A model generated the notes under the pieces. That model ran no database searches and had not been told where the DNA came from. It saw nothing but the letters and a program-made list of their open reading frames with translations. Below, piece by piece: positions 1 through 64,000 of a stretch of 64,000 nucleotides of DNA. Numbering within the stretch: the stretch's first letter is position 1; each line of letters starts with the position of its first letter. Location of the stretch: the NCBI RefSeq assembly GCF_013407935.1, contig NZ_JACBZU010000001.1:558001-622000 (forward strand). The letters run 5' to 3'. The position numbers and the translations under genes are program-made. This stretch comes from Allomuricauda sp. ARW1Y1. GTDB taxonomy: Bacteria > Bacteroidota > Bacteroidia > Flavobacteriales > Flavobacteriaceae.

Positions 1-2
1 TG

Positions 3-449
3 ATCCTGCGCATCCAACGAAACCCCGATAGCAACCGTGATAATTTTGAACGAACCGCCCTTCGAATCACAGGCGTAGCATTTTATTTGTTGGTCGTTGG
101 ATTGGTGGTTTCCAGTGTTTACAATATTTGGACAGGCCACAAACCCTTGACTACCTTTTGGGGCGTTGTCATTTCAACCATTTCCATACTGGTGATGTGG
201 ATTTTGGTCTGGTGGAAGCGAAAGGTGGGGCGCCAACTCAATTCAGCTCCTATTTTGGCCGATGCCAACTGTACCTTGGTTTGTGTGTACATGTCGATCA
301 TTTTATTGGTCAGTAGCGGTATCTATGAACTTTTTAAGATTCCATATATAGATAGTATAGGTACCTTGGGCTTGGCCTATTTCGCTTTTTCCGAAGGAAA
401 GGAATGCTTTGAAAAGGCAAGGAGCAACAAACATTGTGCTTGCGATTAA
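3..449 (+). CDS. Cation transporter (CDF-like), C-terminal part
   Basis: The reading frame is open to the window edge, so the N-terminus lies upstream. What remains shows two or more hydrophobic segments (about residues 25-50 and 90-115 of the visible part), then the stretch ILADANCTLVCVYMS and the ending GLAYFAFSEGKECFEKA. The ADA-x-CT motif followed by a hydrophobic helix and an EGKE tail is the pattern of small integral-membrane cation transporters related to the cation diffusion facilitator superfamily (family assignment from memory). Substrate unknown, probably a divalent metal. The coding end overlaps any upstream start of the following methyltransferase, so the two may be co-transcribed. 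Confidence 0.65.
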   Translation: MLRIQRNPDSNRDNFERTALRITGVAFYLLVVGLVVSSVYNIWTGHKPLTTFWGVVISTISILVMWILVWWKRKVGRQLNSAPILADANCTLVCVYMSIILLVSSGIYELFKIPYIDSIGTLGLAYFAFSEGKECFEKARSNKHCACD

Positions 450-466
450 ACCTTAAAAATCACGTA

Positions 467-1072
467 TTGAATAAAAAAGAACATTGGGAAACAGTTTATG
501 GCACCAAAACGCCGGAGGAGGTCAGTTGGACACAAGAAGTGCCGAAAATTTCGTTGGACCTTATCCATTCCCTGTCCCTGAAAAAGAATTCAAAAATCAT
601 AGACGTGGGCGGAGGCGATAGCAAGTTGGTCGATTTTTTGCTGGATGAAGGTTTTGAGGATATTACCGTGTTGGACATTTCTGGAAAGGCATTGGAGCGC
701 GCCAAAGAACGATTGGGCGAACACGCTAAAAAGGTAACATGGATAGAGGCCGATATCATCTCATTTCAACCAAAAGAGAACTACGATGTGTGGCATGACC
801 GTGCTGCTTTTCATTTTTTGACAGAGCCAGAACAGATTCAATCCTATGTAGATTTAGTGAACGAATCGGTACAGGGTCATTTGATTATCGGTACCTTTTC
901 TGAAAATGGCCCTGAAAAATGTAGTGGTCTTCCTATCAAACAATATAATGTGGGTCAAATGGAAGCTACTTTCCAAGAATTTGAAAAGGTGGAATGCCAA
1001 ACCGAACATCACCAAACACCATTTGGGACAACACAGCATTTTCTCTTCTGCAGTTTTAAAAGAAGGTTGTAA
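467..1072 (+). CDS. Class I SAM-dependent methyltransferase
   Basis: Product about 201 aa. Motif I is clear: KIIDVGGGDSKLVDFLL, followed by the acidic end of strand 2 in VLDISGKALERAK and motif IV-like DVWHDRAAFHFL. This is the Rossmann-fold methyltransferase core (Methyltransf_11/25 type); the substrate cannot be told from sequence. No ATG is available near the N-terminus. I chose the TTG at 467, giving M-NKKEHWETVY, because this conserved-looking start lies just after the upstream gene's stop; an earlier TTG at 434 would add 11 residues and overlap it. The stop codon directly abuts the stop of the convergent brnQ gene, with no room for a terminator. Confidence 0.8.
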   Translation: MNKKEHWETVYGTKTPEEVSWTQEVPKISLDLIHSLSLKKNSKIIDVGGGDSKLVDFLLDEGFEDITVLDISGKALERAKERLGEHAKKVTWIEADIISFQPKENYDVWHDRAAFHFLTEPEQIQSYVDLVNESVQGHLIIGTFSENGPEKCSGLPIKQYNVGQMEATFQEFEKVECQTEHHQTPFGTTQHFLFCSFKRRL

Positions 1073-2380
1073 TTATTCTTGGACTATTGGTTTATTTCCA
1101 AAAATCAAGTTTGCCACTACAAAAGCAACCAAGGCGGGCAAAACCCATCCCATTTGATGTTCGCTTAGCGGAATCCAATCGACAACGGGAGCTATTTGTT
1201 CTCCCCATCCCAAACTTCCCAGAAAGTCGGGAACACTAAAAATGGCCGTGACCAGAACAACACTTCGAAACACCCTGGTCGAACTCCAGGCCGAAGGAGC
1301 GGCGTTCAACAAAATCAGCACAATGGTGATGGGATAGATGAACATGAGCGAGGGAACCGCCACCAATATGATGTACCCCACATTAAACTGACCAATGAGC
1401 ACCCCAAGCACACAGCCTAAGAAGGCCGTAATGCGGTAGGCCCAGATGGAATCGTTAAACCGACCTTTTATAAAATCTGAGGTACCCGTAACAATACCGA
1501 CGGCGGTGGTAAAGCAGGCCAAACTCACCAAAATACTCAGGAAAAGATTGGCAGTGCTTCCCAAGGTTGCCATACTAATGCTCCTTAAAAGCGTGGTTCT
1601 AGAGATATCGGCATCAAACGTATTTCCAAAAACGGATCCCGTAAGAATAAGTCCGCCGTAAACCAAAAACAGCCCAATGCCCGCCCAAAGTCCAGCTCTG
1701 CCAATGAGTCTTCGCTTTTCCTCGAACGATGCGGTTTTTTCCTTCAGGTTGATGGAAATAATGATTACCGCGCCTACCACTACGGCCCCAATGGCATCAA
1801 AGGTTTGATAGCCTTCCAATATGCCCGAACTAAATGGACGGTCCATCGTGGACGGGACCATTTCAAAATCAAAACCAAAGACGGCAGTGGCTATCATCAG
1901 CACCAAAATGATGAGGATTGCCGGCGTCAATAATTTGCCCAAGGCATCCAGCATTTTACTGCGATTGATGGCAAACACGAACACCAACAAAAAATATACC
2001 AGGCTCGTGAGCCAAGAGGGGGCATCCCAAAAGGGCTGAATGGCCATTTCGTGTGTTACCGAAGCGGTTCTGGGTGATGGCAATGCAATGGCGATGGCAT
2101 AAATAAGGTAGCAGTAGATGATGCTAAAACGGGGCGATACCTTTTTGCCAAAATCGAACAAGGTGCCCTGCAGTTTGGCGTGTGCTACAATGCCCAAAAT
2201 AGGAATGAGTACTCCCGAAATGCAAAACCCCAAGGTGACCAGCCACCATAAATTGCCCGACTTAAACCCCAAAAGTGGAGGTAAAACAAGGTTGCCCGCG
2301 CCAAAAAAGAGGGAAAAAAGGGCAAAAGCCGTAATCGTTAACGATTTTTTATTGATGGGTTGTTGATAATTTGTTTTCAA
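1073..2380 (-). CDS. brnQ: Branched-chain amino acid:cation symporter BrnQ
   Basis: A 435-residue, highly hydrophobic protein with about 12 predicted membrane helices. The N-terminus reads LTITAFALFSLFFGAGNLV and is followed by PPLLG, the signature start of the LIVCS family (Na+ or H+ coupled uptake of Leu, Ile and Val at the inner membrane). Length matches family members (about 430-440 aa). The only plausible start is a TTG at 2380; there is no ATG before the conserved N-terminal helix. It converges on the methyltransferase and stands alone on its strand. Confidence 0.93.
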   Translation of the reverse strand: MKTNYQQPINKKSLTITAFALFSLFFGAGNLVLPPLLGFKSGNLWWLVTLGFCISGVLIPILGIVAHAKLQGTLFDFGKKVSPRFSIIYCYLIYAIAIALPSPRTASVTHEMAIQPFWDAPSWLTSLVYFLLVFVFAINRSKMLDALGKLLTPAILIILVLMIATAVFGFDFEMVPSTMDRPFSSGILEGYQTFDAIGAVVVGAVIIISINLKEKTASFEEKRRLIGRAGLWAGIGLFLVYGGLILTGSVFGNTFDADISRTTLLRSISMATLGSTANLFLSILVSLACFTTAVGIVTGTSDFIKGRFNDSIWAYRITAFLGCVLGVLIGQFNVGYIILVAVPSLMFIYPITIVLILLNAAPSAWSSTRVFRSVVLVTAIFSVPDFLGSLGWGEQIAPVVDWIPLSEHQMGWVLPALVAFVVANLIFGNKPIVQE

Positions 2381-2621
2381 TACGGTATCTTACAAAAGTG
2401 TTTTTGAGCGGAAAAAGACAGCTTTTCAACGATTTTATGGTATTTCATCGAAAAAAATGTTTTATCGAGATAAAGGTGAAATAAAAAGTTATCAACATCC
2501 GTTCCTATAAAAATAAACGTATTAAACTCATATTTCTATAACATAAAACTACGAACCAAATTAAGCATTTTTCGAAGCCCCATTTCGTAATCCAGTGCTT
2601 TTCTCCAAACAACACCAGCTA
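2381..2621. other. Divergent intergenic region, brnQ / zinc-ribbon gene
   Basis: AT-rich spacer carrying the promoters of two divergent genes. It contains a TTTCATCGAA-type word followed by an inverted repeat (TTTATC-GA-GATAAA, 2461-2474), related to the elements upstream of the subtilase gene at 16945. I see no coding potential. Confidence 0.6.
2441..2474 (+). promoter_or_regulatory. Possible regulator-binding repeat (ATCGA words)
   Basis: TATTTCATCGAA at 2441-2452 and TTTATCGAGATAAA at 2461-2474 share the ATCGA core, 17 bp apart. The same two words occur 21 bp apart upstream of the secreted subtilase. It may be a response-regulator site or chance in AT-rich DNA; the unequal spacing weakens the case. 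Confidence 0.3.
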
Positions 2622-2876
2622 ATGAAAACAACTACTATGCAACATGGCAACAAATTCACCTCCTTCTTCTGCAGTTTGTTCGGCCATCATTACGTGGTTT
2701 CCAAAAAGGTGACCCAACACATTAAGGAGTACAAATGCATCCACTGCCAAAAAGAGGTCACTACCGATGTAAGTGGCAAACTCTCTGCACTGACACCTCA
2801 AATGCAAGAGATCAACAGTACTTTGGAAGATATGTACAGAAAACGCAAAAACAGGGTGGTGCACCAAGTGGCATAG
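2622..2876 (+). CDS. Small zinc-ribbon protein of unknown function
   Basis: 84 aa from the ATG at 2622 (MKTTTMQHGN); a second ATG at 2637 is also possible. The visible features are CSLFGHHYVV, then KEYKCIHCQKEVT, giving a Cys...His-His...Cys-x2-Cys set able to bind one zinc ion, and a basic tail MYRKRKNRVV. The CxLFGH...CxxC layout resembles the short DUF1660-like zinc ribbons, but I am not sure of the family. No signal peptide or membrane helix, so probably cytoplasmic. It stands alone with its own promoter region and a structured 3' end. Confidence 0.65.
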   Translation: MKTTTMQHGNKFTSFFCSLFGHHYVVSKKVTQHIKEYKCIHCQKEVTTDVSGKLSALTPQMQEINSTLEDMYRKRKNRVVHQVA

Positions 2877-2909
2877 CCCTTTTTTGATTTAGGAAAAGGC
2901 CCAAATCTT

Positions 2910-2999
2910 ATCCCGAAAACTTAAGTTATTACCTGCTGCTAATGGTTGCGTGCCCCAATGCCATGATGTAGGGAAGTCTTGATTTTCGGGATTTTTTTT
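2910..2999 (+). terminator. Long-looped hairpin with poly-T (terminator or small RNA)
   Basis: ATCCCGAAAA (2910-2919) is exactly complementary to TTTTCGGGAT (2983-2992), enclosing a 63-nt loop, and is followed by eight T residues that run into the stop codon of convergent thiL. It could terminate the zinc-ribbon transcript; the large loop is unusual for a simple terminator. Confidence 0.45.
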
Positions 3000-4044
3000 A
3001 TTTGTTGAACGAGTTCCAGCCCTGTGCGGTAATTGGAATCTTGGTATTGGCCCTGCTCACCAAATGGATGCCTTCGCTCTTTTCGGTCATGTGGCCGATA
3101 ACCGTTAAATTGGGGTTGCCCTTGATTTTTGGGAAATCTGCCTGGTCGATGGTAAACAACAACTCGTAATCCTCTCCGCCGCTCAAGGCAATCATGGTGC
3201 TATCCATCTTAAACTCTTCCGAAGCGGAAATTACCGTAGGATCTAACGGGATTTTATCCTCAAAAACATTACAGCCTGTATTGCTATGCTTGCACAAATG
3301 TATGACTTCCGAAGAAAGACCATCGCTGATGTCGATCATGGAGGTAGGTTTTACTTCCAGTTTTTTGAGCAGTTCCACAATATCTTTTCTGGCTTCTGGC
3401 TTTAATTGCCGTTCCACGATGTAGGAATAAGGCTCAAGGTCGGGCTGGCTGTTGGGGTTGACCTTAAAAACTTCTTTCTCCCGCTCCAAAACCTGAAGTC
3501 CAAGGTAGGCACCGCCAATATCCCCGGTCACCACCAACAAATCGTTGGGCTTTGCCCCTTTACGGTAAACAATGTCATTCTCGTCTGCCGCGCCGATCGC
3601 CGTAACACTAATGATCATTCCCCGTGTGGAGGAAGTGGTATCTCCCCCTACCAAATCCACATGGTACAATTTGCACGCCAAGGCAACGCCTTCATAAAAC
3701 TCTTCAAGTGCTTCCAAAGGAAATCTGTTGGAGATTGCCAAAGAAACCGTGACTTGTGTGGCCATGGCATTCATGGCATACACGTCCGACAGGTTCACCA
3801 TCACCGACTTATAGCCCAGATGCTTTAGGGGCATATAGCTCAAATCAAAATGGACTCCTTCCACCAGCATGTCGGTGGTAACAATGGTTTTTTTGCCGTT
3901 ATAATCCATTACGGCGGCATCGTCGCCTACGCCTATAATGGAGGAAGGCTGTTGGAGTTCAAAGTTTTTGGTAAGGTGTTCTATCAGGCCAAATTCGCCC
4001 AATTCTTCCAATGAAGTTCGTTCTTGATTCTTGTCTTCTAGCAT
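2998..4044 (-). CDS. thiL: Thiamine-monophosphate kinase ThiL
   Basis: 348 aa. Phosphorylates thiamine monophosphate to thiamine diphosphate with ATP in the cytoplasm. The N-terminal AIRS-type half shows IGVGDDAAVMD, TTDMLVEGVHFD and SVMVNLSDVYAMNA, which carry the Mg-binding aspartates. DLVGGDTTSS is the conserved central GGDT motif and IDISDGLSSEV and LSGGEDYELLFT are the C-terminal signature motifs. The length is typical. The ATG at 4044 gives a standard N-terminus. No other thiamine gene lies nearby. A TATTTTTG box sits only four bases upstream of the start codon, suggesting a leaderless or nearly leaderless transcript. Confidence 0.95.
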   Translation of the reverse strand: MLEDKNQERTSLEELGEFGLIEHLTKNFELQQPSSIIGVGDDAAVMDYNGKKTIVTTDMLVEGVHFDLSYMPLKHLGYKSVMVNLSDVYAMNAMATQVTVSLAISNRFPLEALEEFYEGVALACKLYHVDLVGGDTTSSTRGMIISVTAIGAADENDIVYRKGAKPNDLLVVTGDIGGAYLGLQVLEREKEVFKVNPNSQPDLEPYSYIVERQLKPEARKDIVELLKKLEVKPTSMIDISDGLSSEVIHLCKHSNTGCNVFEDKIPLDPTVISASEEFKMDSTMIALSGGEDYELLFTIDQADFPKIKGNPNLTVIGHMTEKSEGIHLVSRANTKIPITAQGWNSFNK

Positions 4045-4048
4045 TTTG

Positions 4049-4056
4049 CAAAAATA
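4049..4056 (-). promoter_or_regulatory. Possible -7 box of thiL
   Basis: Minus-strand TATTTTTG fits the Bacteroidota TAnnTTTG consensus. It ends four bases before the ATG, so transcription would begin at about the start codon. I see no good -33 TTG element. Confidence 0.3.
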
Positions 4057-4254
4057 ATGAGGATTATCGTAAATTTAGGTTTAGGGTGGAACATTAATTT
4101 TTTTGGCGTAACTAGGTCAAAATCACGAAAAAGCCTTGTGGAATCGCCATGTATGGGCGTAAGGTATGAATCTATGCGAATTTCCATAGGAAACGCCTAT
4201 CGAATCATACGTTATAATAATGTTAGTTGCTATGGTAAAACCCTTCTTAAACAG

Positions 4255-4262
4255 TATATTTG
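4255..4262 (+). promoter_or_regulatory. -7 box of the suf operon
   Basis: TATATTTG is a perfect match to the Bacteroidota TAnnTTTG element, 28 bases upstream of the sufA ATG. A TTG at 4227-4229 could be the -33 element, although the 25-base spacing is longer than usual. Confidence 0.6.
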
Positions 4263-4290
4263 TAGGCTATTTAGATTAAATACAAGTAAG

Positions 4291-4620
4291 ATGATTAAGG
4301 TTTCGGAATCGGCCAAGCATAAAGTAGTGTCACTCATGACCGAGGAAGGTTTTGATGCGACCACCGATTTTGTGCGTGTTGGCGTAAAGAGCGGAGGGTG
4401 CAGTGGATTGTCTTATGAATTGAAATTTGACAAATCCGCAGCGGATACAGATAAGGTTTTTGAAGATAATGAGGTCAGAATCATTGTGGACAAAAAGAGT
4501 TTTCTGTATTTGGTAGGCACCACATTGGAATATTCCGGAGGTTTGAACGGTAAAGGTTTTGTGTTCAACAATCCCAATGCCCAAAGAACCTGCGGATGTG
4601 GAGAAAGTTTTTCACTATAA
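4291..4620 (+). CDS. sufA: A-type iron-sulfur carrier SufA (HesB/IscA family)
   Basis: 109 aa. Carries nascent Fe-S clusters from the SufBCD scaffold to target proteins. The three conserved cysteines are present: one in GGCSGLSYEL and two in the C-terminal CGCGESF. The reading frame is open back to 4057, but the family starts at IKVSESA, the ATG at 4291 gives the expected length, and a good promoter box lies inside the extended region, so the upstream part is not coding. First gene of the suf operon; sufB follows after 40 bases. Confidence 0.93.
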   Translation: MIKVSESAKHKVVSLMTEEGFDATTDFVRVGVKSGGCSGLSYELKFDKSAADTDKVFEDNEVRIIVDKKSFLYLVGTTLEYSGGLNGKGFVFNNPNAQRTCGCGESFSL

Positions 4621-4660
4621 ACATTGACTAAAGGCCTGTAATTGGCTAACTTAAAGATAT

Positions 4661-6106
4661 ATGGCTTATACAGAGGAAGAATTAAAGAAAGAACTGGAAA
4701 CCAAGGAATACGAGTATGGTTTCTACACAGATATTGAATCGGATACGTTGCCCAAAGGGCTGAACGAGGACATCGTGATTGCCATTTCCAAAAAGAAGGA
4801 GGAACCCGATTGGATGACGGAGTGGCGATTAGAAGCCTTTCGTGCATGGCAGGAAATGGAGGAACCCGAATGGGCCAATGTGAAATACAAGAAACCTGAT
4901 TTTCAGGATATTTCATATTATTCCGCCCCGAATAAAAAGCCGAAGTACAACAGCTTGGACGAAGTAGACCCTGAATTGCTGGAGACCTTCAAGAAGTTGG
5001 GCATTTCCGTTGACGAACAAAAGAAACTGGCTGGGGTTGCCGTGGATATAGTGATGGATTCCGTTTCCGTGGCCACCACCTTTAAAAAGACCTTGGCCGA
5101 GAAAGGAATCATTTTCTGCTCAATTTCCGAGGCCATCCAAGAACATCCGGAATTGGTAAAGAAGTATCTAGGTACTGTGGTGCCCAAAAAGGATAATTTT
5201 TATGCGGCCCTGAACTCTGCGGTATTCTCCGATGGGTCCTTCTGCTATATTCCTAAAGGGGTTAGATGTCCGATGGAGCTTTCCACCTATTTCCGTATCA
5301 ATCAAGCGGGAACAGGACAGTTCGAACGAACTTTGGTGGTTGCCGAAGAAGGCAGTTATGTGAGTTATCTCGAAGGTTGTACGGCGCCCATGCGTGACGA
5401 AAACCAATTGCACGCTGCAGTGGTTGAGCTCATTGCGCTGGACAATGCAGAAATCAAATATTCCACGGTACAAAACTGGTACCCCGGTAACAACGAAGGT
5501 AAAGGGGGCGTTTTCAACTTTGTGACCAAACGTGGACTTTGCGAAAAGAACGCCAAGATTTCTTGGACACAAGTTGAGACCGGTTCAGCCGTGACCTGGA
5601 AATATCCATCCTGCATTTTGAAAGGGGACAACTCCATTGGGGAGTTCTATTCCATTGCGGTAACCAATAATTTTCAACAGGCCGATACAGGAACCAAGAT
5701 GGTTCACTTAGGAAAAAACACCAAGAGTACCATAATCTCCAAGGGAATTTCCGCAGGCCAGTCACAAAACAGCTATCGAGGATTGGTACAGGTGAACAGC
5801 CGTGCCGAAAACGCCAGGAACTTCTCCCAGTGTGATTCCCTTTTGATGGGCAATCGCTGCGGAGCTCACACCTTCCCTTATATTGAAGCCAAAAACAAAA
5901 CGGCACAGATAGAGCATGAGGCTACGACCAGTAAAATTGGTGAGGACCAAATTTTCTATTGCAACCAAAGGGGAATCGATACCGAAAAGGCCATTGCGTT
6001 GATCGTAAACGGATTTAGTAAGGAAGTGCTCAACAAACTTCCCATGGAATTTGCCGTGGAAGCCCAAAAACTATTGGAAATCAGTTTGGAAGGCTCCGTT
6101 GGGTAG
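4661..6106 (+). CDS. sufB: Fe-S cluster assembly scaffold subunit SufB
   Basis: 481 aa, the usual length. Core subunit of the SufBC2D scaffold on which clusters are built in the cytoplasm. Recognisable features are [40 protein letters not shown] (conserved Cys in the beta-helix core), and [20 protein letters not shown] near the C-terminus, followed by [20 protein letters not shown]. The beta-helical core and C-terminal helical region are complete. It is the second gene of the operon; the 99-base gap to sufC contains a fragment of a dispersed repeat. Confidence 0.97.
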
Positions 6107-6141
6107 CTTCTACTACGCTCAACCACCCAAAACCCGATTTG

Positions 6142-6162
6142 GCGATTGAGCGAAGTCGAAAT
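6142..6162 (+). repeat. Fragment of dispersed repeat family A
   Basis: ATTGAGCGAAGTCGAAAT matches the core of the longer family A repeats at 11829, 12177 and 57879. It sits in the sufB-sufC gap. Confidence 0.55.
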
Positions 6163-6205
6163 CACAAATTTTAAGATAGAACATAATTTTTGAAGAAGAG
6201 AAATC

Positions 6206-6958
6206 ATGCTAGAAATAAAAAATTTACACGCAAGCGTAGAGGACAAGGAAATCCTTAAGGGAATAGACCTGAAAGTAAATGCGGGAGAGGTGCACGCCAT
6301 TATGGGCCCCAACGGCTCTGGGAAAAGCACCTTGGCCGAAGTAATTGCAGGTCAAGAAGAGTTTGAGGTGGGCGAAGGAACCATTCTCTTGGAAGGAGAA
6401 GATTTGGGAGAACTTTCACCAGAGGAAAGAGCGCACAAAGGAGTGTTCCTTTCCTTCCAATATCCAGTTGAAATCCCAGGGGTATCGGTGACCAACTTCA
6501 TGAAGACCGCTATCAACGAATCCAGAAAAGCACAAGGCTTGGAAGATATGCCGGCCAACGAAATGCTGAAAAAGATTCGTGAAAAGTCCGAAATGTTGGA
6601 AATCGACAGGAAATTTCTTTCCCGTTCCTTGAACGAAGGCTTCTCTGGAGGTGAAAAGAAGCGTAACGAGATTTTCCAAATGGCGATGATGGAACCCAAA
6701 TTGGCCATTTTGGACGAAACTGATTCCGGACTTGACATTGATGCCCTTCGTATCGTGGCGAACGGGGTAAACAAATTGCGCAGCAAGGATAACGCCATTA
6801 TCGTAATTACCCACTACCAACGTTTGCTGGAATACATCGTGCCGGATTTTGTACATGTATTGCACAATGGAAAAATAGTGAAATCCGGAACCAAGGAATT
6901 GGCGTTGGAGTTGGAAGAGAAAGGTTACGATTGGCTGAAAGAGGATGCTGTAGTTTAG
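6206..6958 (+). CDS. sufC: Fe-S cluster assembly ATPase SufC
   Basis: 250 aa ABC-type ATPase that partners SufB and SufD. Walker A is GPNGSGKST (about residue 34), the ABC signature region is SGGEKKRNEIFQMAM, and Walker B is LAILDETDSGLDID. ITHYQRLLEYIVPDFVHVLH holds the H-loop histidine and the SufC-type C-terminus. ATP binding drives the conformational change that exposes the cluster-assembly site at the SufB-SufD interface. sufD normally follows directly; here about 480 bases carrying another gene separate them. Confidence 0.97.
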   Translation: MLEIKNLHASVEDKEILKGIDLKVNAGEVHAIMGPNGSGKSTLAEVIAGQEEFEVGEGTILLEGEDLGELSPEERAHKGVFLSFQYPVEIPGVSVTNFMKTAINESRKAQGLEDMPANEMLKKIREKSEMLEIDRKFLSRSLNEGFSGGEKKRNEIFQMAMMEPKLAILDETDSGLDIDALRIVANGVNKLRSKDNAIIVITHYQRLLEYIVPDFVHVLHNGKIVKSGTKELALELEEKGYDWLKEDAVV

Positions 6959-6961
6959 GAG

Positions 6962-6982
6962 TTTCACGTTTAATGTTGTTCC
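6962..6982 (-). repeat. Left heptad flank of the four-helix-bundle unit
   Basis: Three in-phase heptads resembling TTTCAGG, the complement of the right-hand CCTGAAA array. It lies immediately 5' of the small gene and replaces an ordinary leader. Confidence 0.45.
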
Positions 6983-6988
6983 TAATCA

Positions 6989-7396
6989 ATGGCTACCATA
7001 AAGAGATTTGAAGATTTAGAAATCTGGCAGGAAGCCAGAAAGCTATGCCAAGATATCATCCGTATCGCAAATGATACAGAATTAAAGAATCATTTTAGAC
7101 TGAGGGATCAGATAAAGGCGTCATCGGGTTCTGTAATGGACAATATCACTGAGGGCTTTGAGAGGGATGGCAACTTGGAATTCAGACAATTTCTTTCTAT
7201 TGCAAAAGGTTCTGCCGGTGAAGCAAGATCACAATTGTACCGAGTTTTTGATAATAATTATATCACCATTGATGAACTGCAAAAACTGACTTCGGAATAC
7301 GAAATCCTAAGTCGGAAAATTGCAAACTTCATCAACTATTTGAATAAAAAGGATTTTAAAGGAGTAAAGTTTAAGGAGAATCAGCTTGAAACCTGA
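6989..7396 (+). CDS. Four helix bundle protein (S23/Avd-like family)
   Basis: 135 aa, entirely alpha-helical by composition. It starts MATIKRFEDLEIWQEARKL and contains LRDQIKASSGSVMDNITEGF, RQFLSIAKGSAGEARSQLYR and a last helix of YEILSRKIANFINYL. FEDLxxWQxAxxL and the SVxxNIxEGF stretch are hallmarks of the family first seen as proteins of 23S rRNA intervening sequences, which also includes the accessory protein of diversity-generating retroelements. Molecular function is unsettled; some members bind nucleic acid. No link to Fe-S chemistry is visible. The last codons (LET-stop) are made of heptad repeat sequence, so the array reaches into the gene. Confidence 0.88.
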   Translation: MATIKRFEDLEIWQEARKLCQDIIRIANDTELKNHFRLRDQIKASSGSVMDNITEGFERDGNLEFRQFLSIAKGSAGEARSQLYRVFDNNYITIDELQKLTSEYEILSRKIANFINYLNKKDFKGVKFKENQLET

Positions 7397-7433
7397 AACC
7401 TGAAACCTGAAATCCTTAACCTGAAACATTAAA
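7385..7433 (+). repeat. Heptanucleotide array CCTGAAA at the 3' end of the four-helix gene
   Basis: Seven consecutive in-phase 7-base units, four of them exactly CCTGAAA. The stop codon of the upstream gene (7394-7396) lies in the second unit and the sufD start follows four bases after the last. Confidence 0.8.
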
Positions 7434-7436
7434 AAA

Positions 7437-8753
7437 ATGGATTTAAAGGAAAAATTAGTCTCCTCTTTTTTTGCTTTTGAGGACGGAATGGATTTAGATC
7501 ATCCAGTTCACGAAGAACGTTCCCATGCCATCAAAAATTTTGAGACCAAGGGCTTTCCCACCAAAAAGGAGGAAGCTTGGAAATACACCTCGTTGAAAGG
7601 ATTGCAGAAAGTGGATTTCAGCATCTTTCCAAAACACGAGACCTCGTTGGAGTACAAGGATGTCAAAAAATATTTCCTGCACGAGATTGACACCTATAAA
7701 ATCGTATTTGTGGATGGGGTGTACAGCTCTTACCTATCAGAAACAACGCATGACGGGGTGGATGTCTGTTTGATGAGTTCGGCATTCAGCAAGCCGATGT
7801 ATCAACCCATCATTGAAGTATATTTCAATAAAGCGGCCTCCAAGGATGAGTCGTTGACCTCCTTGAACACTGCCTTTTGTAAGGAAGGGGCATACATTTA
7901 TATCCCCAAGAACAAAATGCCCAAAAAGCCCATCCAAATTCTACATTTGGCTACGGGCAAAGAGCCAGCCTTGATGTTGCAACCGCGTAATTTGATCGTG
8001 GCAGAGGACAACGCTGAGGTCCAGATTATTGAAAGGCACCAAAGTTTAACGGGAAATGAGGTGTTCACCAACTCCGTGACCGAAATTTTTGCCGGAAAAG
8101 ATGCCATCATCGATTATTACAAGGTACAGAATGACGAGCCCACCGCTTCATTGGTGGACAATACCTATATTTCGCAAAAGGACAGTAGCGTAGTGCGGGT
8201 GCATACCTTCTCTTTGGGAGGTAAATTGATCCGCAACAACCTGAACTTTTATCAGAATGGCGAGCGGATAGACTCTACTTTGAAAGGGGTCACCATTTTG
8301 GGCGACAAACAGCATGTGGACCATCACACCTTGGTGCACCATGCACAGCCTAATTGTGAGAGCCACCAAGATTACAAAGGGATTTTCGGGGACAGTTCTA
8401 CAGGGGTGTTCAATGGAAAAATCATTGTGGACAAGATTGCCCAAAAAACGGATGCCTTTCAGCAGAACAACAATATTTTGTTGAGCGATAAGTCGACCAT
8501 CAACTCCAAACCACAATTGGAGATTTTTGCGGACGACGTAAAATGTTCCCATGGATGCACCATTGGCCAGTTGGATGAAGAAGCATTGTTTTACCTACGG
8601 TCAAGGGGAATACCCAAAAAAGAGGCCAAGGCCCTATTGATGTACGCTTTTGCCAACAACGTATTGGAAAGTGTACGAATTCCCGAACTAAAGGCGCGAA
8701 TCAATAAGATTATCGCCGATAAATTGGGAGTGCGTATGGGATTTGACCTGTAA
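7437..8753 (+). CDS. sufD: Fe-S cluster assembly protein SufD
   Basis: 438 aa. Paralogue of SufB and third component of the SufBC2D scaffold, needed for iron acquisition. The N-terminus (FPTKKEEAWKYTSLKGLQKV) is typical of SufD. The C-terminal core shows SHQDYKGIFGDSSTGVFNGKI, QQNNNILLSDKSTINSKPQLE and CSHGCTIGQLDEEALFYLRS, with the conserved His and Cys at the SufB interface. The ATG at 7437 is preceded by an A-rich run that is the end of the heptad array, so its ribosome binding site has been supplied or rebuilt by that repeat. Confidence 0.96.
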   Translation: MDLKEKLVSSFFAFEDGMDLDHPVHEERSHAIKNFETKGFPTKKEEAWKYTSLKGLQKVDFSIFPKHETSLEYKDVKKYFLHEIDTYKIVFVDGVYSSYLSETTHDGVDVCLMSSAFSKPMYQPIIEVYFNKAASKDESLTSLNTAFCKEGAYIYIPKNKMPKKPIQILHLATGKEPALMLQPRNLIVAEDNAEVQIIERHQSLTGNEVFTNSVTEIFAGKDAIIDYYKVQNDEPTASLVDNTYISQKDSSVVRVHTFSLGGKLIRNNLNFYQNGERIDSTLKGVTILGDKQHVDHHTLVHHAQPNCESHQDYKGIFGDSSTGVFNGKIIVDKIAQKTDAFQQNNNILLSDKSTINSKPQLEIFADDVKCSHGCTIGQLDEEALFYLRSRGIPKKEAKALLMYAFANNVLESVRIPELKARINKIIADKLGVRMGFDL

Positions 8754-8779
8754 GCTCAATTTTTAGCCTTAACCTTACA

Positions 8780-10006
8780 ATGATAGAGACAACTCTGGAC
8801 ATACTCGCCATTAGAAAGGATTTTCCCATCCTTCACAGGAAGGTGAACGGGCAGCCCTTGGTATATTTGGACAATGCGGCTACCTCGCAAACACCACAGC
8901 AGGTAATCGATGTGATTGTGGACTATTATCAGGGCTATAACGCCAACATTCACCGTGGGGTGCACACGCTGTCACAAGAAGCCACGGATGCCTACGAAGC
9001 TGCCCGTCAAAAAATCCAGAAGCATTTCAATATTGCGAAGGCACACGAGGTAATTTTTACTTCAGGAACCACGGATGCCATTAACTTAGTGGCCAATGGT
9101 TTTACATCGTTCTTGAAAAAAGGGGATGAAGTATTGGTTTCTGCCATGGAGCACCATTCCAACATTGTCCCTTGGCAGATGCTATGCGAACGCACGGGTG
9201 CCATTTTGAAAGTGATACCCATGAACACGAACGGGGAACTCGTCATGGAGGAATACCACAAGCTATTGTCAGAAAAGACCAAGTTGGTGTTCTGCAACCA
9301 CGTATCCAATGCGTTGGGCACCATCAACCCCATAAAGAAAATTATTGATGCCGCCCACAAGGCAGGAGCCGCGGTTTTGATTGATGGAGCCCAGGCCGCA
9401 CCGCACATCAAAGCTGATATGCAAGCCTTGAATGTAGATTTTTACACGGTATCTGCCCACAAAATGTGTGGCCCTACTGGTGTAGGAATGCTGTATGGAA
9501 AAGAAGAGTGGCTCAAAAAATTGCCCCCCTATCAAGGAGGAGGCGAAATGATTGCCGAGGTAACCTTTGAAAAGACCACCTATGCCGATCTGCCCCATAA
9601 ATTTGAAGCCGGAACACCCAACATTTGCGGTGGAATCGCTTTTGGGGCCGCTTTGGACTATATGAACCATATCGGTTTTGATGCCATTGCCCAATATGAA
9701 AATGAATTGTTGCAGTATGCTACCGAGGAATTGCTTACAATCGATGGGTTGAAGATATACGGTACTGCGGCAAACAAAACTTCGGTCATCTCTTTTAATA
9801 TAAAAGGGATTCACCCGTACGATATCGGTACCATTGTGGACAAACTGGGCATTGCCGTCCGCACTGGACACCACTGTGCGCAGCCCATCATGGACTTTTA
9901 TAAGATTCCCGGTACGGTAAGGGCCAGTTTTAGTTTTTACAATACCAAGGAAGAAGTGGACCGATTGGTGGAAGGGGTAAAACGCGCCAAAAATATGTTG
10001 TTATAG
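8780..10006 (+). CDS. sufS: Cysteine desulfurase SufS
   Basis: 408 aa PLP enzyme that removes sulfur from cysteine and hands it, as a persulfide, to SufE. The N-terminus has the group II sequence VYLDNAATSQTPQQVI. The PLP-binding lysine is K228 in VSAHKMCGPTGVGMLYG. The catalytic cysteine is C366 in RTGHHCAQPIMDFYKIPGT, the RxGHHCA motif of SufS rather than the longer IscS loop. Length matches the family. Lies 26 bases after sufD and 66 before sufE. Confidence 0.97.
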   Translation: MIETTLDILAIRKDFPILHRKVNGQPLVYLDNAATSQTPQQVIDVIVDYYQGYNANIHRGVHTLSQEATDAYEAARQKIQKHFNIAKAHEVIFTSGTTDAINLVANGFTSFLKKGDEVLVSAMEHHSNIVPWQMLCERTGAILKVIPMNTNGELVMEEYHKLLSEKTKLVFCNHVSNALGTINPIKKIIDAAHKAGAAVLIDGAQAAPHIKADMQALNVDFYTVSAHKMCGPTGVGMLYGKEEWLKKLPPYQGGGEMIAEVTFEKTTYADLPHKFEAGTPNICGGIAFGAALDYMNHIGFDAIAQYENELLQYATEELLTIDGLKIYGTAANKTSVISFNIKGIHPYDIGTIVDKLGIAVRTGHHCAQPIMDFYKIPGTVRASFSFYNTKEEVDRLVEGVKRAKNMLL

Positions 10007-10072
10007 CCAAAGAGAAGGCACAAACACTTGAATTGAAGTACACTGGGTTGTACTTTTGAACAAAACAATCGC

Positions 10073-10495
10073 ATGACCATAAAAGAGATACAGGAAGAGA
10101 TAGTAGACGAGTTTTCCATGTTCGACGACTGGATGCAGCGGTACGAATACATGATAGAGCTTGGAAAGTCACTTCCGTTGATAGAAGAAAAATATAAGAC
10201 CGATGACAACATCATTAAAGGTTGTCAGAGCAAGGTGTGGGTACACGCCGAATTGGAAGGCGACAAATTGGTTTTTACGGCGGATAGCGATGCCATCATC
10301 ACCAAGGGCATCATTGCCATACTGATCCGGGCTTTCAGTCATCAAAAACCACAGGACATTATCGATGCCAATGTGGATTTTATTGATGAAATAGGATTAA
10401 AGGAACATTTGTCTCCCACACGCGCCAATGGATTGGTGAGTATGATCAAGCAGCTCAAATTGTACGCAGTGGCTTATCAAACACAGTTAAAATAA
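10073..10495 (+). CDS. sufE: Sulfur acceptor SufE
   Basis: 140 aa. Takes the persulfide from SufS and passes it to SufB. The active-site cysteine lies in IIKGCQSKVWVHAEL, the invariant GCxSxVW motif. The rest (ITKGIIAILIRAFSHQKPQDI and LSPTRANGLVSMIKQLKLYA) matches the SufE fold and its usual length. Six bases separate it from the next gene, so translation is probably coupled. Confidence 0.95.
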   Translation: MTIKEIQEEIVDEFSMFDDWMQRYEYMIELGKSLPLIEEKYKTDDNIIKGCQSKVWVHAELEGDKLVFTADSDAIITKGIIAILIRAFSHQKPQDIIDANVDFIDEIGLKEHLSPTRANGLVSMIKQLKLYAVAYQTQLK

Positions 10496-10501
10496 CTAAG
10501 A

Positions 10502-10831
10502 ATGAGCGAAGAAACTACCATAGATACACAGGAACTGGGCGAAAAAATCGTAAAGGTGCTCAAGACCATTTACGACCCAGAGATTCCAGTAGACATTTAC
10601 GAGCTGGGTCTAATTTACGACGTGTTCGTAAACGAGGATTACGAAGTAAAGATTTTGATGACCCTTACCTCGCCCAACTGTCCCGTGGCCGAAACCTTGC
10701 CCGTGGAAGTAGAGGAAAAAGTTAAATCCATCGATGTGTTGAAAGACGTAGAAGTGGAAATCACTTTCGACCCACCTTGGACGCAGGAATTGATGAGCGA
10801 AGAGGCCAAACTCGAACTCGGATTGTTGTAA
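10502..10831 (+). CDS. DUF59/MIP18-family Fe-S assembly protein (SufT-like)
   Basis: 109 aa. Contains IYDPEIPVDIYELGLIYDV, LTSPNCPVAETLPVEVEEKV and VEITFDPPWTQELMSEEAK, the MIP18 family core with its conserved DPE and TSPxCP cysteine motifs. Relatives (SufT, Cia2) act in Fe-S protein maturation. It belongs to the suf operon by position, six bases after sufE. The biochemical step in Bacteroidota is not settled. Confidence 0.9.
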   Translation: MSEETTIDTQELGEKIVKVLKTIYDPEIPVDIYELGLIYDVFVNEDYEVKILMTLTSPNCPVAETLPVEVEEKVKSIDVLKDVEVEITFDPPWTQELMSEEAKLELGLL

Positions 10832-10866
10832 ACTGTCCAGAAATAATTCCAAAATCATAAATCATA

Positions 10867-11112
10867 ATGTCAGAGGAATTAACGGTTAGGGAAATTGATA
10901 GAATTATTGAAATGGCCTGGGAAGACAGGACTCCTTTTGAAGCCATCGAATTTCAGTTTGGCTTAAAGGAGAACGATGTGCGCGAGGTGATGCGTACCCA
11001 TTTGAAGCGTTCTTCTTTTGAACTGTGGCGCAAACGGGTAAAAGGCAGAAAAACAAAGCACCAAAAAACCTCTCCGGCCAATAGATTCCGATCGCAGAAT
11101 CAAAAATTATAA
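10867..11112 (+). CDS. DUF2805 (TIGR03643-like) small protein
   Basis: 81 aa. LTVREIDRIIEMAWEDRTPF, then EAIEFQFGLKENDVREVMR and a basic C-terminus (KRVKGRKTKHQK). The first two-thirds look like a helix-turn-helix-like helical domain, and the family is a short uncharacterised one found in marine bacteria and plants. In this window it is the ninth gene in line from sufA, 35 bases after the DUF59 gene, so a role linked to Fe-S assembly or its regulation is possible but not shown. Confidence 0.8.
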   Translation: MSEELTVREIDRIIEMAWEDRTPFEAIEFQFGLKENDVREVMRTHLKRSSFELWRKRVKGRKTKHQKTSPANRFRSQNQKL

Positions 11113-11255
11113 TGGATACAACGCCATATTGGTTTTGGCACTGAATGGATAATACTTGTAAACCAAACAACCACACGGACGCTGAGCGTAGCCGAAGCGT
11201 GTTATTGAAACCAAGTCAATTTGAAAAGGATTCCCGTTTTCATGGGAATGACAGT
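11113..11255 (+). other. Repeat-bearing spacer before the DUF2480 gene
   Basis: Contains two short palindromic repeats: GACGCTGAGCGTAGCCGAAG (from 11178) and GATTCCCGTTTTCATGGGAA (from 11229), the second ending four bases before the ATG. The frame is open through this spacer only by chance. Confidence 0.6.
11229..11252 (+). repeat. Palindromic dispersed repeat (GATTCCCG...GGGAATGAC)
   Basis: TTCCCG and CGGGAA-type arms around a short loop. Related copies lie at about 27334-27352 and 39791-39860, always in gaps between genes on one strand. Confidence 0.6.
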
Positions 11256-11765
11256 ATGGAAGATGAAATTATAAACAGAGTAGCCCAAAGCAAGTTGATC
11301 ACCTTCAACCTAGAGGATTACTATCCCGAAGGGGAGCGTAAGGTGTTGGACATTGCAGATTGGCTCTATGAAGGCTTTATTTTGCGTGAAAAGGAGTTTC
11401 GTGCCCACGTGGAGGCGCACGATTGGACAGCTTATCAAGACGCTTACGTAGCCTTACAATGTTCCTCGGACGCCATAGTGCCCGGTTGGGCCTTTATGCT
11501 TGTAGCTTCCAAATTGCAACCTTATGCCAAAAAAGTGGTCCAAGGTAGCCTGCAAGATTTGGAAACCGCACTTTACCAACCTATTTTGGAGCAATTGGAC
11601 GTTACGGAATTTACCGATAAACCTGTTATCATTAAAGGGTGTTCCCACAAACCCGTTCCCGAGAATGCCTACCTCATGGCCGTTGCCCGCATCCAAGAAG
11701 TGGCCAAAAGCGTGATGTATGGCGAAGCTTGTTCCTCAGTGCCGCTTTTTAAACGAAAGAAATAG
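11256..11765 (+). CDS. DUF2480 family protein
   Basis: 169 aa from the ATG at 11256 (MEDEIINRVAQSKLITFNLE). Key stretches are YYPEGERKVLDIADWLYEGF, RAHVEAHDWTAYQDAYVALQ, CSSDAIVPGWAFMLVASKLQ and VIIKGCSHKPVPENAYLMAV. The family is restricted mainly to Bacteroidota and has no known activity; two conserved cysteines (in QCSSD and KGCSHK) could bind metal or a cluster. I rejected the longer frame from 11145 because that stretch is repeat DNA. It closes the suf gene cluster. Confidence 0.85.
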   Translation: MEDEIINRVAQSKLITFNLEDYYPEGERKVLDIADWLYEGFILREKEFRAHVEAHDWTAYQDAYVALQCSSDAIVPGWAFMLVASKLQPYAKKVVQGSLQDLETALYQPILEQLDVTEFTDKPVIIKGCSHKPVPENAYLMAVARIQEVAKSVMYGEACSSVPLFKRKK

Positions 11766-11772
11766 ATTTCAG

Positions 11773-11828
11773 TGGTTCAGTAAGCAGTAGGCAGTAGTTC
11801 GGTACGCAGTTGAGAGGGATGTTAAACT
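11773..11828 (+). repeat. Degenerate heptad array before repeat A copy 1
   Basis: Eight 7-base units in phase, such as GTAAGCA and GTAGGCA, ending exactly where family A copy 1 begins. Confidence 0.6.
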
Positions 11829-11904
11829 GTCATTTCGAGCTGTCACCCCGAGCGTTGGTTATTGAGCGAAGTCGAAATGAGTCGAAGGGGCAGTCGAGAA
11901 ATCT
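11829..11904 (+). repeat. Dispersed repeat family A, copy 1
   Basis: Begins GTCATTTCGAGCTGTCACC, passes through ATTGAGCGAAGTCGAAATGA and ends at CAGTCGAGAAATCT. TCATTTCGA and TCGAAATGA are inverted repeats able to form a hairpin. Near-identical copies lie at 12177-12252 and 57879-57955, with a divergent one at 19155. Confidence 0.85.
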
Positions 11905-11912
11905 TTAGGGAG

Positions 11913-11989
11913 TCCGAAGTTGAGAGTTGCGTGTTTCGTTTTGCGAGTTAGGAACCAAGAACCAGGAAACAAGACCCAAGAGAGAAAAG
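11913..11989 (+). repeat. Heptanucleotide array after repeat A copy 1
   Basis: Eleven in-phase 7-base units. They start as TCCGAAG and TTGAGAG types and change to CCAAGAA and CCAGGAA types without losing phase. Confidence 0.8.
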
Positions 11990-12038
11990 ACCACAGAAAA
12001 TAGACTTGGTTTGGTGGGCAGACGTTCAGTGGATGGTT

Positions 12039-12103
12039 GACACTAATTTCACGAATTAACACCAATAGGGTTCTTTGTCATTTCGAACGAATGTGAGAAA
12101 TCT
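12039..12103 (+). repeat. Dispersed repeat module C, copy 1
   Basis: GACACTAATTTCACGAATTA... to GTGAGAAATCT. A second, diverged copy starts at 12139 and a third lies at 59464-59528. Confidence 0.75.
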
Positions 12104-12176
12104 ATTGGAAATCGGAAGTCAGGCAGCAGTGGGCAGTAGACACAAATTACACGAATTGGCACGAATAGGGTTCTTT

Positions 12177-12252
12177 GTCATTTCGAGCTGTCACCCTGAG
12201 CGTTGGTCATTGAACGAAGTCGAAATGAGTCGAAGGGGCAGTCGAGAAATCT
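12177..12252 (+). repeat. Dispersed repeat family A, copy 2
   Basis: Same length and order as copy 1, with a few substitutions (CACCCTGAGCG for CACCCCGAGCG). It directly follows a module C copy. Confidence 0.85.
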
Positions 12253-12298
12253 ATCGGGAGTCGGAAGTCAGGTAGTAGTTAGTCTTGTAAGATAGTTT

Positions 12299-12359
12299 GT
12301 CAGTTCGAGTGTTTTTGACGGTTTTTGCAAAAAAACGAGGCAAAAATGTATCGAGAACT
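12299..12359 (+). repeat. Dispersed repeat family B, copy 1
   Basis: Starts GTCAGTTCGAGTGTTTTT and ends GTATCGAGAACT. AGTTCGA and TCGAGAACT are complementary ends, and the middle GGTTTTTGCAAAAAAAC is itself self-complementary. Other copies lie at 12531, 38652 and 59305. Confidence 0.8.
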
Positions 12360-12440
12360 TAGTTCAGTGAGCAGCCAAGAGGCAGGAATTAAGAATCAGG
12401 AGAGGAAAGACGATAGAAAATAGACTTGGTTTGATGGGAA

Positions 12441-12531
12441 GTAGACGGTTTGCAGTCGGGAGTTAGGAGTTTAGAGTTGCGAGTTACGGGTAAAGAGTCG
12501 GTTGGCAGTTTGCAGTAGGCAGTTGAACTTG
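12441..12531 (+). repeat. Heptanucleotide array, 13 units, before repeat B copy 2
   Basis: 91 bases that divide into 13 in-phase units (for example GTTAGGA, GTTGCGA), ending at the first base of family B copy 2. Confidence 0.8.
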
Positions 12532-12592
12532 TCAGTTCGAGTGTTTTTTGGCGGTTTTTGTAAAAAAAGAGGCAAAAAATGTATCGAGAACT
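12531..12592 (+). repeat. Dispersed repeat family B, copy 2
   Basis: GTCAGTTCGAGTGTTTTTTG to ATCGAGAACT, the same layout as copy 1. Confidence 0.8.
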
Positions 12593-12717
12593 AGTTCAGT
12601 GAGCAGCCAAGAAACAGGAGACAAGAATCAAGACCCAAGAGGGCAGTTTTTTGAACTTGAACTTGAGTTTTTCAATCAGATTGCTCAATCGTCACTTCGT
12701 GCCTCATGTCGAAATGA

Positions 12718-12727
12718 CCTTTTTTTG
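12718..12727 (+). repeat. IS256 target duplication, left copy
   Basis: CCTTTTTTTG, identical to 14061-14070 on the other side of the element. IS256-family elements make 8-9 bp duplications, so part of this match is native sequence. Confidence 0.75.
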
Positions 12728-12779
12728 AGACACTATCCCAATAAGTGTGTAAGTTGAAAATAACGGGGGTTGGGCTTTT

Positions 12780-13976
12780 CTAGAGCCTGACCCTTTTTTC
12801 ATAGATCGTAAGGAACTGGTTTAAAATGATGCCCCAGTTCCTGATGGGCATGGACCATTTCTTGGTGGCCTCCCTTGTTGCCAAATATACGGATTTCATC
12901 ACCGCATCGTCGGTGGGGAAGGAAAGCTTGTTCTTGGTGTACTTCCTGATCTTCCCGTTCAGGTTCTCTATAAGGTTGGTGGTATAGATGATCTTTCGTA
13001 TCTCGAGGGGGAACTCATAGAACACGGTGAGTTCGTCCCAGTTTTCCCTCCAGCTCCTTATGGCATAGGAGTACTTGCCCTCCCATTTTTGGGCGAAGTC
13101 CTCCAGGGCGGCCTTTGCGGCCTTTTCGTTGGGCGCGTTGTAGATGCCCTTCATGTCGGCGGTGAACGCTTTTTTGTCCTTCCATACCACGTAGCGACAG
13201 GCATTGCGTATCTGGTGCACCACGCATATCTGGGTTCTGGACTCGGGGAAGACGTTCCTGATGGTATCGGTGAACCCGTTCAGGTTGTCGGTGGCGGTGA
13301 TCAGGATGTCCTCGGTGCCACGGGCCTTGATATCGGTAAGCACCGACATCCAGAAGGCCGCCGATTCGTTCTTGCCCAGCCAAAGGCCGAGCACTTCCTT
13401 TTTCCCGTCCCTGCGCAGGCCCACGGCCACGTACACGGTCTTGTTGATCACCTTGGAGGATTCCCTGACCTTGAAGACGATCCCGTCCATCCATACGATA
13501 AGATAGACCGGCTCCAAGGGTCGGTTCTGCCAGGCTACAATGTCCTCCGCCACCTTTTCGGTTATCCTTGATATGGTCGATGTGGATACCTCAAAACCAT
13601 AGGCCTCATGTATCTGTTCCTCTATATCACTTACCGACATCCCCTTGGCATATAGCGATACGATGACATTTTCGATGCCGTCCACCATGTTGCCCCGCTT
13701 GGGGACGACCATGGGGTTGAAACTGGCATCCCTGTCCCTTGGGACGGATATCTCGGACTCCCCGAAGGAGGTACGCACCTTCTTTTTGGAGTGCCCGTTA
13801 CGGGAGTTGCCGTCCTTGGACCTCTGGTGCCTTTCGTAATCCAGATGGCCGTCCAGTTCCCCCTCCAGCATCTTCTCGATACCGCGTTTCTGGAGTTCCT
13901 TGAGAAAACCGTTGAGCTCGTCTCCCGATTTGAACTGCTTCAGGAAATCGTCGTTGAACAATTCTTCTTTCTTCAT
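12780..13976 (-). CDS. IS256 family transposase
   Basis: 398 aa from the ATG at 13976 ([15 protein letters not shown]), full length for the family. It carries out cut-out/paste-in transposition with a DDE active site. The first Asp is in [14 protein letters not shown], the second in [15 protein letters not shown], and the Glu in [18 protein letters not shown]. The Mutator-type signature [19 protein letters not shown] is present. No frameshift or stop. A weak hairpin (GGGTCAGGCT...AGCCCAACCC) spans its stop codon and may end its transcript. I rejected a nine-residue N-terminal extension. Confidence 0.96.
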
Positions 13977-14003
13977 AATGTGCAAATATTTAAAATTAGA
14001 CAA

Positions 14004-14035
14004 AAAATTAGCGGGGGCATGCCCCCGCTAATTTT
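14004..14035 (-). terminator. Perfect 32-base palindrome guarding the transposase gene
   Basis: Self-complementary arms AAAATTAGCGGGGGC meeting at CATG, followed on the minus strand by a run of T. It lies between the right end of the IS and the transposase start, so it would stop outside transcription from entering the gene. Confidence 0.7.
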
Positions 14036-14060
14036 CTATTTACACACTTTATGAGATAGT

Positions 14061-14070
14061 CCTTTTTTTG
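14061..14070 (+). repeat. IS256 target duplication, right copy
   Basis: CCTTTTTTTG, identical to 12718-12727. The sequence after it (AACCTATGTG...) resumes the interrupted TTGAACTTG-type repeat. Confidence 0.75.
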
Positions 14071-14164
14071 AACCTATGTGTTGAACTTGACACTTGAGTT
14101 TAAGTTTTCCGGTTACTTCGCCAACATCAGTTTGGTAAGAATTCCCTAAAAGCACTTTTTTAAC

Positions 14165-14220
14165 CTAAACCCTAAACCCTAAACCCTAAACCCTAAACCC
14201 TAAACCCTAAACCCCAAACC
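14165..14220 (+). repeat. Telomere-like heptamer array (CTAAACC)n
   Basis: Seven perfect tandem CTAAACC units followed by one CCAAACC. The unit equals the plant-type telomere heptamer, but here it sits in an intergenic gap of a bacterial chromosome, 76 bases before a gene. Confidence 0.95.
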
Positions 14221-14295
14221 CATTTGTTTGTGAAGAAATAGCGGTTGCGAAGTGACATTTCTTATTTTTACGGTCTAAACAGTAAACTCCATACT

Positions 14296-15228
14296 ATGAA
14301 AAAATTGTTATTCGCCCTTGTAGCCTGTTTTGCGCTGGCCAACGCCACGGCACAGACCGAAGAAGAACTAAAAGCCCAGATAGCTCCCAAAAAGGATTCC
14401 ATTGCCGCCATTCAAAAGCGGGTGGATGCCCTACAGGCCAAACTCGATGCCTTGCCCGGCTGGAAAGTGGGCGCCTTTGGAACGATTGGCGGTAGCCTAT
14501 CAGAATTCAATAATTGGTTTGCGCAGGGCATACCCAATAACTCCTCTGGCAACATCGGATTTACCGTAAATGCCTTTGCCAACCTGAAAGAAGAGAAGTT
14601 TTTTTGGAGAAATTCGGCCAATGTAAACCTAGCTTGGGTAAAGCTGGACGATAAGGACGACCCCACCGACGATGACAGTTTCCGACAGGCTACGGATGTC
14701 TTCAATATTTCTTCCCTGTACGGTAGAAAACTAAGCGAGAAGTTTGCGATTTCTGCCTTGGCGGAATACCGTACCACTTTATTGAGCAATTTTAACGACC
14801 CTGGTTACCTTGATTTGGGTGTGGGTGCTACGTGGACGCCCATTTCGGACCTGGTAGTGGTCATACATCCGCTCAACTACAACTTTGTGTTCAGTAGCGA
14901 GGATACCATTTTTGAATCGTCCATGGGTGCCAAGATCGTTGCAGACTATACCAAACAGATAGGGGCGGTGAGTTTTAAGAGTAACCTTTCCCTTTTTCAG
15001 AGTTATGAGAGCAGCAATTTGAGCAACTGGACCTGGATCAACTCATTTAGCTATACCCTTTGGAAAATGATCGGGGTGGGCTTTGATTTTGGTTTGAGGA
15101 ACAACAAGCAGGAAACGCTCAATTATATTGTGAACAGTGCTCCAACACCAAATCCGGATGCCACTTTTGATACCATTGACAACGAACTGCAAACGTACTG
15201 GACCCTTGGGTTGAGCTACAAGTTTTGA
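14296..15228 (+). CDS. DUF3078 outer-membrane beta-barrel protein
   Basis: 310 aa from the ATG at 14296. It has a signal peptide MKKLLFALVACFALANATAQ with cleavage after the final A-x-A-Q region. A short coiled-coil-like helix (KKDSIAAIQKRVDALQAKLD) comes next. The rest is alternating hydrophobic strands ending in an aromatic residue (YWTLGLSYKF), as expected for an outer-membrane barrel. Motifs GTIGGSLSEFNNWFAQG and NSANVNLAWVKLDD match DUF3078, a Bacteroidota family of unknown function. A strong terminator follows 18 bases after the stop. Confidence 0.85.
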   Translation: MKKLLFALVACFALANATAQTEEELKAQIAPKKDSIAAIQKRVDALQAKLDALPGWKVGAFGTIGGSLSEFNNWFAQGIPNNSSGNIGFTVNAFANLKEEKFFWRNSANVNLAWVKLDDKDDPTDDDSFRQATDVFNISSLYGRKLSEKFAISALAEYRTTLLSNFNDPGYLDLGVGATWTPISDLVVVIHPLNYNFVFSSEDTIFESSMGAKIVADYTKQIGAVSFKSNLSLFQSYESSNLSNWTWINSFSYTLWKMIGVGFDFGLRNNKQETLNYIVNSAPTPNPDATFDTIDNELQTYWTLGLSYKF

Positions 15229-15246
15229 TGCGCAACCTTCGCATAC

Positions 15247-15277
15247 AAAAAAAGCCCTCTTTGCGGAGGGCTTTTTT
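15247..15277 (+). terminator. Rho-independent terminator after the DUF3078 gene
   Basis: Stem GCCCTC/GAGGGC (15254-15259 and 15266-15271) with a six-base loop, flanked by A and T runs, so it can work on both strands. Confidence 0.9.
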
Positions 15278-15474
15278 GTGGGGTGAAAAATGTTTTTCAA
15301 GTTTTTAAGACCATGGTCTAAGTAGGTTAAGATCCGTAAGATCTGTGCGTGACACTAAAATGACTTAAAAACAAGGTGAAAGTAGGTCATCTGTGGTCAC
15401 GCCCTAAACTTTTGTTGTGAACAGGTCCAAAAATGTTGTGAAATAGGCAATAGGTTGCCGTTCATCGATAAAGT

Positions 15475-16695
15475 CTACCCCTCACTATATTCATCCAGAT
15501 GCTCTGGATACAAAAAGTTGTTGTAAGGGAAACGGGTCACATGGATGTTCCTCACCGCGTCGTACACCCGATTGCGGAATTCGTCCATGTTTTCCTTGTT
15601 CAAAGCGGAGATAAAAAGTGCCTTATCGCCCATCTTGTTGAACCAGGTTTTTTTCCAATCCTCCAAGGTAAAGTGGGCCGTGTTTTTTTCCGTGACCAAG
15701 TCATCTTCATCGATGGTTTCGGGCTGGTACTGGTCAATCTTATTGAACACCATAATGCAAGGCTTGTCCGAACTATCGATTTCGTCCAAAATTTGGTTGA
15801 CGGATGCGATGTGCTCTTCAAAATTGGGATGGGATATATCTACAACGTGCAATAAAAGGTCGGCCTCTCGAACTTCGTCCAAGGTACTTTTAAAACTCTC
15901 CACCAACTGGGTGGGCAGTTTTCGGATGAAACCAACGGTGTCGCTCAACAAAAAAGGGAGGTTGCCCAAAACCACTTTTCGAACGGTGGTGTCCAAGGTT
16001 GCAAAGAGTTTGTTCTCGGCAAATACATCACTTTTGCTGATTACGTTCATTAAGGTAGATTTACCCACATTGGTGTATCCTACCAAAGCTACACGAACCA
16101 AAGAACCCCGGTTGCCCCGTTGGGTTTCCATTTGTCGGTCGATTTTGGCCAATTTCTTTTTGAGAAGGGCAATGCGATCGCGGACAATACGTCTATCCGT
16201 TTCGATTTCCGTTTCACCCGGTCCGCGCATTCCGATACCACCCCTTTGTCGTTCCAAGTGCGTCCAAAGCCCGGTTAGTCGAGGTAAAAGATATTCGTAC
16301 TGCGCCAATTCCACTTGGGTGCGGGCGTAACTCGTCTGTGCGCGCTGGGCAAAAATATCCAAGATAAGGCTAGTTCGGTCCAGCACCTTACAGCGGAGCA
16401 GTTTTTCAATATTGTTTTGCTGGGCAGGGGAGAGTTCATCATCAAAAATAACGGAACCGATTTCGTGTTCCTTCACATATTGACGCACCTCTTCCATTTT
16501 ACCACTACCGATATAGGTTTTCGGGTTGGGTACATCGATGCGCTGCACAAATCGTTTCGCCACTTCGCCACCGGCCGTGTAGGTCAAAAACTCCAACTCA
16601 TCCAAGTATTCCTTTACCTTGTCTTCATCCTGATGTTGGTTCAAAACACCGATCAATACCGCCTTTTCATATTCTATGGACTTCTTTTCTAGCAT
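15475..16695 (-). CDS. hflX: GTPase HflX
   Basis: 406 aa. Ribosome-associated GTPase that splits stalled or hibernating 70S ribosomes under stress. The N-terminal domain shows the glycine-rich RGGIGMRGPGETEIETDRR. The G domain has G1 GYTNVGKSTLMN, G3 DTVGFIRKLPTQLVESFKST and G4 FNKID. The start is the ATG at 16695 (MLEKKSIEYEK); a TTG one codon earlier is less likely. Convergent with the DUF3078 gene and its bidirectional terminator. Confidence 0.96.
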   Translation of the reverse strand: MLEKKSIEYEKAVLIGVLNQHQDEDKVKEYLDELEFLTYTAGGEVAKRFVQRIDVPNPKTYIGSGKMEEVRQYVKEHEIGSVIFDDELSPAQQNNIEKLLRCKVLDRTSLILDIFAQRAQTSYARTQVELAQYEYLLPRLTGLWTHLERQRGGIGMRGPGETEIETDRRIVRDRIALLKKKLAKIDRQMETQRGNRGSLVRVALVGYTNVGKSTLMNVISKSDVFAENKLFATLDTTVRKVVLGNLPFLLSDTVGFIRKLPTQLVESFKSTLDEVREADLLLHVVDISHPNFEEHIASVNQILDEIDSSDKPCIMVFNKIDQYQPETIDEDDLVTEKNTAHFTLEDWKKTWFNKMGDKALFISALNKENMDEFRNRVYDAVRNIHVTRFPYNNFLYPEHLDEYSEG

Positions 16696-16856
16696 CAAAT
16701 GGATTTAGGATACAAATTTACACAATGTTTGGCAGCTATTTTTGTGGTTGGCTATTGTAATCTTGGAGAGCTTATGTTTCAGCAAACTGAGGTAGGAATA
16801 AAGCTACACAACGTAAAAGTGAATTTTCACAACACAAATCGGTAAATCACTATGTA

Positions 16857-16891
16857 TTTCATCGAATAAAGTAGGAATTTTATCGATAAAA
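16857..16891 (+). promoter_or_regulatory. Tandem 21-bp-spaced sites upstream of the subtilase
   Basis: TTTCATCGAA (16857-16866) and TTTTATCGAT (from 16878) repeat with a 21-base period, two helical turns, on the same strand. They end 14 bases before a TATATTCG box (16906-16913). Paired direct repeats spaced like this are typical of LytTR-type activator sites (inference). Confidence 0.45.
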
Positions 16892-16944
16892 CTTACATAT
16901 TCTCATATATTCGTAGTCCAAATCTTACCTAAACTTAAACTATT

Positions 16945-19140
16945 ATGGACTACAGATTTCCTTTTTCGGCTAAGGGAGCAATCTTCTCCATTTTATTTTC
17001 GCTTTTGGGCGTGGGTTCCATCCTAGGACAAACACGAGATACCAAAGAGCAAGTTAGTTTCGATTATGAGTACGGAAATATGTCCACATTCATTTCCGAG
17101 ATGGAAGCCGATTATGAGTCCAAATTAAGGCGAATAGGTGAGTTGGTCAAATCCAAGAATATTACAGTTACAGAAAAGAGAACCGATGGTACCGAAATTG
17201 CACTCGAAGACGTAGGTACAGATGGTACTCCTTTATTCTATACAACTTTAAATGACCCTGCATCCCAAACTTCAAGGGCCCATACCCTATATGAAAAAGG
17301 CCTTCTCAATTTGGGTCTATCAGGAACCCAAATGGAAGTGGGCGTATGGGATTCTGGTGTAGCACTATCTTCCCATCAAGAATTTGATGTTCGTGCCAAA
17401 AACGCGGATCAAGCCAATGAAGTAAGTCTGCACGCTACCTTAGTGACCGGAAATTTAATCTCTGCCGGCGTGGAGCCCAATGCTAGAGGAGTTGCCTACG
17501 GCGCGGAGGCTTTAACCCACGATTGGAGCCGAGACAAGATTGAAGTGGCCGAAGCTGCTGCCAACGGACTTTTGTTGAGCAACCATTCCTACGGAATACT
17601 TTCGGACCGGGTGCCGGATTGGTACTTTGGCGCTTACATTAAAGTTAGCCAAGATTGGGACCGAATTATGTATAACGCGCCACATTATTTGATGGTGACC
17701 GCTGCAGGCAATGCTCAAAAATCTTTTGATAATGATGCTCCCAACTTTGGGAAAACAGCTGATGGGTTCGACTTACTATTGGGCTTTACTACCACCAAAA
17801 ACGGATTGACCGTGGCCGGTGCCAATACCGAAATTGATGGTAACGGCGATTTAAAAAAGGCATCCGTTGCTGGATACAGCAGTTTTGGACCCGTGGATGA
17901 TGGTCGTGTAAAACCTGACTTGGCCGGGGATGGCGGAAACATTCTTTCCACCAGTTCAGCCACTAATAGCAGCTACCAGGTTTCTTCGGGAACGTCCATG
18001 GCGGCGCCAGGAGTGACAGGGTCCCTTTTGTTGTTGCAACAGTACCACGAAGAGCTTTTTGGTTCGTATATGAAAGCTGCCACCCTTAAGGGATTAGCCC
18101 TTCATACGGCTGATGATGTGGATGTCAAGGGACCCGATTACAAAATGGGCTGGGGCATTATGAACGCCAAAGCTGCTGCTGAGGTCCTTCAAAATAAAGG
18201 CTACACTACTTTGGTAAATGAGGAACGGTTGTCCAACGGGGAAACTTACACCATTACCGTAAACGCTATGGAAGGAGTTCCGTTGATGGCCTCGATTTCA
18301 TGGACAGACCCAGCGTCGGAAAACATTAACCGAGGAGAATTAAATAGTACCGCTGCCGCTTTGGTCAATGATTTGGACATCCGTATCACTAAGGATGGAC
18401 AAACGTATTTTCCTTGGAAATTGAATCCAGCCAAAGCAAACGATGCTGCCACCAAGGGCGATAACAAAGTTGATCCCTTTGAGCGCGTAGAAGTGGAGCA
18501 AGCAAGCGGAACCTATACCATCACCATTTCACATAAGGGAACATTGACCACAGGCCTTCAGGATTTTTCCCTGATCGTTACTGGAGCCCAAGTTTCTGAA
18601 TGTTCGATTGAAATTCCTTCCAATCTAGATTTGGACAATGCTACGGAAGATGGAGCTGCCCTCTCTTGGAAAGAAGCTGAAGAAACCCTTTTCGAGATTC
18701 AGTATAAAAGTGTGGATTCGGACGAATGGAACAGTGAATTGACTTGGGAAAGCAGCGTTGAGCTTAAAGCCTTGGAAGTAGGCAAGGTGTACGAAGCGCG
18801 TGTGCGTTCCATCTGTACCGAAAATGTAGTGTCGGAGTTTTCGGAGCCTATCGAATTTGAGTTTAAGGGAGCTGAAACGGCATTGATTGAAAATGCGCCC
18901 ATGTTTATTCCACAAGAGTTGACTATATCCGTTTACCCAAACCCCACAGTGGATTATTTAAATGTGAACGCTGAACTGTCAAAAGACGCTGAATTTTCCA
19001 TTGTGACCACTTCTGGGAATGTAATCCAAAAGGGGAAAACCCAAGGCTCCATTAATGTATCCTCACTTTCCGCTGGACTATACGTTTTGGTGGTGCAAGA
19101 TTACGCCGGAATTAAGAGTACTAAGTTTTATAAAAACTAA
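16945..19140 (+). CDS. Secreted subtilisin-like protease with T9SS sorting domain
   Basis: 731 aa. The signal peptide region (about residues 1-29) ends in GSILGQ. The S8 peptidase domain has its triad at D136 (VGVWDSGV), H163 (LHATLVTG) and S351 (SSGTSMAAPGVTGS). A beta-rich domain follows, then a fibronectin type III-like domain (about 555-640, SWKEAEETLFEIQYK) and a C-terminal type IX sorting domain starting VYPNPTVDYLNV and ending STKFYKN. It is therefore exported through the Por system and attached to or released from the cell surface. The product has no close functional neighbours; tandem regulator-like repeats precede it. Confidence 0.94.
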   Translation: MDYRFPFSAKGAIFSILFSLLGVGSILGQTRDTKEQVSFDYEYGNMSTFISEMEADYESKLRRIGELVKSKNITVTEKRTDGTEIALEDVGTDGTPLFYTTLNDPASQTSRAHTLYEKGLLNLGLSGTQMEVGVWDSGVALSSHQEFDVRAKNADQANEVSLHATLVTGNLISAGVEPNARGVAYGAEALTHDWSRDKIEVAEAAANGLLLSNHSYGILSDRVPDWYFGAYIKVSQDWDRIMYNAPHYLMVTAAGNAQKSFDNDAPNFGKTADGFDLLLGFTTTKNGLTVAGANTEIDGNGDLKKASVAGYSSFGPVDDGRVKPDLAGDGGNILSTSSATNSSYQVSSGTSMAAPGVTGSLLLLQQYHEELFGSYMKAATLKGLALHTADDVDVKGPDYKMGWGIMNAKAAAEVLQNKGYTTLVNEERLSNGETYTITVNAMEGVPLMASISWTDPASENINRGELNSTAAALVNDLDIRITKDGQTYFPWKLNPAKANDAATKGDNKVDPFERVEVEQASGTYTITISHKGTLTTGLQDFSLIVTGAQVSECSIEIPSNLDLDNATEDGAALSWKEAEETLFEIQYKSVDSDEWNSELTWESSVELKALEVGKVYEARVRSICTENVVSEFSEPIEFEFKGAETALIENAPMFIPQELTISVYPNPTVDYLNVNAELSKDAEFSIVTTSGNVIQKGKTQGSINVSSLSAGLYVLVVQDYAGIKSTKFYKN

Positions 19141-19154
19141 TTAGTTGTTTAATT

Positions 19155-19206
19155 CCGAACGGTTGCTGAGCGGGGGTCATTGAGCGGAGTCGAAATGAGT
19201 CGAAGC
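19155..19206 (+). repeat. Dispersed repeat family A, divergent copy
   Basis: Contains GGTCATTGAGCGGAGTCGAA and ATGAGTCGAAG as in copies 1, 2 and 4, but lacks the CTGTCACC part at its left end. Confidence 0.7.
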
Positions 19207-19336
19207 GTGATGCGGTATCCATTTGAAAAATTCAAATTCAAACATCAAGTTCAAAAGATGACTGCCCTCTTGGGTCTTGCATCTTGATTCCTGTCTCTTG
19301 ACTCTTATTTCTCGGCTCTTGTTTCAATTTTAATTT
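19207..19336 (-). repeat. Heptad and word repeats in inverted orientation
   Basis: On the minus strand this reads as 7-base units of the ACAAGAG/TCAAGAG type, then CAAGACCCAAGAGGGCAGT and TTTTGAACTTGATG. The 19-base word is identical to one at about 12629-12647, where it is also followed by TTGAACTTG. Confidence 0.7.
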
Positions 19337-20050
19337 CTAAACTTTTTTGATTTCATCATCATGCAATAACTCCTCATTCTGCAGTCGCAGGAACACTTGG
19401 GCCGTGGTCACCACATCCAATTCGCAATAGTTGATGATGCGGTCGATGTCCTTTTCCTTATAGAACACATCCTTTACCATACTGCCGTCCATATCTTCTT
19501 TTGGAGATGGAATCCCTAGGACATAAGCAAGCAGTTTTAGGGAGGTGTAATGTTTGTAGTCGCCAAACTTCCAAAGCTCCATAGTGTCCAAATGGGGCAC
19601 TTCCCAAGGCTTTTTTCCGAAAAGGTCCAATTTATAGGGAAGGTTAATGCCATTGATCACCATTCTACGAGCGATATAGGGGAAATCGAACTCCTTGCCA
19701 TTGTGTGCGCATAAGAGGTGCTTGGTTTGACTAAAATGGTCTTGCAGTAGCTGCTTGAACTGTTTGAGGATTTCAATTTCATCGCCGTGAAAGGAGGTGA
19801 CCCTAAAATTTCGATTTTCTCCCTTGTGCACAAAATAGCCCACGGAGATACAAACAATTTTACCGAATTCGGCCCAAATGCCCGCCCGATCGTAAAATTC
19901 TTCGGGTGTGTATTCGTCCTTGCGTTGGTACTGTGTTTTCTGTTCCCACAAAAGTTGGGCAGTTTCCTCCAAATCGGTGAAATTTGGGTGTTGTGGTACG
20001 GTCTCGATATCCAAAAAAAGGATATGCTCCAGGTTAAGTTTATAAAGCAT
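19337..20050 (-). CDS. 3'-5' exonuclease (RNase H-like, DEDDy, PolB-type)
   Basis: 237 aa. Exo I is ILFLDIETVPQ, Exo II is HNGKEFDFPYIARR and Exo III is YCELDVVTTAQVFLR, which gives the DEDDy acidic set for two-metal hydrolysis. The family is a predicted 3'-5' exonuclease related to the proofreading domain of family B polymerases, but without a polymerase part. Substrate unknown; a DNA repair role fits its place right after ogt, nine bases downstream on the same strand. Confidence 0.88.
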   Translation of the reverse strand: MLYKLNLEHILFLDIETVPQHPNFTDLEETAQLLWEQKTQYQRKDEYTPEEFYDRAGIWAEFGKIVCISVGYFVHKGENRNFRVTSFHGDEIEILKQFKQLLQDHFSQTKHLLCAHNGKEFDFPYIARRMVINGINLPYKLDLFGKKPWEVPHLDTMELWKFGDYKHYTSLKLLAYVLGIPSPKEDMDGSMVKDVFYKEKDIDRIINYCELDVVTTAQVFLRLQNEELLHDDEIKKV

Positions 20051-20059
20051 GGCAATACA

Positions 20060-20530
20060 TTAAAAAAGAGTCGTCTGCTTGGCAGGACTCTCGTGTTCCA
20101 ATAACCATTTTTTTCTATGCAGTCCGCCTGCATATCCTGTGAGGTTTCCGTTGGTTCCGATTACACGGTGACAGGGAACCACAATCCAAAGTGGATTTTT
20201 GCCATTGGCCGAGGCTACTGCACGAATGGCCTTTGCGTCACCGAGTTGTTTGGAAAGTTCCAAATAAGAAATGGTTTTTCCAAAGGGAATTTGCAAAAGG
20301 GCTTCCCAAACCTTTTTTTGAAAATCTGTTCCCGAAGGATTGAGTTGAAGCTCAAATACCGTTCGGTTTCCTTCAAAATATTCTTGAAGCTGCTCAACGG
20401 CATCCTTTAAAACTGCTGGAATTGTACCTTTTGGTTTTTTACTCTCCAATACGGTAATCGAAGCCAGCCCATTTTCATCGCCCAATAGCTCTGCGATTCC
20501 GATAGGGGTCTGTACATAAGCATGTTCCAT
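20060..20530 (-). CDS. ogt: Methylated-DNA-[protein]-cysteine S-methyltransferase
   Basis: 156 aa. Removes alkyl groups from O6-methylguanine by suicidal transfer to its own cysteine. The active site is WIVVPCHRVIGTNGNLTGYA (PCHRV), with the DNA-binding helix region VWEALLQIPFGKTISYLELS. The start is the ATG at 20530, which shares its A with the TGA stop of the upstream gene (TGATG), indicating translational coupling. A GTG one codon upstream is less likely. Confidence 0.95.
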   Translation of the reverse strand: MEHAYVQTPIGIAELLGDENGLASITVLESKKPKGTIPAVLKDAVEQLQEYFEGNRTVFELQLNPSGTDFQKKVWEALLQIPFGKTISYLELSKQLGDAKAIRAVASANGKNPLWIVVPCHRVIGTNGNLTGYAGGLHRKKWLLEHESPAKQTTLF

Positions 20531-21651
20531 CACTCTATTTCATCTTCATCTTCAATAATTCCTAATCGCTTGGCACGTGCATGCCAGTTCTTTCTGGCGA
20601 GCTTCTGGAGGTCTTCCACGTTGTCACTTTCATCCATGATCTCGAATCCGAGCAAGGTTTCTATCACATCCTCCATAGTCACCAATCCGCTTACCGATCC
20701 ATACTCGTCCACTACCAAAGAAATGTGTTCGCGTTTCTGCACGAATTTTTTGAAAAGGTCGTTGATGGACTTGCTTCGGTTGGTCACCAACAATTCCCTG
20801 CGGATGGTGGCCAAGGTTTCGTTCCCCTTTTTGTTTACGATGGCTTCCAACAATTCATCCTTAAGAAAGAAACCGGTAATGTTGTCCATCCGATCTTTGT
20901 ACAAGGGTATGCGGGAAAACCGTAGGGGCCTATTTTTCTCAAAAAACTCCTTGATGGGCATATCCTCGGAGGCGACCTTCATTACCGTTCGTGGTGTCAT
21001 GACATCCCGAGCCAGAATTTCATCAAAGTACAACAGATTTTTGATCATCTTGGACTCCGATTCCTTGAAGACGCCTTCCTCGTGCGCGATTTCTGTCATA
21101 GCGCTAAAATCTTCACGGCTCAACACGCTGCCGTGCTCGCCTTTGGCACCAACGAGTTTTGTGAAGAGTTGCAAAAGCCAAAGCAATCCGGTCCATTTTA
21201 AAACGAATACCATGATATTTAGTGCCTTACTGGTAAAGTTGGCCAGTTGTTTCCAAAAAGTCGCTCCAATGGTCTTTGGAATGATCTCTGAGGCCACCAG
21301 AATCAATATGGTCATCAAAGTGGAGACAATTCCGACCATCAAATCTTCCGTAAAGGCGAAACCAAAAAGGGTCCGCTCTGTGGTTCCATAGATTTCCGCA
21401 TAAGCTACCTTCGCCTGTACCCCCACCAAAATGGCTCCCACGGTGTGGGCGATGGTGTTCAAGGTCAATATGGCAATAAGCGGTTTGTCCACATCCTTTT
21501 TAAGGGATTCCAAGGTGGCAGCATAATCTTTACCTTCTTGCTTCTTCAGATTGATAAAGGTAGGTGTGACACTGAGGAGCACTGCTTCCAAAATGGAGCA
21601 TAAAAAGGAAAAGAAAATGGAAATAAGGGCGTAAAAAATGAGTAGTCCCAT
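20530..21651 (-). CDS. CNNM/CBS-domain membrane protein (CorC-like)
   Basis: 373 aa from the ATG at 21651 (MGLLIFYALIS). The N-terminal CNNM (DUF21) domain has three to four membrane helices, including SEIIPKTIGATFWKQLANF. A CBS pair follows: RDVMTPRTVMKVASEDMPIK to GFFLKDELLEAI, then HISLVVDEYGSVSGLVTMED. The protein ends after a short basic tail and lacks the extra CorC_HlyC domain of longer relatives. Members are implicated in magnesium or cobalt efflux; the old name hemolysin is misleading. The 27 extra residues of the open frame upstream overlap the next gene and are rejected. Confidence 0.88.
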   Translation of the reverse strand: MGLLIFYALISIFFSFLCSILEAVLLSVTPTFINLKKQEGKDYAATLESLKKDVDKPLIAILTLNTIAHTVGAILVGVQAKVAYAEIYGTTERTLFGFAFTEDLMVGIVSTLMTILILVASEIIPKTIGATFWKQLANFTSKALNIMVFVLKWTGLLWLLQLFTKLVGAKGEHGSVLSREDFSAMTEIAHEEGVFKESESKMIKNLLYFDEILARDVMTPRTVMKVASEDMPIKEFFEKNRPLRFSRIPLYKDRMDNITGFFLKDELLEAIVNKKGNETLATIRRELLVTNRSKSINDLFKKFVQKREHISLVVDEYGSVSGLVTMEDVIETLLGFEIMDESDNVEDLQKLARKNWHARAKRLGIIEDEDEIE

Positions 21652-21691
21652 AGGATGGCCGAATCTTTTGTACCAAGATAGGGAATAGGAA

Positions 21692-22999
21692 TCAATTTTG
21701 AATGGGTATCTGCATAGCTTTATAAAAAACATCCTGCAGCGCAGTTCGGATGTTCAGCTCATACAATTGGCGATGGCTACGTGACGGATAAACGCGGTTT
21801 GATAGAAAAATAAAGGTCAATCTGTTTTCAGGGTCGGCCCAGACGAAAGTCCCGGTAAATCCCGAATGGCCAAAACTTTTGGGGCTGGCCAAGGGGGAAG
21901 GGTAGGCTTCGCCCAAAGGAAGTTCTGAATTGTTCAGCAGTGGCTTGTCGAAACCCAATCCACGACGGTTGTCGTTTTCGGGATATTGCACTTCGGTAAA
22001 TTCCTTTACGGTTTCGGCTGAAATCAATTGTTGGCCATCGACCTTGCCGTAATTCTGATAAAACAGCATCAACTTGGCGAGGTCGTCCGCTGTGCCAAAC
22101 AGACCGGCATTGCCGGAAACACCGCCCTTAAGCGATGCATTTTCATCATGTACCCAACCTTGCACCACCGTTTTTCGAAACAAGGTGTCCATTTCGGTAG
22201 GCACAATGGCGTTTCCAAAATAACTTTCCTTTGGAAGGTATCCCAACGTATGGCAACCTAAAGGTTGATAGAAATTTTCATCCAAATAGGTTTGATAATC
22301 GGTTCCCGTAAGTTGTTCAATCAATTGGGGAAAAATCAAGAACGTAAGTCCCGAATACACATATTTCTTTTCGTCGGAGACCTTGGAGCGATTGATGATT
22401 CGGTTCATCTTTCGTTCAAAACGATGGTTGATGTACAGCCCATCGTACACTTGTGCCGTAAATCTTTTGCTGGATGAATGATGCAAAAACCGCTTTTTAA
22501 GGTTGCCATTCTTCTGTAACACTTTTTGCAAAAACACGATGTAGGGTACCAACCCTGCTTGATGCGCCAAGATTTCCCGAAGCGTAAGGTCTTTTTTATT
22601 CTTTCGGTGTCGCCAAGGCTTCCAATACCGGCTGAAAGGTTCATCCAAATCGAGCTTTCCTTCATCTGCCAACTTCATCAAAGCAGGCAACGGCCCCGAG
22701 ATTTTGGTGACGGAGGCCAAATCGTACAGATCGTTCAAAGCTACCGGCTGAATGCTATCGTAGGTGTGAAAACCGTAGGCTTTGTGGAAAATAATGGTAT
22801 CGTTCTTTGCCACCAAGAGCTGTGCCCCAGGAAAAGCCAGACTATCAATGCCCATTTCCATGATGGAGTCCACCTTTTGCTGAATGAAAGCCTCATCGAA
22901 CCCTAATTGTTAGGGTAAGGCATGGATAAGCTCGCGTTGGGCGAACCCCAAGTGCATCACTAAAGTGAAGAAGAGTATCGAAGTGGTTCGTATTTTCAT
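21692..22999 (-). pseudogene. Beta-lactamase-fold serine hydrolase interrupted by a nonsense codon
   Basis: Read from the ATG at 22999 the frame gives a signal peptide (MKIRTTSILFFTLVMHLGFA), eight more residues, then an in-frame TAA at 22912-22910, and continues QLGFDEAFIQQKVDSIMEMG to a normal stop. The catalytic domain is otherwise intact: SxxK in LASVTKIS, the Tyr motif YVYSG, and HSG in HSGFTGTFVW. Relatives are class C beta-lactamase/D-aminopeptidase-like hydrolases of the periplasm. Restart at the GTG (22873) would lack an export signal. Either a recent pseudogene, a sequencing error or a strain polymorphism. Confidence 0.8.
22900..22916. repeat. Perfect palindrome spanning the nonsense codon
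   Basis: ACCCTAA-TTG-TTAGGGT: seven-base arms and a three-base loop. The stop codon is part of one arm. Confidence 0.85.
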
Positions 23000-23076
23000 T
23001 TTGGCTGAGGTTTATCCCAAAGTTCGGATAAAATCCTTCGCAACCCTTCGACTGCGCTCAGGGCGACGAAAAAGAA

Positions 23077-24066
23077 TTAACTTATTAAGGTTACTGCATC
23101 TTTAGCAAAATACGAAGCGATTATATCGGCACCTGCTCTTTTGATGGCCGTGAGCTGTTCCAGCATAACCGCATCGTGGTCCAACCAACCTTTTTCGGCA
23201 GCAGCTTTTACCATGGCGTACTCCCCAGAAACTTGGTAAACGGCTACCGGCACTTCCACCTCATTTTTGATTTCTCGAACAATGTCCAAATAGCACAAGC
23301 CTGGTTTCACCATAACGATATCAGCCCCCTCATCAATGTCCATTTGGGTTTCTTTGATGGCTTCATACCGATTGGCATAATCCATTTGATAGGATTTTTT
23401 GTCTTTGGGCACATTGGCGATATCCACTGGTGCGGAATCCAACGCATCTCGGAAGGGACCGTAAAAGGCACTTGCATATTTTGCGGAATAGGCCATAATC
23501 CCTGTATTGATGAATCCTTCATCTTCCAAAGCTTCGCGAATGGTCAAAATCCGGCCGTCCATCATATCGCTGGGTGCTACAAAATCGGCGCCCGCCTGGG
23601 CGTGGGATACGCTCATTTCGGCAAGTACTTCGGCAGTTTCATCATTTAAAATTTGCCCTTCTGCCACGATACCATCATGACCATAGGATGAAAAGGGATC
23701 AAGGGCAATATCCGTCATCACCAGCATTTGGGGACAGGCATTTTTTACGGTTTTTATGGCACGCTGCATCAAACCGTTGGGGTTTAGGGCTTCGGTGCCT
23801 TTGTTGTCCTTCAGTTTATCGTCCACTTTAACAAAAAGGAGCAAGGAACACAATCCCATGTTCCAAAGTTCCTTTACTTCCTTCTCCAACTGGTCCAAAC
23901 TCAACCTAAAATAATTGGGCATGGATGGGATTTCTTCCCGGATTCCCTTTCCTTCGGTCACAAACAGCGGCACTAAAAAGTCATCAGGTGTCAGGGTGGT
24001 TTCCCGAACCAATCTCCGTATGGATTCGGAGGCACGGAGTCTTCTATTTCGTATAAATGGGTACAT
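23077..24066 (-). CDS. hemB: Delta-aminolevulinic acid dehydratase HemB
   Basis: 329 aa. Condenses two 5-aminolevulinate molecules to porphobilinogen. The Schiff-base lysine regions are GIMAYSAKYASAFYGPFRDA and MVKPGLCYLDIV. MTDIALDPFSSYGHDGIV takes the place of the zinc-binding cysteine cluster seen in other members, so the enzyme is probably of the magnesium-dependent type. Last heme gene of the operon read from hemA, 21 bases after the phzF-like gene. Confidence 0.96.
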   Translation of the reverse strand: MYPFIRNRRLRASESIRRLVRETTLTPDDFLVPLFVTEGKGIREEIPSMPNYFRLSLDQLEKEVKELWNMGLCSLLLFVKVDDKLKDNKGTEALNPNGLMQRAIKTVKNACPQMLVMTDIALDPFSSYGHDGIVAEGQILNDETAEVLAEMSVSHAQAGADFVAPSDMMDGRILTIREALEDEGFINTGIMAYSAKYASAFYGPFRDALDSAPVDIANVPKDKKSYQMDYANRYEAIKETQMDIDEGADIVMVKPGLCYLDIVREIKNEVEVPVAVYQVSGEYAMVKAAAEKGWLDHDAVMLEQLTAIKRAGADIIASYFAKDAVTLIS

Positions 24067-24087
24067 ATGCTAAGTATTAAGTGTTGA

Positions 24088-24876
24088 TCAAATGTCTATT
24101 TCCCCGGTCAAATAAAGCACGGCTTTGCCCGATATTTTTACGCGGTCGCCCAAATATTCACATACCAAATCGCCTCCCCTTTTGGAAAGTTGCTTGGCCG
24201 TCATTTTGGTTTTTTGAAGAACTTCCGTCCAATACGGAACTAAAGAGGTATGGGCCGAACCGGTTACGGGGTCTTCGGGAACACCGCAGGCCGGGGCGAA
24301 AAAACGGGAAACAAAGTCGACTTCGTCCCCAGGCGCCGTCACAATAACCCCACGAACATCCAATTGTGCCAACAAATGATGATTGGGTTCCAAGGCTTCA
24401 ATCTCTTTTTGGGAGCGATACACCATTAAGTAATCGGTTTTGCCTTTTAAGGTTTTTATTGGACTTTGTCCTATAGCAGTGTCCAACTCGTCAACATTTT
24501 GAATGGCAATCAGGTGGTCTGTTGGGAAATCCAAGGTAAGCCAACCATTATCAGCCTTGTCAACGCTGAGGTTTCCACTGCGTGGTGAATAAAACTGAAT
24601 GGTATTTTCGTCAAATTCATAAAAGTGAAACAGCACAAAAGCAGTCGCTAAAGTGGCATGTCCACAAAGGTCCACTTCCACTTCTGGGGTAAACCAGCGA
24701 ATCTCATACTGTTCATCTTTTTTGACGGCAAAGGCGGTTTCAGCCAGATTATTCTCTTGGGCTATCTTTTGCATCAACTCTGGGCTCAGCCACGAATTTA
24801 GGATGCAAACGGCCGCCGGGTTACCTCCAAAAGTCCGGTTAGTGAAGGCATCGATTTGATATATTTTCTGTCTCAT
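24088..24876 (-). CDS. PhzF-family isomerase-like protein
   Basis: 262 aa from the ATG at 24876 (MRQKIYQIDAFTNRTFGG). The diaminopimelate epimerase-like fold is shown by GGNPAAVCILNSWL, the catalytic-type glutamate in NNLAETAF, WFTPEVEVDLCGHATLATAF, and ACGVPEDPVTGSAH. Members act as isomerases or epimerases on varied small molecules; the substrate is unknown. It sits inside the heme operon between hemF and hemB with gaps of 28 and 21 bases, so it is co-transcribed with them. Confidence 0.9.
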   Translation of the reverse strand: MRQKIYQIDAFTNRTFGGNPAAVCILNSWLSPELMQKIAQENNLAETAFAVKKDEQYEIRWFTPEVEVDLCGHATLATAFVLFHFYEFDENTIQFYSPRSGNLSVDKADNGWLTLDFPTDHLIAIQNVDELDTAIGQSPIKTLKGKTDYLMVYRSQKEIEALEPNHHLLAQLDVRGVIVTAPGDEVDFVSRFFAPACGVPEDPVTGSAHTSLVPYWTEVLQKTKMTAKQLSKRGGDLVCEYLGDRVKISGKAVLYLTGEIDI

Positions 24877-24904
24877 AAGCAAGGTTTGCTATCAAAACTA
24901 CGGA

Positions 24905-25807
24905 TTAAACCCAATTTTTCGGCTCTTTTAGCACTTCTATCAGTTTGGCTTCCTCACTTCCTTTCTCCGGATGATGGTCGTAGCGCCACTGTACTTGCGG
25001 AGGTAGACTCATCAGTATACTCTCGATACGGCCATTGGTTTTGAGCCCAAAAAGGGTGCCTTTGTCGTGTACCAAATTGAACTCCACGTAGCGGCCACGA
25101 CGAATTTCTTGCCAGTCGCGTTGTTCTTTGTTGTAGGAGAGATTCTTTCTTTTTTCAACAATGGGTGCATAGGCTTCCAAGAAACTATCGCCAACCTCGG
25201 TGACGAAGTTGTACCAATCTTCCATGCTGGTCTCTTCAGTTGTTTTGCAATAATCGAAGAACAATCCACCTATGCCGCGAGCTTCGCTCCGATGTGAATT
25301 CCAGAAATATTCGTCGCATTTCTTTTTGTAGGTGGGATAAAACTCTGGATGATGTGCATCACAGGCCTTTTTGCACGTATGATGAAAATGAACGGCATCC
25401 TCATCAAACAAATAATAAGGGGTGAGATCCTGTCCGCCGCCAAACCATTGATCTACGATGTCCCCGTCTTTGTTGTACATCTCAAAATAGCGCCAGTTGG
25501 CATGTACGGTGGGAACCATTGGACTTTTGGGGTGAATTACCAAACTGAGGCCGCAAGCAAAGAAATCCACGTCTTCCACACCAAAGTAATTTTGCATGCT
25601 TTTGGGCAATGGACCGTGTACCTTGGAAATGTTGACACCGCCTTTTTCAAAAACAGCACCGTTTTCAATCACCCTAGTTCTGCCCCCTCCTCCTTCTTCA
25701 CGCTCCCACAAATCCTGTTGAAATTTGGCCACGCCGTCCAATTCTTCCAATTTGGTGGTTATGGTATCTTGTAGTTGCTGAATGTACTCGTAAAATTTAT
25801 CCTTCAT
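24905..25807 (-). CDS. hemF: Oxygen-dependent coproporphyrinogen III oxidase HemF
   Basis: 300 aa. Decarboxylates coproporphyrinogen III to protoporphyrinogen IX using O2. Signature regions: EREEGGGGRTRVIENGAVFE, HANWRYFEMYNKDG, WFGGGQDLTPYYLFDEDAVH, and RRGRYVEFNLVHDKGTLFGL. These include the conserved His and Asp residues of the active site. The ATG overlaps the stop of the DUF6973-like gene by four bases (ATGA). It points to an aerobic lifestyle. Confidence 0.97.
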   Translation of the reverse strand: MKDKFYEYIQQLQDTITTKLEELDGVAKFQQDLWEREEGGGGRTRVIENGAVFEKGGVNISKVHGPLPKSMQNYFGVEDVDFFACGLSLVIHPKSPMVPTVHANWRYFEMYNKDGDIVDQWFGGGQDLTPYYLFDEDAVHFHHTCKKACDAHHPEFYPTYKKKCDEYFWNSHRSEARGIGGLFFDYCKTTEETSMEDWYNFVTEVGDSFLEAYAPIVEKRKNLSYNKEQRDWQEIRRGRYVEFNLVHDKGTLFGLKTNGRIESILMSLPPQVQWRYDHHPEKGSEEAKLIEVLKEPKNWV

Positions 25808-26295
25808 TGTTCTAAAATATGTACCATTCGGTTTTTATATTCAGACAGGTCTGTGTCAGTGTCAATTTTAACGGATTCCGAAGTCATTTGCTTCATCAAG
25901 GCTACGATTTCCAGCTCTGATTTTAGGAGGTTTTGTGTAAAAACCAAACGACCAACTTCGTTATTGTGCAAATCCATGGCCCTTGGCAAGGGTTGGTTTG
26001 GAAATGAATCCTCGTGCCAATCCGTCACTTTTTTGGCCCAAGCTAAAACGGTCTCTTCGTTGCTGTGCCAATTAAAGCATCTTTTCGCAATCAAATAATT
26101 CCAAAAAGCATGTCTGAAGGCATTGGCGGGCCCATTTTTATGATGCAACTTTCCATAATTTTGGGTAGAGACGGCAATGCAGTCCTTCGTAGCCTTAACG
26201 GTGGGCAGCACCAGATGGGGTCGGCTCAAACCGATACCTATAACTTTCAGTATATTTTTAAAATCGACCCTTTTTAGTACTGCAACAAGGTTCAC
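25804..26295 (-). CDS. Uncharacterised protein embedded in the heme operon (DUF6973-like)
   Basis: 163 aa. Starts with a GTG that overlaps the hemE stop (GTGA), and ends in a four-base overlap with hemF, so its translation is tied to both. A short hydrophobic segment near residues 16-30 is followed by the conserved-looking [40 protein letters not shown] and [14 protein letters not shown]. The several His, Asp and Glu residues in these motifs could bind metal. The [12 protein letters not shown] stretch resembles DUF6973 (from memory, uncertain). No function is known. Confidence 0.75.
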
Positions 26296-27317
26296 CCTTT
26301 GTATTCTTTTACGGCATCAATAAACGCCTTTGCATTTTCTACGGGAATGGTGGGCAATATGCCATGGCCCAAGTTCACAATGTATTTATCCTTGCCAAAA
26401 TCACGAATCATTTGTGTGACCATTTCCTTTATCTTTTCTGGGGGCGAAAGCAAACGGGCGGGATCAAAATTCCCTTGAAGCGTAATATTTCCGCCGGTCA
26501 AATACCTCGCGTTTTGTGCGGAGCAGGTCCAATCTACCCCAACAGCCGAAGCGCCAGAGTTGGCCATTTCTTTGAGAGCAAACCAACATCCTTTTCCAAA
26601 CACAATAACGGGAGCTTCATCTTTTAATGCATCAACAATCTGCTGAATATATTTCCACGAAAATTCTTGATAGTCCTGTGGTGAGAGCATGCCGCCCCAT
26701 GAGTCAAAAACTTGCACAGCGTTTACCCCGGCCTTCACCTTGGCCTTGAGGTAAGCAATGGTGGTGTCGGTTATTTTTTGAAGCAATTCGTGTGCAGCTT
26801 CAGGCTGGGTAAAACAGAACCCTCGCGCCTTATCGAAACTTTTGCTACCCTGTCCCTCTACACAATAGCAGAGAATGGTCCAAGGTGAACCTGCAAACCC
26901 GATCAAAGGCACTTCGTCATTCAACTTTTCCTTGGTCATGGTAATCGCATCCATCACATACCCCAAAGAATCTTGGATATCGGGAACGATTACATTGTCC
27001 AAATCCGCTTGGGACCGGATAGGGTTGGGGAGGTAAGGTCCAAAATTGGGTTTCATCTGCACCTCAATGTCCATAGCCTGTGGAATTACCAAAATATCAC
27101 TGAACAGAATGGCTGCATCCATACCGTAGCGGCGTATGGGCTGCACGGTAATTTCCGAAGCCAATTCAGGGGTCTGGCAACGGGTAAAGAAATCGTATTT
27201 TTTACGGAGTTCCATAAACTCGGGCAAATAGCGCCCTGCCTGTCGCATCATCCATACGGGTGGACGTTCAACGGTTTCACCTTTTAAAGCTTGAAGGAAC
27301 AAGTCGTTTTTGATCAT
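26292..27317 (-). CDS. hemE: Uroporphyrinogen decarboxylase HemE
   Basis: 341 aa. Converts uroporphyrinogen III to coproporphyrinogen III. Both family signatures are present: [16 protein letters not shown] near the N-terminus and [37 protein letters not shown] and [18 protein letters not shown] complete the active-site cleft. The 108-base gap to the upstream hemD holds two dispersed repeats, which is the largest gap inside the operon. Confidence 0.97.
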
Positions 27318-27332
27318 AAATTTTAATTTGTC

Positions 27333-27420
27333 ATTCCTGTGCAGGCAGGAATCTTTTTATTGTTTTCGATGTTGAACGATGCTTCGACTTCCTGCCTGTC
27401 CACCAGGCGGGCGCTAGGCA
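27333..27420. repeat. Two dispersed palindromic repeats in the hemD-hemE gap
   Basis: TCATTCCTGTGCAGGCAGGA (from about 27331) and CCTGCCTGTCCACCAGGCGG (from about 27390) form two separate hairpins. The first belongs to the GATTCCCG/GGGAATGAC family also seen at 11229 and 39791. Confidence 0.6.
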
Positions 27421-27425
27421 TCCGT

Positions 27426-28085
27426 TTATTTTGACATTTCTTTTATCGCCTGGACCAACACGTTTTCTACGGTCGGCTTATTGGCAACTATTATTTTGTT
27501 TGAATGTTTTTTTGCTTCAGAAGCAGTGGTTTCTCCGATACAGAATAGCGTGCTGTTTCCTACTGAGTTTTCCAAAAGATAGCTTTGGATGCCACTTGGG
27601 CTAAAGAACAAAATACCATCAAAATTGCGTTGAAACGCTTTGGAATTCAAATGAGTGCGATACACTTCCAATTCTTTATACTGAACGTTATTTTTTGTCA
27701 GTGTTTCAGGAAGTTCATCCCTCCGCTTGTTGCCGCAAAGAAACAAAAAGGATTTTTTTTGATACTTCTCTATGATGATTCTGGCCAAATCCAAGGCGTT
27801 TTGGGCCATCTCCAACACTTTCACCCCATTGGTTTCCAAAAGCCCCTTGGTTTTTTCTCCGACGCAAAAGGCAGCGAACCGCGATGCATCTGAATGTCTG
27901 GCTTGTTCCAAAAAAGCATTCACTGCGTTTTTGCTCGTAAAAATGTAGTTCACTTGGTCCAAAGGAATTCTCACATCAACCAGCTCGATTTTTAGGGCAT
28001 CGTACTCCACTAATCCCAAACCGGAATTTAAAAAAAGCTCTTTTTGGGCCAAGCTCAACATTTTAGTGGACAGTATTGTTTTCAT
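27426..28085 (-). CDS. hemD: Uroporphyrinogen-III synthase HemD
   Basis: 219 aa. Closes hydroxymethylbilane to uroporphyrinogen III with inversion of ring D. The family is poorly conserved; the identification rests on the two-domain length, YIFTSKNAVNAFLEQ and FLFLCGNKRRDELPE in the first half, LEVYRTHLN, and GILFFSPSGIQSYL in the second, plus its position right after hemC. It starts at 28085 and overlaps hemC by 23 bases; an ATG at 28061 would reduce this but would lose the conserved ILSTK start. Confidence 0.9.
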   Translation of the reverse strand: MKTILSTKMLSLAQKELFLNSGLGLVEYDALKIELVDVRIPLDQVNYIFTSKNAVNAFLEQARHSDASRFAAFCVGEKTKGLLETNGVKVLEMAQNALDLARIIIEKYQKKSFLFLCGNKRRDELPETLTKNNVQYKELEVYRTHLNSKAFQRNFDGILFFSPSGIQSYLLENSVGNSTLFCIGETTASEAKKHSNKIIVANKPTVENVLVQAIKEMSK

Positions 28086-28989
28086 TTCTGATTTCCTGCA
28101 TCAATTTATCACCACCTTTTTGCAATACCTCTTCCGCACTACGTTTACCTAGCCCTTGGGCTTCGGATAGTTTCACCTCTTTTTTGATATCGATTTTCTG
28201 CTTCCCATCTAACGAAAAAACAACCCCTTCAAAATAAACCTTTTGGTCTTTTATTTGGGCCAAAGCCCCAATGGGTGCGGTACAACCACCCTCCAAGGTC
28301 CGCAAAAATTCACGTTCGATGGTTGTGGATAATTCGGTTTCGGTATGGTTGAGTTGGGATACAGCTTCTTTGGTGAATGCATCTTTTTCCATGGCCACAA
28401 CGAGCATGGCACCTTGCGCGGGTGCGGGAATCATCCAATCCAGTTGAATGGCATCTTTGGGCAACAATTTGATGCGTTCCAGTCCCGCCTGGGCAAAAAT
28501 GGCCCCTTGCCAATCATTTTCAATCAATTTTAAGAGACGTGTATTCACATTGCCCCTAAGGTCTACCACGGTATGATGGGGATATTTGTTCAACCATTGG
28601 GCCTTTCTCCGCAAACTTCCGGTGGCGATGGTCGCAGGTTGGTCCTGTTCCAAAAAACCAGAACCTTTGTGCACCAATATGTCATGGGTTATGGCGCGCT
28701 CCAAAACGGCTACTTGCACAATCCCTTTGGGAAGTTGTGTAGGAACGTCTTTCATGGAATGGACGGCAATGTCAATATCGCCCTTGAGCATGGCCACATC
28801 CAAGGTTTTGGTAAATATTCCGGTAACCCCCAATTCGTAAAGCGGCTTGTCTAGCACTTGGTCCCCCATCGATTTGGTAGGCACCAAAATAGTGTCGTAC
28901 CCGAGCGCTTCCAGTCTTTGTTGTACGGTGGTAGCTTGCCACAGCGCGAGTTCGCTGTCGCGGGTTCCAATGCGGATAATTTTGCTCAT
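28063..28989 (-). CDS. hemC: Porphobilinogen deaminase (hydroxymethylbilane synthase) HemC
   Basis: 308 aa. Polymerises four porphobilinogens into hydroxymethylbilane. The N-terminus IRIGTRDSELALWQA and the central NTRLLKLIENDWQGAIFAQA are typical. The cysteine carrying the dipyrromethane cofactor is in LEGGCTAPIGALA. The start ATG overlaps the hemA TGA by four bases. Confidence 0.97.
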   Translation of the reverse strand: MSKIIRIGTRDSELALWQATTVQQRLEALGYDTILVPTKSMGDQVLDKPLYELGVTGIFTKTLDVAMLKGDIDIAVHSMKDVPTQLPKGIVQVAVLERAITHDILVHKGSGFLEQDQPATIATGSLRRKAQWLNKYPHHTVVDLRGNVNTRLLKLIENDWQGAIFAQAGLERIKLLPKDAIQLDWMIPAPAQGAMLVVAMEKDAFTKEAVSQLNHTETELSTTIEREFLRTLEGGCTAPIGALAQIKDQKVYFEGVVFSLDGKQKIDIKKEVKLSEAQGLGKRSAEEVLQKGGDKLMQEIRNENNTVH

Positions 28990-30242
28990 TTGGAATGTAG
29001 TTCTAGCTGAAAGACCTTTTGTATCAGTTCCAGGCTATCATCGGTATCGACCTCGTTGCTCTTTAGGTGGTTGGCAAACTGCTTGGTGATTTTTTGGATG
29101 ATACGGTCGGAGATGATTTCCGCTTGTATTTGGTCGAATCCTTCAATTTTTTTGGTCTGAAAGTCGATTTCTTCGGCTTTCATGGTGTTGAGTTTGTCCT
29201 TGAGGGCATTGATGACCGGGGCAAATTTTCGGCTTTCCAACCATTTGAGGAAATCCTTTTTCACCTTTTCTATGATGGCTTCCGCTTTGGGAACATATTC
29301 TTTTCTCTTGGACAGGGTCTCGTCGGTAATTTGGGAAAGTTGGTCCAAATGCACCAAGGTCACATTGTCCAGTTCCCTTACATCGTCAGAAACGTTTTTG
29401 GGCACCGATAGGTCCAAAACCAGCAATGGTTTTTTGGGATGGATAATGGCCTTGGAAACAGTGGGCAATTGAGCCCCCGTGGCCACCACTAAAATATCGG
29501 TTTTTCGGATTTCCGTTTGAAGGTCGCCATAATCTTTTACCGTCAATTGGAACTTACCGGCAATGTCTTCCGCCTTCGCACGCGTTCTGTTGATCAAAGT
29601 GATATGGGAATTATTGGAGTGCTTCACCAAATTTTCACAGGTGTTCCGTCCAATCTTGCCTGTCCCGAACAATAAAATGTTTTTGTTGGAAATGTCGTCT
29701 ACATTATCCAAGATATATTTAACCGAGGCAAAGGCAACCGAAGTGGCACCAGAGGAAATTTCTGTTTCGTTTTTGATTCGCTTGCTGGCTTGGATTACCG
29801 AATTGCACAAGCGTTCCAGGAAAGGATTGGCCATGTCCTGCTTTTTGGATCGGTAAAACCCTTGCTTTATTTGGCTGATGATTTCAAAGTCGCCCAGAAT
29901 CTGACTGTCCAGACCAGTGCCCACTTTAAACATATGCGAAATGGCATCATGATTTTTATACACGTAGGCTACTTCCTGAAATTCTTCAACGGTACCAGGG
30001 GTTTCGTCGCAGAGCAATTTGATAAGTTGGTAAGGGTGTTGTGCAAAACCGTATAGTTCGGTTCTGTTGCATGTGGAAATAGCCAACAGGCCATCAATTC
30101 CAAATTCCTTTGCCTTGCCTAAAATACGGTCAATAGCAGGAACATCCAGACTGAACTTTCCTCTAACCTCTGCATCTGCCTTCTTGTAACTCAACCCAAT
30201 GGCATAGAAGGAATTATGTTTTGAAATATGGTAGTCCCTCAT
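28986..30242 (-). CDS. hemA: Glutamyl-tRNA reductase HemA
   Basis: 418 aa from the ATG at 30242 (MRDYHISKHNSFYAIGLSYK). Reduces glutamyl-tRNA to glutamate-1-semialdehyde with NADPH, the first committed step of C5-pathway heme synthesis. The catalytic cysteine is in LLAISTCNRTELYGF, the NADPH-binding loop is LLFGTGKIGRNTCENL, and GTGLDSQILGDFEIISQIK is the classic signature. First gene of the hem operon. The frame is open 15 codons further but no homologous sequence is seen there. Confidence 0.97.
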   Translation of the reverse strand: MRDYHISKHNSFYAIGLSYKKADAEVRGKFSLDVPAIDRILGKAKEFGIDGLLAISTCNRTELYGFAQHPYQLIKLLCDETPGTVEEFQEVAYVYKNHDAISHMFKVGTGLDSQILGDFEIISQIKQGFYRSKKQDMANPFLERLCNSVIQASKRIKNETEISSGATSVAFASVKYILDNVDDISNKNILLFGTGKIGRNTCENLVKHSNNSHITLINRTRAKAEDIAGKFQLTVKDYGDLQTEIRKTDILVVATGAQLPTVSKAIIHPKKPLLVLDLSVPKNVSDDVRELDNVTLVHLDQLSQITDETLSKRKEYVPKAEAIIEKVKKDFLKWLESRKFAPVINALKDKLNTMKAEEIDFQTKKIEGFDQIQAEIISDRIIQKITKQFANHLKSNEVDTDDSLELIQKVFQLELHSK

Positions 30243-30262
30243 AAAGGATATAAATCGCAGCA

Positions 30263-30270
30263 CAAAAATA
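30263..30270 (-). promoter_or_regulatory. Possible -7 box of the heme operon
   Basis: Minus-strand TATTTTTG fits TAnnTTTG and lies 20 bases before the hemA ATG. A TTTTTTG lies 14 bases further upstream, closer than the usual -33 spacing. Confidence 0.35.
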
Positions 30271-30399
30271 ACAGGCTTGTAGGTCAAAAAATAACGCTAG
30301 CGGTACTATAAATGACCATCGCTGCCATTTTATGTTTTATTTTTGATAAAAATGATGCTAAGCACTGTTATTATTGATAAATTAGCTTAAGCAATATAC

Positions 30400-30420
30400 A
30401 ATTTAGAGCGATTCTAAATT
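30400..30420. promoter_or_regulatory. 21-bp palindrome between hemA and the AraC gene
   Basis: AATTTAGA-GCGAT-TCTAAATT: perfect eight-base arms. The form resembles operators of DtxR/IdeR/MntR-type metal repressors (TTAG...CTAA). It lies 26 bases before the AraC ATG and about 158 bases before hemA, so it could control one or both. Confidence 0.55.
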
Positions 30421-30446
30421 AGTCGATAAACAAAATCAGACGAAGA

Positions 30447-31331
30447 ATGAATGTGAAAAATATCGCTAGCGGTTCTTATGATGAAATTTTGGTGGAAGAT
30501 GGCTTTTACATCCTTAAAATCCAAAACGATACCCAAGAACCAAAACTTATTGAACGGGACATCGACAGCACCTACATCCAGTTTCATTTCTGTTTGAAGG
30601 GCAAATCCAAGTTCAACTTCAATGAAGGGAATTACTATTTGGAAGTCAACGAGGAAAACTCGCTCTTGCTTTACAATACTCAGAAAGATTTGCCGCTTGA
30701 CTTAGTGGTCTCGCCAGGGTCATGGTTGCTTTCCGTGGTGATGACCATTAGAAAGTTCCACGCCCTATTTTCCAACGAAGCGGATTACATTCCTTTTTTG
30801 AGCGAGGAAAACAAGGAAAAGAAATACTATTCCCAAGAAATGGTATCGCCTGCCACAGCCGTTGTACTGAGCCAATTGATGAACTACAACCTGCATCCAT
30901 CGATAAAGAAACTATACCTTAAAGGGAAGGTGTATGAATTGATTTCTCTCTACTTCAACAAAACCGAGGATGCCGATTTGGAACAGTGCCCTTATTTGGC
31001 GGATGAAGATAATGTGCGCCGTATCCGGATGGCCAAGGAAATCATGATTTCCCGTATGGCCGAACCGCCGACCTTGGCCGAACTATCACAAGAAGTTGGC
31101 TTGAGCCTTAAAAAATTAAAGGAGGGTTTTAAACAGATTTATGGCGACTCCGTTTTTGGATTTTTGTTCGACTATAAAATGGATTATGCCCGAAAAATGC
31201 TGGAAACCGGCAAACATAACGTCAACGAAGTGGGATTGAAAGTCGGTTACAGTACTGCCAGTCATTTTATAGCCTCCTTCAAAAAGAAATTCGGCACCAC
31301 GCCCAAAAAATATTTAACTTCAAACGTCTAA
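30447..31331 (+). CDS. AraC-family transcriptional regulator (PchR-like)
   Basis: 294 aa. The N-terminal sensing domain (about 1-190) has FHFCLKGKSKFNFNEGNY and other cupin-like strands. The C-terminal double helix-turn-helix contains LAELSQEVGLSLKKLKEGFK, GDSVFGFLFDYKMDYARKML and VGLKVGYSTASHFIASFKKK followed by FGTTPKKYL. The LSxKKLKxGFKxxYGxSVFGFL wording is that of the PchR/YbtA branch, whose members sense siderophores or iron status. Divergent from hemA across a 204-base region with a palindrome, so control of heme synthesis by iron is a reasonable inference. Confidence 0.88.
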   Translation: MNVKNIASGSYDEILVEDGFYILKIQNDTQEPKLIERDIDSTYIQFHFCLKGKSKFNFNEGNYYLEVNEENSLLLYNTQKDLPLDLVVSPGSWLLSVVMTIRKFHALFSNEADYIPFLSEENKEKKYYSQEMVSPATAVVLSQLMNYNLHPSIKKLYLKGKVYELISLYFNKTEDADLEQCPYLADEDNVRRIRMAKEIMISRMAEPPTLAELSQEVGLSLKKLKEGFKQIYGDSVFGFLFDYKMDYARKMLETGKHNVNEVGLKVGYSTASHFIASFKKKFGTTPKKYLTSNV

Positions 31332-31341
31332 AGGTACCCTT

Positions 31342-32100
31342 ATGAAATTCATATCACTTTTCTTGCTCGCTCTTTGTTTTACGCTTCCCATTATGGCTCA
31401 AGACGACCCAACGATGGAGGCAGAGGCGAAAAAAATGCCAGAATTGGTGCTGGTATTTACCAAAACGGAAGGCTACAGGCATAAATCTATTGAAAAAGGG
31501 GTCCAAACCTTAAGGGAATTGGGACGGCAAAATGGTTTTATTGCCTTGCAGACGGAGTCGGGTGAGGACTTTACGGTCCAAAATCTAGGTAACTACAAGC
31601 TTGTGGTGTTTCTGAATACCACTATGGATGTCTTGGATGCTACACAGCAACGGGCTTTTGAGTCTTACATAAAAAGTGGTGGCGCTTATATGGGTGTTCA
31701 TGCTGCGGCAGATACCGAATATGACTGGTCTTGGTACGGAAAGTTGGTAGGGGGTTACTTCGATTCCCATCCTAGCAACCCCAATGTCCGAAAAGCGACC
31801 ATCAATGTGGTCAACAAGTCGCATCCGGCTACGGAACATCTTTCAGATACTTGGATAAGAACCGATGAGTGGTACAATTACAAAACCCTAAGTTCGGAAA
31901 CTACGGTGTTGCTCAATTTGGATGAAAGCAGCTACGAAGGTGGCACCAATGGCACCAACCATCCGATTGCATGGTATCAGGAATTCGATGGGGGCAGGGC
32001 TTTTTACACTGGTGGCGGCCATACCGATGATTCTTATGATGAACCCATGTTCCGTCAACACCTTTTGGGGGCCATCGAATGGTGTTTAAAGCGGAAGTAA
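31342..32100 (+). CDS. Secreted ThuA-like domain protein
   Basis: 252 aa. Signal peptide (MKFISLFLLALCFTLPIMAQ). The glutamine-amidotransferase-like ThuA fold shows VLVFTKTEGYRHKSIEKGVQ, YKLVVFLNTTMDVLDATQQR, GGAYMGVHAAADTEYDWSWY and a final HPIAWYQEFDGGRAFYTGGG. ThuA-type domains occur in sugar metabolism, often linked to keto-sugar chemistry with Gfo/Idh/MocA and DUF1080 proteins such as those at 43-46 kb and 60 kb. Ten bases after the AraC gene, so it may share its transcript. The last 15 bases overlap the convergent DUF1460 gene. Confidence 0.88.
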   Translation: MKFISLFLLALCFTLPIMAQDDPTMEAEAKKMPELVLVFTKTEGYRHKSIEKGVQTLRELGRQNGFIALQTESGEDFTVQNLGNYKLVVFLNTTMDVLDATQQRAFESYIKSGGAYMGVHAAADTEYDWSWYGKLVGGYFDSHPSNPNVRKATINVVNKSHPATEHLSDTWIRTDEWYNYKTLSSETTVLLNLDESSYEGGTNGTNHPIAWYQEFDGGRAFYTGGGHTDDSYDEPMFRQHLLGAIEWCLKRK

Positions 32101-32937
32101 GGTCGGTCTTGCAACTATAATTCCAATATTGCTTTTGATGTTTTTGAGGTAATCCGCCAAAGGCAATTCAGAAATTTCCACCTCCCCGTTTTTGCTGGAA
32201 GCATGCAATAAATGGAGTCTCCCGTCCGGTTGATGGATGGCAATGCCCGTATGCGTCACGTCCAAACCTTTTATGGAAGTGGTCAGTGCAATAATGTCAC
32301 CCGATTTAATGAGCTGTTCCTTGCTTTCGATTTGGTCCTTGGGCAAGTAGCAAAGCTTTTCTTTGGCAAGCTCTTTTTCCACCGCAATCATGGCTTCAAA
32401 ATTCGTATCGTTGGCCAAAAACGGATACAGATCACGATGGGTGCCCATAAAGTTGATGGGTTTTTCCAACGCAACACCACCCAATTCGGCAGTAATATCT
32501 TTCACCAAACCTTTTTTCTCGTTGTTCCGAATCCATTCCGTAAAGTAATGCAAACGAGAGGGATAACCTTTTAAATCCCCATTTCTGTACCGAACGGTCT
32601 CCAAGTTCTTGGTAAAACTTTCAAAATTGGTCTGTTGACGTTTCAGCATCAAACTAAACGCCATGACATTTTCCACAAAGGTGGTGCAGTCCAGTCCACC
32701 AAAATTGATTACCAAGGTTTCCGTATCCCCAACCTCAAGTGTTTTTTCCACATAAGGCGTTCCCAAAAAAGATTGTCCCACCAAGGCAATGGTATCTCCC
32801 AGACTCGATGCCCTTGTTTGCTTTAGATCGGCGATTTTATCCTCAAACAAGGATTTGTCCTCAGGAGAACAGGTGATGTGTTGGGCATTGGCGAAGCCTC
32901 CCAACATCAAAAGGGCTATGAAAATGCTATTTCTCAT
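32086..32937 (-). CDS. DUF1460 N-acetylmuramoyl-L-alanine amidase-like protein
   Basis: 283 aa from the ATG at 32937, with a signal peptide MRNSIFIALLMLGGFANAQ. It has the NlpC/P60-like fold of DUF1460: the catalytic cysteine in NFGGLDCTTFVENVMAFSLM and the histidine in GLDVTHTGIAIHQPDGRLHL. LVGQSFLGTPYVEKTLE precedes them. A periplasmic cell-wall peptidase or amidase is likely. The upstream part of the open frame overlaps mscS by far too much and has no signal sequence; the ATG chosen overlaps mscS by 11 bases. Confidence 0.88.
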   Translation of the reverse strand: MRNSIFIALLMLGGFANAQHITCSPEDKSLFEDKIADLKQTRASSLGDTIALVGQSFLGTPYVEKTLEVGDTETLVINFGGLDCTTFVENVMAFSLMLKRQQTNFESFTKNLETVRYRNGDLKGYPSRLHYFTEWIRNNEKKGLVKDITAELGGVALEKPINFMGTHRDLYPFLANDTNFEAMIAVEKELAKEKLCYLPKDQIESKEQLIKSGDIIALTTSIKGLDVTHTGIAIHQPDGRLHLLHASSKNGEVEISELPLADYLKNIKSNIGIIVARPTLLPL

Positions 32938-33997
32938 TAAAATCGTTTTTATGTTCAACCGATAATCGGGTGGTTCTGGCAATGCTCTCCGGATAGTTGT
33001 CCTGTAAATACACAATAAGTTTCTCGCGGAGATGGACCCGTAAATCCCAAGCTGTGGGAGAATCCTTGGCACTTACCAAACATCGGATCTCTACATAATT
33101 GGGTTTGGTATCGGTTACTTGTATTACATTCACATTGCCGTCCCACAGGTTGGTATCCTTCAAAATTCGTGTCTGTTCCTCGCGCAGTTGATCAAAAGGG
33201 ACATTGTAATCTACATAAAGGAATACGGTCCCCATCAGCTCTGAAGAGGTTTTCGTCCAATTCTGAAAGGGTTGGTTGATAAAATAGGGCGTTGGTACGA
33301 TCAAGCGCCTTTTGTCCCAAATGCTCACTACCACATAGGTCAGGGTAATCTCCTCAATGCGGCCCCATTCACCCTCCACAATGACCACATCATCCAGTTT
33401 TATGGGCTGTGCAATGGCAATTTGAATACCTGCTAGAATAGTCCCTATAAATTGCTGAGCAGAAAACCCAATAATGATTCCCGCTACACCTGCCGAGGCA
33501 AAAATGCTAATGCCCACTTCGCGGATTTCCTCAAAGCTCATCAGCATAAATCCTGTGGCCAAGAGGATAACAATAAAAATAAAGATCCGTTCCAAAATGG
33601 TAAACTGGGTGTAGACCTTTCTGGCCTTTAAATTATCAGCTTCTCCTATGTCGTAATTTTGGATGACCGCTTTTTTAATGATTTTAAGCAGGGCAATCAT
33701 TACCCATGCCATGGCAAAAATGAAAAGAATGGTACTGATTTTTCTAAACCAGAAACCAGCCTCCGATAGATTTAGAATGTCCCGCAGTGCTTTCATGCGA
33801 AGCAAGACGGAGAGAAAAATGAGAATCAATGGAAATGCCAGCCGTTTAAAAGCTGTTTTGGGCAATAAATAGTTAGGGTTTTTTCCCAGTCGTTTCAGGA
33901 CTACGGAAGTGACCCAATAAAGTATCACGAGCACAACAAGGGTCACACCTAAATAAATCAGGGATTCTTTGGAAACATTGTCGTAGAAAGACTCCAT
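32927..33997 (-). CDS. Mechanosensitive ion channel family protein (MscS)
   Basis: 356 aa. Four membrane helices occur in the first 200 residues, then the pore-lining MscS helix FASAGVAGIIIGFSAQQFIG. The beta domain follows: IKLDDVVIVEGEWGRIEEIT, LTYVVVSIWDKRRLIVPTPY and FINQPFQNWTKTS. The C-terminal alpha/beta domain ends near LREKLIVYLQDNYPES. It opens under membrane tension during hypo-osmotic shock. Followed on the same strand by the DUF1460 wall hydrolase, which could share a role in envelope integrity. Confidence 0.93.
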   Translation of the reverse strand: MESFYDNVSKESLIYLGVTLVVLVILYWVTSVVLKRLGKNPNYLLPKTAFKRLAFPLILIFLSVLLRMKALRDILNLSEAGFWFRKISTILFIFAMAWVMIALLKIIKKAVIQNYDIGEADNLKARKVYTQFTILERIFIFIVILLATGFMLMSFEEIREVGISIFASAGVAGIIIGFSAQQFIGTILAGIQIAIAQPIKLDDVVIVEGEWGRIEEITLTYVVVSIWDKRRLIVPTPYFINQPFQNWTKTSSELMGTVFLYVDYNVPFDQLREEQTRILKDTNLWDGNVNVIQVTDTKPNYVEIRCLVSAKDSPTAWDLRVHLREKLIVYLQDNYPESIARTTRLSVEHKNDFNEK

Positions 33998-34143
33998 ATC
34001 TCCAAAAATAAGATAGAATGGTCAAGAAAGGAAGAATGGTTAAACAAAATCGAGAAACATTATTTAGTCATAAGAAAGAATTTGGATGTGAAAAAGGTCA
34101 AGTCCACTTCGTGTTGTATTTTAGCGACCTAAACGAATAAGCC

Positions 34144-35190
34144 GTGAAAAAAGGAGTTTTATTGGTCAACTTGGGATCTCCGGATAGCCCAACCGCAAAG
34201 GATGTAAAGCCGTATTTGGATGAATTTTTGATGGATGAACGCGTCATCGATGTGAATCCTGTGTTGAGGAACATCATCGTGCGAGGCATCATTTTGAATT
34301 TCCGTCCCAAAAAATCGGCCGAGGCCTATTCCAAAATTTGGTGGGAAGAAGGTTCTCCCCTCATTATTCTGTCCAAACGTTTCACGGAAAAAGTACAAAA
34401 GCACACCGACCTTCCCATTGCACTGGGGATGCGCTATGGCTCCATGTCCATCAAGGAAGGATTGCAGGAATTGAAGGATAAGGGCGTTGATGAGGTTTTT
34501 TTGGTGCCATTGTATCCGCACTATGCCATGTCATCCTACGAAACCGTGGTGGTAAAGGCACTGGAGGTGCAACAAAAGGACTTTCCTGAGATGCACTTAA
34601 CAACCCTTCCCGCTTTTTACAGCAACCCGGATTACATCAAAGTACTATCCAAAAGTATTGCTGAAGGCTTAAAGGATTTTGATTACGAACATATCTTGTT
34701 TTCGTATCACGGAATTCCCGAAAGGCATATCCGAAAATCGGACCCTACCAAGTTCCATTGTAAACTGGATGGCCAATGTTGCAAGACCAATTCCGTGGCT
34801 CACCATACCTGTTACCGTCACCAGTGCTACGATACTACCGAGTTGGTCATCAAAGAGCTTGGGCTTCCAAAAGATAAGGTCAGCACTTCGTTCCAATCCA
34901 GATTGGGGAGCGATCCATGGTTGCAACCCTTTACGGATAAAGAGTTTGAACGTTTGGGTCACGAAGGCATCAAAAAATTGGCAGTGATCACCCCTGCGTT
35001 TGTGAGTGATTGCTTGGAGACCTTGGAGGAAATCGCCATGGAAGGACAGGAGCAGTTCGAAGAAGCCGGTGGAGAACATTATAAACATGTTCCTTGTTTG
35101 AACGACCGCGACGATTGGGCCGAACTGATGGCCAACTGGATCAAGGATTGGGAAGAAAAAGGAGCATTGCCCGAAACCCATATCCGATAA
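34144..35190 (+). CDS. hemH: Ferrochelatase HemH
   Basis: 348 aa, GTG start at 34144 (M-KKGVLLVNLGSPDSP). Inserts Fe2+ into protoporphyrin IX at the membrane surface. Hallmarks: LVNLGSPDSPTAKDVKPYL, ILFSYHGIPERHIRKSDPTK with the metal-site histidine, and STSFQSRLGSDPWLQPFTD. Between them HCKLDGQCCKTNSVAHHTCY is Cys-rich, and some bacterial ferrochelatases bind a [2Fe-2S] cluster; whether this one does is unknown. Separate from the hem operon but only 4 kb from hemA. Confidence 0.97.
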   Translation: MKKGVLLVNLGSPDSPTAKDVKPYLDEFLMDERVIDVNPVLRNIIVRGIILNFRPKKSAEAYSKIWWEEGSPLIILSKRFTEKVQKHTDLPIALGMRYGSMSIKEGLQELKDKGVDEVFLVPLYPHYAMSSYETVVVKALEVQQKDFPEMHLTTLPAFYSNPDYIKVLSKSIAEGLKDFDYEHILFSYHGIPERHIRKSDPTKFHCKLDGQCCKTNSVAHHTCYRHQCYDTTELVIKELGLPKDKVSTSFQSRLGSDPWLQPFTDKEFERLGHEGIKKLAVITPAFVSDCLETLEEIAMEGQEQFEEAGGEHYKHVPCLNDRDDWAELMANWIKDWEEKGALPETHIR

Positions 35191-35218
35191 ATTCCGTAAG
35201 AAGAATAAAAGAATTGCT

Positions 35219-36010
35219 ATGAAAATTGAAATCTTGGAGCAAGAACTCCAACCTCTTCGGGAACAACTCAAGAACCACCCGCTATACGCCCAATTGGAAA
35301 CTATTGAGGACATCAAGACCTTTATGGAGAGCCACGTGTATGCCGTTTGGGATTTTATGTCACTTTTAAAGGCGCTTCAGAAGCACCTTACCTGTGTTGG
35401 TTTGCCTTGGCATCCCGCAACGGATACTGCTGTAGCCCGATTCATCAATGAGATTGTGTTGGAGGAGGAGAGCGACTTTAATGAAAAAGGAGAGGTCAAA
35501 AGTCATTTTGAAATGTACTTGGATGCCATGAAAGAAGTAGGTGCAGACACCCAAAAAGTGGAAGCAACAATTTCTTCGTTTACGCATTTGGCAACGATAT
35601 CTGCCCAAATTGAGAAGGCTGACCTCAATGAAGCAGAAAGAGACTTTCTTCAGTTCACTTTTAAGGTCATCAATACCCAACAACCGCATATCATCGCAGC
35701 TGCTTTTACTTTTGGTCGCGAAGACTTGATTCCCGATATGTTTTTGGGCATTATCGAACAATCGGGCGAACAGGGCGCTAGCCAATACAAGAAACTGGAG
35801 TACTACCTGAAAAGGCACATCGAGTTGGATGGGGACGAGCATGGACCTTTAGCGCTACGCATGATCAAGGCGCTTTGTGGTTCCGATGACCAAAAATGGA
35901 ACGATGTTCTGGAGTACAGCAAACAGGCATTGCACTATCGAATAGCGCTTTGGAACAGTATTGCTGAAAAACTGAAGGAGAACAAAGGTAATTTGGTGAA
36001 TGCGTTGTAG
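35219..36010 (+). CDS. DUF3050 protein, possible heme-oxygenase-like fold
   Basis: 263 aa, helical throughout. MKIEILEQELQPLREQLKNH, then ESHVYAVWDFMSLLKALQ and LTCVGLPWHPATDTAVARFI are the DUF3050 start. FINEIVLEEESD and YYLKRHIELDGDEHGPLALR contain spaced Glu, His and Asp residues. The His-x3-Asp...His arrangement late in the chain recalls the metal ligands of heme-oxygenase-like diiron enzymes, but I could not verify the fold. Starts 28 bases after hemH, so the two are probably co-transcribed. Confidence 0.82.
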   Translation: MKIEILEQELQPLREQLKNHPLYAQLETIEDIKTFMESHVYAVWDFMSLLKALQKHLTCVGLPWHPATDTAVARFINEIVLEEESDFNEKGEVKSHFEMYLDAMKEVGADTQKVEATISSFTHLATISAQIEKADLNEAERDFLQFTFKVINTQQPHIIAAAFTFGREDLIPDMFLGIIEQSGEQGASQYKKLEYYLKRHIELDGDEHGPLALRMIKALCGSDDQKWNDVLEYSKQALHYRIALWNSIAEKLKENKGNLVNAL

Positions 36011-36065
36011 TTTTGAAACAACTATAGCATTCACCTTATTGTAAACCCAAAGAATACCCGCTGGC

Positions 36066-37442
36066 ATGGCCAAAATAACCTCCGATGAACTGGGACAGGA
36101 ACCCATTGGAAAATTACTGATCAAACAAGCTGTACCCGCTTCCATCGGTATTTTGGTGATGTCCCTGAACGTGCTTGTGGATTCCATTTTTGTCGGAAAT
36201 TGGATCGGGCCCATAGCCATCGCTGCTATCAATGTAGTGCTGCCGGTATCCTTTTTTATTGCCGCCCTTGGAATGGCCATCGGTATTGGAGGTTCCAGTA
36301 TCATTTCCCGTGCACTTGGTGCCAACAACCGCGAAAAAGCCCTAAAAACCTTCGGTAACCAGATTACCTTGACCTTATTGGTAACCATTACCATGGTGGC
36401 CCTCGGGCTCTACTTTGTGGATAGCCTTATCCCGGCTTTTGGGGGTAAAGGTTCCATTTTTGGACCTGCGAAAATTTACTACACTATCATTTTGTACGGA
36501 GTTCCCTTCTTGGCGCTCTGTATGATGGGAAATTCGGTCATCCGTGCCGAGGGCAAACCTCGCTTTGCCATGATTGCCATGATCATCCCATCCGTTGGGA
36601 ACCTGTTGATGGACTACATCTTTATTTATGTGTTCGATTGGGGCATGCACGGGGCCGCTTGGGCGACTACGGTGGGCTATTTGCTTTGTTTCTTTTACGT
36701 ATTCTATTTTTTCCTGTCCGACAACTCCGAACTTAAGATAGATGTTTCCCATTTTGGATTGGACCGCCCCATCCTCCGTGAAATCGGTTCCTTGGGATTT
36801 GTGACCTTGGCCCGTCAAGCCGTGACCAGTATTGTCTATTTGTTGATGAACAATATATTGTTCAATCTGGGCGGGGAGGCCATGGTGGCGGTGTACGCCA
36901 TTATCGGCAGGATGTTGATGTTTGCCCTGTTCCCCGTTTTTGGGGTCACTCAGGGGTTTTTGCCCATCGCGGGCTATAACTATGGTGCTGTCAAATACGA
37001 TCGGGTGAAGGAATCCATCTACACCGCCATTAAATATGCGGCCTTGGTCGCAACCTTGGTCTTTATAGTGCTGATGGTCTTCCCGTCCGAAATCGCCTCC
37101 CTGTTTTTGAGCAATCGACCAGAATTGTCCGCAGAAGAAATCGCCACCAACAATTTTGTGCTTGCACATACACCTTTGGCCATGCGCTTGGTCTTTGCCG
37201 CAACCCCAATCATTGCCATTCAGTTGATCGGGGCAGCTTATTTTCAGGCCATTGGGAAAGCTACTCCCGCCCTATTATTGACCTTGACCCGTCAAGGCTT
37301 CTTTTTTATCCCTTTGATTTTGGTACTGCCCAAATTTATGGGTGAAATAGGCGTATGGCTTTCGTTTTGTATTGCAGATGTGCTATCGACCATCGTAACC
37401 GGCTTCTTTCTTCAAAAGGAAATCAAGAGCGAACTCTCCTAA
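36066..37442 (+). CDS. MATE family efflux transporter
   Basis: 458 aa with about 12 membrane helices in two related halves. Typical pieces are PIGKLLIKQAVPASIGILVM and DSIFVGNWIGPIAIAAINVV at the N-terminus, GGSSIISRALGANNREKAL, and GVTQGFLPIAGYNYGAVKYD in the second half. It exports cationic or organic compounds using Na+ or H+. The start is the ATG at 36066 (MAKITSDELGQEPIGK). It follows DUF3050 by 55 bases. Confidence 0.94.
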   Translation: MAKITSDELGQEPIGKLLIKQAVPASIGILVMSLNVLVDSIFVGNWIGPIAIAAINVVLPVSFFIAALGMAIGIGGSSIISRALGANNREKALKTFGNQITLTLLVTITMVALGLYFVDSLIPAFGGKGSIFGPAKIYYTIILYGVPFLALCMMGNSVIRAEGKPRFAMIAMIIPSVGNLLMDYIFIYVFDWGMHGAAWATTVGYLLCFFYVFYFFLSDNSELKIDVSHFGLDRPILREIGSLGFVTLARQAVTSIVYLLMNNILFNLGGEAMVAVYAIIGRMLMFALFPVFGVTQGFLPIAGYNYGAVKYDRVKESIYTAIKYAALVATLVFIVLMVFPSEIASLFLSNRPELSAEEIATNNFVLAHTPLAMRLVFAATPIIAIQLIGAAYFQAIGKATPALLLTLTRQGFFFIPLILVLPKFMGEIGVWLSFCIADVLSTIVTGFFLQKEIKSELS

Positions 37443-37448
37443 ACCCCT

Positions 37449-37456
37449 TAATTTTG
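37449..37456 (+). promoter_or_regulatory. Possible -7 box of the lactonase gene
   Basis: TAATTTTG matches TAnnTTTG, 39 bases before the ATG at 37496, in the short gap after the MATE gene. Confidence 0.35.
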
Positions 37457-37495
37457 ATTTAGAATGTTTAATTTGGGTGGCCTAACTAAACATCC

Positions 37496-38593
37496 ATGAA
37501 AAATAGTATTCTAGCGGGCTTAGTTGCTGTTTTAGCAATCGCTTGTGCAGAAAAACCTCAAGAAAAACCCATGTACACCCTATTTGTTGGCACCTATACC
37601 GATGGTGATAGTGAAGGCATTTATACGTATTCCTTTGATGCGAATACAGGGGAGCTTTCCAACCAAAAACTGGCGGCGAAGTTGACCAATCCCTCCTATT
37701 TGGCCATTTCGGAGGATAAAAAGAACCTTTACGCCGTTCAGGAAACTGCCGATTTTGATAGTTTGGGCGGAGGCGTTACCGCGTTTCGTTTGGAAAACGG
37801 AGCGCTAGAGCTTCAAAATAGCAGAGGAACCCAAGGGGCGCACCCCTGTCATGTGTCACTTTCGGGTGAGGGCCAATTGGCCGTAGCGAACTATACGGGA
37901 GGCAATGTTTCCATTTTCGCCCTCAATGAAGATGGCTCGCTGGCCGAGAATCCGCAAGTAATCGACCACAAGCCATTGGATTCCGTTAAGACATCACATG
38001 CGCATATGGCTCAATTCACTCCAGAAGGCCTGATGGTGACCGATTTAGGGCTGGATGCTGTTAAGCGCTATCAGAAAGAAGAGGACAAGTTTACTCCAGC
38101 TGAACAATTCTCCCTGACCTTTAAAGATGGGGCAGGCCCCCGCCATTTTACCTTTGGTAAAGGCGGACAATTGCTGTATGTCATCAACGAGTTGAACAGC
38201 ACCATTTCCGTTTTTGAAAAGGATACTCAGGGTGATTATCAAGAAGTTCAAGTAGTGCCAACCTTGGCTGCGGATTTTGATGGGGAAAGCTTTTGTGCCG
38301 ACATTCACCTCTCCCCGGATGGCAAGTTTTTGTATGGATCCAACCGAGGAGAAAATACCATAGTTATTTTTAAAGTGGATCAAGATTCAGGTCGATTGGA
38401 TTTGGTTGGTAGGGAGTCGGTCCGCGGTGATTGGCCTCGAAACTTTTCCATGGACCCCACAGGCGAGTTTTTATTGGTAGCGAATAAAAAGACCAGCAAT
38501 ATTGTGGTGTTCAAAAGAGACTTGGAAATGGGTACGTTGACTTTTTTGAACGAAACCAGTCATCCCAATCCTGTTTGTTTGGTGTTTGAGTAA
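37496..38593 (+). CDS. Lactonase-family (seven-bladed beta-propeller) lipoprotein
   Basis: 365 aa. The start MKNSILAGLVAVLAIACAEK has a lipobox (AIAC), so it is a membrane-anchored lipoprotein. The rest is a seven-bladed propeller of the 6-phosphogluconolactonase/muconate-cycloisomerase type (PF10282). It shows LFVGTYTDGDSEGIYTYSFD, GAHPCHVSLSGEGQLAVANY, GAGPRHFTFGKGGQLLYVIN and DIHLSPDGKFLYGSNRGENT. Export makes a classic pentose-phosphate role unlikely; a periplasmic sugar-lactone hydrolase is more plausible. Confidence 0.88.
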   Translation: MKNSILAGLVAVLAIACAEKPQEKPMYTLFVGTYTDGDSEGIYTYSFDANTGELSNQKLAAKLTNPSYLAISEDKKNLYAVQETADFDSLGGGVTAFRLENGALELQNSRGTQGAHPCHVSLSGEGQLAVANYTGGNVSIFALNEDGSLAENPQVIDHKPLDSVKTSHAHMAQFTPEGLMVTDLGLDAVKRYQKEEDKFTPAEQFSLTFKDGAGPRHFTFGKGGQLLYVINELNSTISVFEKDTQGDYQEVQVVPTLAADFDGESFCADIHLSPDGKFLYGSNRGENTIVIFKVDQDSGRLDLVGRESVRGDWPRNFSMDPTGEFLLVANKKTSNIVVFKRDLEMGTLTFLNETSHPNPVCLVFE

Positions 38594-38651
38594 AGCTGGT
38601 CACATTGAGTGGAAAAGCGAAGCGTTTTTGAATCGAGATGCTGTTGTTTTA

Positions 38652-38692
38652 AGTTCTCGATATAATTTCCTTCGGAAATCACTCGAACTGAC
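38652..38692 (-). repeat. Dispersed repeat family B, copy 3 (short, inverted)
   Basis: AGTTCTCGATATAATTTCC... to ACTCGAACTGAC, with complementary ends and a GGAAAT/ATTTCC inner stem. It lies between two convergent genes, where it could act as a terminator. Confidence 0.65.
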
Positions 38693-38698
38693 TCCTTA

Positions 38699-39793
38699 TT
38701 ATTTTTTAGAAAGCAACACAATCACACCAATTACGGCTATCACCGCTAGGACGGTAAAGAAAATTTTCCAAAAACTATAAGGTCGTGTGCCGGATATCTG
38801 TCCGTTCTCTCCATTAATGAAAAAATTGTACTCCTTACCACTATATCGATAAGCACTCACGTAAACCGGCAACAAAATATGCTTAAACGTTTCCTCGGAC
38901 AGTTTCATGTCCATGGAAAGTACGCGTTGGGTGTCCCCGCCAATATCGCGCCTACACCAGGTTTCGGCAATATCTCTGGCCACTTCTTTGGATTGCAGGT
39001 GACCGTCATTGAGCGGGATGGTATATTTTTCGGTTACAAATCCTGATAAAAATCCACTGTTGAACGGTTGGAGCTTTTTCAAATCCCAAAAGGCGATTTT
39101 ACTTGGGATTCTTCCCGCCTTTTGATGTGATGCTTTGATGAGCGTATCGTCCACAAAACCGGAAACCTGACCGGCTGCTGGATACCATCTTGTTTTCCGA
39201 ACCCTTTTGGTTACCATTTTGCCATTGGAATCGCGAACCCTTTTGGTCTCATAATAATACTCTCCCCGTTGGCCGGTGTAGGAAGCGTAAAGCTGCGCAT
39301 CAAAGGTCCAGTAGGGCAAATACAGACCTTTGGTGAATTGAGGGTCCAGTGCCGCCTTTTTTAGATTGTTGGGAGCGAACCACAATCCTTGTACCCATTT
39401 CTTAAAAATGGCAAAAGATTGCTTTTTGTCGATTTGGAAGGGAAGAACGGCGCCAGGTAAAATCCATTTTTCGGTATAGGCATCGGCAACTACCAAGGGT
39501 TGACCGCAATATACACAATGAAGGGACTTATAATTTTCCTCCACATGCTGATCGGCACCACAATTTTTGCAATGCAGCATGGAAATTTCCTCGCTGTGCC
39601 TTTGGGCGCCCATTTCCTTAAGGAAAGGGTACAGTTCCAATTCCTCGAACCCGTTGTCATCCAAGGCAATGGTCTCCATGTGGCCGCAATATTCGCAGCT
39701 TATCTGGGTAGTGCCAGGCTTGTATTTAAGCTCTGCACCACAATTGACACAGGCTTTTTTGAGTTCGGTCTTTTGGATTTTTTGCTCTTCCAT
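38699..39793 (-). CDS. Zinc-ribbon membrane protein (YdjG/PriA-like zinc finger family)
   Basis: 364 aa from the ATG at 39793 (MEEQKIQKTELKKACVNCGA). There are two N-terminal zinc ribbons: CVNCGAELKYKPGTTQISCE-YC and later LHCKNCGADQHVEENYKSLH-CVYC. The long middle region contains WILPGAVLPFQIDKKQSFAI and YLPYWTFDAQLYASYTGQRG. One membrane helix lies at the extreme C-terminus (about 338-360, IFFTVLAVIAVIGVIVLL). The family is often mislabelled as a PriA helicase because of the zinc ribbon; there is no helicase domain. It lies next to an SPFH protein, as YdjG does in Bacillus. Confidence 0.8.
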   Translation of the reverse strand: MEEQKIQKTELKKACVNCGAELKYKPGTTQISCEYCGHMETIALDDNGFEELELYPFLKEMGAQRHSEEISMLHCKNCGADQHVEENYKSLHCVYCGQPLVVADAYTEKWILPGAVLPFQIDKKQSFAIFKKWVQGLWFAPNNLKKAALDPQFTKGLYLPYWTFDAQLYASYTGQRGEYYYETKRVRDSNGKMVTKRVRKTRWYPAAGQVSGFVDDTLIKASHQKAGRIPSKIAFWDLKKLQPFNSGFLSGFVTEKYTIPLNDGHLQSKEVARDIAETWCRRDIGGDTQRVLSMDMKLSEETFKHILLPVYVSAYRYSGKEYNFFINGENGQISGTRPYSFWKIFFTVLAVIAVIGVIVLLSKK

Positions 39794-39860
39794 AGATTCA
39801 TTCCCGCGAAGGCGAAAATCTTGATTATTTTTTTGGATTCCTGTTTTCACAGGAATGACA
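39791..39860. repeat. Two dispersed short repeats at the zinc-ribbon gene start
   Basis: CATTCCCGCGAAGGCGAAAA at 39801 and GATTCCTGTTTTCACAGGAA at 39836 are relatives of the hairpin at 11229. The second is a clear inverted repeat. Confidence 0.6.
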
Positions 39861-39882
39861 AGGTAATTGGTACTTTTGTTGT

Positions 39883-39965
39883 CATTTCGAAGGAGTTCAC
39901 GACTGAGAAATCTCAGTGTTCAATTGAGATTTCTCAGTCGTTGCTTTGCAACTCATTTCGAAATG
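39883..39965. repeat. Large hairpin repeat (17-bp perfect stem)
   Basis: ACGACTGAGAAATCTCA (39899-39915) pairs exactly with TGAGATTTCTCAGTCGT (39925-39941) around a nine-base loop. Outer CATTTCGAA and TTTCGAAATG extend the symmetry. It carries the GAGAAATCT word shared with families A and C. Confidence 0.85.
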
Positions 39966-39977
39966 CCAATAAAAAGA

Positions 39978-41117
39978 TTACTCCGTTGGTAATGGTGGCG
40001 GCGTGTTGCCTCCCAAGAACGATTTCAATTCCTCAATCTCTTTCAAAGCGGTCCATGCGGACATTCCCTGTTTCCACACCAAACTATCGCGGTTGATGGT
40101 GCGAGAGGCAAACAAAGACTGCATCTGCTCAAAGGTAACAGGCCCATGCTGCACCCCATTGGAGGCATAGTAGTACATGGTGGGTGTTGGCATTGGAGGA
40201 GGAACAGCACCTCCCCTCGGTTGTGCAACCTGTTGTGGAGCGGCTTGTGCGTTTCCGCCCATCATGCCGCCCATTTGTTGGGCCAGCACAAATCCCATAC
40301 CCATACCCATTCCGGCACCAGCGGTCCCGCCTTCGTTCTGTGCGGCAGCCTCGATGGCCTTCGCCGTCTTGAATTTGGTCAGTTTGTCCAAGTCCAATTT
40401 ATCGATACGGCTGTACTCGAAGATTTCCTTTTTGAGGTCTTCGGGCATGGAAACGTTCTCGATATAGAATTTTTCCAAGGAAATGCCTACACTTTCGAAC
40501 TCAGGCGACATCACCTCGCGACAAGTGTCCGAAAGCTCGGTGGTGTTTGCTGCATAAAGCTCGATGGGAAGATTGGCTTGGCCAACGGTATTGGTAAAAC
40601 GGGTGGCGATCAAACTTTTGAGGTGCTCGTTGATTTCAAAATTGGTAAAGTTGCTGTCTGTACCAACGATATCCTTGATAAATTTTCCAGCATCGGAAAT
40701 TTTGAAGGCATAGGTGCCAAAAGCCCTTATTTCCACTAGACCAAAGCGGTCATCACTCAAGGTGATTGGGCTCTTTGTCCCCCACTTTTCATCGGTAAAA
40801 AGATGGGTGTTCACAAAGTACACTTCGGCTTTGAACGGAGAGTTAAATCCATACTTCCACCCTTTTAGGGTCGCCAAGATAGGCAGGTTTTGTGTGGTGA
40901 GGTCGTAGGTGCCGGGCCCGAATACATCGGCCAATTGACCTTCGTTAATGAAAACGGCTGTCTGTCCCTCACGAACAATGAGCTTGGCCCCGTTCTTTAT
41001 TTCATTCTGATATCGCTCGAAGCGATGGGCAATGGTGTCGTCGGTGTAATCCAACCACTCGACAATATCAATAAACTCGTTGCTGAGTTTTTCCTTTATT
41101 TTTCCAAAAATATCCAT
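39978..41117 (-). CDS. SPFH-domain protein with C-terminal GYF_2 domain (YdjI-like)
   Basis: 379 aa. The N-terminal SPFH/virion-core-like domain (about 1-250) has LIVREGQTAVFINEGQLADV and VMSPEFESVGISLEKFYIEN. A Gly/Met/Ala/Pro-rich linker (about 265-315, GMGMGMGFVLAQQMGGMMGG) follows. A GYF_2-type domain at the end shows YYYASNGVQHGPVTFEQMQS and VWKQGMSAWTALKEIEELKS. SPFH proteins of this group act in membrane-stress modules beside zinc-ribbon partners. It lies upstream of the zinc-ribbon gene on the same strand with a repeat-filled 184-base gap. Confidence 0.88.
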   Translation of the reverse strand: MDIFGKIKEKLSNEFIDIVEWLDYTDDTIAHRFERYQNEIKNGAKLIVREGQTAVFINEGQLADVFGPGTYDLTTQNLPILATLKGWKYGFNSPFKAEVYFVNTHLFTDEKWGTKSPITLSDDRFGLVEIRAFGTYAFKISDAGKFIKDIVGTDSNFTNFEINEHLKSLIATRFTNTVGQANLPIELYAANTTELSDTCREVMSPEFESVGISLEKFYIENVSMPEDLKKEIFEYSRIDKLDLDKLTKFKTAKAIEAAAQNEGGTAGAGMGMGMGFVLAQQMGGMMGGNAQAAPQQVAQPRGGAVPPPMPTPTMYYYASNGVQHGPVTFEQMQSLFASRTINRDSLVWKQGMSAWTALKEIEELKSFLGGNTPPPLPTE

Positions 41118-41240
41118 GGGTATAGTGTTTAGTTGTTATCTCCTTAAAACTATAAAAAATGATGAAAGCTTGTCATTCATTTGTAGAAAAAGTAACAATA
41201 ATGTTACAAACTGCTCAACTTAAATTATTTTTAGGTCACT

Positions 41241-41597
41241 ATGGATAAAAATGTACTTGGGACACCGTTAATCTCCTGCTGTTTGGAACCCAAAACGGGC
41301 TATTATCGGGATGGATTCTGTAATACAGGTATCGACGATACAGGAAAACACGTGGTGTGCGCCATTATGACGAACGAGTTTTTACAGTTCTCAAAAAGCA
41401 AAGGGAACGATTTGATAACACCCATGCCCTTTTATCAATTTCCAGGCTTGAAAGCTGGGGACAAATGGTGCCTCTGTGCCTCACGTTGGAAAGAGGCCTA
41501 TTTGGAGGGAGTTGCGCCACCTGTGGTATTGGAAGCTACCCATGAGAAAGCGCTCAAATATGTTTCGTTCGAGTCGTTATTGGAGCATAAAGCGTAG
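41241..41597 (+). CDS. DUF2237 family protein
   Basis: 118 aa. Nearly the whole protein is the DUF2237 domain: NVLGTPLISCCLEPKTGYYR, DGFCNTGIDDTGKHVVCAIM, GNDLITPMPFYQFPGLKAGD and KWCLCASRWKEAYLEG. The conserved Cys, Asp and Trp residues are present. The family is a small cytoplasmic one of unknown function, common in marine bacteria and algae. It converges on the next gene with 19 bases between the stops. Confidence 0.88.
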   Translation: MDKNVLGTPLISCCLEPKTGYYRDGFCNTGIDDTGKHVVCAIMTNEFLQFSKSKGNDLITPMPFYQFPGLKAGDKWCLCASRWKEAYLEGVAPPVVLEATHEKALKYVSFESLLEHKA

Positions 41598-41616
41598 GAG
41601 GAAGTCCTCTGGTATC

Positions 41617-42627
41617 CTAATTTTTATTCACCCGGTACGTGATGTTCCTGTTGGTGATTACGGTAGCTATCACCGTGAGGGAGACATCGGCTTCATCGCA
41701 AAGTACACTGTTGTCCACAAACTCCATGCTACAAAGTGAGGGTGTAGAGGACCCGGAGCCATCCATGCGTTCGCCGATAACAATATCTGTGGCCAAACTA
41801 CTGTCCAAAGGAGAATTTGGAGGGGCTACGGCATATACTGTGGAACTTCCGTTGGCGGTGTAGGTTACTTCCCCGGTAGCTTCGTTATAAGCTACGGAAT
41901 ACGGATTGTTTCCGCTCAAAAAATTCCCAAAATCTTGGGTAAAGGTTTCGGTAAGGCTGGTTACGGAGTTGACCACGTCAATTTCCAATCCCATCTCATT
42001 GGGCCTAAAGTGATAGATTCTAAAATTACCTGCAGTAACAATATCAGCTTGACTTTCTTGATCTTGATATTCGAAAGAGACTTCAAAACTGGTAAAATTA
42101 AAAATACCTGCAGTATTGGGTACCACGATATCAAAACCGGTGGAACCTCCTGAACCAGTGGGGAAGTGAATTCCACAACCTGTTTGTGCTGCATTGGGGT
42201 TGACAGAGGTGGCGTTGGGGCCAATGGTAGCTGTGGTAATGGTCGGAGTATCAAAATCAAAGCGGGAAACTACTTCGCTGGGTGATCCATCGTCGCAAAC
42301 CCGATAGGTAAAGCTATCTGTTCCAATAAAACCTGCATTTGGGGTGTAGTCAAAACTACCATCGCTGTTCAGGTTCAAAACACCATTGGCCACATTAGCC
42401 ACGGGCGTAGTTTGCACACTCATGGTAGCATTTCCGTTAGCATCTGAGTCATTTTGGAGCAAACCGTTGGATGCTGCGACGTTCAAAGTGCTGTTAAGTC
42501 CTGCCGTGTAGCTATCATCCGCTGCAACTGGTGCCGCTTTTTGGGCATGAAGCATAGCTGGAGTTATAAAGAATATAGCTAAAAGGGCTACTTTAAATGA
42601 AAATTGATTGAGGTTTATACTTTCCAT
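41617..42627 (-). CDS. Secreted Ig-like repeat protein with nested domain
   Basis: 336 aa. The signal peptide (about 1-29) ends in AMLHAQ. An Ig/cadherin-like repeat follows: VAADDSYTAGLNSTLNVAAS, LLQNDSDANGNATMSVQTTP and GFIGTDSFTYRVCDDGSPSE. The matching end of such a repeat, VLCDEADVSLTVIATVI, appears only about 190 residues later. Between them lies a separate beta-rich stretch (FDIVVPNTAGIFNFTSFEVS ... TDIVIGERMDGSGS), possibly a lectin-like sandwich. No T9SS sorting domain is visible. Role in adhesion or at the surface is a guess. Confidence 0.7.
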   Translation of the reverse strand: MESINLNQFSFKVALLAIFFITPAMLHAQKAAPVAADDSYTAGLNSTLNVAASNGLLQNDSDANGNATMSVQTTPVANVANGVLNLNSDGSFDYTPNAGFIGTDSFTYRVCDDGSPSEVVSRFDFDTPTITTATIGPNATSVNPNAAQTGCGIHFPTGSGGSTGFDIVVPNTAGIFNFTSFEVSFEYQDQESQADIVTAGNFRIYHFRPNEMGLEIDVVNSVTSLTETFTQDFGNFLSGNNPYSVAYNEATGEVTYTANGSSTVYAVAPPNSPLDSSLATDIVIGERMDGSGSSTPSLCSMEFVDNSVLCDEADVSLTVIATVITNRNITYRVNKN

Positions 42628-42902
42628 ACCTTTTCGAAACTAGTCCATGGAAAAGGAGATGTGAAATTAATGTTGTGACTGTTAAAAAAACAGAGGTGAC
42701 AGTACACTTTTTAGGTATTAATATCCCGCAAGCCCATTAATTTGTGGAGAAACGCTGTAAGAGAAGACTGTCAAAACCTTGTTGTTGTGGAAGCTAATGT
42801 GTCCCTTTTTAGCCTTATTTGAAGGTTCTGTTGGAGCTTCCATCAAGTTTGGTTCCCATCCACTTCGCGACCCAATTTTCCAAGATAGCTCCGAAGGCCC
42901 GA
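42628..42902. other. Gap between DinB and Ig-like protein genes
   Basis: 275 bases; upstream region of the Ig-like protein gene. I see no conserved gene, RNA or repeat in it. Confidence 0.5.
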
Positions 42903-43409
42903 TTATTGACCTTTTACAACGCTAACCGTCACTAACAACTGACCCACATGACGTTGGCTATGTTCGGAAGCATGGAAAAGCAATCCGATCAGCGTTGTGG
43001 GCAGCTTTTTGCGGCCCACAAAACGTTCGTCGGTCAGGGTGTTTTCTGGAATGGTCTTGAAATAGGCCAAAGCTTCATTCACTTTGTCCTCCAATGCCGA
43101 AATCAATTGTTCGCTGGTAGGTGCTCCTTCACCATTCCCTTCATTTTTCAGGAATTCGAACTGTTCCTCCGTCAAGGACTCTTGTTTGGCATAAGTTAGT
43201 AATCGGTCCAGTACCCCGGTCATGTGCCTAAGGTGGAATCCTACCGAAGCCCTGCCATAGGCTTTTTCCCAAAGTTGCTCTTCCGGGAACTCAGCCAAAT
43301 ATTCCTTTACTTCCCGCACGGACTGTAGCAAGGCATGTGCTGCTGGCTGTAAGAGTGCAGGGACATGGAGCACGGGACCGCTTAACCAATATTCCAAGGT
43401 GGAGGACAT
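42903..43409 (-). CDS. DinB-family protein
   Basis: 168 aa. A helical bundle typical of DinB/YfiT-like metal-dependent proteins, with metal-ligand-type histidines in VGFHLRHMTGVLDRLLTYA and GLLFHASEHSQRHVGQLL. Members transfer thiols or act as detoxifying enzymes; the substrate is unknown. It is followed upstream on the same strand by the oxidoreductase at 43419, nine bases apart, so the three genes up to 45645 may form one transcript. Confidence 0.88.
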   Translation of the reverse strand: MSSTLEYWLSGPVLHVPALLQPAAHALLQSVREVKEYLAEFPEEQLWEKAYGRASVGFHLRHMTGVLDRLLTYAKQESLTEEQFEFLKNEGNGEGAPTSEQLISALEDKVNEALAYFKTIPENTLTDERFVGRKKLPTTLIGLLFHASEHSQRHVGQLLVTVSVVKGQ

Positions 43410-43418
43410 AGCAATTAT

Positions 43419-44843
43419 TTAAAAGTCTCGATAATCTCCAGCCAAAAACTGATTGGCCTTCTCCTCTTTGAATTGCGCCGTTTCCGCATCCCAATGAAGC
43501 GTTTCTCCTGGGAAACGCCCTGCAATGGTTCCCAATAAAATAGTTTCCGTCAAACGGGCGGCATAATCAAAAGGCGCGGTTGTGGTATCCTTGCCCAAGC
43601 AGGCATCCACAAACTGGTGGTAGTGCTTTGGTCCTTCTGTGCCATAATTACGGATGGGTTCGCCCAAATTATGCTCCTCGGATACTTTTGCAATCTCCTT
43701 GGAAATGTCCACATATTTACCGCGCACGATCTTTTTGGGCAATTGCATAAAGTGGGGCAGCAACAATCGACCTTTGGTTCCCACGAACATAGCACCTTGT
43801 TCTGGCAGTTCGTTTTCTCCTGCGACTCCTGCGTCCAAGGAGATACTGTTACCGTCACTTTTTTTGGCAGCAGCGTTGTCCTTTTTCATTTCCATTCCGG
43901 GCAACATCAGGTCTTCGTGCATTTCTGGTGCACCCGGGCCATCGTACCAAATCCATTTTAAGGACTTTCCTGTGTACTTGGTGCCAGGGAATTCATAGGT
44001 GACCGTATTTTTTTCCGGGAAACCAAATCCGTTGGGAGGGCGGCATTCCGTCATAATGGTTCTGGGTACATCAAGCTCCAACGCATTATAAGGCGTATCA
44101 AAAATATGGACTCCCATATCGCCCAAGGTACCACAGCCGTAATCCATCAATTTTCTCCAGTTCCCTGGGTGGTACATATCCTTTTTATAAGGTCGTTTGG
44201 TGGAAGTGCCCAACCAAAGGTTCCAATCCAATTGCTCTGGAACGGGATCTTCGCCTTCGGGCAATGGTCCATCATACCCCCAATTTTTGGGCGACCATGC
44301 ATGTACCGTATGAACTTTACCGATGATTCCGGACTGAATCAAAAGTGTGGCCAATTTATAATCGTAAAAGGAGTGCACCTGAATCCCCATTTGCGTCACC
44401 AAACCTTTCTCGGCGGCCACTCGTTTCATTTCCCTGGATTCGGAAACATAGTGGGTGAGTGGTTTTTGACAGTACACAGGCTTGTCCATGTTCATTGCCA
44501 TCAACGAAGCGGGTGCATGCGTATGATCGGGTGTGGAGACAATAACCGCATCGATTTCATCTCCCATTTCTTCCAGCATGACACGGTAATCAAAAAAGAT
44601 ACGTGCCCCGGGATGCATTTTGTGTGCCGCTGATAGGTTGATGGCATCCACATCACAAAGAGCGATAACTTCAACCGCTTCATGGGAGGATACGGCCTTG
44701 AGGTCCTCCATGCCCATGTTTCCTACGCCAATATGTGCCGTTCTTAGTTTGTCTTTGGGGAATCCTGCCTTAAGAATGGAAGGCGCCAACATAATTCCCA
44801 GTGCTCCCACACTACTCTTTTTGATAAATTCTCTTTTGTTCAT
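43419..44843 (-). CDS. Gfo/Idh/MocA family oxidoreductase, TAT-type signal
   Basis: 474 aa. MNKREFIKKSSVGALGIMLA is a TAT-like leader, although with KR instead of the twin arginine. The NAD(P)-binding Rossmann fold shows LRTAHIGVGNMGMEDLKAV and VSTPDHTHAPASLMAMNMD; the catalytic lysine is in KPVYCQKPLTHYVSE. The C-terminal alpha/beta domain is complete. These periplasmic enzymes oxidise or rearrange sugars, often through a keto intermediate. It lies 13 bases after the DUF1080 gene, a common pairing in Bacteroidota. Confidence 0.92.
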   Translation of the reverse strand: MNKREFIKKSSVGALGIMLAPSILKAGFPKDKLRTAHIGVGNMGMEDLKAVSSHEAVEVIALCDVDAINLSAAHKMHPGARIFFDYRVMLEEMGDEIDAVIVSTPDHTHAPASLMAMNMDKPVYCQKPLTHYVSESREMKRVAAEKGLVTQMGIQVHSFYDYKLATLLIQSGIIGKVHTVHAWSPKNWGYDGPLPEGEDPVPEQLDWNLWLGTSTKRPYKKDMYHPGNWRKLMDYGCGTLGDMGVHIFDTPYNALELDVPRTIMTECRPPNGFGFPEKNTVTYEFPGTKYTGKSLKWIWYDGPGAPEMHEDLMLPGMEMKKDNAAAKKSDGNSISLDAGVAGENELPEQGAMFVGTKGRLLLPHFMQLPKKIVRGKYVDISKEIAKVSEEHNLGEPIRNYGTEGPKHYHQFVDACLGKDTTTAPFDYAARLTETILLGTIAGRFPGETLHWDAETAQFKEEKANQFLAGDYRDF

Positions 44844-44856
44844 GGTCTGGAGGTTG

Positions 44857-45645
44857 TTATAGTTTTCTAATTTTTATGTTTCTGAACCAAATGGGGCTCG
44901 CGTGATCTTGTAGGGCAATGTAGCCCGTTTTGTATTTTCCATAATCGGGAGCGTTGTCCCATTTCCCTGAATTCTTTTTGGCTTTCCAGTCTTCGGACCA
45001 AGGCTCAAACTCCAATAGTTTTTTGCCGTTGAGCCAATGCTCTACTTTTTCTGGAGTGAACACAATTTTTGAGGAATTCCATTCCCCAACGGGGTTCAGT
45101 TGCTTTTGCGATTCGTCTGCCGTATGCATAGCGTAATCCGCTCCAGTTTTTTGCCAATCTTGAAGGAGTTCGGGATGTTCGGCGCCAAACTGTGAGTTGT
45201 ACCCGGTTAGATCGTGGATATCGGCATAATTCTCATCATCGATGATCTGATATTCCGGCGATACCTCCGGCGGTCCATCGTAGCCTTCCTTAACGTGATA
45301 AAAAATACCGCTGTTGGCTCCTTCAGGAATTTTCCATTCCAGATAAAGCTCAAAATTGTCAAACTCTTCTGCGCCGTAGATAATATCCTTGCCACCGGTA
45401 TAATCCTGTTCCAGGCCGAGTTCAGTGTCAAAAGTGAGTACACTGTCCTTAATGGTCCATCCGGGAGGTAGGGAGTCCATGTTGTACCCTCGCCAACCGT
45501 CTAGACTGGTGCCATCGAACAAATACACCCATTCGGGTTGTTCTGCGGTTGTTTCGGGAGGGGTTGATTGTTCTTTTTGTTTGGATTGGTCTTTGCAAGC
45601 GGCCAACGCCAAAAAGATGGCGGCAAGCCTCAAAAATTTAAGCAT
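44857..45645 (-). CDS. DUF1080 (3-keto-disaccharide hydrolase-like) lipoprotein
   Basis: 262 aa. MLKFLRLAAIFLALAACKDQ gives a lipoprotein signal with the lipobox LAAC. The mature part is a concanavalin-like sandwich: YLFDGTSLDGWRGYNMDSLP, NFELYLEWKIPEGANSGIFY and HVKEGYDGPPEVSPEYQIID. KVEHWLNGKKLLEFEPW and SGKWDNAPDYGKYKTGYIAL complete the domain. Members hydrolyse 3-keto-glycosides made by partner oxidoreductases, and the adjacent Gfo/Idh/MocA gene fits that. Confidence 0.92.
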   Translation of the reverse strand: MLKFLRLAAIFLALAACKDQSKQKEQSTPPETTAEQPEWVYLFDGTSLDGWRGYNMDSLPPGWTIKDSVLTFDTELGLEQDYTGGKDIIYGAEEFDNFELYLEWKIPEGANSGIFYHVKEGYDGPPEVSPEYQIIDDENYADIHDLTGYNSQFGAEHPELLQDWQKTGADYAMHTADESQKQLNPVGEWNSSKIVFTPEKVEHWLNGKKLLEFEPWSEDWKAKKNSGKWDNAPDYGKYKTGYIALQDHASPIWFRNIKIRKL

Positions 45646-45750
45646 GGTTTAGGTTTTGATTTTTATATGCTGGGTTAAAGTACAAAATATTGGATAACTT
45701 TTTTGTTGCTTTTTATTACATTTAAGGCTGACTAACTCAACACTTTAAAA

Positions 45751-48700
45751 ATGAAGATTTGCTTTTTCAAGATCGGTATGCTCTTGCTTACCGCAACACT
45801 GTTTATTTCACCGGTCCATTCCCAGCGTAGGAACAAAAAACAAAGTGGGCCACAATACCCCGAAGAACTTTATTCTAGTTTGGAATACCGATTGATCGGG
45901 CCTTTCCGTGGTGGACGTTCCGGAACCGTTGCTGGAGTACCAGGAAAACCTAACCTTTACTATTTCGGAGCCACAGGAGGTGGAGTTTGGCGAACTAAAG
46001 ATGGTGGCGGCACCTGGGAAAATATCTCCGATGGTTATTTCGGAGGAAGTATTGGTGCCGTTGAAGTGGCCCAAAGCGACCCCAATGTCATTTATGTAGG
46101 TGGTGGAGAACAGACCGTTCGTGGTAATGTCTCCTCTGGTTACGGAGTCTGGAAGACGGTAGATGCTGGAAAAACATGGACATCGTTGGGATTGGATGAA
46201 AGCCGACATATTTCTAGAATGAGAATCCACCCAAAGGACCACAACATTGTTTACGCTGCGGTTATGGGCAATCTGTACAAGCCCACTACCGAAAGGGGAG
46301 TGTACAAAAGCACCAACGGAGGCGAAACATGGGAAAAAGTGCTGTATGCCAATGATATGGCGGGAGCCGTTGACCTTACCTTTGATCCGAACAACCCAAG
46401 GATTCTATATGCTTCCACATGGAGGATACAACGCACACCTTATAGCTTGAGCAGTGGTGGAGAAGGTTCCGCCCTTTGGAAGAGTACCGATAGTGGCGCA
46501 ACGTGGACGGAGATTTCAAAAAATGAAGGCTTCGCGACCGATACGTTGGGGATTATAGGAGTGGCCGTAAGCCCAGTCAACAGCAATAGGGTGTGGGCTA
46601 TGGTAGAAAACAAGGAAAAAGGAGGTCTCTACCGTTCCGATGATGCCGGTGCAACATGGACCTTGGTCAATAGCGATAGAAGTCTAAGGCAACGAGCGTG
46701 GTACTATACCCGTGTCTATGCCGATACCAATAATGAAGATGTAGTCTATGTGCTCAATGTGAGCTATCATAAAAGTACGGATGGAGGAAAGACCTTCAAA
46801 TCCAATAATGCACCTCACGGAGATCACCATGATCTTTGGATTGCACCCGAAGATTCCAATCGTATGATTATGGCCGATGATGGCGGCGCCCAGGTAAGTT
46901 TTGATGGCGGGGAAACTTGGAGTACCTATCACAATCAACCTACCGCCCAATTTTATCGAGTAACTACGGATGATGCATTCCCATATCGAATTTATGTGGC
47001 GCAGCAGGATAACTCTACCATCAGGATCAATTACCGAAGTGATGATGGATCTATCGGAGAGGACGATTGGGAAGAAACAGCAGGAGGTGAATCCGCACAT
47101 ATTGCTGTGGACCCTGAGAACAACGATATTGTGTATGGCGGGAGCTACGGGGGCTTTTTGACCCGTGTGAACCATGCGAACAAAACCGTGAGGGCAGTAA
47201 ACGTTTGGCCTGACAATCCAATGGGGCACGGTGCCGAAGGAATGAAGTACCGTTTTCAATGGAACTTCCCCATCATGTTCAGCAAGCACGACCCCAATAA
47301 ACTGTACACCTTTTCCAACCATGTGCATATGACGACCAACGAAGGTCAAAGCTGGGAACTGTTGAGTGGTGATTTAACCCGAAACGACCCTACCAAACTG
47401 GTTTCCAGTGGTGGACCCATCACTCAAGATAATACCAGTGTGGAATACTACTGTACCATTTTTGCCGCCAATGAAAGCCCATTGAAGGAAGGTCTGCTTT
47501 GGGTAGGTAGTGATGATGGACTTATCCATGTGACCAAAGATGGCGGACAAACCTGGGAAAATGTAACACCTCCCAACATGCCCGAGTGGAACATGATCAA
47601 TAGCATTGAGCCTTCTGCATTTGATGAAGGAACCTGCTACGTGGCCGCGACAAGGTATAAGTTGGGCGATTTTGCCCCTTATCTCTACAAGACCACCGAT
47701 TACGGAAAAACATGGACCAAAATCACCGATGGGATTGAAGATGAACACTTCACAAGGGTGGTTCGGGAAGATCCAAAACGAAAAGGGCTGCTGTATGCGG
47801 GTACCGAGACCGGAATGTATATCTCGTTCAACGATGGAGCCCAATGGGAGAAGTTCCAATTGAATTTGCCCATTGTACCCATTACCGATTTGACCATCAA
47901 GGATGACAACCTGATCGTAGCGACACAAGGTAGAAGTATCTGGGTTATTGATGATCTTACGGTATTACATCAATTGGACAATACCAAAAAATCTGCTGAT
48001 GCGATTTTGTACAAACCAAGGGACAGCTACAGAACCAAAGGCAGGGCTTCAAGAAGGCCATCAAAAACAGAAGGAGAGAACTTGGCCAGTGGGGTTATTA
48101 CCCATTTTTACCTGAAAGATGTTTCCGAAAAGGACAGCATTGCGTTGACCTATACCAAAATGAACGGAGACACATTGGCCACCTACAGTACCTACGCCAA
48201 GGAAAAGGATAAAAAACTGGAAGCGAAGAAAGGCGGGAACACCTACGTTTGGGATACGCGAGGCAAGGGCGCCGAACGATTGGACGGAATGATTTTGTGG
48301 TGGGCCAACCTAAGCGGTCCAAAAGCGGTTCCAGGAACTTACAAGGTGCATTTGAACGTAAATGGAGAAACACAAAGTGAAAACTTTACCATTTTGCCAG
48401 ACCCAAGGGCCGAAGTTACCGTTGCCGATATGCAAAAACAATACGATTTTATCACCGAGGTGAACGAGACTGTGGACAAGGCCCATCAATCCATAAAGAA
48501 GATTAGGGCAATCAACGGAAAGTTGGATGAATTCATCAAAAAATATAAGGATGAAGAAGCCACAAAAGCATTGGTGGAGAAAGCCAAAAGCTTAAAGGAA
48601 GAGTTTGGCTCCGTAGAAAAGGCACTCTATCAGACCCAAAACAGAAGTAATCAAGATCCTTTGAACTTCCCCATCAGGTTGACCAATAAATTGGCGCACT

Positions 48701-48885
48701 TGAACAGTTTGGTCTCTCTAGACGATTTCCCACCGACCGAACAGGATATTGCTGTCAAAAATGAAATGACACAAAAGATCAACGAGCAATTGAGGACATT
48801 CGATAATTTGATGGATAAAGAAATTGCTACCTTCAATGAAGAGTTCAACCAACTCAAATTGGATTATTTGAGCATAGAAGAATAA
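45751..48885 (+). CDS. Sortilin/VPS10-like beta-propeller protein, copy 1
   Basis: 1,044 aa. The signal peptide (about 1-24) ends SPVHSQ. Several BNR-type units follow, with repeated SxDxGxTW words ([47 protein letters not shown]), then a second propeller region (about 450-760). A smaller beta domain ([14 protein letters not shown]) precedes a C-terminal helical coiled-coil-like stretch (about 895-1044). This architecture is common in Bacteroidota as exported glycosyl-hydrolase-like propellers of unknown substrate. A close paralogue follows. Confidence 0.85.
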
Positions 48886-48892
48886 ATAAACG

Positions 48893-48921
48893 AGCCCCTA
48901 TGTTTTTGCATAGGGGCTTTT
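48893..48921 (+). terminator. Terminator between the two propeller genes
   Basis: AGCCCCTATG and CATAGGGGCT (48893-48902, 48909-48918) form a perfect 10-bp stem with a six-base loop, followed by T residues. Confidence 0.88.
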
Positions 48922-48953
48922 ACATTACAGACATTCCAATACCAACCAACACT

Positions 48954-51900
48954 ATGAAAAAAGGACTGCTTTTTTTGTTGAGTGCCATTTTTGGCACTCT
49001 GGCATTCGCACAGACGCCCAACGACTATTTTGAACCCATGATATTCAGGAACATCGGTCCGTTTAGGGGAGGACGTTCCGTGACCGCTAGCGGTGTAATT
49101 GGCGACCCGCTCACTTACTATATGGGAACCACTGGTGGTGGACTTTGGAAAACCACCAATGCAGGCGGACAATGGGAAAACATATCCGATGGATTTTTTG
49201 AAATGGGCTCCGTGGGTGCGGTTTCCGTATCGCCTTCCAATCCCAACATTCTCTATTGTGGTATGGGAGAGCATGCTCCAAGGGGAGTAATGACCTCCTA
49301 CGGCGACGGTGTCTACCGATCCAATGATGCGGGAAAAACATGGATAAAACTGGGACTTGAAAAAACACAGCATATCTCGCGAATCATTATCCACCCCACC
49401 AACCCAGATGTGGTGTACGTAGCCGCCCAAGGTGCTTTATATGCCCCAAACCCGGAAAGAGGGGTGTACCGTTCCATTGATGGTGGGAAAAATTGGGAAA
49501 AAATATTGTATGTGGATGAAGGTACTGGAGCAGTAGAACTGTCCATGGACGCTAACAATCCCTTGGTGCTCTATGCCGCGATGTGGGAGCATCAGCGTAA
49601 ACCCAATAAAGTAATCAGTGGAGGGCCAGGAAGCGGATTGTACAAATCCACCGATGGCGGCGACACTTGGAAAGAAATGACCAAAGGGCTGCCTGAAGAA
49701 AAGGGAAAAATGGCCGTTGCTGTGAGCCCTTCCAATTCTGAAAAAGTATACGCCTTGATCGAAAGTGATTCAGATTTAGATAAAGGAGGTCTCTTCGTCT
49801 CCAACAATGGGGGCGATAGTTGGCAGATGGTCAGTGGGGACAACCGATTGGTACAGCGTGCCTGGTATTATATCGAAGTATTTGTAGACCCCAATGATGA
49901 AGATACGGTATATGTGTTGAGTGCCTCCATGTTCCGTTCGGAAGATGGTGGTAAAACCTGGGAGACCATTTCCGTGCCCCATGGCGATACCCACGACTTG
50001 TGGATCAATCCGAACAACTCGAAAAATATGGTTTTGGCAGATGATGGTGGAGCTACCATTACCTTCGATTATGGTGAAAACTGGACCCTGCAGGATAATA
50101 TGCCCACGGCACAGTTTTATCGTATCAGCACGGACAATTTGTTTCCCTACAACATTTATGGAGGTCAACAGGACAACACCTCGGTAAAGATCGCCAGTCT
50201 TTCCGTAGGTCGATGGAGCATCAATCAAGAAGATTGGCATTATTCCGCTGGGGGAGAGAGTGCCTTTTTGGGCTTCGACCCCGACAATCCACGCTATGTG
50301 ATGGGAGGCAGTTATCTGGGTACCATTGAACTGTTGGATATGGAATCCAAAATATCCAGCAATGTCATGGCAGCCCCAATACAGTATTTAGGACGTGATG
50401 CTCGTGACATGAAATACCTATACAATTGGAATGCCCCCATTATTTGGTCCAAACACGAACCCGGAACTTTTTACCATGCGGCACAGTTGGTCCTTAGAAC
50501 AAGGGATAATGGCGTAACCTGGGAAGAAGTATCACCGGACCTAACACGAGATCAAGATGAATTGCAAGGAAAGGGAGGAGGTCCCTACACCAATGAAGCC
50601 GTAGGTGCTGAAAACTACGGAACCATTTCTTATCTTTTGGAATCACCACACGAAGCTGGGGTATTGATTACTGGGAGTGATGATGGATTGGTACATATCA
50701 CCAAAAACGGTGGCGCATCCTGGGAAGAGATAACCCCAAAGGGGTTAAAGGAGAGTTTGGTTAACGCCATTGAAGTTTCGCCACACGACCCAGCGACCCT
50801 CTACATTGCCACTACCCGATACAAGTTCAATGATTATACCCCTGCACTTTACAAAAGCAACGACTACGGAAAAAGTTGGACCAATATTAGCGAGGGCATT
50901 CCCTACGGAGCTTTTACGCGAGTGGTCCGAGAGGATGAGCAGCGGAAAGGATTGTTGTATGCAGGTACTGAAAAAGGACTGTATGTATCTTGGAATGACG
51001 GTAAAAAATGGGAGCCGCTGCAATTGAATTTACCCAAAACACCGATTACGGATCTAAAGGTGCACAAGGGCGATTTGATTGTGGCTACTTCTGGGAGGAG
51101 CTTCTGGATCTTGGACAATATCACAACCTTGGCCCAATACAAAGGAAATAGCGGTGAATTGAAATTGTATCAGCCGGAAGAAGCCATCCACGGTTATTGG
51201 GGAAGCCCATTGAGCAGAAATTCGTCCAATCTGTCCGGAACCAATCCATTTGAAGGGGTCAACCCTGCCAATGGGATGGTCATCTATTACCATCTTCCGG
51301 AAAAAATGGATTCCACCGAAGTCACTATGGAAATCAAAAATGCACAGGGTAAAGTGGTACGGACCTTTACCTCCAAGAAGGATGAGGATTATATCCCCCA
51401 TAACGGAGGAGGAGCGCCCCCTGCACCTACTTTGGGGACATCCAAAGGATTGAACCGTTTTGTGTGGGATCTTAAAACCCCCATAATGCCAGGTGTACCA
51501 GGTGTATACATTGAAGCGGATTTCACAGGGCACAAAGTGCCGCCTGGATCATATACCATACAATTACGTGCAGGAGGAAATACCGTTACCACCCAAGGGA
51601 TGATTGTGCCTACGCCCAACACCCATGTTTCGGAAGAGCGCTTTGCCGAGTACGATGCTATTATGACGGATTTTGAATCCAAGCTCACCGACATGCACAA
51701 TAAGGTAAACACCTTGAAAAGCGTTCAAGATCAACTAGCAAAATTGCTAAAGGACTTGAAAGACGAGGAACTCAAAAAAGAAGGACAGTCATTGCTCGAC
51801 AAACTCAAGGAGTGGGACGAAGAGATGGTGCAGCGCAAATCGCAAGCCTATGACGATGTGGAGAATTTCCCCAACAAGTTTACGGCCGAGTATCTTTTTG

Positions 51901-52079
51901 TTATGAACCACAGCAATAGTTCGTTGCCACAGATCAATCAGCCATCCGTGGACCGAAAGAAGGAACTGGATGCCCAATGGGTGGGATTAAAACAACGTGC
52001 GGAGACCTTAATGAAAACGGAAATCCCTAATTTTAACGCCAAACTCTGGGATAAGGGCATTGGAGCCATCCGGATGTAA
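48954..52079 (+). CDS. Sortilin/VPS10-like beta-propeller protein, copy 2
   Basis: 1,041 aa from the ATG at 48954, with a signal peptide [20 protein letters not shown]. Same order as copy 1: the opening [20 protein letters not shown] corresponds to [20 protein letters not shown] in copy 1, with repeated TxDxGxTW words and the same long C-terminal helical region (about 880-1041). A proline/glycine-rich loop ([19 protein letters not shown]) is extra. The upstream 18 codons of the open frame include the terminator and are rejected. Tandem duplication with strong divergence. Confidence 0.87.
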
Positions 52080-52097
52080 CTCATAAAAACGTAGCAA

Positions 52098-52643
52098 TTG
52101 CTGTACCCATACATCAAATCGTTGCACCTCATATTCGTGGTCACTTGGTTCGCAGGTCTTTTCTATATACCGCGACTCTTTATTTACCATATCGAAGCAT
52201 GGCAGAAACCATCACCCGATAAGGAAATCCTGAGCGACCAGCTCAAATTGATGACAAAACGATTATGGTATATCATTACATGGCCGTCGGCTGTGCTCTG
52301 CACGCTCACGGCCATTATTTTGCTTATTTTGATGCCGGGCTGGTTACAGCAACCCTGGATGCACGTTAAACTCGCATTTGTGCTGCTACTTTTTGTGTAT
52401 CACGGGAAATGCCATCAGATTTTCAAGCAATTACAGCGGGATGAGGTCAAGTATACCTCAAAATTTATGCGTCTGTGGAACGAAGTGGCCACGATTATCC
52501 TTTTTGCGGTTGTCTTTTTAGTGGTGCTCAAAAGTGCTTTCAATTGGATCTACGGACTTGTAGGCATGTTTGCATTGATTATCCTTTTGATGCTGGGCAT
52601 TCGTTGGTACAAAAAAGTGCGAGACAGAAATCCCAATGCTTGA
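52098..52643 (+). CDS. hemJ: Protoporphyrinogen IX oxidase HemJ
   Basis: 181 aa integral membrane protein with four helices. TTG start at 52098 (M-LYPYIKSLHLIFVVTWFAG). The conserved histidine of helix 1 is in KSLHLIFVVTWFAGLFYIPR, and helix 2 carries KRLWYIITWPSAVLCTL. WMHVKLAFVLLLFVYHGKCH contains further conserved His residues that bind heme b in the family. It oxidises protoporphyrinogen IX to protoporphyrin IX, completing the pathway between hemF and hemH. It sits 18 bases after the propeller gene, apart from the other hem genes. Confidence 0.93.
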   Translation: MLYPYIKSLHLIFVVTWFAGLFYIPRLFIYHIEAWQKPSPDKEILSDQLKLMTKRLWYIITWPSAVLCTLTAIILLILMPGWLQQPWMHVKLAFVLLLFVYHGKCHQIFKQLQRDEVKYTSKFMRLWNEVATIILFAVVFLVVLKSAFNWIYGLVGMFALIILLMLGIRWYKKVRDRNPNA

Positions 52644-52754
52644 AAACAAAAAGATTGAGCTTTCTTTCGTCTTGTTTTTGTGATTGAATCCCAATCCCGA
52701 AGCTGTTTGTTTGGCTCGATAATTGCTTAAATTTAACCATCAAATCAAGCGAGT

Positions 52755-54212
52755 TTGCTACGAAAACTATCCTTACGGTCGCGCATCTTTATTTCCATGA
52801 TCACCTTGGTGGTATTGGCATCTGTGCTGATTGCCGGGGTAACTGTGTACCAATACAAGGAGCAGGGAAACGATTACCACAGGGAACGCTTGGAGCGTAA
52901 GGAAGAGCAGTTGATGAAGAGCATCGAATTTACGCTCAAGGAAACCACCTACCCCGTAGTCACCGAGAATCTTCACCTCATCTTTAGCGAAGAAATCTAT
53001 GAGATTGCCAACATCCAAAATGTCAATTTCAACCTTTATGATCTGGAAGGAAACCTCATTAAAAGCTCTAGGCCCACTTTTGAATCCAACGCTATAGCCA
53101 CCTGTTTGGATGCCGAAATACTTAATTTTTTGAGAGAAGGAGGGGAAAGCCGTTTTGTGGAAGAAAAAAGGGCGGCTGGCGATAACTATCAAGCAACGTA
53201 TCGTTACATCTACGATCTTAAGTTTAAGCCCATCGGTATTTTGAACCTTCCCTATTTTGAGGACAACACCTTCAACAATATGGAACTTAAAGAGTTCCTT
53301 TTCCGATTGGGTATGGTTTATCTGTTAATGTTGGTCATAGCCATTATTCTGTCCTATTTCATTTCAAAATATATCACAAGGTCGTTACAAACAATTTCCG
53401 ACAAAATTAACCGGACCAATCTCACCCATCAAAACGAAAAAATCTATTTGGAAAGCCCGGGAGAGGAAATTGCAAAGTTGGTGGACTCCTATAACCGCAT
53501 GATCGATGAGCTGGAGGAGAGCGCCGTAAAATTGGCTCGTAGTGAACGTGAACAAGCATGGCGCGAGATGGCAAAACAGGTAGCCCATGAAATCAAAAAC
53601 CCCTTGACGCCCCTAAGGCTTACTGTACAGAGTTTTGAACGGAAATTCGACCCCAATGACCCCGATATCCAAAAAAAGGTAAAGGAGTTTTCCAAAACCT
53701 TGATCCAGCAAATCGATACCATGAGCAATATTGCCACGGCCTTTTCGAGTTTTGCCGATATGCCCGCCCAGCAAAATGAGACCCTGAACGTGGTAAAAGT
53801 GGTAAAGCTGGCCTTGGAAATCTTTAATGAGGATTACATTCATTTTATAGCGGATGAGGAAGAGGTGGTCGCCAAGTTGGATCGTACACAATTGATACGA
53901 GTGATCACCAATTTGGTCAAAAATGCCATTCAGGCCATTCCCGAAGTGGAATCGCCACGGATTTTGGTGACCGTTGCATCGGTCGGGGATAGGGTAAAAA
54001 TATCGGTTGCCGATAATGGTCTGGGAATCTCGGATGAGTACAAGCATCGTATTTTTGAACCAAAGTTCACCACAAAATCTAGTGGTACAGGCCTTGGATT
54101 GGGTATGGTAAAGAACATTGTGGAAAACTATGGCGGAACCATTAACTTTACATCTAAAGTTGGAAAAGGGACCGTGTTTACCATCGATTTTCCAAAGGAA
54201 CAGAAAAAATAA
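52755..54212 (+). CDS. Sensor histidine kinase (NtrY-like)
   Basis: 485 aa, TTG start at 52755 (M-LRKLSLRSRIFISMITLV). Membrane helix 1 is at about residues 10-30, then a periplasmic sensing part (31-175), helix 2 (about 187-208) and a HAMP linker. The phosphoacceptor is H278 in KQVAHEIKNPLTPLRLTVQS. The ATPase domain has VITNLVKNAIQAIPEVE (N box), VADNGLGISDEYKHRIFEP (G1) and SSGTGLGLGMVKNIVENYGG (G2). EIKNPLTPL is the wording of NtrY-like kinases. No response regulator gene lies nearby. Confidence 0.92.
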   Translation: MLRKLSLRSRIFISMITLVVLASVLIAGVTVYQYKEQGNDYHRERLERKEEQLMKSIEFTLKETTYPVVTENLHLIFSEEIYEIANIQNVNFNLYDLEGNLIKSSRPTFESNAIATCLDAEILNFLREGGESRFVEEKRAAGDNYQATYRYIYDLKFKPIGILNLPYFEDNTFNNMELKEFLFRLGMVYLLMLVIAIILSYFISKYITRSLQTISDKINRTNLTHQNEKIYLESPGEEIAKLVDSYNRMIDELEESAVKLARSEREQAWREMAKQVAHEIKNPLTPLRLTVQSFERKFDPNDPDIQKKVKEFSKTLIQQIDTMSNIATAFSSFADMPAQQNETLNVVKVVKLALEIFNEDYIHFIADEEEVVAKLDRTQLIRVITNLVKNAIQAIPEVESPRILVTVASVGDRVKISVADNGLGISDEYKHRIFEPKFTTKSSGTGLGLGMVKNIVENYGGTINFTSKVGKGTVFTIDFPKEQKK

Positions 54213-54251
54213 TGGCGGTTCAGCGTTGTGCCGCCCCAAACAGCAATCTTT

Positions 54252-55034
54252 ATGGATTACGAAAACATCTACATTGAAGAAGAAAACCATTTGGCTACCA
54301 TTACCATTGATCGGCCCAAGAAACTCAATGCACTCAACAAACGAACCATAGAAGAGCTGCACGTGGCCTTTAAGGAGTTGGATGAGGATTCCCAAACCAA
54401 GGTCATCATAATTACAGGAAGTGGGGACAAGGCCTTTGTTGCCGGTGCCGATATTTCCGAATTCGCGGATTTTTCGGTGAAGGAAGGCCGGCAATTGGCC
54501 GCTGCAGGTCAGCGCCAACTGTTCGATTTTGTTGAGAATCTCTCGACACCTGTTATCGCAGCCATCAATGGATTTGCTCTGGGCGGAGGATTGGAACTGG
54601 CCATGGCCTGCCATTTTAGGGTAGCCAGTAGCAATGCCCGAATGGGATTGCCCGAAGTTTCCTTGGGCGTGATTCCCGGATACGGCGGCACCCAACGCCT
54701 GCCACAGCTTGTGGGCAAGGGGCGTGCCATGGAAATGATTATGACAGCGGGCATGATCGATTCCGATAAGGCCTTTGGATATGGACTGGTGAACCACGTG
54801 GTCTCCAGCGAAGAACTACTTCCTTTTTGTAAAAAAATAGCGAGCAGGATATCGAATAATTCATCCGTCGCCATAAAACACGCAATAAAAGCGGTAAATG
54901 CTGGTTTTAAGTATGACGCTGATGGCTATTCGGTGGAAATTGATGCTTTTGGCACTTGCTTTGGAACCGATGACTTTAAGGAAGGTACTTCGGCCTTCCT
55001 CGAGAAAAGAAAAGCCGATTTCCCTGGATCATGA
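54252..55034 (+). CDS. Enoyl-CoA hydratase/isomerase family protein
   Basis: 260 aa from the ATG at 54252 (MDYENIYIEEENHLATITID). The crotonase fold shows DRPKKLNALNKRTIEELHV, KAFVAGADISEFADFSV (oxyanion hole), and INGFALGGGLELAMACHFR. Both catalytic glutamates are present: GGGLELAMACHF and GLPEVSLGVIPGYGGTQRL. This fits hydration of trans-2-enoyl-CoA in fatty acid or butanoate metabolism. It stands between the kinase and an unknown secreted protein with no other beta-oxidation genes. Confidence 0.93.
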   Translation: MDYENIYIEEENHLATITIDRPKKLNALNKRTIEELHVAFKELDEDSQTKVIIITGSGDKAFVAGADISEFADFSVKEGRQLAAAGQRQLFDFVENLSTPVIAAINGFALGGGLELAMACHFRVASSNARMGLPEVSLGVIPGYGGTQRLPQLVGKGRAMEMIMTAGMIDSDKAFGYGLVNHVVSSEELLPFCKKIASRISNNSSVAIKHAIKAVNAGFKYDADGYSVEIDAFGTCFGTDDFKEGTSAFLEKRKADFPGS

Positions 55035-55058
55035 CCATTGGCCTAACACAGCCAGATC

Positions 55059-56612
55059 ATGAAAAACAACCTATTAGTACTTTGCCTACTGGTGTTCGGC
55101 AGTGTGTTGCTGAATGCACAAAAGATGCCCGTTTCCTACGAATTCGGAGACCAATATCGTGATCGCTATCGATACTCTAACCTAGTGGCCATTAATGAGG
55201 ACGATTCCGGAGGCTATATTTTGGTGCGCGCCTATTACCAAGGATTGATCTTGAAGCCCAAGGGCTACCTGATCGAAAAGTACAACAGCAATCTAGAGTT
55301 GGTGTCGGAATACAACTATAAGTTGAAAGGGCTCGATTTTGTGGACGGCTTCCTCAAAAATGGTCAGCTGCACTTGTTGTTTCTCAATTACAACCTGGAC
55401 CGGGGCGAATATGAATACTGGGTGCACAGTAGTCCCGTTATCGATTTTAACTTCAAAGAGAAAAAGTTGCTTTCCATCAGTTCGGAAGAGGTGAAAGATC
55501 CCGTTGGCAAAAACTATTACAACCGCGACTTTTCCAGAGGCTTTACCACAGCAATCTTGTTTGATGAAAACAAAAGAGGTTTTGTGATCAGCACGCATCA
55601 TAAAAAGGGAAAGGACAACAAGCACATGATCCATATGTTCGATACCGCACTCAATAAAAAGTTTGAGTATGATTTCTCGGATGAAATCGAGGAAAAGAAC
55701 TATGCCTTTGAAAATGTAACCTTTTCGGCCGATCTTCAAACGGCCTATATTGTGGGGAAGGCCTATTTTAAGAAGCGACGTTTTAGTGTAGATGAACGAA
55801 AGTTTCAGTACGAGTTGATCAAGGTGTCACAATCCGGTAACAAAACCCAATCGTTTGTAGATCCTGGGAAATATCCCGAAGCCTTGTATCCGATTTTCGT
55901 AAAGAACAAATTGGTCTGTGTGGGCTTTTATGCCGATAGAAAGGACAATAGATACAATGGCATCGCCTATTTTGATGTAGATCCGAATACATTGGACATC
56001 CGCTCCCAAAAATACAACCCCTTCTCACAACAGTTTATGGACGACAAGTTTGGTCGCGAAGAGGACAAGGATATCAAAAACCTGGTTTTTAAAGGGGTGG
56101 AAATCACTGAAGAAAATGAAATATTCTTCAACGCCGAGGAATATTTTGTCACCACCGGATTGGAAACCACTGGAGCGGGTCAGCGAATCAGGATTGAACG
56201 GTACCATCACAACGATATCGTCAGCGTAAAACTGGATGCCAATGGTAGTATGGAATGGGCGCGCAACATCAACAAGACCGAGGTAACCCAAGGTGATGGA
56301 GCCTATGCATCTTACAGCGCTTATTGCAAGGATGGTAATACCTACTTTTTTATCTGTACTGCTGCTGAAAATCCACAATTGATCAACAATGAGCGTTTGA
56401 TCTTTAAGCAAGGTTTTAGTCGCAACCGGAATGTGTTCATGATTTCCTTGGACGAAAATGGGGTAATGGATTATGAAAAAATCATCGACCAGCAAGAAGC
56501 CCGATTGCCGTTAATGGTTTCCATGCCGTTAAAAGATGAATCCGACGACAAAATGCTGTTCTACGCCAAGCGCGGAAGCCGAAAGCAATTGGTAAAAGTG
56601 AGTTTTCAGTAA
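55059..56612 (+). CDS. Secreted protein of unknown function
   Basis: 517 aa, not recognised. The signal peptide MKNNLLVLCLLVFGSVLLNA precedes a beta-rich mature part. Repeated stretches of the type SGGYILVRAYYQGLILKPKG, RGFVISTHHKKGKDNKHMIH and GNTYFFICTAAENPQLINNE suggest blades of a propeller or a repeat-based sheet. No cysteine cluster, lipobox or sorting domain is seen. It may be a periplasmic protein. It lies 24 bases after the enoyl-CoA hydratase gene. Confidence 0.75.
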   Translation: MKNNLLVLCLLVFGSVLLNAQKMPVSYEFGDQYRDRYRYSNLVAINEDDSGGYILVRAYYQGLILKPKGYLIEKYNSNLELVSEYNYKLKGLDFVDGFLKNGQLHLLFLNYNLDRGEYEYWVHSSPVIDFNFKEKKLLSISSEEVKDPVGKNYYNRDFSRGFTTAILFDENKRGFVISTHHKKGKDNKHMIHMFDTALNKKFEYDFSDEIEEKNYAFENVTFSADLQTAYIVGKAYFKKRRFSVDERKFQYELIKVSQSGNKTQSFVDPGKYPEALYPIFVKNKLVCVGFYADRKDNRYNGIAYFDVDPNTLDIRSQKYNPFSQQFMDDKFGREEDKDIKNLVFKGVEITEENEIFFNAEEYFVTTGLETTGAGQRIRIERYHHNDIVSVKLDANGSMEWARNINKTEVTQGDGAYASYSAYCKDGNTYFFICTAAENPQLINNERLIFKQGFSRNRNVFMISLDENGVMDYEKIIDQQEARLPLMVSMPLKDESDDKMLFYAKRGSRKQLVKVSFQ

Positions 56613-56886
56613 TCCGACAGACCGTTAAATCTATTTTTGATTTGGGTTCTGAAGCCCAAAGTTTGGGATTCGCATGGGTCACTCTCGCAGGACCATCCTT
56701 CATAGCTGCATTCTTCAATGCTAAGGAAAGGAAACCCATATTTGTTGCTGTTTTCCAGTGAAAAGATTTGAAATCATCGAAAAAGGCAAACCCTCTACCA
56801 TGTAGTGTGTTCCCTACAACCTCTTTTTAAGCTATAATTTCGTAGGAATAATCTTATTTCAATTTTCACAGATCAACCCAAAAGGG

Positions 56887-56917
56887 CCATCCGTCAGATC
56901 AGAAGGGGCATCCGTCA
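56887..56917 (+). promoter_or_regulatory. Tandem direct repeats CCATCCGTCA / GCATCCGTCA (LytTR-like operator)
   Basis: Nine of ten bases match between 56887-56896 and 56908-56917, with a period of exactly 21 bases. They lie 31 bases upstream of the -7 box on the same strand, a classical activator position. Confidence 0.6.
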
Positions 56918-56948
56918 ATTAGCCTAAAATGCTACCTATCCCCTAACC

Positions 56949-56956
56949 TATATTTG
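56949..56956 (+). promoter_or_regulatory. -7 box of the collagen-like gene
   Basis: TATATTTG, a perfect TAnnTTTG match 36 bases before the ATG. Confidence 0.65.
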
Positions 56957-56992
56957 GCGGAGTATTAACTCTAATTTATAAAATTAACAATC

Positions 56993-57718
56993 ATGAAAAC
57001 ATTAAAATTAGTATGTATGGCCATGTTGTGCATGGCAGTAAGTTTAGTTTCCTGTTCGGGGGAAGACGGTGAAACAGGGCCACAAGGACCCGCAGGGGCG
57101 GCTGGCGTAGCAGGTACAGATGGAGCGGATGGAGCCGATGGTATCAGCTGTTGGGATTTGAACGGTAATGGTGTAGGTGATGCCGAAGAGGACGTGAACA
57201 ACGATGGTAATTTTGATGCCATGGATTGCCAGGGTGCAGATGGTGTTGATGGTGCAGATGGTGCAGATGGTGTTGATGGAGCAGATGGAGCAGATGGTGT
57301 TGACGGTAATGCGAATGTTCAGCAGTTGGTATTTGATATTTCTGATGAAGCAAATTATAGTTCGCTTGACTTTGATTTAACTACTTTACCGAATCCAGTA
57401 ACAAATTATGCTTTTTTGTATTATATACAGCAGCCTAATGGATTAAGGTACTCTATACCAGGTGGCTTGAATGGAAATCAATTTTACACAAGGGTACTTT
57501 TAAATACAAATTCAGGAAGTGCATTTATCAACTTTCATAATGCATCAACTGATGCAGTAGCAGTTGTTCCCCAAGGATTATATTCACAAGTTATAATTGT
57601 TGCCATAGAACTAACCAATACAGGTAAAAACAGCGAAAACATCATGGCCGAGCTAAAAGCTGCCGGTGTGGACACCAGCGATTACAACCAAGTAGCTGCG
57701 TATTTTGGTCTAGAGTAA
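56993..57718 (+). CDS. Collagen-like lipoprotein with EF-hand-like insert
   Basis: 241 aa. The lipoprotein signal MKTLKLVCMAMLCMAVSLVS is followed by the lipobox cysteine (VSCSGEDG). Collagen-type Gly-x-y repeats run from about residue 24 (GETGPQGPAGAAGVAGTDGA), interrupted by CWDLNGNGVGDAEEDVNNDG which has the spaced Asp/Asn pattern of a calcium-binding loop. They resume as perfect GADGVDGADG units to about residue 105. The C-terminal part (about 106-241) is a beta-rich globular domain I do not recognise. Surface exposure is likely. Confidence 0.85.
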   Translation: MKTLKLVCMAMLCMAVSLVSCSGEDGETGPQGPAGAAGVAGTDGADGADGISCWDLNGNGVGDAEEDVNNDGNFDAMDCQGADGVDGADGADGVDGADGADGVDGNANVQQLVFDISDEANYSSLDFDLTTLPNPVTNYAFLYYIQQPNGLRYSIPGGLNGNQFYTRVLLNTNSGSAFINFHNASTDAVAVVPQGLYSQVIIVAIELTNTGKNSENIMAELKAAGVDTSDYNQVAAYFGLE

Positions 57719-57749
57719 TAGTCTCGTAAAAAAGCATTTAACCAAAAGC

Positions 57750-57780
57750 AAAAAGGCCGGGCATTCGCTCGGCTTTTTTA
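57750..57780 (+). terminator. Terminator after the collagen-like gene
   Basis: GCCGGGC and GCTCGGC (57756-57762 and 57767-57773) form a stem with one G-T pair, followed by TTTTTTA. Confidence 0.88.
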
Positions 57781-57878
57781 TTTTGAGTTAGTAGTCCGAA
57801 GCTCGAAGTTATGGGTTAAGAGTTATGAGTTACGAGTTCCGTGTTACGGGTTGGTAGTCAGGAGTTATGAGTTAAGAT
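57781..57878 (+). repeat. Heptanucleotide array of 14 in-phase units (TTNNGAG)
   Basis: The 98 bases divide exactly into 14 heptads such as TTATGAG, TTACGAG and TTAAGAG. Every unit differs slightly, but the T at position 1 and G at position 7 hold in almost all. It begins straight after the terminator and ends at the first base of a family A repeat. Confidence 0.92.
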
Positions 57879-57955
57879 GTCATTTTTGAGCTGTCACCCC
57901 GAGCGTTGGTCATTGAGCGAAGTCGAAATGAGTCGAGGGGGAAGTTGAGAAATCT
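57879..57955 (+). repeat. Dispersed repeat family A, copy 4
   Basis: GTCATTTTTGAGCTGTCACC... to GAGAAATCT, 77 bases, matching the order of copies 1 and 2. Confidence 0.85.
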
Positions 57956-58139
57956 ATCGGAAGTCCGAAAGCGCTAAATCGGATATTTCGGTGTCATTCC
58001 GTTCGGTTGCTGATTGCCTGACTGGACGCGATGTAGGGATGGGTGTAGCCGATGCATTCGCGATAATCCGTGAAATTACTGTCAATCTTAAATACTTAAA
58101 TATAGGAAATAATCCATATATTTGGAATAAATCCAATAC
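57956..58139. other. Promoter region of the radical SAM gene
   Basis: 184 bases without a gene. It starts with a few heptad-like words (TCGGAAG, TCCGAAA) after repeat A and ends with the promoter box of the next gene. Confidence 0.55.
58117..58124 (+). promoter_or_regulatory. -7 box of the radical SAM gene
   Basis: TATATTTG, a perfect TAnnTTTG match, 15 bases before the ATG. Confidence 0.55.
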
Positions 58140-59213
58140 ATGAATCCCGAAAACTATATCAAAGGAAGAGGCGCACAGCAGAATACCGATAACCGGTTTT
58201 TGCAGCACTCTTTTGAACTTCGGGATGATTTTTTGGAATTCTGTCGGTTGGAGGGAGAAGAAGCGGAAAGCAACAAAACGACCTATATCCCCATTTTTCC
58301 CAAAACCATTGTCAACAAGGTGGAGAGTCCCGATGTGGGCATGCAGTATTCCATGAATCCCTATCAAGGCTGTGAACATGGGTGCGTGTACTGTTACGCT
58401 AGAAATACGCACGAGTATTGGGGCTATAGTGCTGGGTTGGATTTTGAACGGAAGATTTTGATTAAAAAATCGGCCCCGGAACTTTTGGAGGCCAAGATCA
58501 AACATAAAAATTGGAAGGCACAGACCATCGTACTTTCAGGCAATACGGATTGCTACCAACCAGCGGAACGGGAATACGAAATCACCCGAAAATGTTTGGA
58601 GGTGTTTTTAAAATATCGGCATCCCGTGGGCATCATTACCAAAAACGCCCTTGTTTTAAGGGATTTGGATGTGTTGAAAGAATTGAATCAGTATGGTTTG
58701 GTCGGGGTATATATTTCGGTCACTTCGCTGTCCGAAATAACAAGGCGTTTGCTCGAGCCACGAACGGCTTCCATCCAAAAGCGACTCAAAACCATCCAAA
58801 CGCTATCCGAAAATGGCATCCCAGTAAACGCAATGTTGGCACCCATGATTCCTGGAATCAATTCGCATGAACTATTGCCATTGGCCAAGGCGGTGGCTGA
58901 TCATGGCGCACGTTCGTTTGGACTCACGGTGGTTCGGCTTAATGGGACGATTGGGCAATTGTTTTCGGATTGGCTCAGAAAAGCAATGCCAGACAGGGCG
59001 GAAAAGGTACTGCACCAAATACAGGATTGCCACGGAGGAACGGTAAATGATTCCAGATTCGGAACCCGAACAAGGGGAGAGGGCAAAATTGCGGAGCAAA
59101 TCCATCACATGGCACAGCTTGCTAAGAAAAAATATTTTCGGGATAAAAGCTTTCCTACCCTGAACACAGAACTTCATGAACAGTACAAAGATGGGCAGCT
59201 AAAGTTATTTTGA
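58140..59213 (+). CDS. PA0069-family radical SAM protein
   Basis: 357 aa. The 4Fe-4S cluster motif is CEHGCVYCYARN (Cx3Cx2C), in the sentence MNPYQGCEHGCVYCYARNTH. IVLSGNTDCYQPAEREYEIT and VGIITKNALVLRDLDVLKEL continue the TIM barrel. The family resembles spore photoproduct lyase but its reaction is unknown. The first 60 residues (KGRGAQQNTDNRF) match the PA0069 group rather than a lyase. The gene stands alone between two repeat islands, with a heptad array starting at the base after its stop codon. Confidence 0.9.
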   Translation: MNPENYIKGRGAQQNTDNRFLQHSFELRDDFLEFCRLEGEEAESNKTTYIPIFPKTIVNKVESPDVGMQYSMNPYQGCEHGCVYCYARNTHEYWGYSAGLDFERKILIKKSAPELLEAKIKHKNWKAQTIVLSGNTDCYQPAEREYEITRKCLEVFLKYRHPVGIITKNALVLRDLDVLKELNQYGLVGVYISVTSLSEITRRLLEPRTASIQKRLKTIQTLSENGIPVNAMLAPMIPGINSHELLPLAKAVADHGARSFGLTVVRLNGTIGQLFSDWLRKAMPDRAEKVLHQIQDCHGGTVNDSRFGTRTRGEGKIAEQIHHMAQLAKKKYFRDKSFPTLNTELHEQYKDGQLKLF

Positions 59214-59304
59214 GTTTTGGTTAGCAGTTGGAAGTCCGAAGTCAGGAGTCCGAAGTTGGGAGTTACGAGTTATGGGTTTCGGGTTTCGTGTTGCGAGTTA
59301 GGAT
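59214..59304 (+). repeat. Heptanucleotide array of 13 in-phase units
   Basis: 91 bases = 13 heptads (TTGGAAG, TCCGAAG, TTACGAG, TTTCGGG and others), starting directly after the stop codon at 59213 and ending at the first base of repeat B. Confidence 0.92.
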
Positions 59305-59365
59305 GTCAGTTCGAGTGTTTTTTGGCGGTTTTTGAAAAAAAGAGGCAAAAAATGTATCGAGAACC
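59305..59365 (+). repeat. Dispersed repeat family B, copy 4
   Basis: GTCAGTTCGAGTGTTTTTTG to ATCGAGAACC, 61 bases, nearly identical to the copy at 12531. Confidence 0.85.
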
Positions 59366-59997
59366 TGGTTTAGTGAGGAGCCAAGAGCCAGGAATCAAGA
59401 CTCGGGAGCGAAAAAACCATGGAAAATAGACTTGGTTTGATGGGAAATAGTCAATAAGCAGTTGACACTAATGTCACGAATTAGCACCAATAGGATTCTT
59501 TGTCATTTCGAAACGAAGTGAGAAATCTATCCAGAGTCGGAAGACGGAATTTGGGAGTTTCGTGTTTCGTGTTTCGTATTGCGAGTTGCGAGTTGTGAGT
59601 GGGCAGTGGCCTCTTTGCAGTCGAGCCATCAAAAAATGGCCATACCGATTCGGCTTGCGGAAAATCCTCCAAAACTCATCTTTAACCCGTAACCCTAAAC
59701 CTTGAACTTGAAATTTCTACTTGACCTTTGAGTTTGAACTATGCATTTGAATTTGAGTTTTCCCTTGGATTTCTCCATCGCTGCTTCACATCTTATGTCG
59801 AAATGACCTTTTTTGAATTTGGACTTGCCTTTTGAGTTTGAACTTGAAATCTGAACTTGAGTTTTTCTGTTGGATTTCTCAATCGATGCTTCGCATCTCA
59901 TGTCGAAATGACTTCAAATATCCTTCTCTACCTGAGGCATTGACAACAAAAAATGGTCCGAAACGGACCATTTTATATATCAATTTTCTTAGTTTAC
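59366..59997. other. Repeat island 2 (right part)
   Basis: Follows the same module order as island 1: heptads of the CCAAGAG type (59374-59415), AAAATAGACTTGGTTTGATG (from about 59420), module C (59464-59528), more heptads (GTTTCGT types), the word AACCCGTAACCCTAAACC, then TTGAACTTG-type words and two copies of a TCTTATGTCGAAATGACC element. The last 60 bases hold the hairpin TGGTCCG/CGGACCA near 59953 (likely terminator for the minus-strand gene). No gene. Confidence 0.75.
59464..59528 (+). repeat. Dispersed repeat module C, copy 3
   Basis: GACACTAATGTCACGAATTA... to GTGAGAAATCT, as at 12039. Confidence 0.75.
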
Positions 59998-61422
59998 TTA
60001 TTCCAACTCCCAGCCTTCACGGTAATCGCGCGTTACCCATTCGTTGGCCTTCTCGTAATTGGTAATTCTCATGTTCTCGCCATCCCACATCAGTTTTCTG
60101 CGTCCTGGGGAGTTGTAGGGGTTCCAGTCCCGTGCTGTTTTGCCCGGTTGTAATTCTTTATACTGGTAGGCTTTTACGGCAAGGTTCCCCATCAATACGG
60201 TCTCTGTTAGTTTTCCAGCTTTTTCAAAATTGGAAGAAGTTGGTGTTCCGTTTTGGCAACCATCGACAAAGTTGGCAATATGGCCATTCATTCCGCCCGG
60301 TACCCGTGGATATTTGGCAGCAGGGGCTTTGTAGAGATCCATCATTTCGGAGGGCAATAAACGGGCGTTTCTGGAATAGGTGTCGCACACCAAAATTCCC
60401 TTATCGCCATAGATTACCGTTCCACCACCATTGTCACCAATGGTTTCGCCATCTTTTAATTCGTCTGGTAAATTTGGTTTCAAACCGCCATCGTACCAGT
60501 TTAGGGCAATATCGCCGTGCTCTTCGTGCTCAAACTTGAGGTGTATCTTGGAAGAAGGTGGACAGGAATGACTGTAATCCGCTTCCACAAAATCATCTAC
60601 CCAAACGGTGGTACAACTGGCTTCGGCCTCCGTAGGATACCCGAGGTCCAGCACACTGAAGGGCGTTTCCATAATGTGACAACCCATATCGCCTAAAGCA
60701 CCGGTTCCGAAATCCCAAAACCCTCTCCATTTAAAGGGAAGATAGGCATCATTGTAATCCCGCATTTTGGCCGGCCCTAACCACAGGTCCCAATCCAATC
60801 CTCTTGGGATACGGTCCTTTTGGGTAGGCATGGGCACTCCTTGGGGCCATACAGGTCGGTTGGTCCAACAATCGATGGTGTGTACCTTTCCAATAATACC
60901 GGATTCCACCCACTCGCGAGCTATACGGCTATCGTCGCTGGAAGCTCCTTGATTCCCCATTTGGGTGGTGATCCCATTTTCGCGGGCTACCTTGGTCATC
61001 AATCGGGCTTCTTGTATGTTGTGCGTGAGCGGTTTTTCCACATAGGCGTGCTTTTTCTCACGCATAAAAGGCAGCGCAATGCTGGCATGTGTATGGTCGG
61101 GAGTCGCCACCATAATGGCATCGATATCGCTCAAGCGTTCATCAAAAACCTTGCGGAAGTCTTTGTATCGTTTTACATCGGGAAACTGTTCGTAGGTTTC
61201 TTGGGCACGGCGGTCATCCACATCACAAAAGGCCACGAACTTAACGCGTCCCGTATCGTTGAGTCCATTGATAACGTTATTTCCCCTACCACCAACACCA
61301 AAGCCTGCCACATACAGGGTGTCGCTGGGGGGAACTTGGGTCTTGCCCAACACATGACTCGGAACAATGGAAAATGCAGCCGAAGCCGCTGCGGTATTTT
61401 TGATGAACTTTCTTCTTTGCAT
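59998..61422 (-). CDS. Gfo/Idh/MocA family oxidoreductase with TAT signal
   Basis: 474 aa. MQRRKFIKNTAAASAAFSIV is a good twin-arginine leader (RRKFIK). The NAD(P)-binding site is LYVAGFGVGGRGNNVINGL and MVATPDHTHASIALPFMREK; the catalytic lysine is in KHAYVEKPLTHNIQEARL. DWDLWLGPAKMRDYNDAYLP and FWDFGTGALGDMGCHIMETP are typical of the Bacteroidota periplasmic group. Same size and layout as the enzyme at 43419, but only distantly similar. It ends in a GC-rich inverted repeat. Confidence 0.92.
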   Translation of the reverse strand: MQRRKFIKNTAAASAAFSIVPSHVLGKTQVPPSDTLYVAGFGVGGRGNNVINGLNDTGRVKFVAFCDVDDRRAQETYEQFPDVKRYKDFRKVFDERLSDIDAIMVATPDHTHASIALPFMREKKHAYVEKPLTHNIQEARLMTKVARENGITTQMGNQGASSDDSRIAREWVESGIIGKVHTIDCWTNRPVWPQGVPMPTQKDRIPRGLDWDLWLGPAKMRDYNDAYLPFKWRGFWDFGTGALGDMGCHIMETPFSVLDLGYPTEAEASCTTVWVDDFVEADYSHSCPPSSKIHLKFEHEEHGDIALNWYDGGLKPNLPDELKDGETIGDNGGGTVIYGDKGILVCDTYSRNARLLPSEMMDLYKAPAAKYPRVPGGMNGHIANFVDGCQNGTPTSSNFEKAGKLTETVLMGNLAVKAYQYKELQPGKTARDWNPYNSPGRRKLMWDGENMRITNYEKANEWVTRDYREGWELE

Positions 61423-61489
61423 CTTGTTTAGTTTGATTTTTTATGTGAGTTCCCAAGATACAAAAAAGGGGAAAAAGAATTTCTAGGAT

Positions 61490-62146
61490 TTATGCTGACC
61501 CATCCCATTCCTTGTAAAACTGTTCCAGATAATCCAACATGAACTCATGCCGATTTTCGGCCAGTTTTTTGCCGGTCGGAGTGCGCATCCCATCCTTGAG
61601 CAAGAGCAGTTTTTCATAGAAATGATTGATGGTGGGCGCTTTCGATTTTTTGTACTCCTCCTTGGTCATGTTCAGGTTAGGGGGCACCTTCGGGTTGTAC
61701 AGTTCCCTATTTTTAAAGCCTCCGTAGTTAAAGGCCCTGGCAATGCCAATGGCACCAATGGCGTCCAATCGGTCAGCATCTTGAACAATGTCCATTTCTT
61801 TGGAAGTGAATGTCTCCCCATCCTGTTCCAGACTATTTTTAAAGGACATGTGGCGTATAATATTGACGACGTGCACTGTGGTTTCGTGTGAAACCTGCTG
61901 GGTCTCCAAGAAATCACGGGCGGTCTGTGGTCCTATCTGTTCGTTGCCATTGTGGAATTTTGGGTCTGCAATGTCGTGCAGCAAAGCGGCCAATTGCACC
62001 ACAATGGAGTCACCTTCTTCATGCTGTAACAAAAGTTTGGAAGTATTGAAAACCCGTTGGATGTGGAACCAGTCATGGCCTCCTTCGGCATCGCTCAGTT
62101 CCCTTTTTACAAAGGCAATTGTATTTTGAATAAGTTGGTTCTCCAT
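61490..62146 (-). CDS. HD-domain phosphohydrolase
   Basis: 218 aa. Metal-binding HD pattern: H in GGHDWFHIQRVFNTSKLLL, HD in LAALLHDIADPKFHNGN, and the late Asp in MDIVQDADRLDAIGAIGIAR. FNYGGFKNRELYNPKVPPNL and THHFYEKLLLLKD-type helices finish the fold. Relatives hydrolyse nucleotides or related phosphates; substrate unknown. It lies two bases after the acyltransferase gene, so the two are coupled. Confidence 0.9.
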   Translation of the reverse strand: MENQLIQNTIAFVKRELSDAEGGHDWFHIQRVFNTSKLLLQHEEGDSIVVQLAALLHDIADPKFHNGNEQIGPQTARDFLETQQVSHETTVHVVNIIRHMSFKNSLEQDGETFTSKEMDIVQDADRLDAIGAIGIARAFNYGGFKNRELYNPKVPPNLNMTKEEYKKSKAPTINHFYEKLLLLKDGMRTPTGKKLAENRHEFMLDYLEQFYKEWDGSA

Positions 62147-62148
62147 TA

Positions 62149-62883
62149 TTATCCCGTTTTGACCCCAGAAACAATTAGGTTTTCAATTTGGGTGATGAGC
62201 TCATCAGGGTTTCCCGAATTTTCCAAGGGCGGATGCACATCGAAGGTAACGTGGGAGCCCAATCCCATAGGAAATTTGCCGTAACGGAGCAGTTTCCATG
62301 AATTATTAATGCTGATGGGCACGATTAGGGCCGATGGCGCATTTTTCATCATCACTTTTAGACCAGTGGTCCTAAAGGGCTTGGGCACCCCGTTTCGGCT
62401 TCGGGTGCCTTCAGGAAAAATCACGGCACTGCGGTTATTGGTTTCAATGTACTTGCCCAACTTTTGAAGCTCGGCAATGGATTGCTTAGGGTCTTTTCTG
62501 TTGATCAACGCAGAACCTCCATGGCGAAGGTTATAGGAAACACTTGGGATTCCTTTTCCTAATTCGATTTTGCTGACAAACTTTGGGTGGAACTTGCGCA
62601 TGTACCAGATAATTGGGGGGATATCGTACATGCTTTGGTGATTGGTCACAATGATGAGGGGTCTATCCGTTGGAAGTTGCTGTTGGTTTCTGAAAGTATA
62701 CCGGGTTCCCAAAACATTCGTGCACCGCATAATGAACCAATTGAGGACGGATACACTTTTTTTGTGAGCATTATATCCAATCAGATTGAGACACAACCAT
62801 TGTATGGGATGAAAAATGACCAATACCAGACCAAACAACAGGAAAAAGAGAATGGTCAAAGGATAGGATAACAATTTTAGCAC
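62149..62883 (-). CDS. 1-acyl-sn-glycerol-3-phosphate acyltransferase (PlsC family)
   Basis: 244 aa if the GTG at 62883 (M-LKLLSYPLTILFFLLFGLV) is used; a GTG at 62922 would add 13 residues but lies inside the terminator of the preceding gene. The acyltransferase blocks are NHQSMYD (H-x4-D, block I), GGSALINRKDPKQSI (block II) and FPEGTRSRNGVPKPF (block III). An N-terminal membrane helix anchors it. It acylates lysophosphatidate in phospholipid synthesis. Confidence 0.9.
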   Translation of the reverse strand: MLKLLSYPLTILFFLLFGLVLVIFHPIQWLCLNLIGYNAHKKSVSVLNWFIMRCTNVLGTRYTFRNQQQLPTDRPLIIVTNHQSMYDIPPIIWYMRKFHPKFVSKIELGKGIPSVSYNLRHGGSALINRKDPKQSIAELQKLGKYIETNNRSAVIFPEGTRSRNGVPKPFRTTGLKVMMKNAPSALIVPISINNSWKLLRYGKFPMGLGSHVTFDVHPPLENSGNPDELITQIENLIVSGVKTG

Positions 62884-62911
62884 TATGATGGTTTTTAGGT
62901 TGCGTAAAAAT

Positions 62912-62937
62912 AAAAAAACCACCTATTAAGGTGGCTA
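62912..62937 (-). terminator. Terminator of the bacilliredoxin gene
   Basis: Minus-strand GCCACC-TTAATA-GGTGGT followed by seven T residues; it overlaps a possible GTG start of the next gene. Confidence 0.75.
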
Positions 62938-62960
62938 TTTGTTATAGGATTTGCCCAATG

Positions 62961-63371
62961 TTAGCAATGCTCGTTGTAGGCTTCCATCAGGTTTTCCGCG
63001 ATAAGCTCGGCAGGCCTGCCCTCGATGTGGTGTCTTTCTATCATGTGCACCAACTCCCCATCTTTGAACAAGGCCATGCTTGGTGAAGATGGAGGAAACG
63101 GAACCATATGGTTTCTTGCTGTTTGCACGGCATCCATGTCCACACCTGCAAAAACGGTCACCAAGTTGTCGGGTGTCTTACTATTTTGAAGGCTCAATTT
63201 GGCTGCAGGTCGGGCATTGGCCGCTGCACAGCCACAAACCGAATTTACTACGACCAATGTGGTGCCGCTCTTTTTTAAAGCATTTTCAACGGCTTCGCTT
63301 GTATGTAGTTCTTCAAACCCGGCTCCGGCCAAGTCTTCGCGCATAGGTTTTACCAATTCTTCTGGATACAT
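62961..63371 (-). CDS. BrxA/BrxB family bacilliredoxin
   Basis: 136 aa from the ATG at 63371 (MYPEELVKPMREDLAGAGFE). The CGC active site is in VVNSVCGCAAANARPAAKL. KTPDNLVTVFAGVDMDAVQT and HMVPFPPSSPSMALFKDGEL complete the thioredoxin-like fold. Members remove bacillithiol (or a related low-molecular-weight thiol) from proteins after oxidative stress. Twenty-nine upstream codons of the open frame are rejected; they do not match the family. Confidence 0.94.
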   Translation of the reverse strand: MYPEELVKPMREDLAGAGFEELHTSEAVENALKKSGTTLVVVNSVCGCAAANARPAAKLSLQNSKTPDNLVTVFAGVDMDAVQTARNHMVPFPPSSPSMALFKDGELVHMIERHHIEGRPAELIAENLMEAYNEHC

Positions 63372-63493
63372 AGACTTCGATTTAATTAGGATACAAAGAT
63401 AAGGGATCGTTTGGTTTTTTTCATTACCCTTAACATTGCATAAAGCTTTGTTTGTCAATCAAACCCCTATCTTTGCCCTTTAAATTTTGATGC

Positions 63494-64000
63494 ATGATCA
63501 AGTGGATAGCCGCCTTTCTCGGTTATTTTATGTTTAGGTTTCCCGGAGCTGTTTTGGGATTTATCGTAGGAACATTCTTGGACAATTTAGGCGGTTCAAG
63601 CAGTAGGTCGGGTTCCATTTTTGAGAATGTGACGCGGCAATCGGTTTCCCCGGCCGATTTTGAGCTGAACCTGCTTTCTTTGTGTTCCATCATTATTAAG
63701 GCCGATGGACAGGTAAATCAACGGGAGCTCGACTATGTGCGCCAATATTTTCTGAGCACCTACGGCAAGGAAAAGGCCAATGCCATTTTCAGGACGTTCA
63801 ACGAGGTCATCAAAAAGCGGGAGATATCTACCCAACGAATTTGTAATTTTATGGTGCAGCGTACCCGTTACGAAGTACGGTTGCAGATGTTGCACTTTCT
63901 GTTCGGCATTGCCCAGTCCGATGGGCAGGTGAGCAAGGGCGAAGTGGAAAAGCTCCGTGAAATTGCCGGGTACTTTCGGTTGAGCCAACACGATTTTGAG
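63494..64000 (+). CDS. TerB/DjlA-type protein, N-terminal part
   Basis: Runs off the window; 169 codons are visible from the ATG at 63494 (MIKWIAAFLGYFMFRFPGAV). The hydrophobic N-terminus has a GxxxG-rich helix (GAVLGFIVGTFLDNLGG). Then come the paired TerB motifs ICSIIIKADGQVNQRELDYV-like (CSIIIKADGQVNQRELDYV) and FGIAQSDGQVSKGEVEKLRE, each with the metal-binding Asp/Glu pattern. This layout matches the membrane-anchored TerB domain of DjlA co-chaperones; a C-terminal J domain would be expected just beyond the window. Confidence 0.85.
   Translation, partial: MIKWIAAFLGYFMFRFPGAVLGFIVGTFLDNLGGSSSRSGSIFENVTRQSVSPADFELNLLSLCSIIIKADGQVNQRELDYVRQYFLSTYGKEKANAIFRTFNEVIKKREISTQRICNFMVQRTRYEVRLQMLHFLFGIAQSDGQVSKGEVEKLREIAGYFRLSQHDFE

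Follow-up and report, generated by a model that had tools for sequence, protein, structure and literature searches.

The S23 gene lying between sufC and sufD in the window (the whole 64,000-nt stretch of DNA analysed) is bracketed by arrays of 7-nt units in opposite orientation. We consider that this arrangement is probably a small operon-riding element, composed of one S23 gene with inverted heptad ends, located between two host genes and oriented with them. Across the S23 family we observed the same architecture, an element-specific match between the two ends, a C-T core in the units, co-orientation with the host, the use of many junctions, and sites in occupied, empty, remnant and gene-less states. 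That the same design recurs around S23 genes in many bacteria suggests that a class of tiny genetic elements living in operons has been overlooked. A sequence-only reading of the same DNA had proposed such an element at the suf locus; as a whole, its interpretation is partly supported.

An S23 gene between inverted heptad arms in the suf operon

The suf locus is organised as follows.
6206..6958, + strand: sufC, upstream host operon gene (PF00005, 91.7 bits; named through suf gene order)
6959..6982, + strand: left arm, made of the heptads TTTCACG, TTTAATG and TTGTTCC and complementary to the right arm (from sequence)
6989..7396, + strand: S23/PF05635 four-helix-bundle gene, 135 aa (profile, AlphaFold, Foldseek)
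7385..7433, + strand: right arm, CTTGAAA, CCTGAAA three times, TCCTTAA, CCTGAAA, CATTAAA (from sequence and TRF)
7437..8753, + strand: sufD, downstream host operon gene (PF01458, 297 bits)

The upstream ABC ATPase is taken to be SufC from the suf gene order. The names trpC, trpD, tpiA, sufA, sufB, sufE, sufS, sufT, acyl-CoA dehydrogenase and GIY-YIG are likewise presumptive and in part given by eye.

That a complete S23 gene sits between sufC and sufD, as had been read from the sequence, was borne out by a PF05635 match of 107.5 bits (cut-off 33.8) and by Pfam matches on both neighbours. The protein also matched TIGR02436 (102 bits, cut-off 24), and PF05635 was the sole Pfam match within the element. 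AlphaFold, run with a 46-sequence alignment, confidently predicted a four-helix bundle (pLDDT 91.9). The best Foldseek matches of this model were the S23 proteins 2gsc and 2rld, entries with five chains each, followed by a weaker match to DGR Avd 4dwl (probability 1.00, TMq 0.70, 12% identity, E 0.04).

The left units, TTTCACG (6962-6968), TTTAATG (6969-6975) and TTGTTCC (6976-6982), follow the sufC stop codon (6956-6958). The right arm runs through CTTGAAA (7385-7391), three CCTGAAA units (7392-7398, 7399-7405 and 7406-7412), TCCTTAA (7413-7419), CCTGAAA (7420-7426) and CATTAAA (7427-7433), with a TRF score of 59. Both series are those claimed earlier, CCTGAAA occurring four times and TCCTTAA preceding the last of them. 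The coordinates also agree with the claim that the right array holds the S23 stop codon (TGA, 7394-7396, within the second unit) and supplies the A-run ahead of the sufD ATG (7437), to which it extends. The S23 gene, sufC and sufD are all on one strand, S23 being sense to the host transcript, and in a predicted RNA fold the left GUUUCA pairs with the right UGAAAC, closing the element. Judged from its sequence, the suf copy taken alone would beat chance only modestly, its left-right match of 13.5 being equalled by about 2% of non-orthologous pairings; the strength of the case comes from the family.

The genome from which the window derives (G000) has four S23 genes, each with a different repeat type: AGTCCGA at trpD-trpC, CCTGAAA at suf, a TTTCTAT-like unit at an acyl-CoA dehydrogenase-like gene and CACCAAA before tpiA (host names by eye). 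PF05635 was detected in 29 of 39 genomes, this one counted, and is absent from the other 10; it was present in 15 of 16 additional congeners and in 232 of 296 genomes sampled across Bacteroidota. The loci from these genome searches are best-scoring matches, among which decayed S23 copies are under-represented.

The two arms match inversely, element by element

Shuffled sequences, pairings with wrong partners, distance bins and a 400-kb stretch of the own genome served as controls. For 91 S23 genes of the own genome and its relatives, same-site orthologues counted and copies therefore not all independent, the left arm matched the reverse complement of its own right arm with a mean score of 15.05, against 9.02 for non-orthologous partners and 9.77 in a same-strand control. 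This value was never reached in 2000 permutations (maximum permuted mean 10.16), and the own partner ranked within the best 5% for 67 of the 91 genes. The idea that left and right are built of one kind of unit in opposite orientations thus holds, element by element, against wrong partners. Arms also co-vary at orthologous sites, where own-species pairings scored 15.20 and pairings with the arms of other species 13.63 (71 better, 42 worse, 2 tied; p 4e-4). By RNA duplex energy, 74 of 166 Bacteroidota genes had their own partner among the best 5%.

Identity at lag 7 was 0.395 in left and 0.440 in right arms, compared with about 0.30 in shuffles (z 18.8 and 26, respectively); lags 7 and 14 were prominent and lag 8 showed a smaller excess. 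Enrichment of heptads beside other S23 copies, on which the sequence-only reading had staked itself beforehand, was found in the distance bins: around 167 Bacteroidota genes, same-site orthologues again included, period-7 arrays lie less than 150 nt from S23 on the left in 60/166 and on the right in 81/165, and at 150-700 nt in only 11/164 and 3/164. Within the same 150 nt, period 14 (twice 7) gave 32 left and 51 right arrays, period 8 was minor (22 and 18), and the remaining periods within 4-15 gave 0-8 arrays. When right-arm units were aligned in register (90 of 167 Bacteroidota arms, only those with a clear 35-nt periodic stretch being usable), a C-T core appeared, with C at 0.81 and T at 0.67 and a score of 0.324, the maximum over 30 position permutations being 0.268.

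In the window, 162 lag-matched positions were counted for period 7, none for periods 4-6, 8 and 10-12, and 50 for period 9, the last taken to be due to a nine-base repeat at 57233. Intergenic period-7 arrays number 11 in the window, and a 400-kb part of the own chromosome has 3; since these 3 fall within the range for other periods (0-7), heptads are no general trait of this genome.

Neutral short tandem repeats, arising in non-coding gaps of any kind when the polymerase slips, would fit the varying array length (L111 at sufC-sufD; L284) and the over-representation of heptamers described for many bacterial genomes in the accessible part of PMC4692102. We regard this as highly improbable: arrays are nearly absent from the 400 kb of the own genome and concentrated beside S23, their arms match inversely and they have a common core. 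On these four grounds an origin by slippage only was rejected.

The period call was unclear in 50 of 166 Bacteroidota S23 copies, and period length showed no significant association with protein clade (136/2000 permutations). Heptad type and protein at different sites were weakly associated, above permutations (rho 0.21, 0/500), a value to which lineage composition may contribute.

Separately, a hairpin with an ACCTC/ACCCC-like loop was seen upstream of some S23 starts (L021-L023, L027, L036, L039, L040, L042, L044, L167, L176, L198 and others). The motif occurs in 36 of 167 leaders, versus about 11 in shuffles, with a perfect stem of at least 4 in 17 leaders; we take the loop to resemble an anti-Shine-Dalgarno loop.

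S23 genes occupy many operon junctions, in sense and patchily

Orientation was assessed for 161 of the 167 Bacteroidota genes, those with less than 700 nt of flank on a side being dropped. The S23 gene had the same orientation as both neighbours in 108 copies and the opposite in one (L149), i.e. 108 of the 109 copies having both neighbours called; in the other 52, at least one side gave no call. Flanks were usable for 165 copies, which group into 63 site clusters, two of them with 16 copies each. Five S23-occupied junctions are found in suf operons of this order: sufA-like/sufB (4 copies), sufB/sufC (1), sufC/sufD (3 and that of G039), sufT-like/ORF11145 (8) and 10867-type ORF/ORF11145 (2).

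Site states were assigned by eye at three junctions. At sufC-sufD, S23 is present in 4 of 30 congeners (the own genome, the conspecific G039, G005 and G049). The remaining sites comprise three gaps of only 7-10 nt, six inverted-repeat elements of the GTCATTCC...GGAATGAC type and 17 heptad hairpins that lack a gene and measure 58-121 nt. With 4 of 30 sites occupied and near-empty gaps at others, S23 is no fixed resident of this junction, as the sequence-only reading required of its element. At the tpiA site (30 loci), S23 is present in 2, gene-less remnants with at least one CACCAAA-like unit in 5, a 36-nt scar in G039 and plain gaps of 10-34 nt in 22. At trpD-trpC (30 loci), S23 is present in 4, the gap is 0 in 5, and other insertions or spacers occupy 21. 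The suf, tpiA and trpD-trpC sites, together with co-orientation, uphold the view that the element is placed between operon genes without breaking them.

The own genome and G039 are conspecific, the flanks of their tpiA sites being 97.5-98.4% identical, and the S23 gene at this site is therefore polymorphic within a species. A tail common to G039 and the filled alleles suggests loss in G039. No near-identical S23 proteins (>80% identity) were seen at different sites among 90 genes compared, and no target-site duplication could be defined when empty and filled junctions were compared by eye. Occupied, remnant and empty sites suggest that the S23 element may be mobile; any movement would be slow or rare in the sample examined.

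Two further observations concern these junctions. In the fragmented genome G045, tpiA is matched twice (contigs C107 and C346), and an S23 element precedes the C107 copy. In the trpD-trpC gap of L314 (G052) and L340 (G006), GTCATTCC...-type inverted-repeat elements enclose a small ORF, presumably GIY-YIG-like from a motif seen by eye; this design of a small ORF within an inverted repeat is like that of S23 elements, at the same operon junction.

S23 could instead be a resident, non-selfish regulator which tunes the host operon through the heptads around its own cistron, by multivalent RNA binding such as that of TRAP. The repeated occupation of one junction in many genomes (the two clusters of 16), right arms that often end near the next start codon, and the common C-T core are in line with this. 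So is the proposal that heptamers upstream of starts in Beggiatoaceae are regulator sites, made in the part of PMC4679880 available. Occupation is nevertheless patchy (4/30 at sufC-sufD, 2/30 at tpiA, 4/30 at trpD-trpC), the host operons are functionally unrelated and the family is absent in 10 of 39 genomes, and we therefore consider a resident regulator unlikely.

Matched heptad arms also occur outside Bacteroidota

Heptad arms are visible in S23 loci of several Bacteroidota families. A scan of named genome contigs gave 443 confirmed candidates, of which the best 80 (L202-L281) constitute a mixed set. By title, 27 of these are Bacteroidota-type loci, Balneolales counted, and were excluded from the figures for other phyla. 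These figures concern 52 usable genes among the best 80 of 443 candidates, from Acidobacteria, Patescibacteria, Chloroflexi, Kiritimatiellota, Planctomycetota, a cyanobacterium and others, many of the loci being Acidobacteria seemingly at one junction.

For these 52 genes out of the best 80 of 443, own arms scored 18.22 and permuted arms 8.96, with none of 2000 permutations reaching the own value. The own partner was in the best 5% for 31 of the 52, and the left-right z was at least 3 in 40 and below 3 in 12; copies without a left-right match among the best 80 of 443 include L208, L215, L227 and L276. The period was 7 in 38 of the 52 genes, 10 in 3, 9 in 2 and 6 in 1, with none in 8, and period-8 copies among the best 80 of 443 were exclusively Bacteroidota. 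Core alignment, for which 38/79 arms were usable in the mixed set and 33/52 outside Bacteroidota, gave for the latter (again from the best 80 of 443) C at 0.91 and T at 0.72, with a score of 0.521 and a permuted maximum of 0.379 in 30 permutations.

By eye, the Acidobacteria loci L203, L204, L206, L207, L211, L213, L217, L220, L245 and L271 share a similar downstream stretch, TAACTTGTT... or close, then CATTCGTGCTAG or close; one junction seems to be occupied in many of them.

RNA or DNA as the level of action

If pairing of the arms were under selection in the transcript, the sense strand should show more G-U than A-C mismatches. No excess of G-U over A-C was found in matched sense-strand arms of Bacteroidota (103 vs 166, ratio 0.62; wrong partners 0.83) or of the mixed set from the best 80 of 443 candidates (56 vs 78, ratio 0.72; wrong partners 1.01), and looser alignments gave 404 vs 534 and 235 vs 215. 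Selection for an RNA stem is consequently not supported, and selection through wobble pairs, unsupported in two tests, is retained only as one possible level of action. In the gene-less hairpin at suf, 1 of 13 pairs is doubly changed, which is weak for compensatory change. In the mixed set (best 80 of 443), the own partner was in the best 5% by RNA duplex energy for 43 of 78. The A-C surplus would fit right arms that retain C while left arms drift, i.e. recognition of the sequence itself.

The heptads may alternatively be transposon-like ends of a DNA element, bound as duplex by S23 and served by a nuclease or transposase acting in trans; only sense insertions would keep S23 expressed, hence the co-orientation. 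Inverted and element-specific ends, sense G-U pairs that are not in excess, presence and absence inside one species, the five suf junctions and gene-less hairpins resembling non-autonomous copies are all compatible with this. Yet PF05635 is alone in the element, with no transposase, target duplication was not definable by eye at the junctions, the ends vary among elements of one genome, which is unusual for a single trans-acting enzyme, and as many as 108 of 109 resolved copies are co-oriented. We hold a DNA element of this kind to be possible, if somewhat doubtful.

Heptad arrays without S23 in the window

Several arrays in the window stand apart from S23.
11908..12646, + strand: three left-polarity heptad arrays lacking S23, with other repeats interspersed among them
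14152..14231, + strand: (CCCTAAA)n array, right polarity, upstream of a + gene (TRF score 109)
57791..57877, + strand: heptad array lacking S23, located downstream of a + gene and with left-arm polarity
59208..59719, + strand: heptad islands without S23, left polarity at 59208-59311, 59372-59407 and 59534-59618, right polarity at 59675-59719

The sequence-only reading had connected these islands with the S23 arms through their periodicity. They do have the same period and core; that they derive from S23 elements is no more than a suggestion, prompted by the remnants at tpiA. By eye, window arrays without S23 have a constant polarity with respect to the closest gene, the left-arm type following stop codons and the right-arm type preceding start codons.

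Other features were seen nearby. A 105-bp imperfect tandem duplication (59712-59912) adjoins the heptad islands; a Mutator-family transposase (PF00872) and a second ORF of equal length (407 aa) lie on the minus strand at 12780-14003 and 15475-16698, near heptad islands; and a dispersed repeat containing GAGCTGTCACCC(C/T)GAGCGTTGGT occurs near heptad arrays at about 11829, 12177 and 57890. The nine-base repeat (GGTGCAGAT) is inside an ORF, at 57233-57307, and is probably a collagen-like coding repeat.

A model for the proposed operon-riding element

For the small operon-riding element that we prefer, we propose that S23, a pentamer in solved relatives, would bind the tandem units of its own ends, on the transcript or on DNA, perhaps with one heptad unit per subunit. 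Binding of tandem units by the S23 ring would explain why the period and the C-T core persist although the other positions of the unit change. The heptad ends may delimit the unit that is kept or moved, gene loss would leave solo heptad arrays behind, and the 23S rRNA intervening sequences (IVS) that encode S23 could be instances of this element that have entered an rRNA gene.

More broadly, and as a tentative proposal falling short of probable, S23 genes of bacteria generally may be carried by a single, widespread class of elements that inhabit operons and rRNA. The ends of such elements would form a tandem code read by protein, its units being 7 nt (in some cases 8-10 nt) long, built around a C-T core and each read by one subunit of the S23 ring. 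The rRNA IVS, and probably many orphan bacterial heptamer arrays, would then count as special cases and fossils of this class.

S23/IVP is a common family whose function is not known, and the inverted heptad ends give it a testable candidate ligand. The tie between S23 and heptads also makes operon junctions the natural setting of the family, connects it in evolution with rRNA intervening sequences, and would offer an origin for separately reported bacterial heptamer arrays.

Comparison with known systems

MITE/REP-type intergenic hairpins are short inverted-repeat inserts between genes. S23 elements are similar in this respect, with ends that are element-specific tandem heptads and a full form that carries S23. 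Terminal inverted repeats are shared with DNA transposons and insertion sequences, whereas the suf element has no transposase of its own.

The DGR protein Avd (4dwl, 8ub7) has a fold similar to that of the suf S23 protein. Avd works beside a reverse transcriptase and a template repeat; the immediate neighbours of the suf S23 gene, in contrast, are suf genes, and no DGR layout was found at this locus. PF05635 has been likened to Avd in the available passages of PMC10053308.

Genes annotated 23S_rRNA_IVP are described inside cas loci, e.g. between cmr3 and cmr2, in the available part of PMC3936711, and are named in a figure legend of PMC10910872. Like the suf S23 gene they are placed between operon genes; however, they are read as CRISPR-Cas-associated, and the accessible text of PMC3936711 does not mention flanking repeats.

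Heptamers have also been reported on their own. According to the passages available of PMC4679880, TAACTGA direct repeats occur as intergenic heptamers in Beggiatoaceae, Cyanobacteria and five Bacteroidetes. They resemble S23 arms in being intergenic, near start codons, and in containing ACT as many right arms do, but are one particular heptamer, and those passages do not mention S23, four helix or intervening. The GGGAATC heptamers of Xanthomonas are likewise intergenic, two genomes having 70 and 75 of them as convergent inverted pairs; they differ in being treated as G-quadruplex repeats, with no mention of S23 or four helix in the accessible part of PMC4692102.

No account of operon-borne S23 genes with inverted heptad ends was found in the literature examined, which consisted of titles, abstract starts and passages, subscription papers lying mostly outside reach. 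Within it, only a Coxiella rRNA study (PMC4990558, available in part) had already reported heptamers beside S23. In that study, the 23S rRNA IVS contains an S23 ORF, a stem formed by complementary ends and tandem GACAGAT heptamers just upstream of the S23 start; an RNase III site lies at the first heptamer repeat, the number of heptamers varies between strains, and the function and origin of rRNA intervening sequences are called unclear.

Copies with few or no heptads were considered as rRNA IVS, and this was rejected, no rRNA being found in 7 loci, the window copy among them. The suf element lies between sufC and sufD and not inside a 23S rRNA gene, and Rfam at gathering threshold returned nothing in its locus (L002). 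It shares with 23S rRNA IVS an S23 ORF sense to the host transcript and complementary borders; IVS lie within rRNA helices and are excised by RNase III, whereas the host of the suf element is a protein-coding operon. Since it is outside any rRNA gene, the suf element is not filed as a 23S rRNA IVS, and by analogy may be likened to S23-coding IVS in its build.
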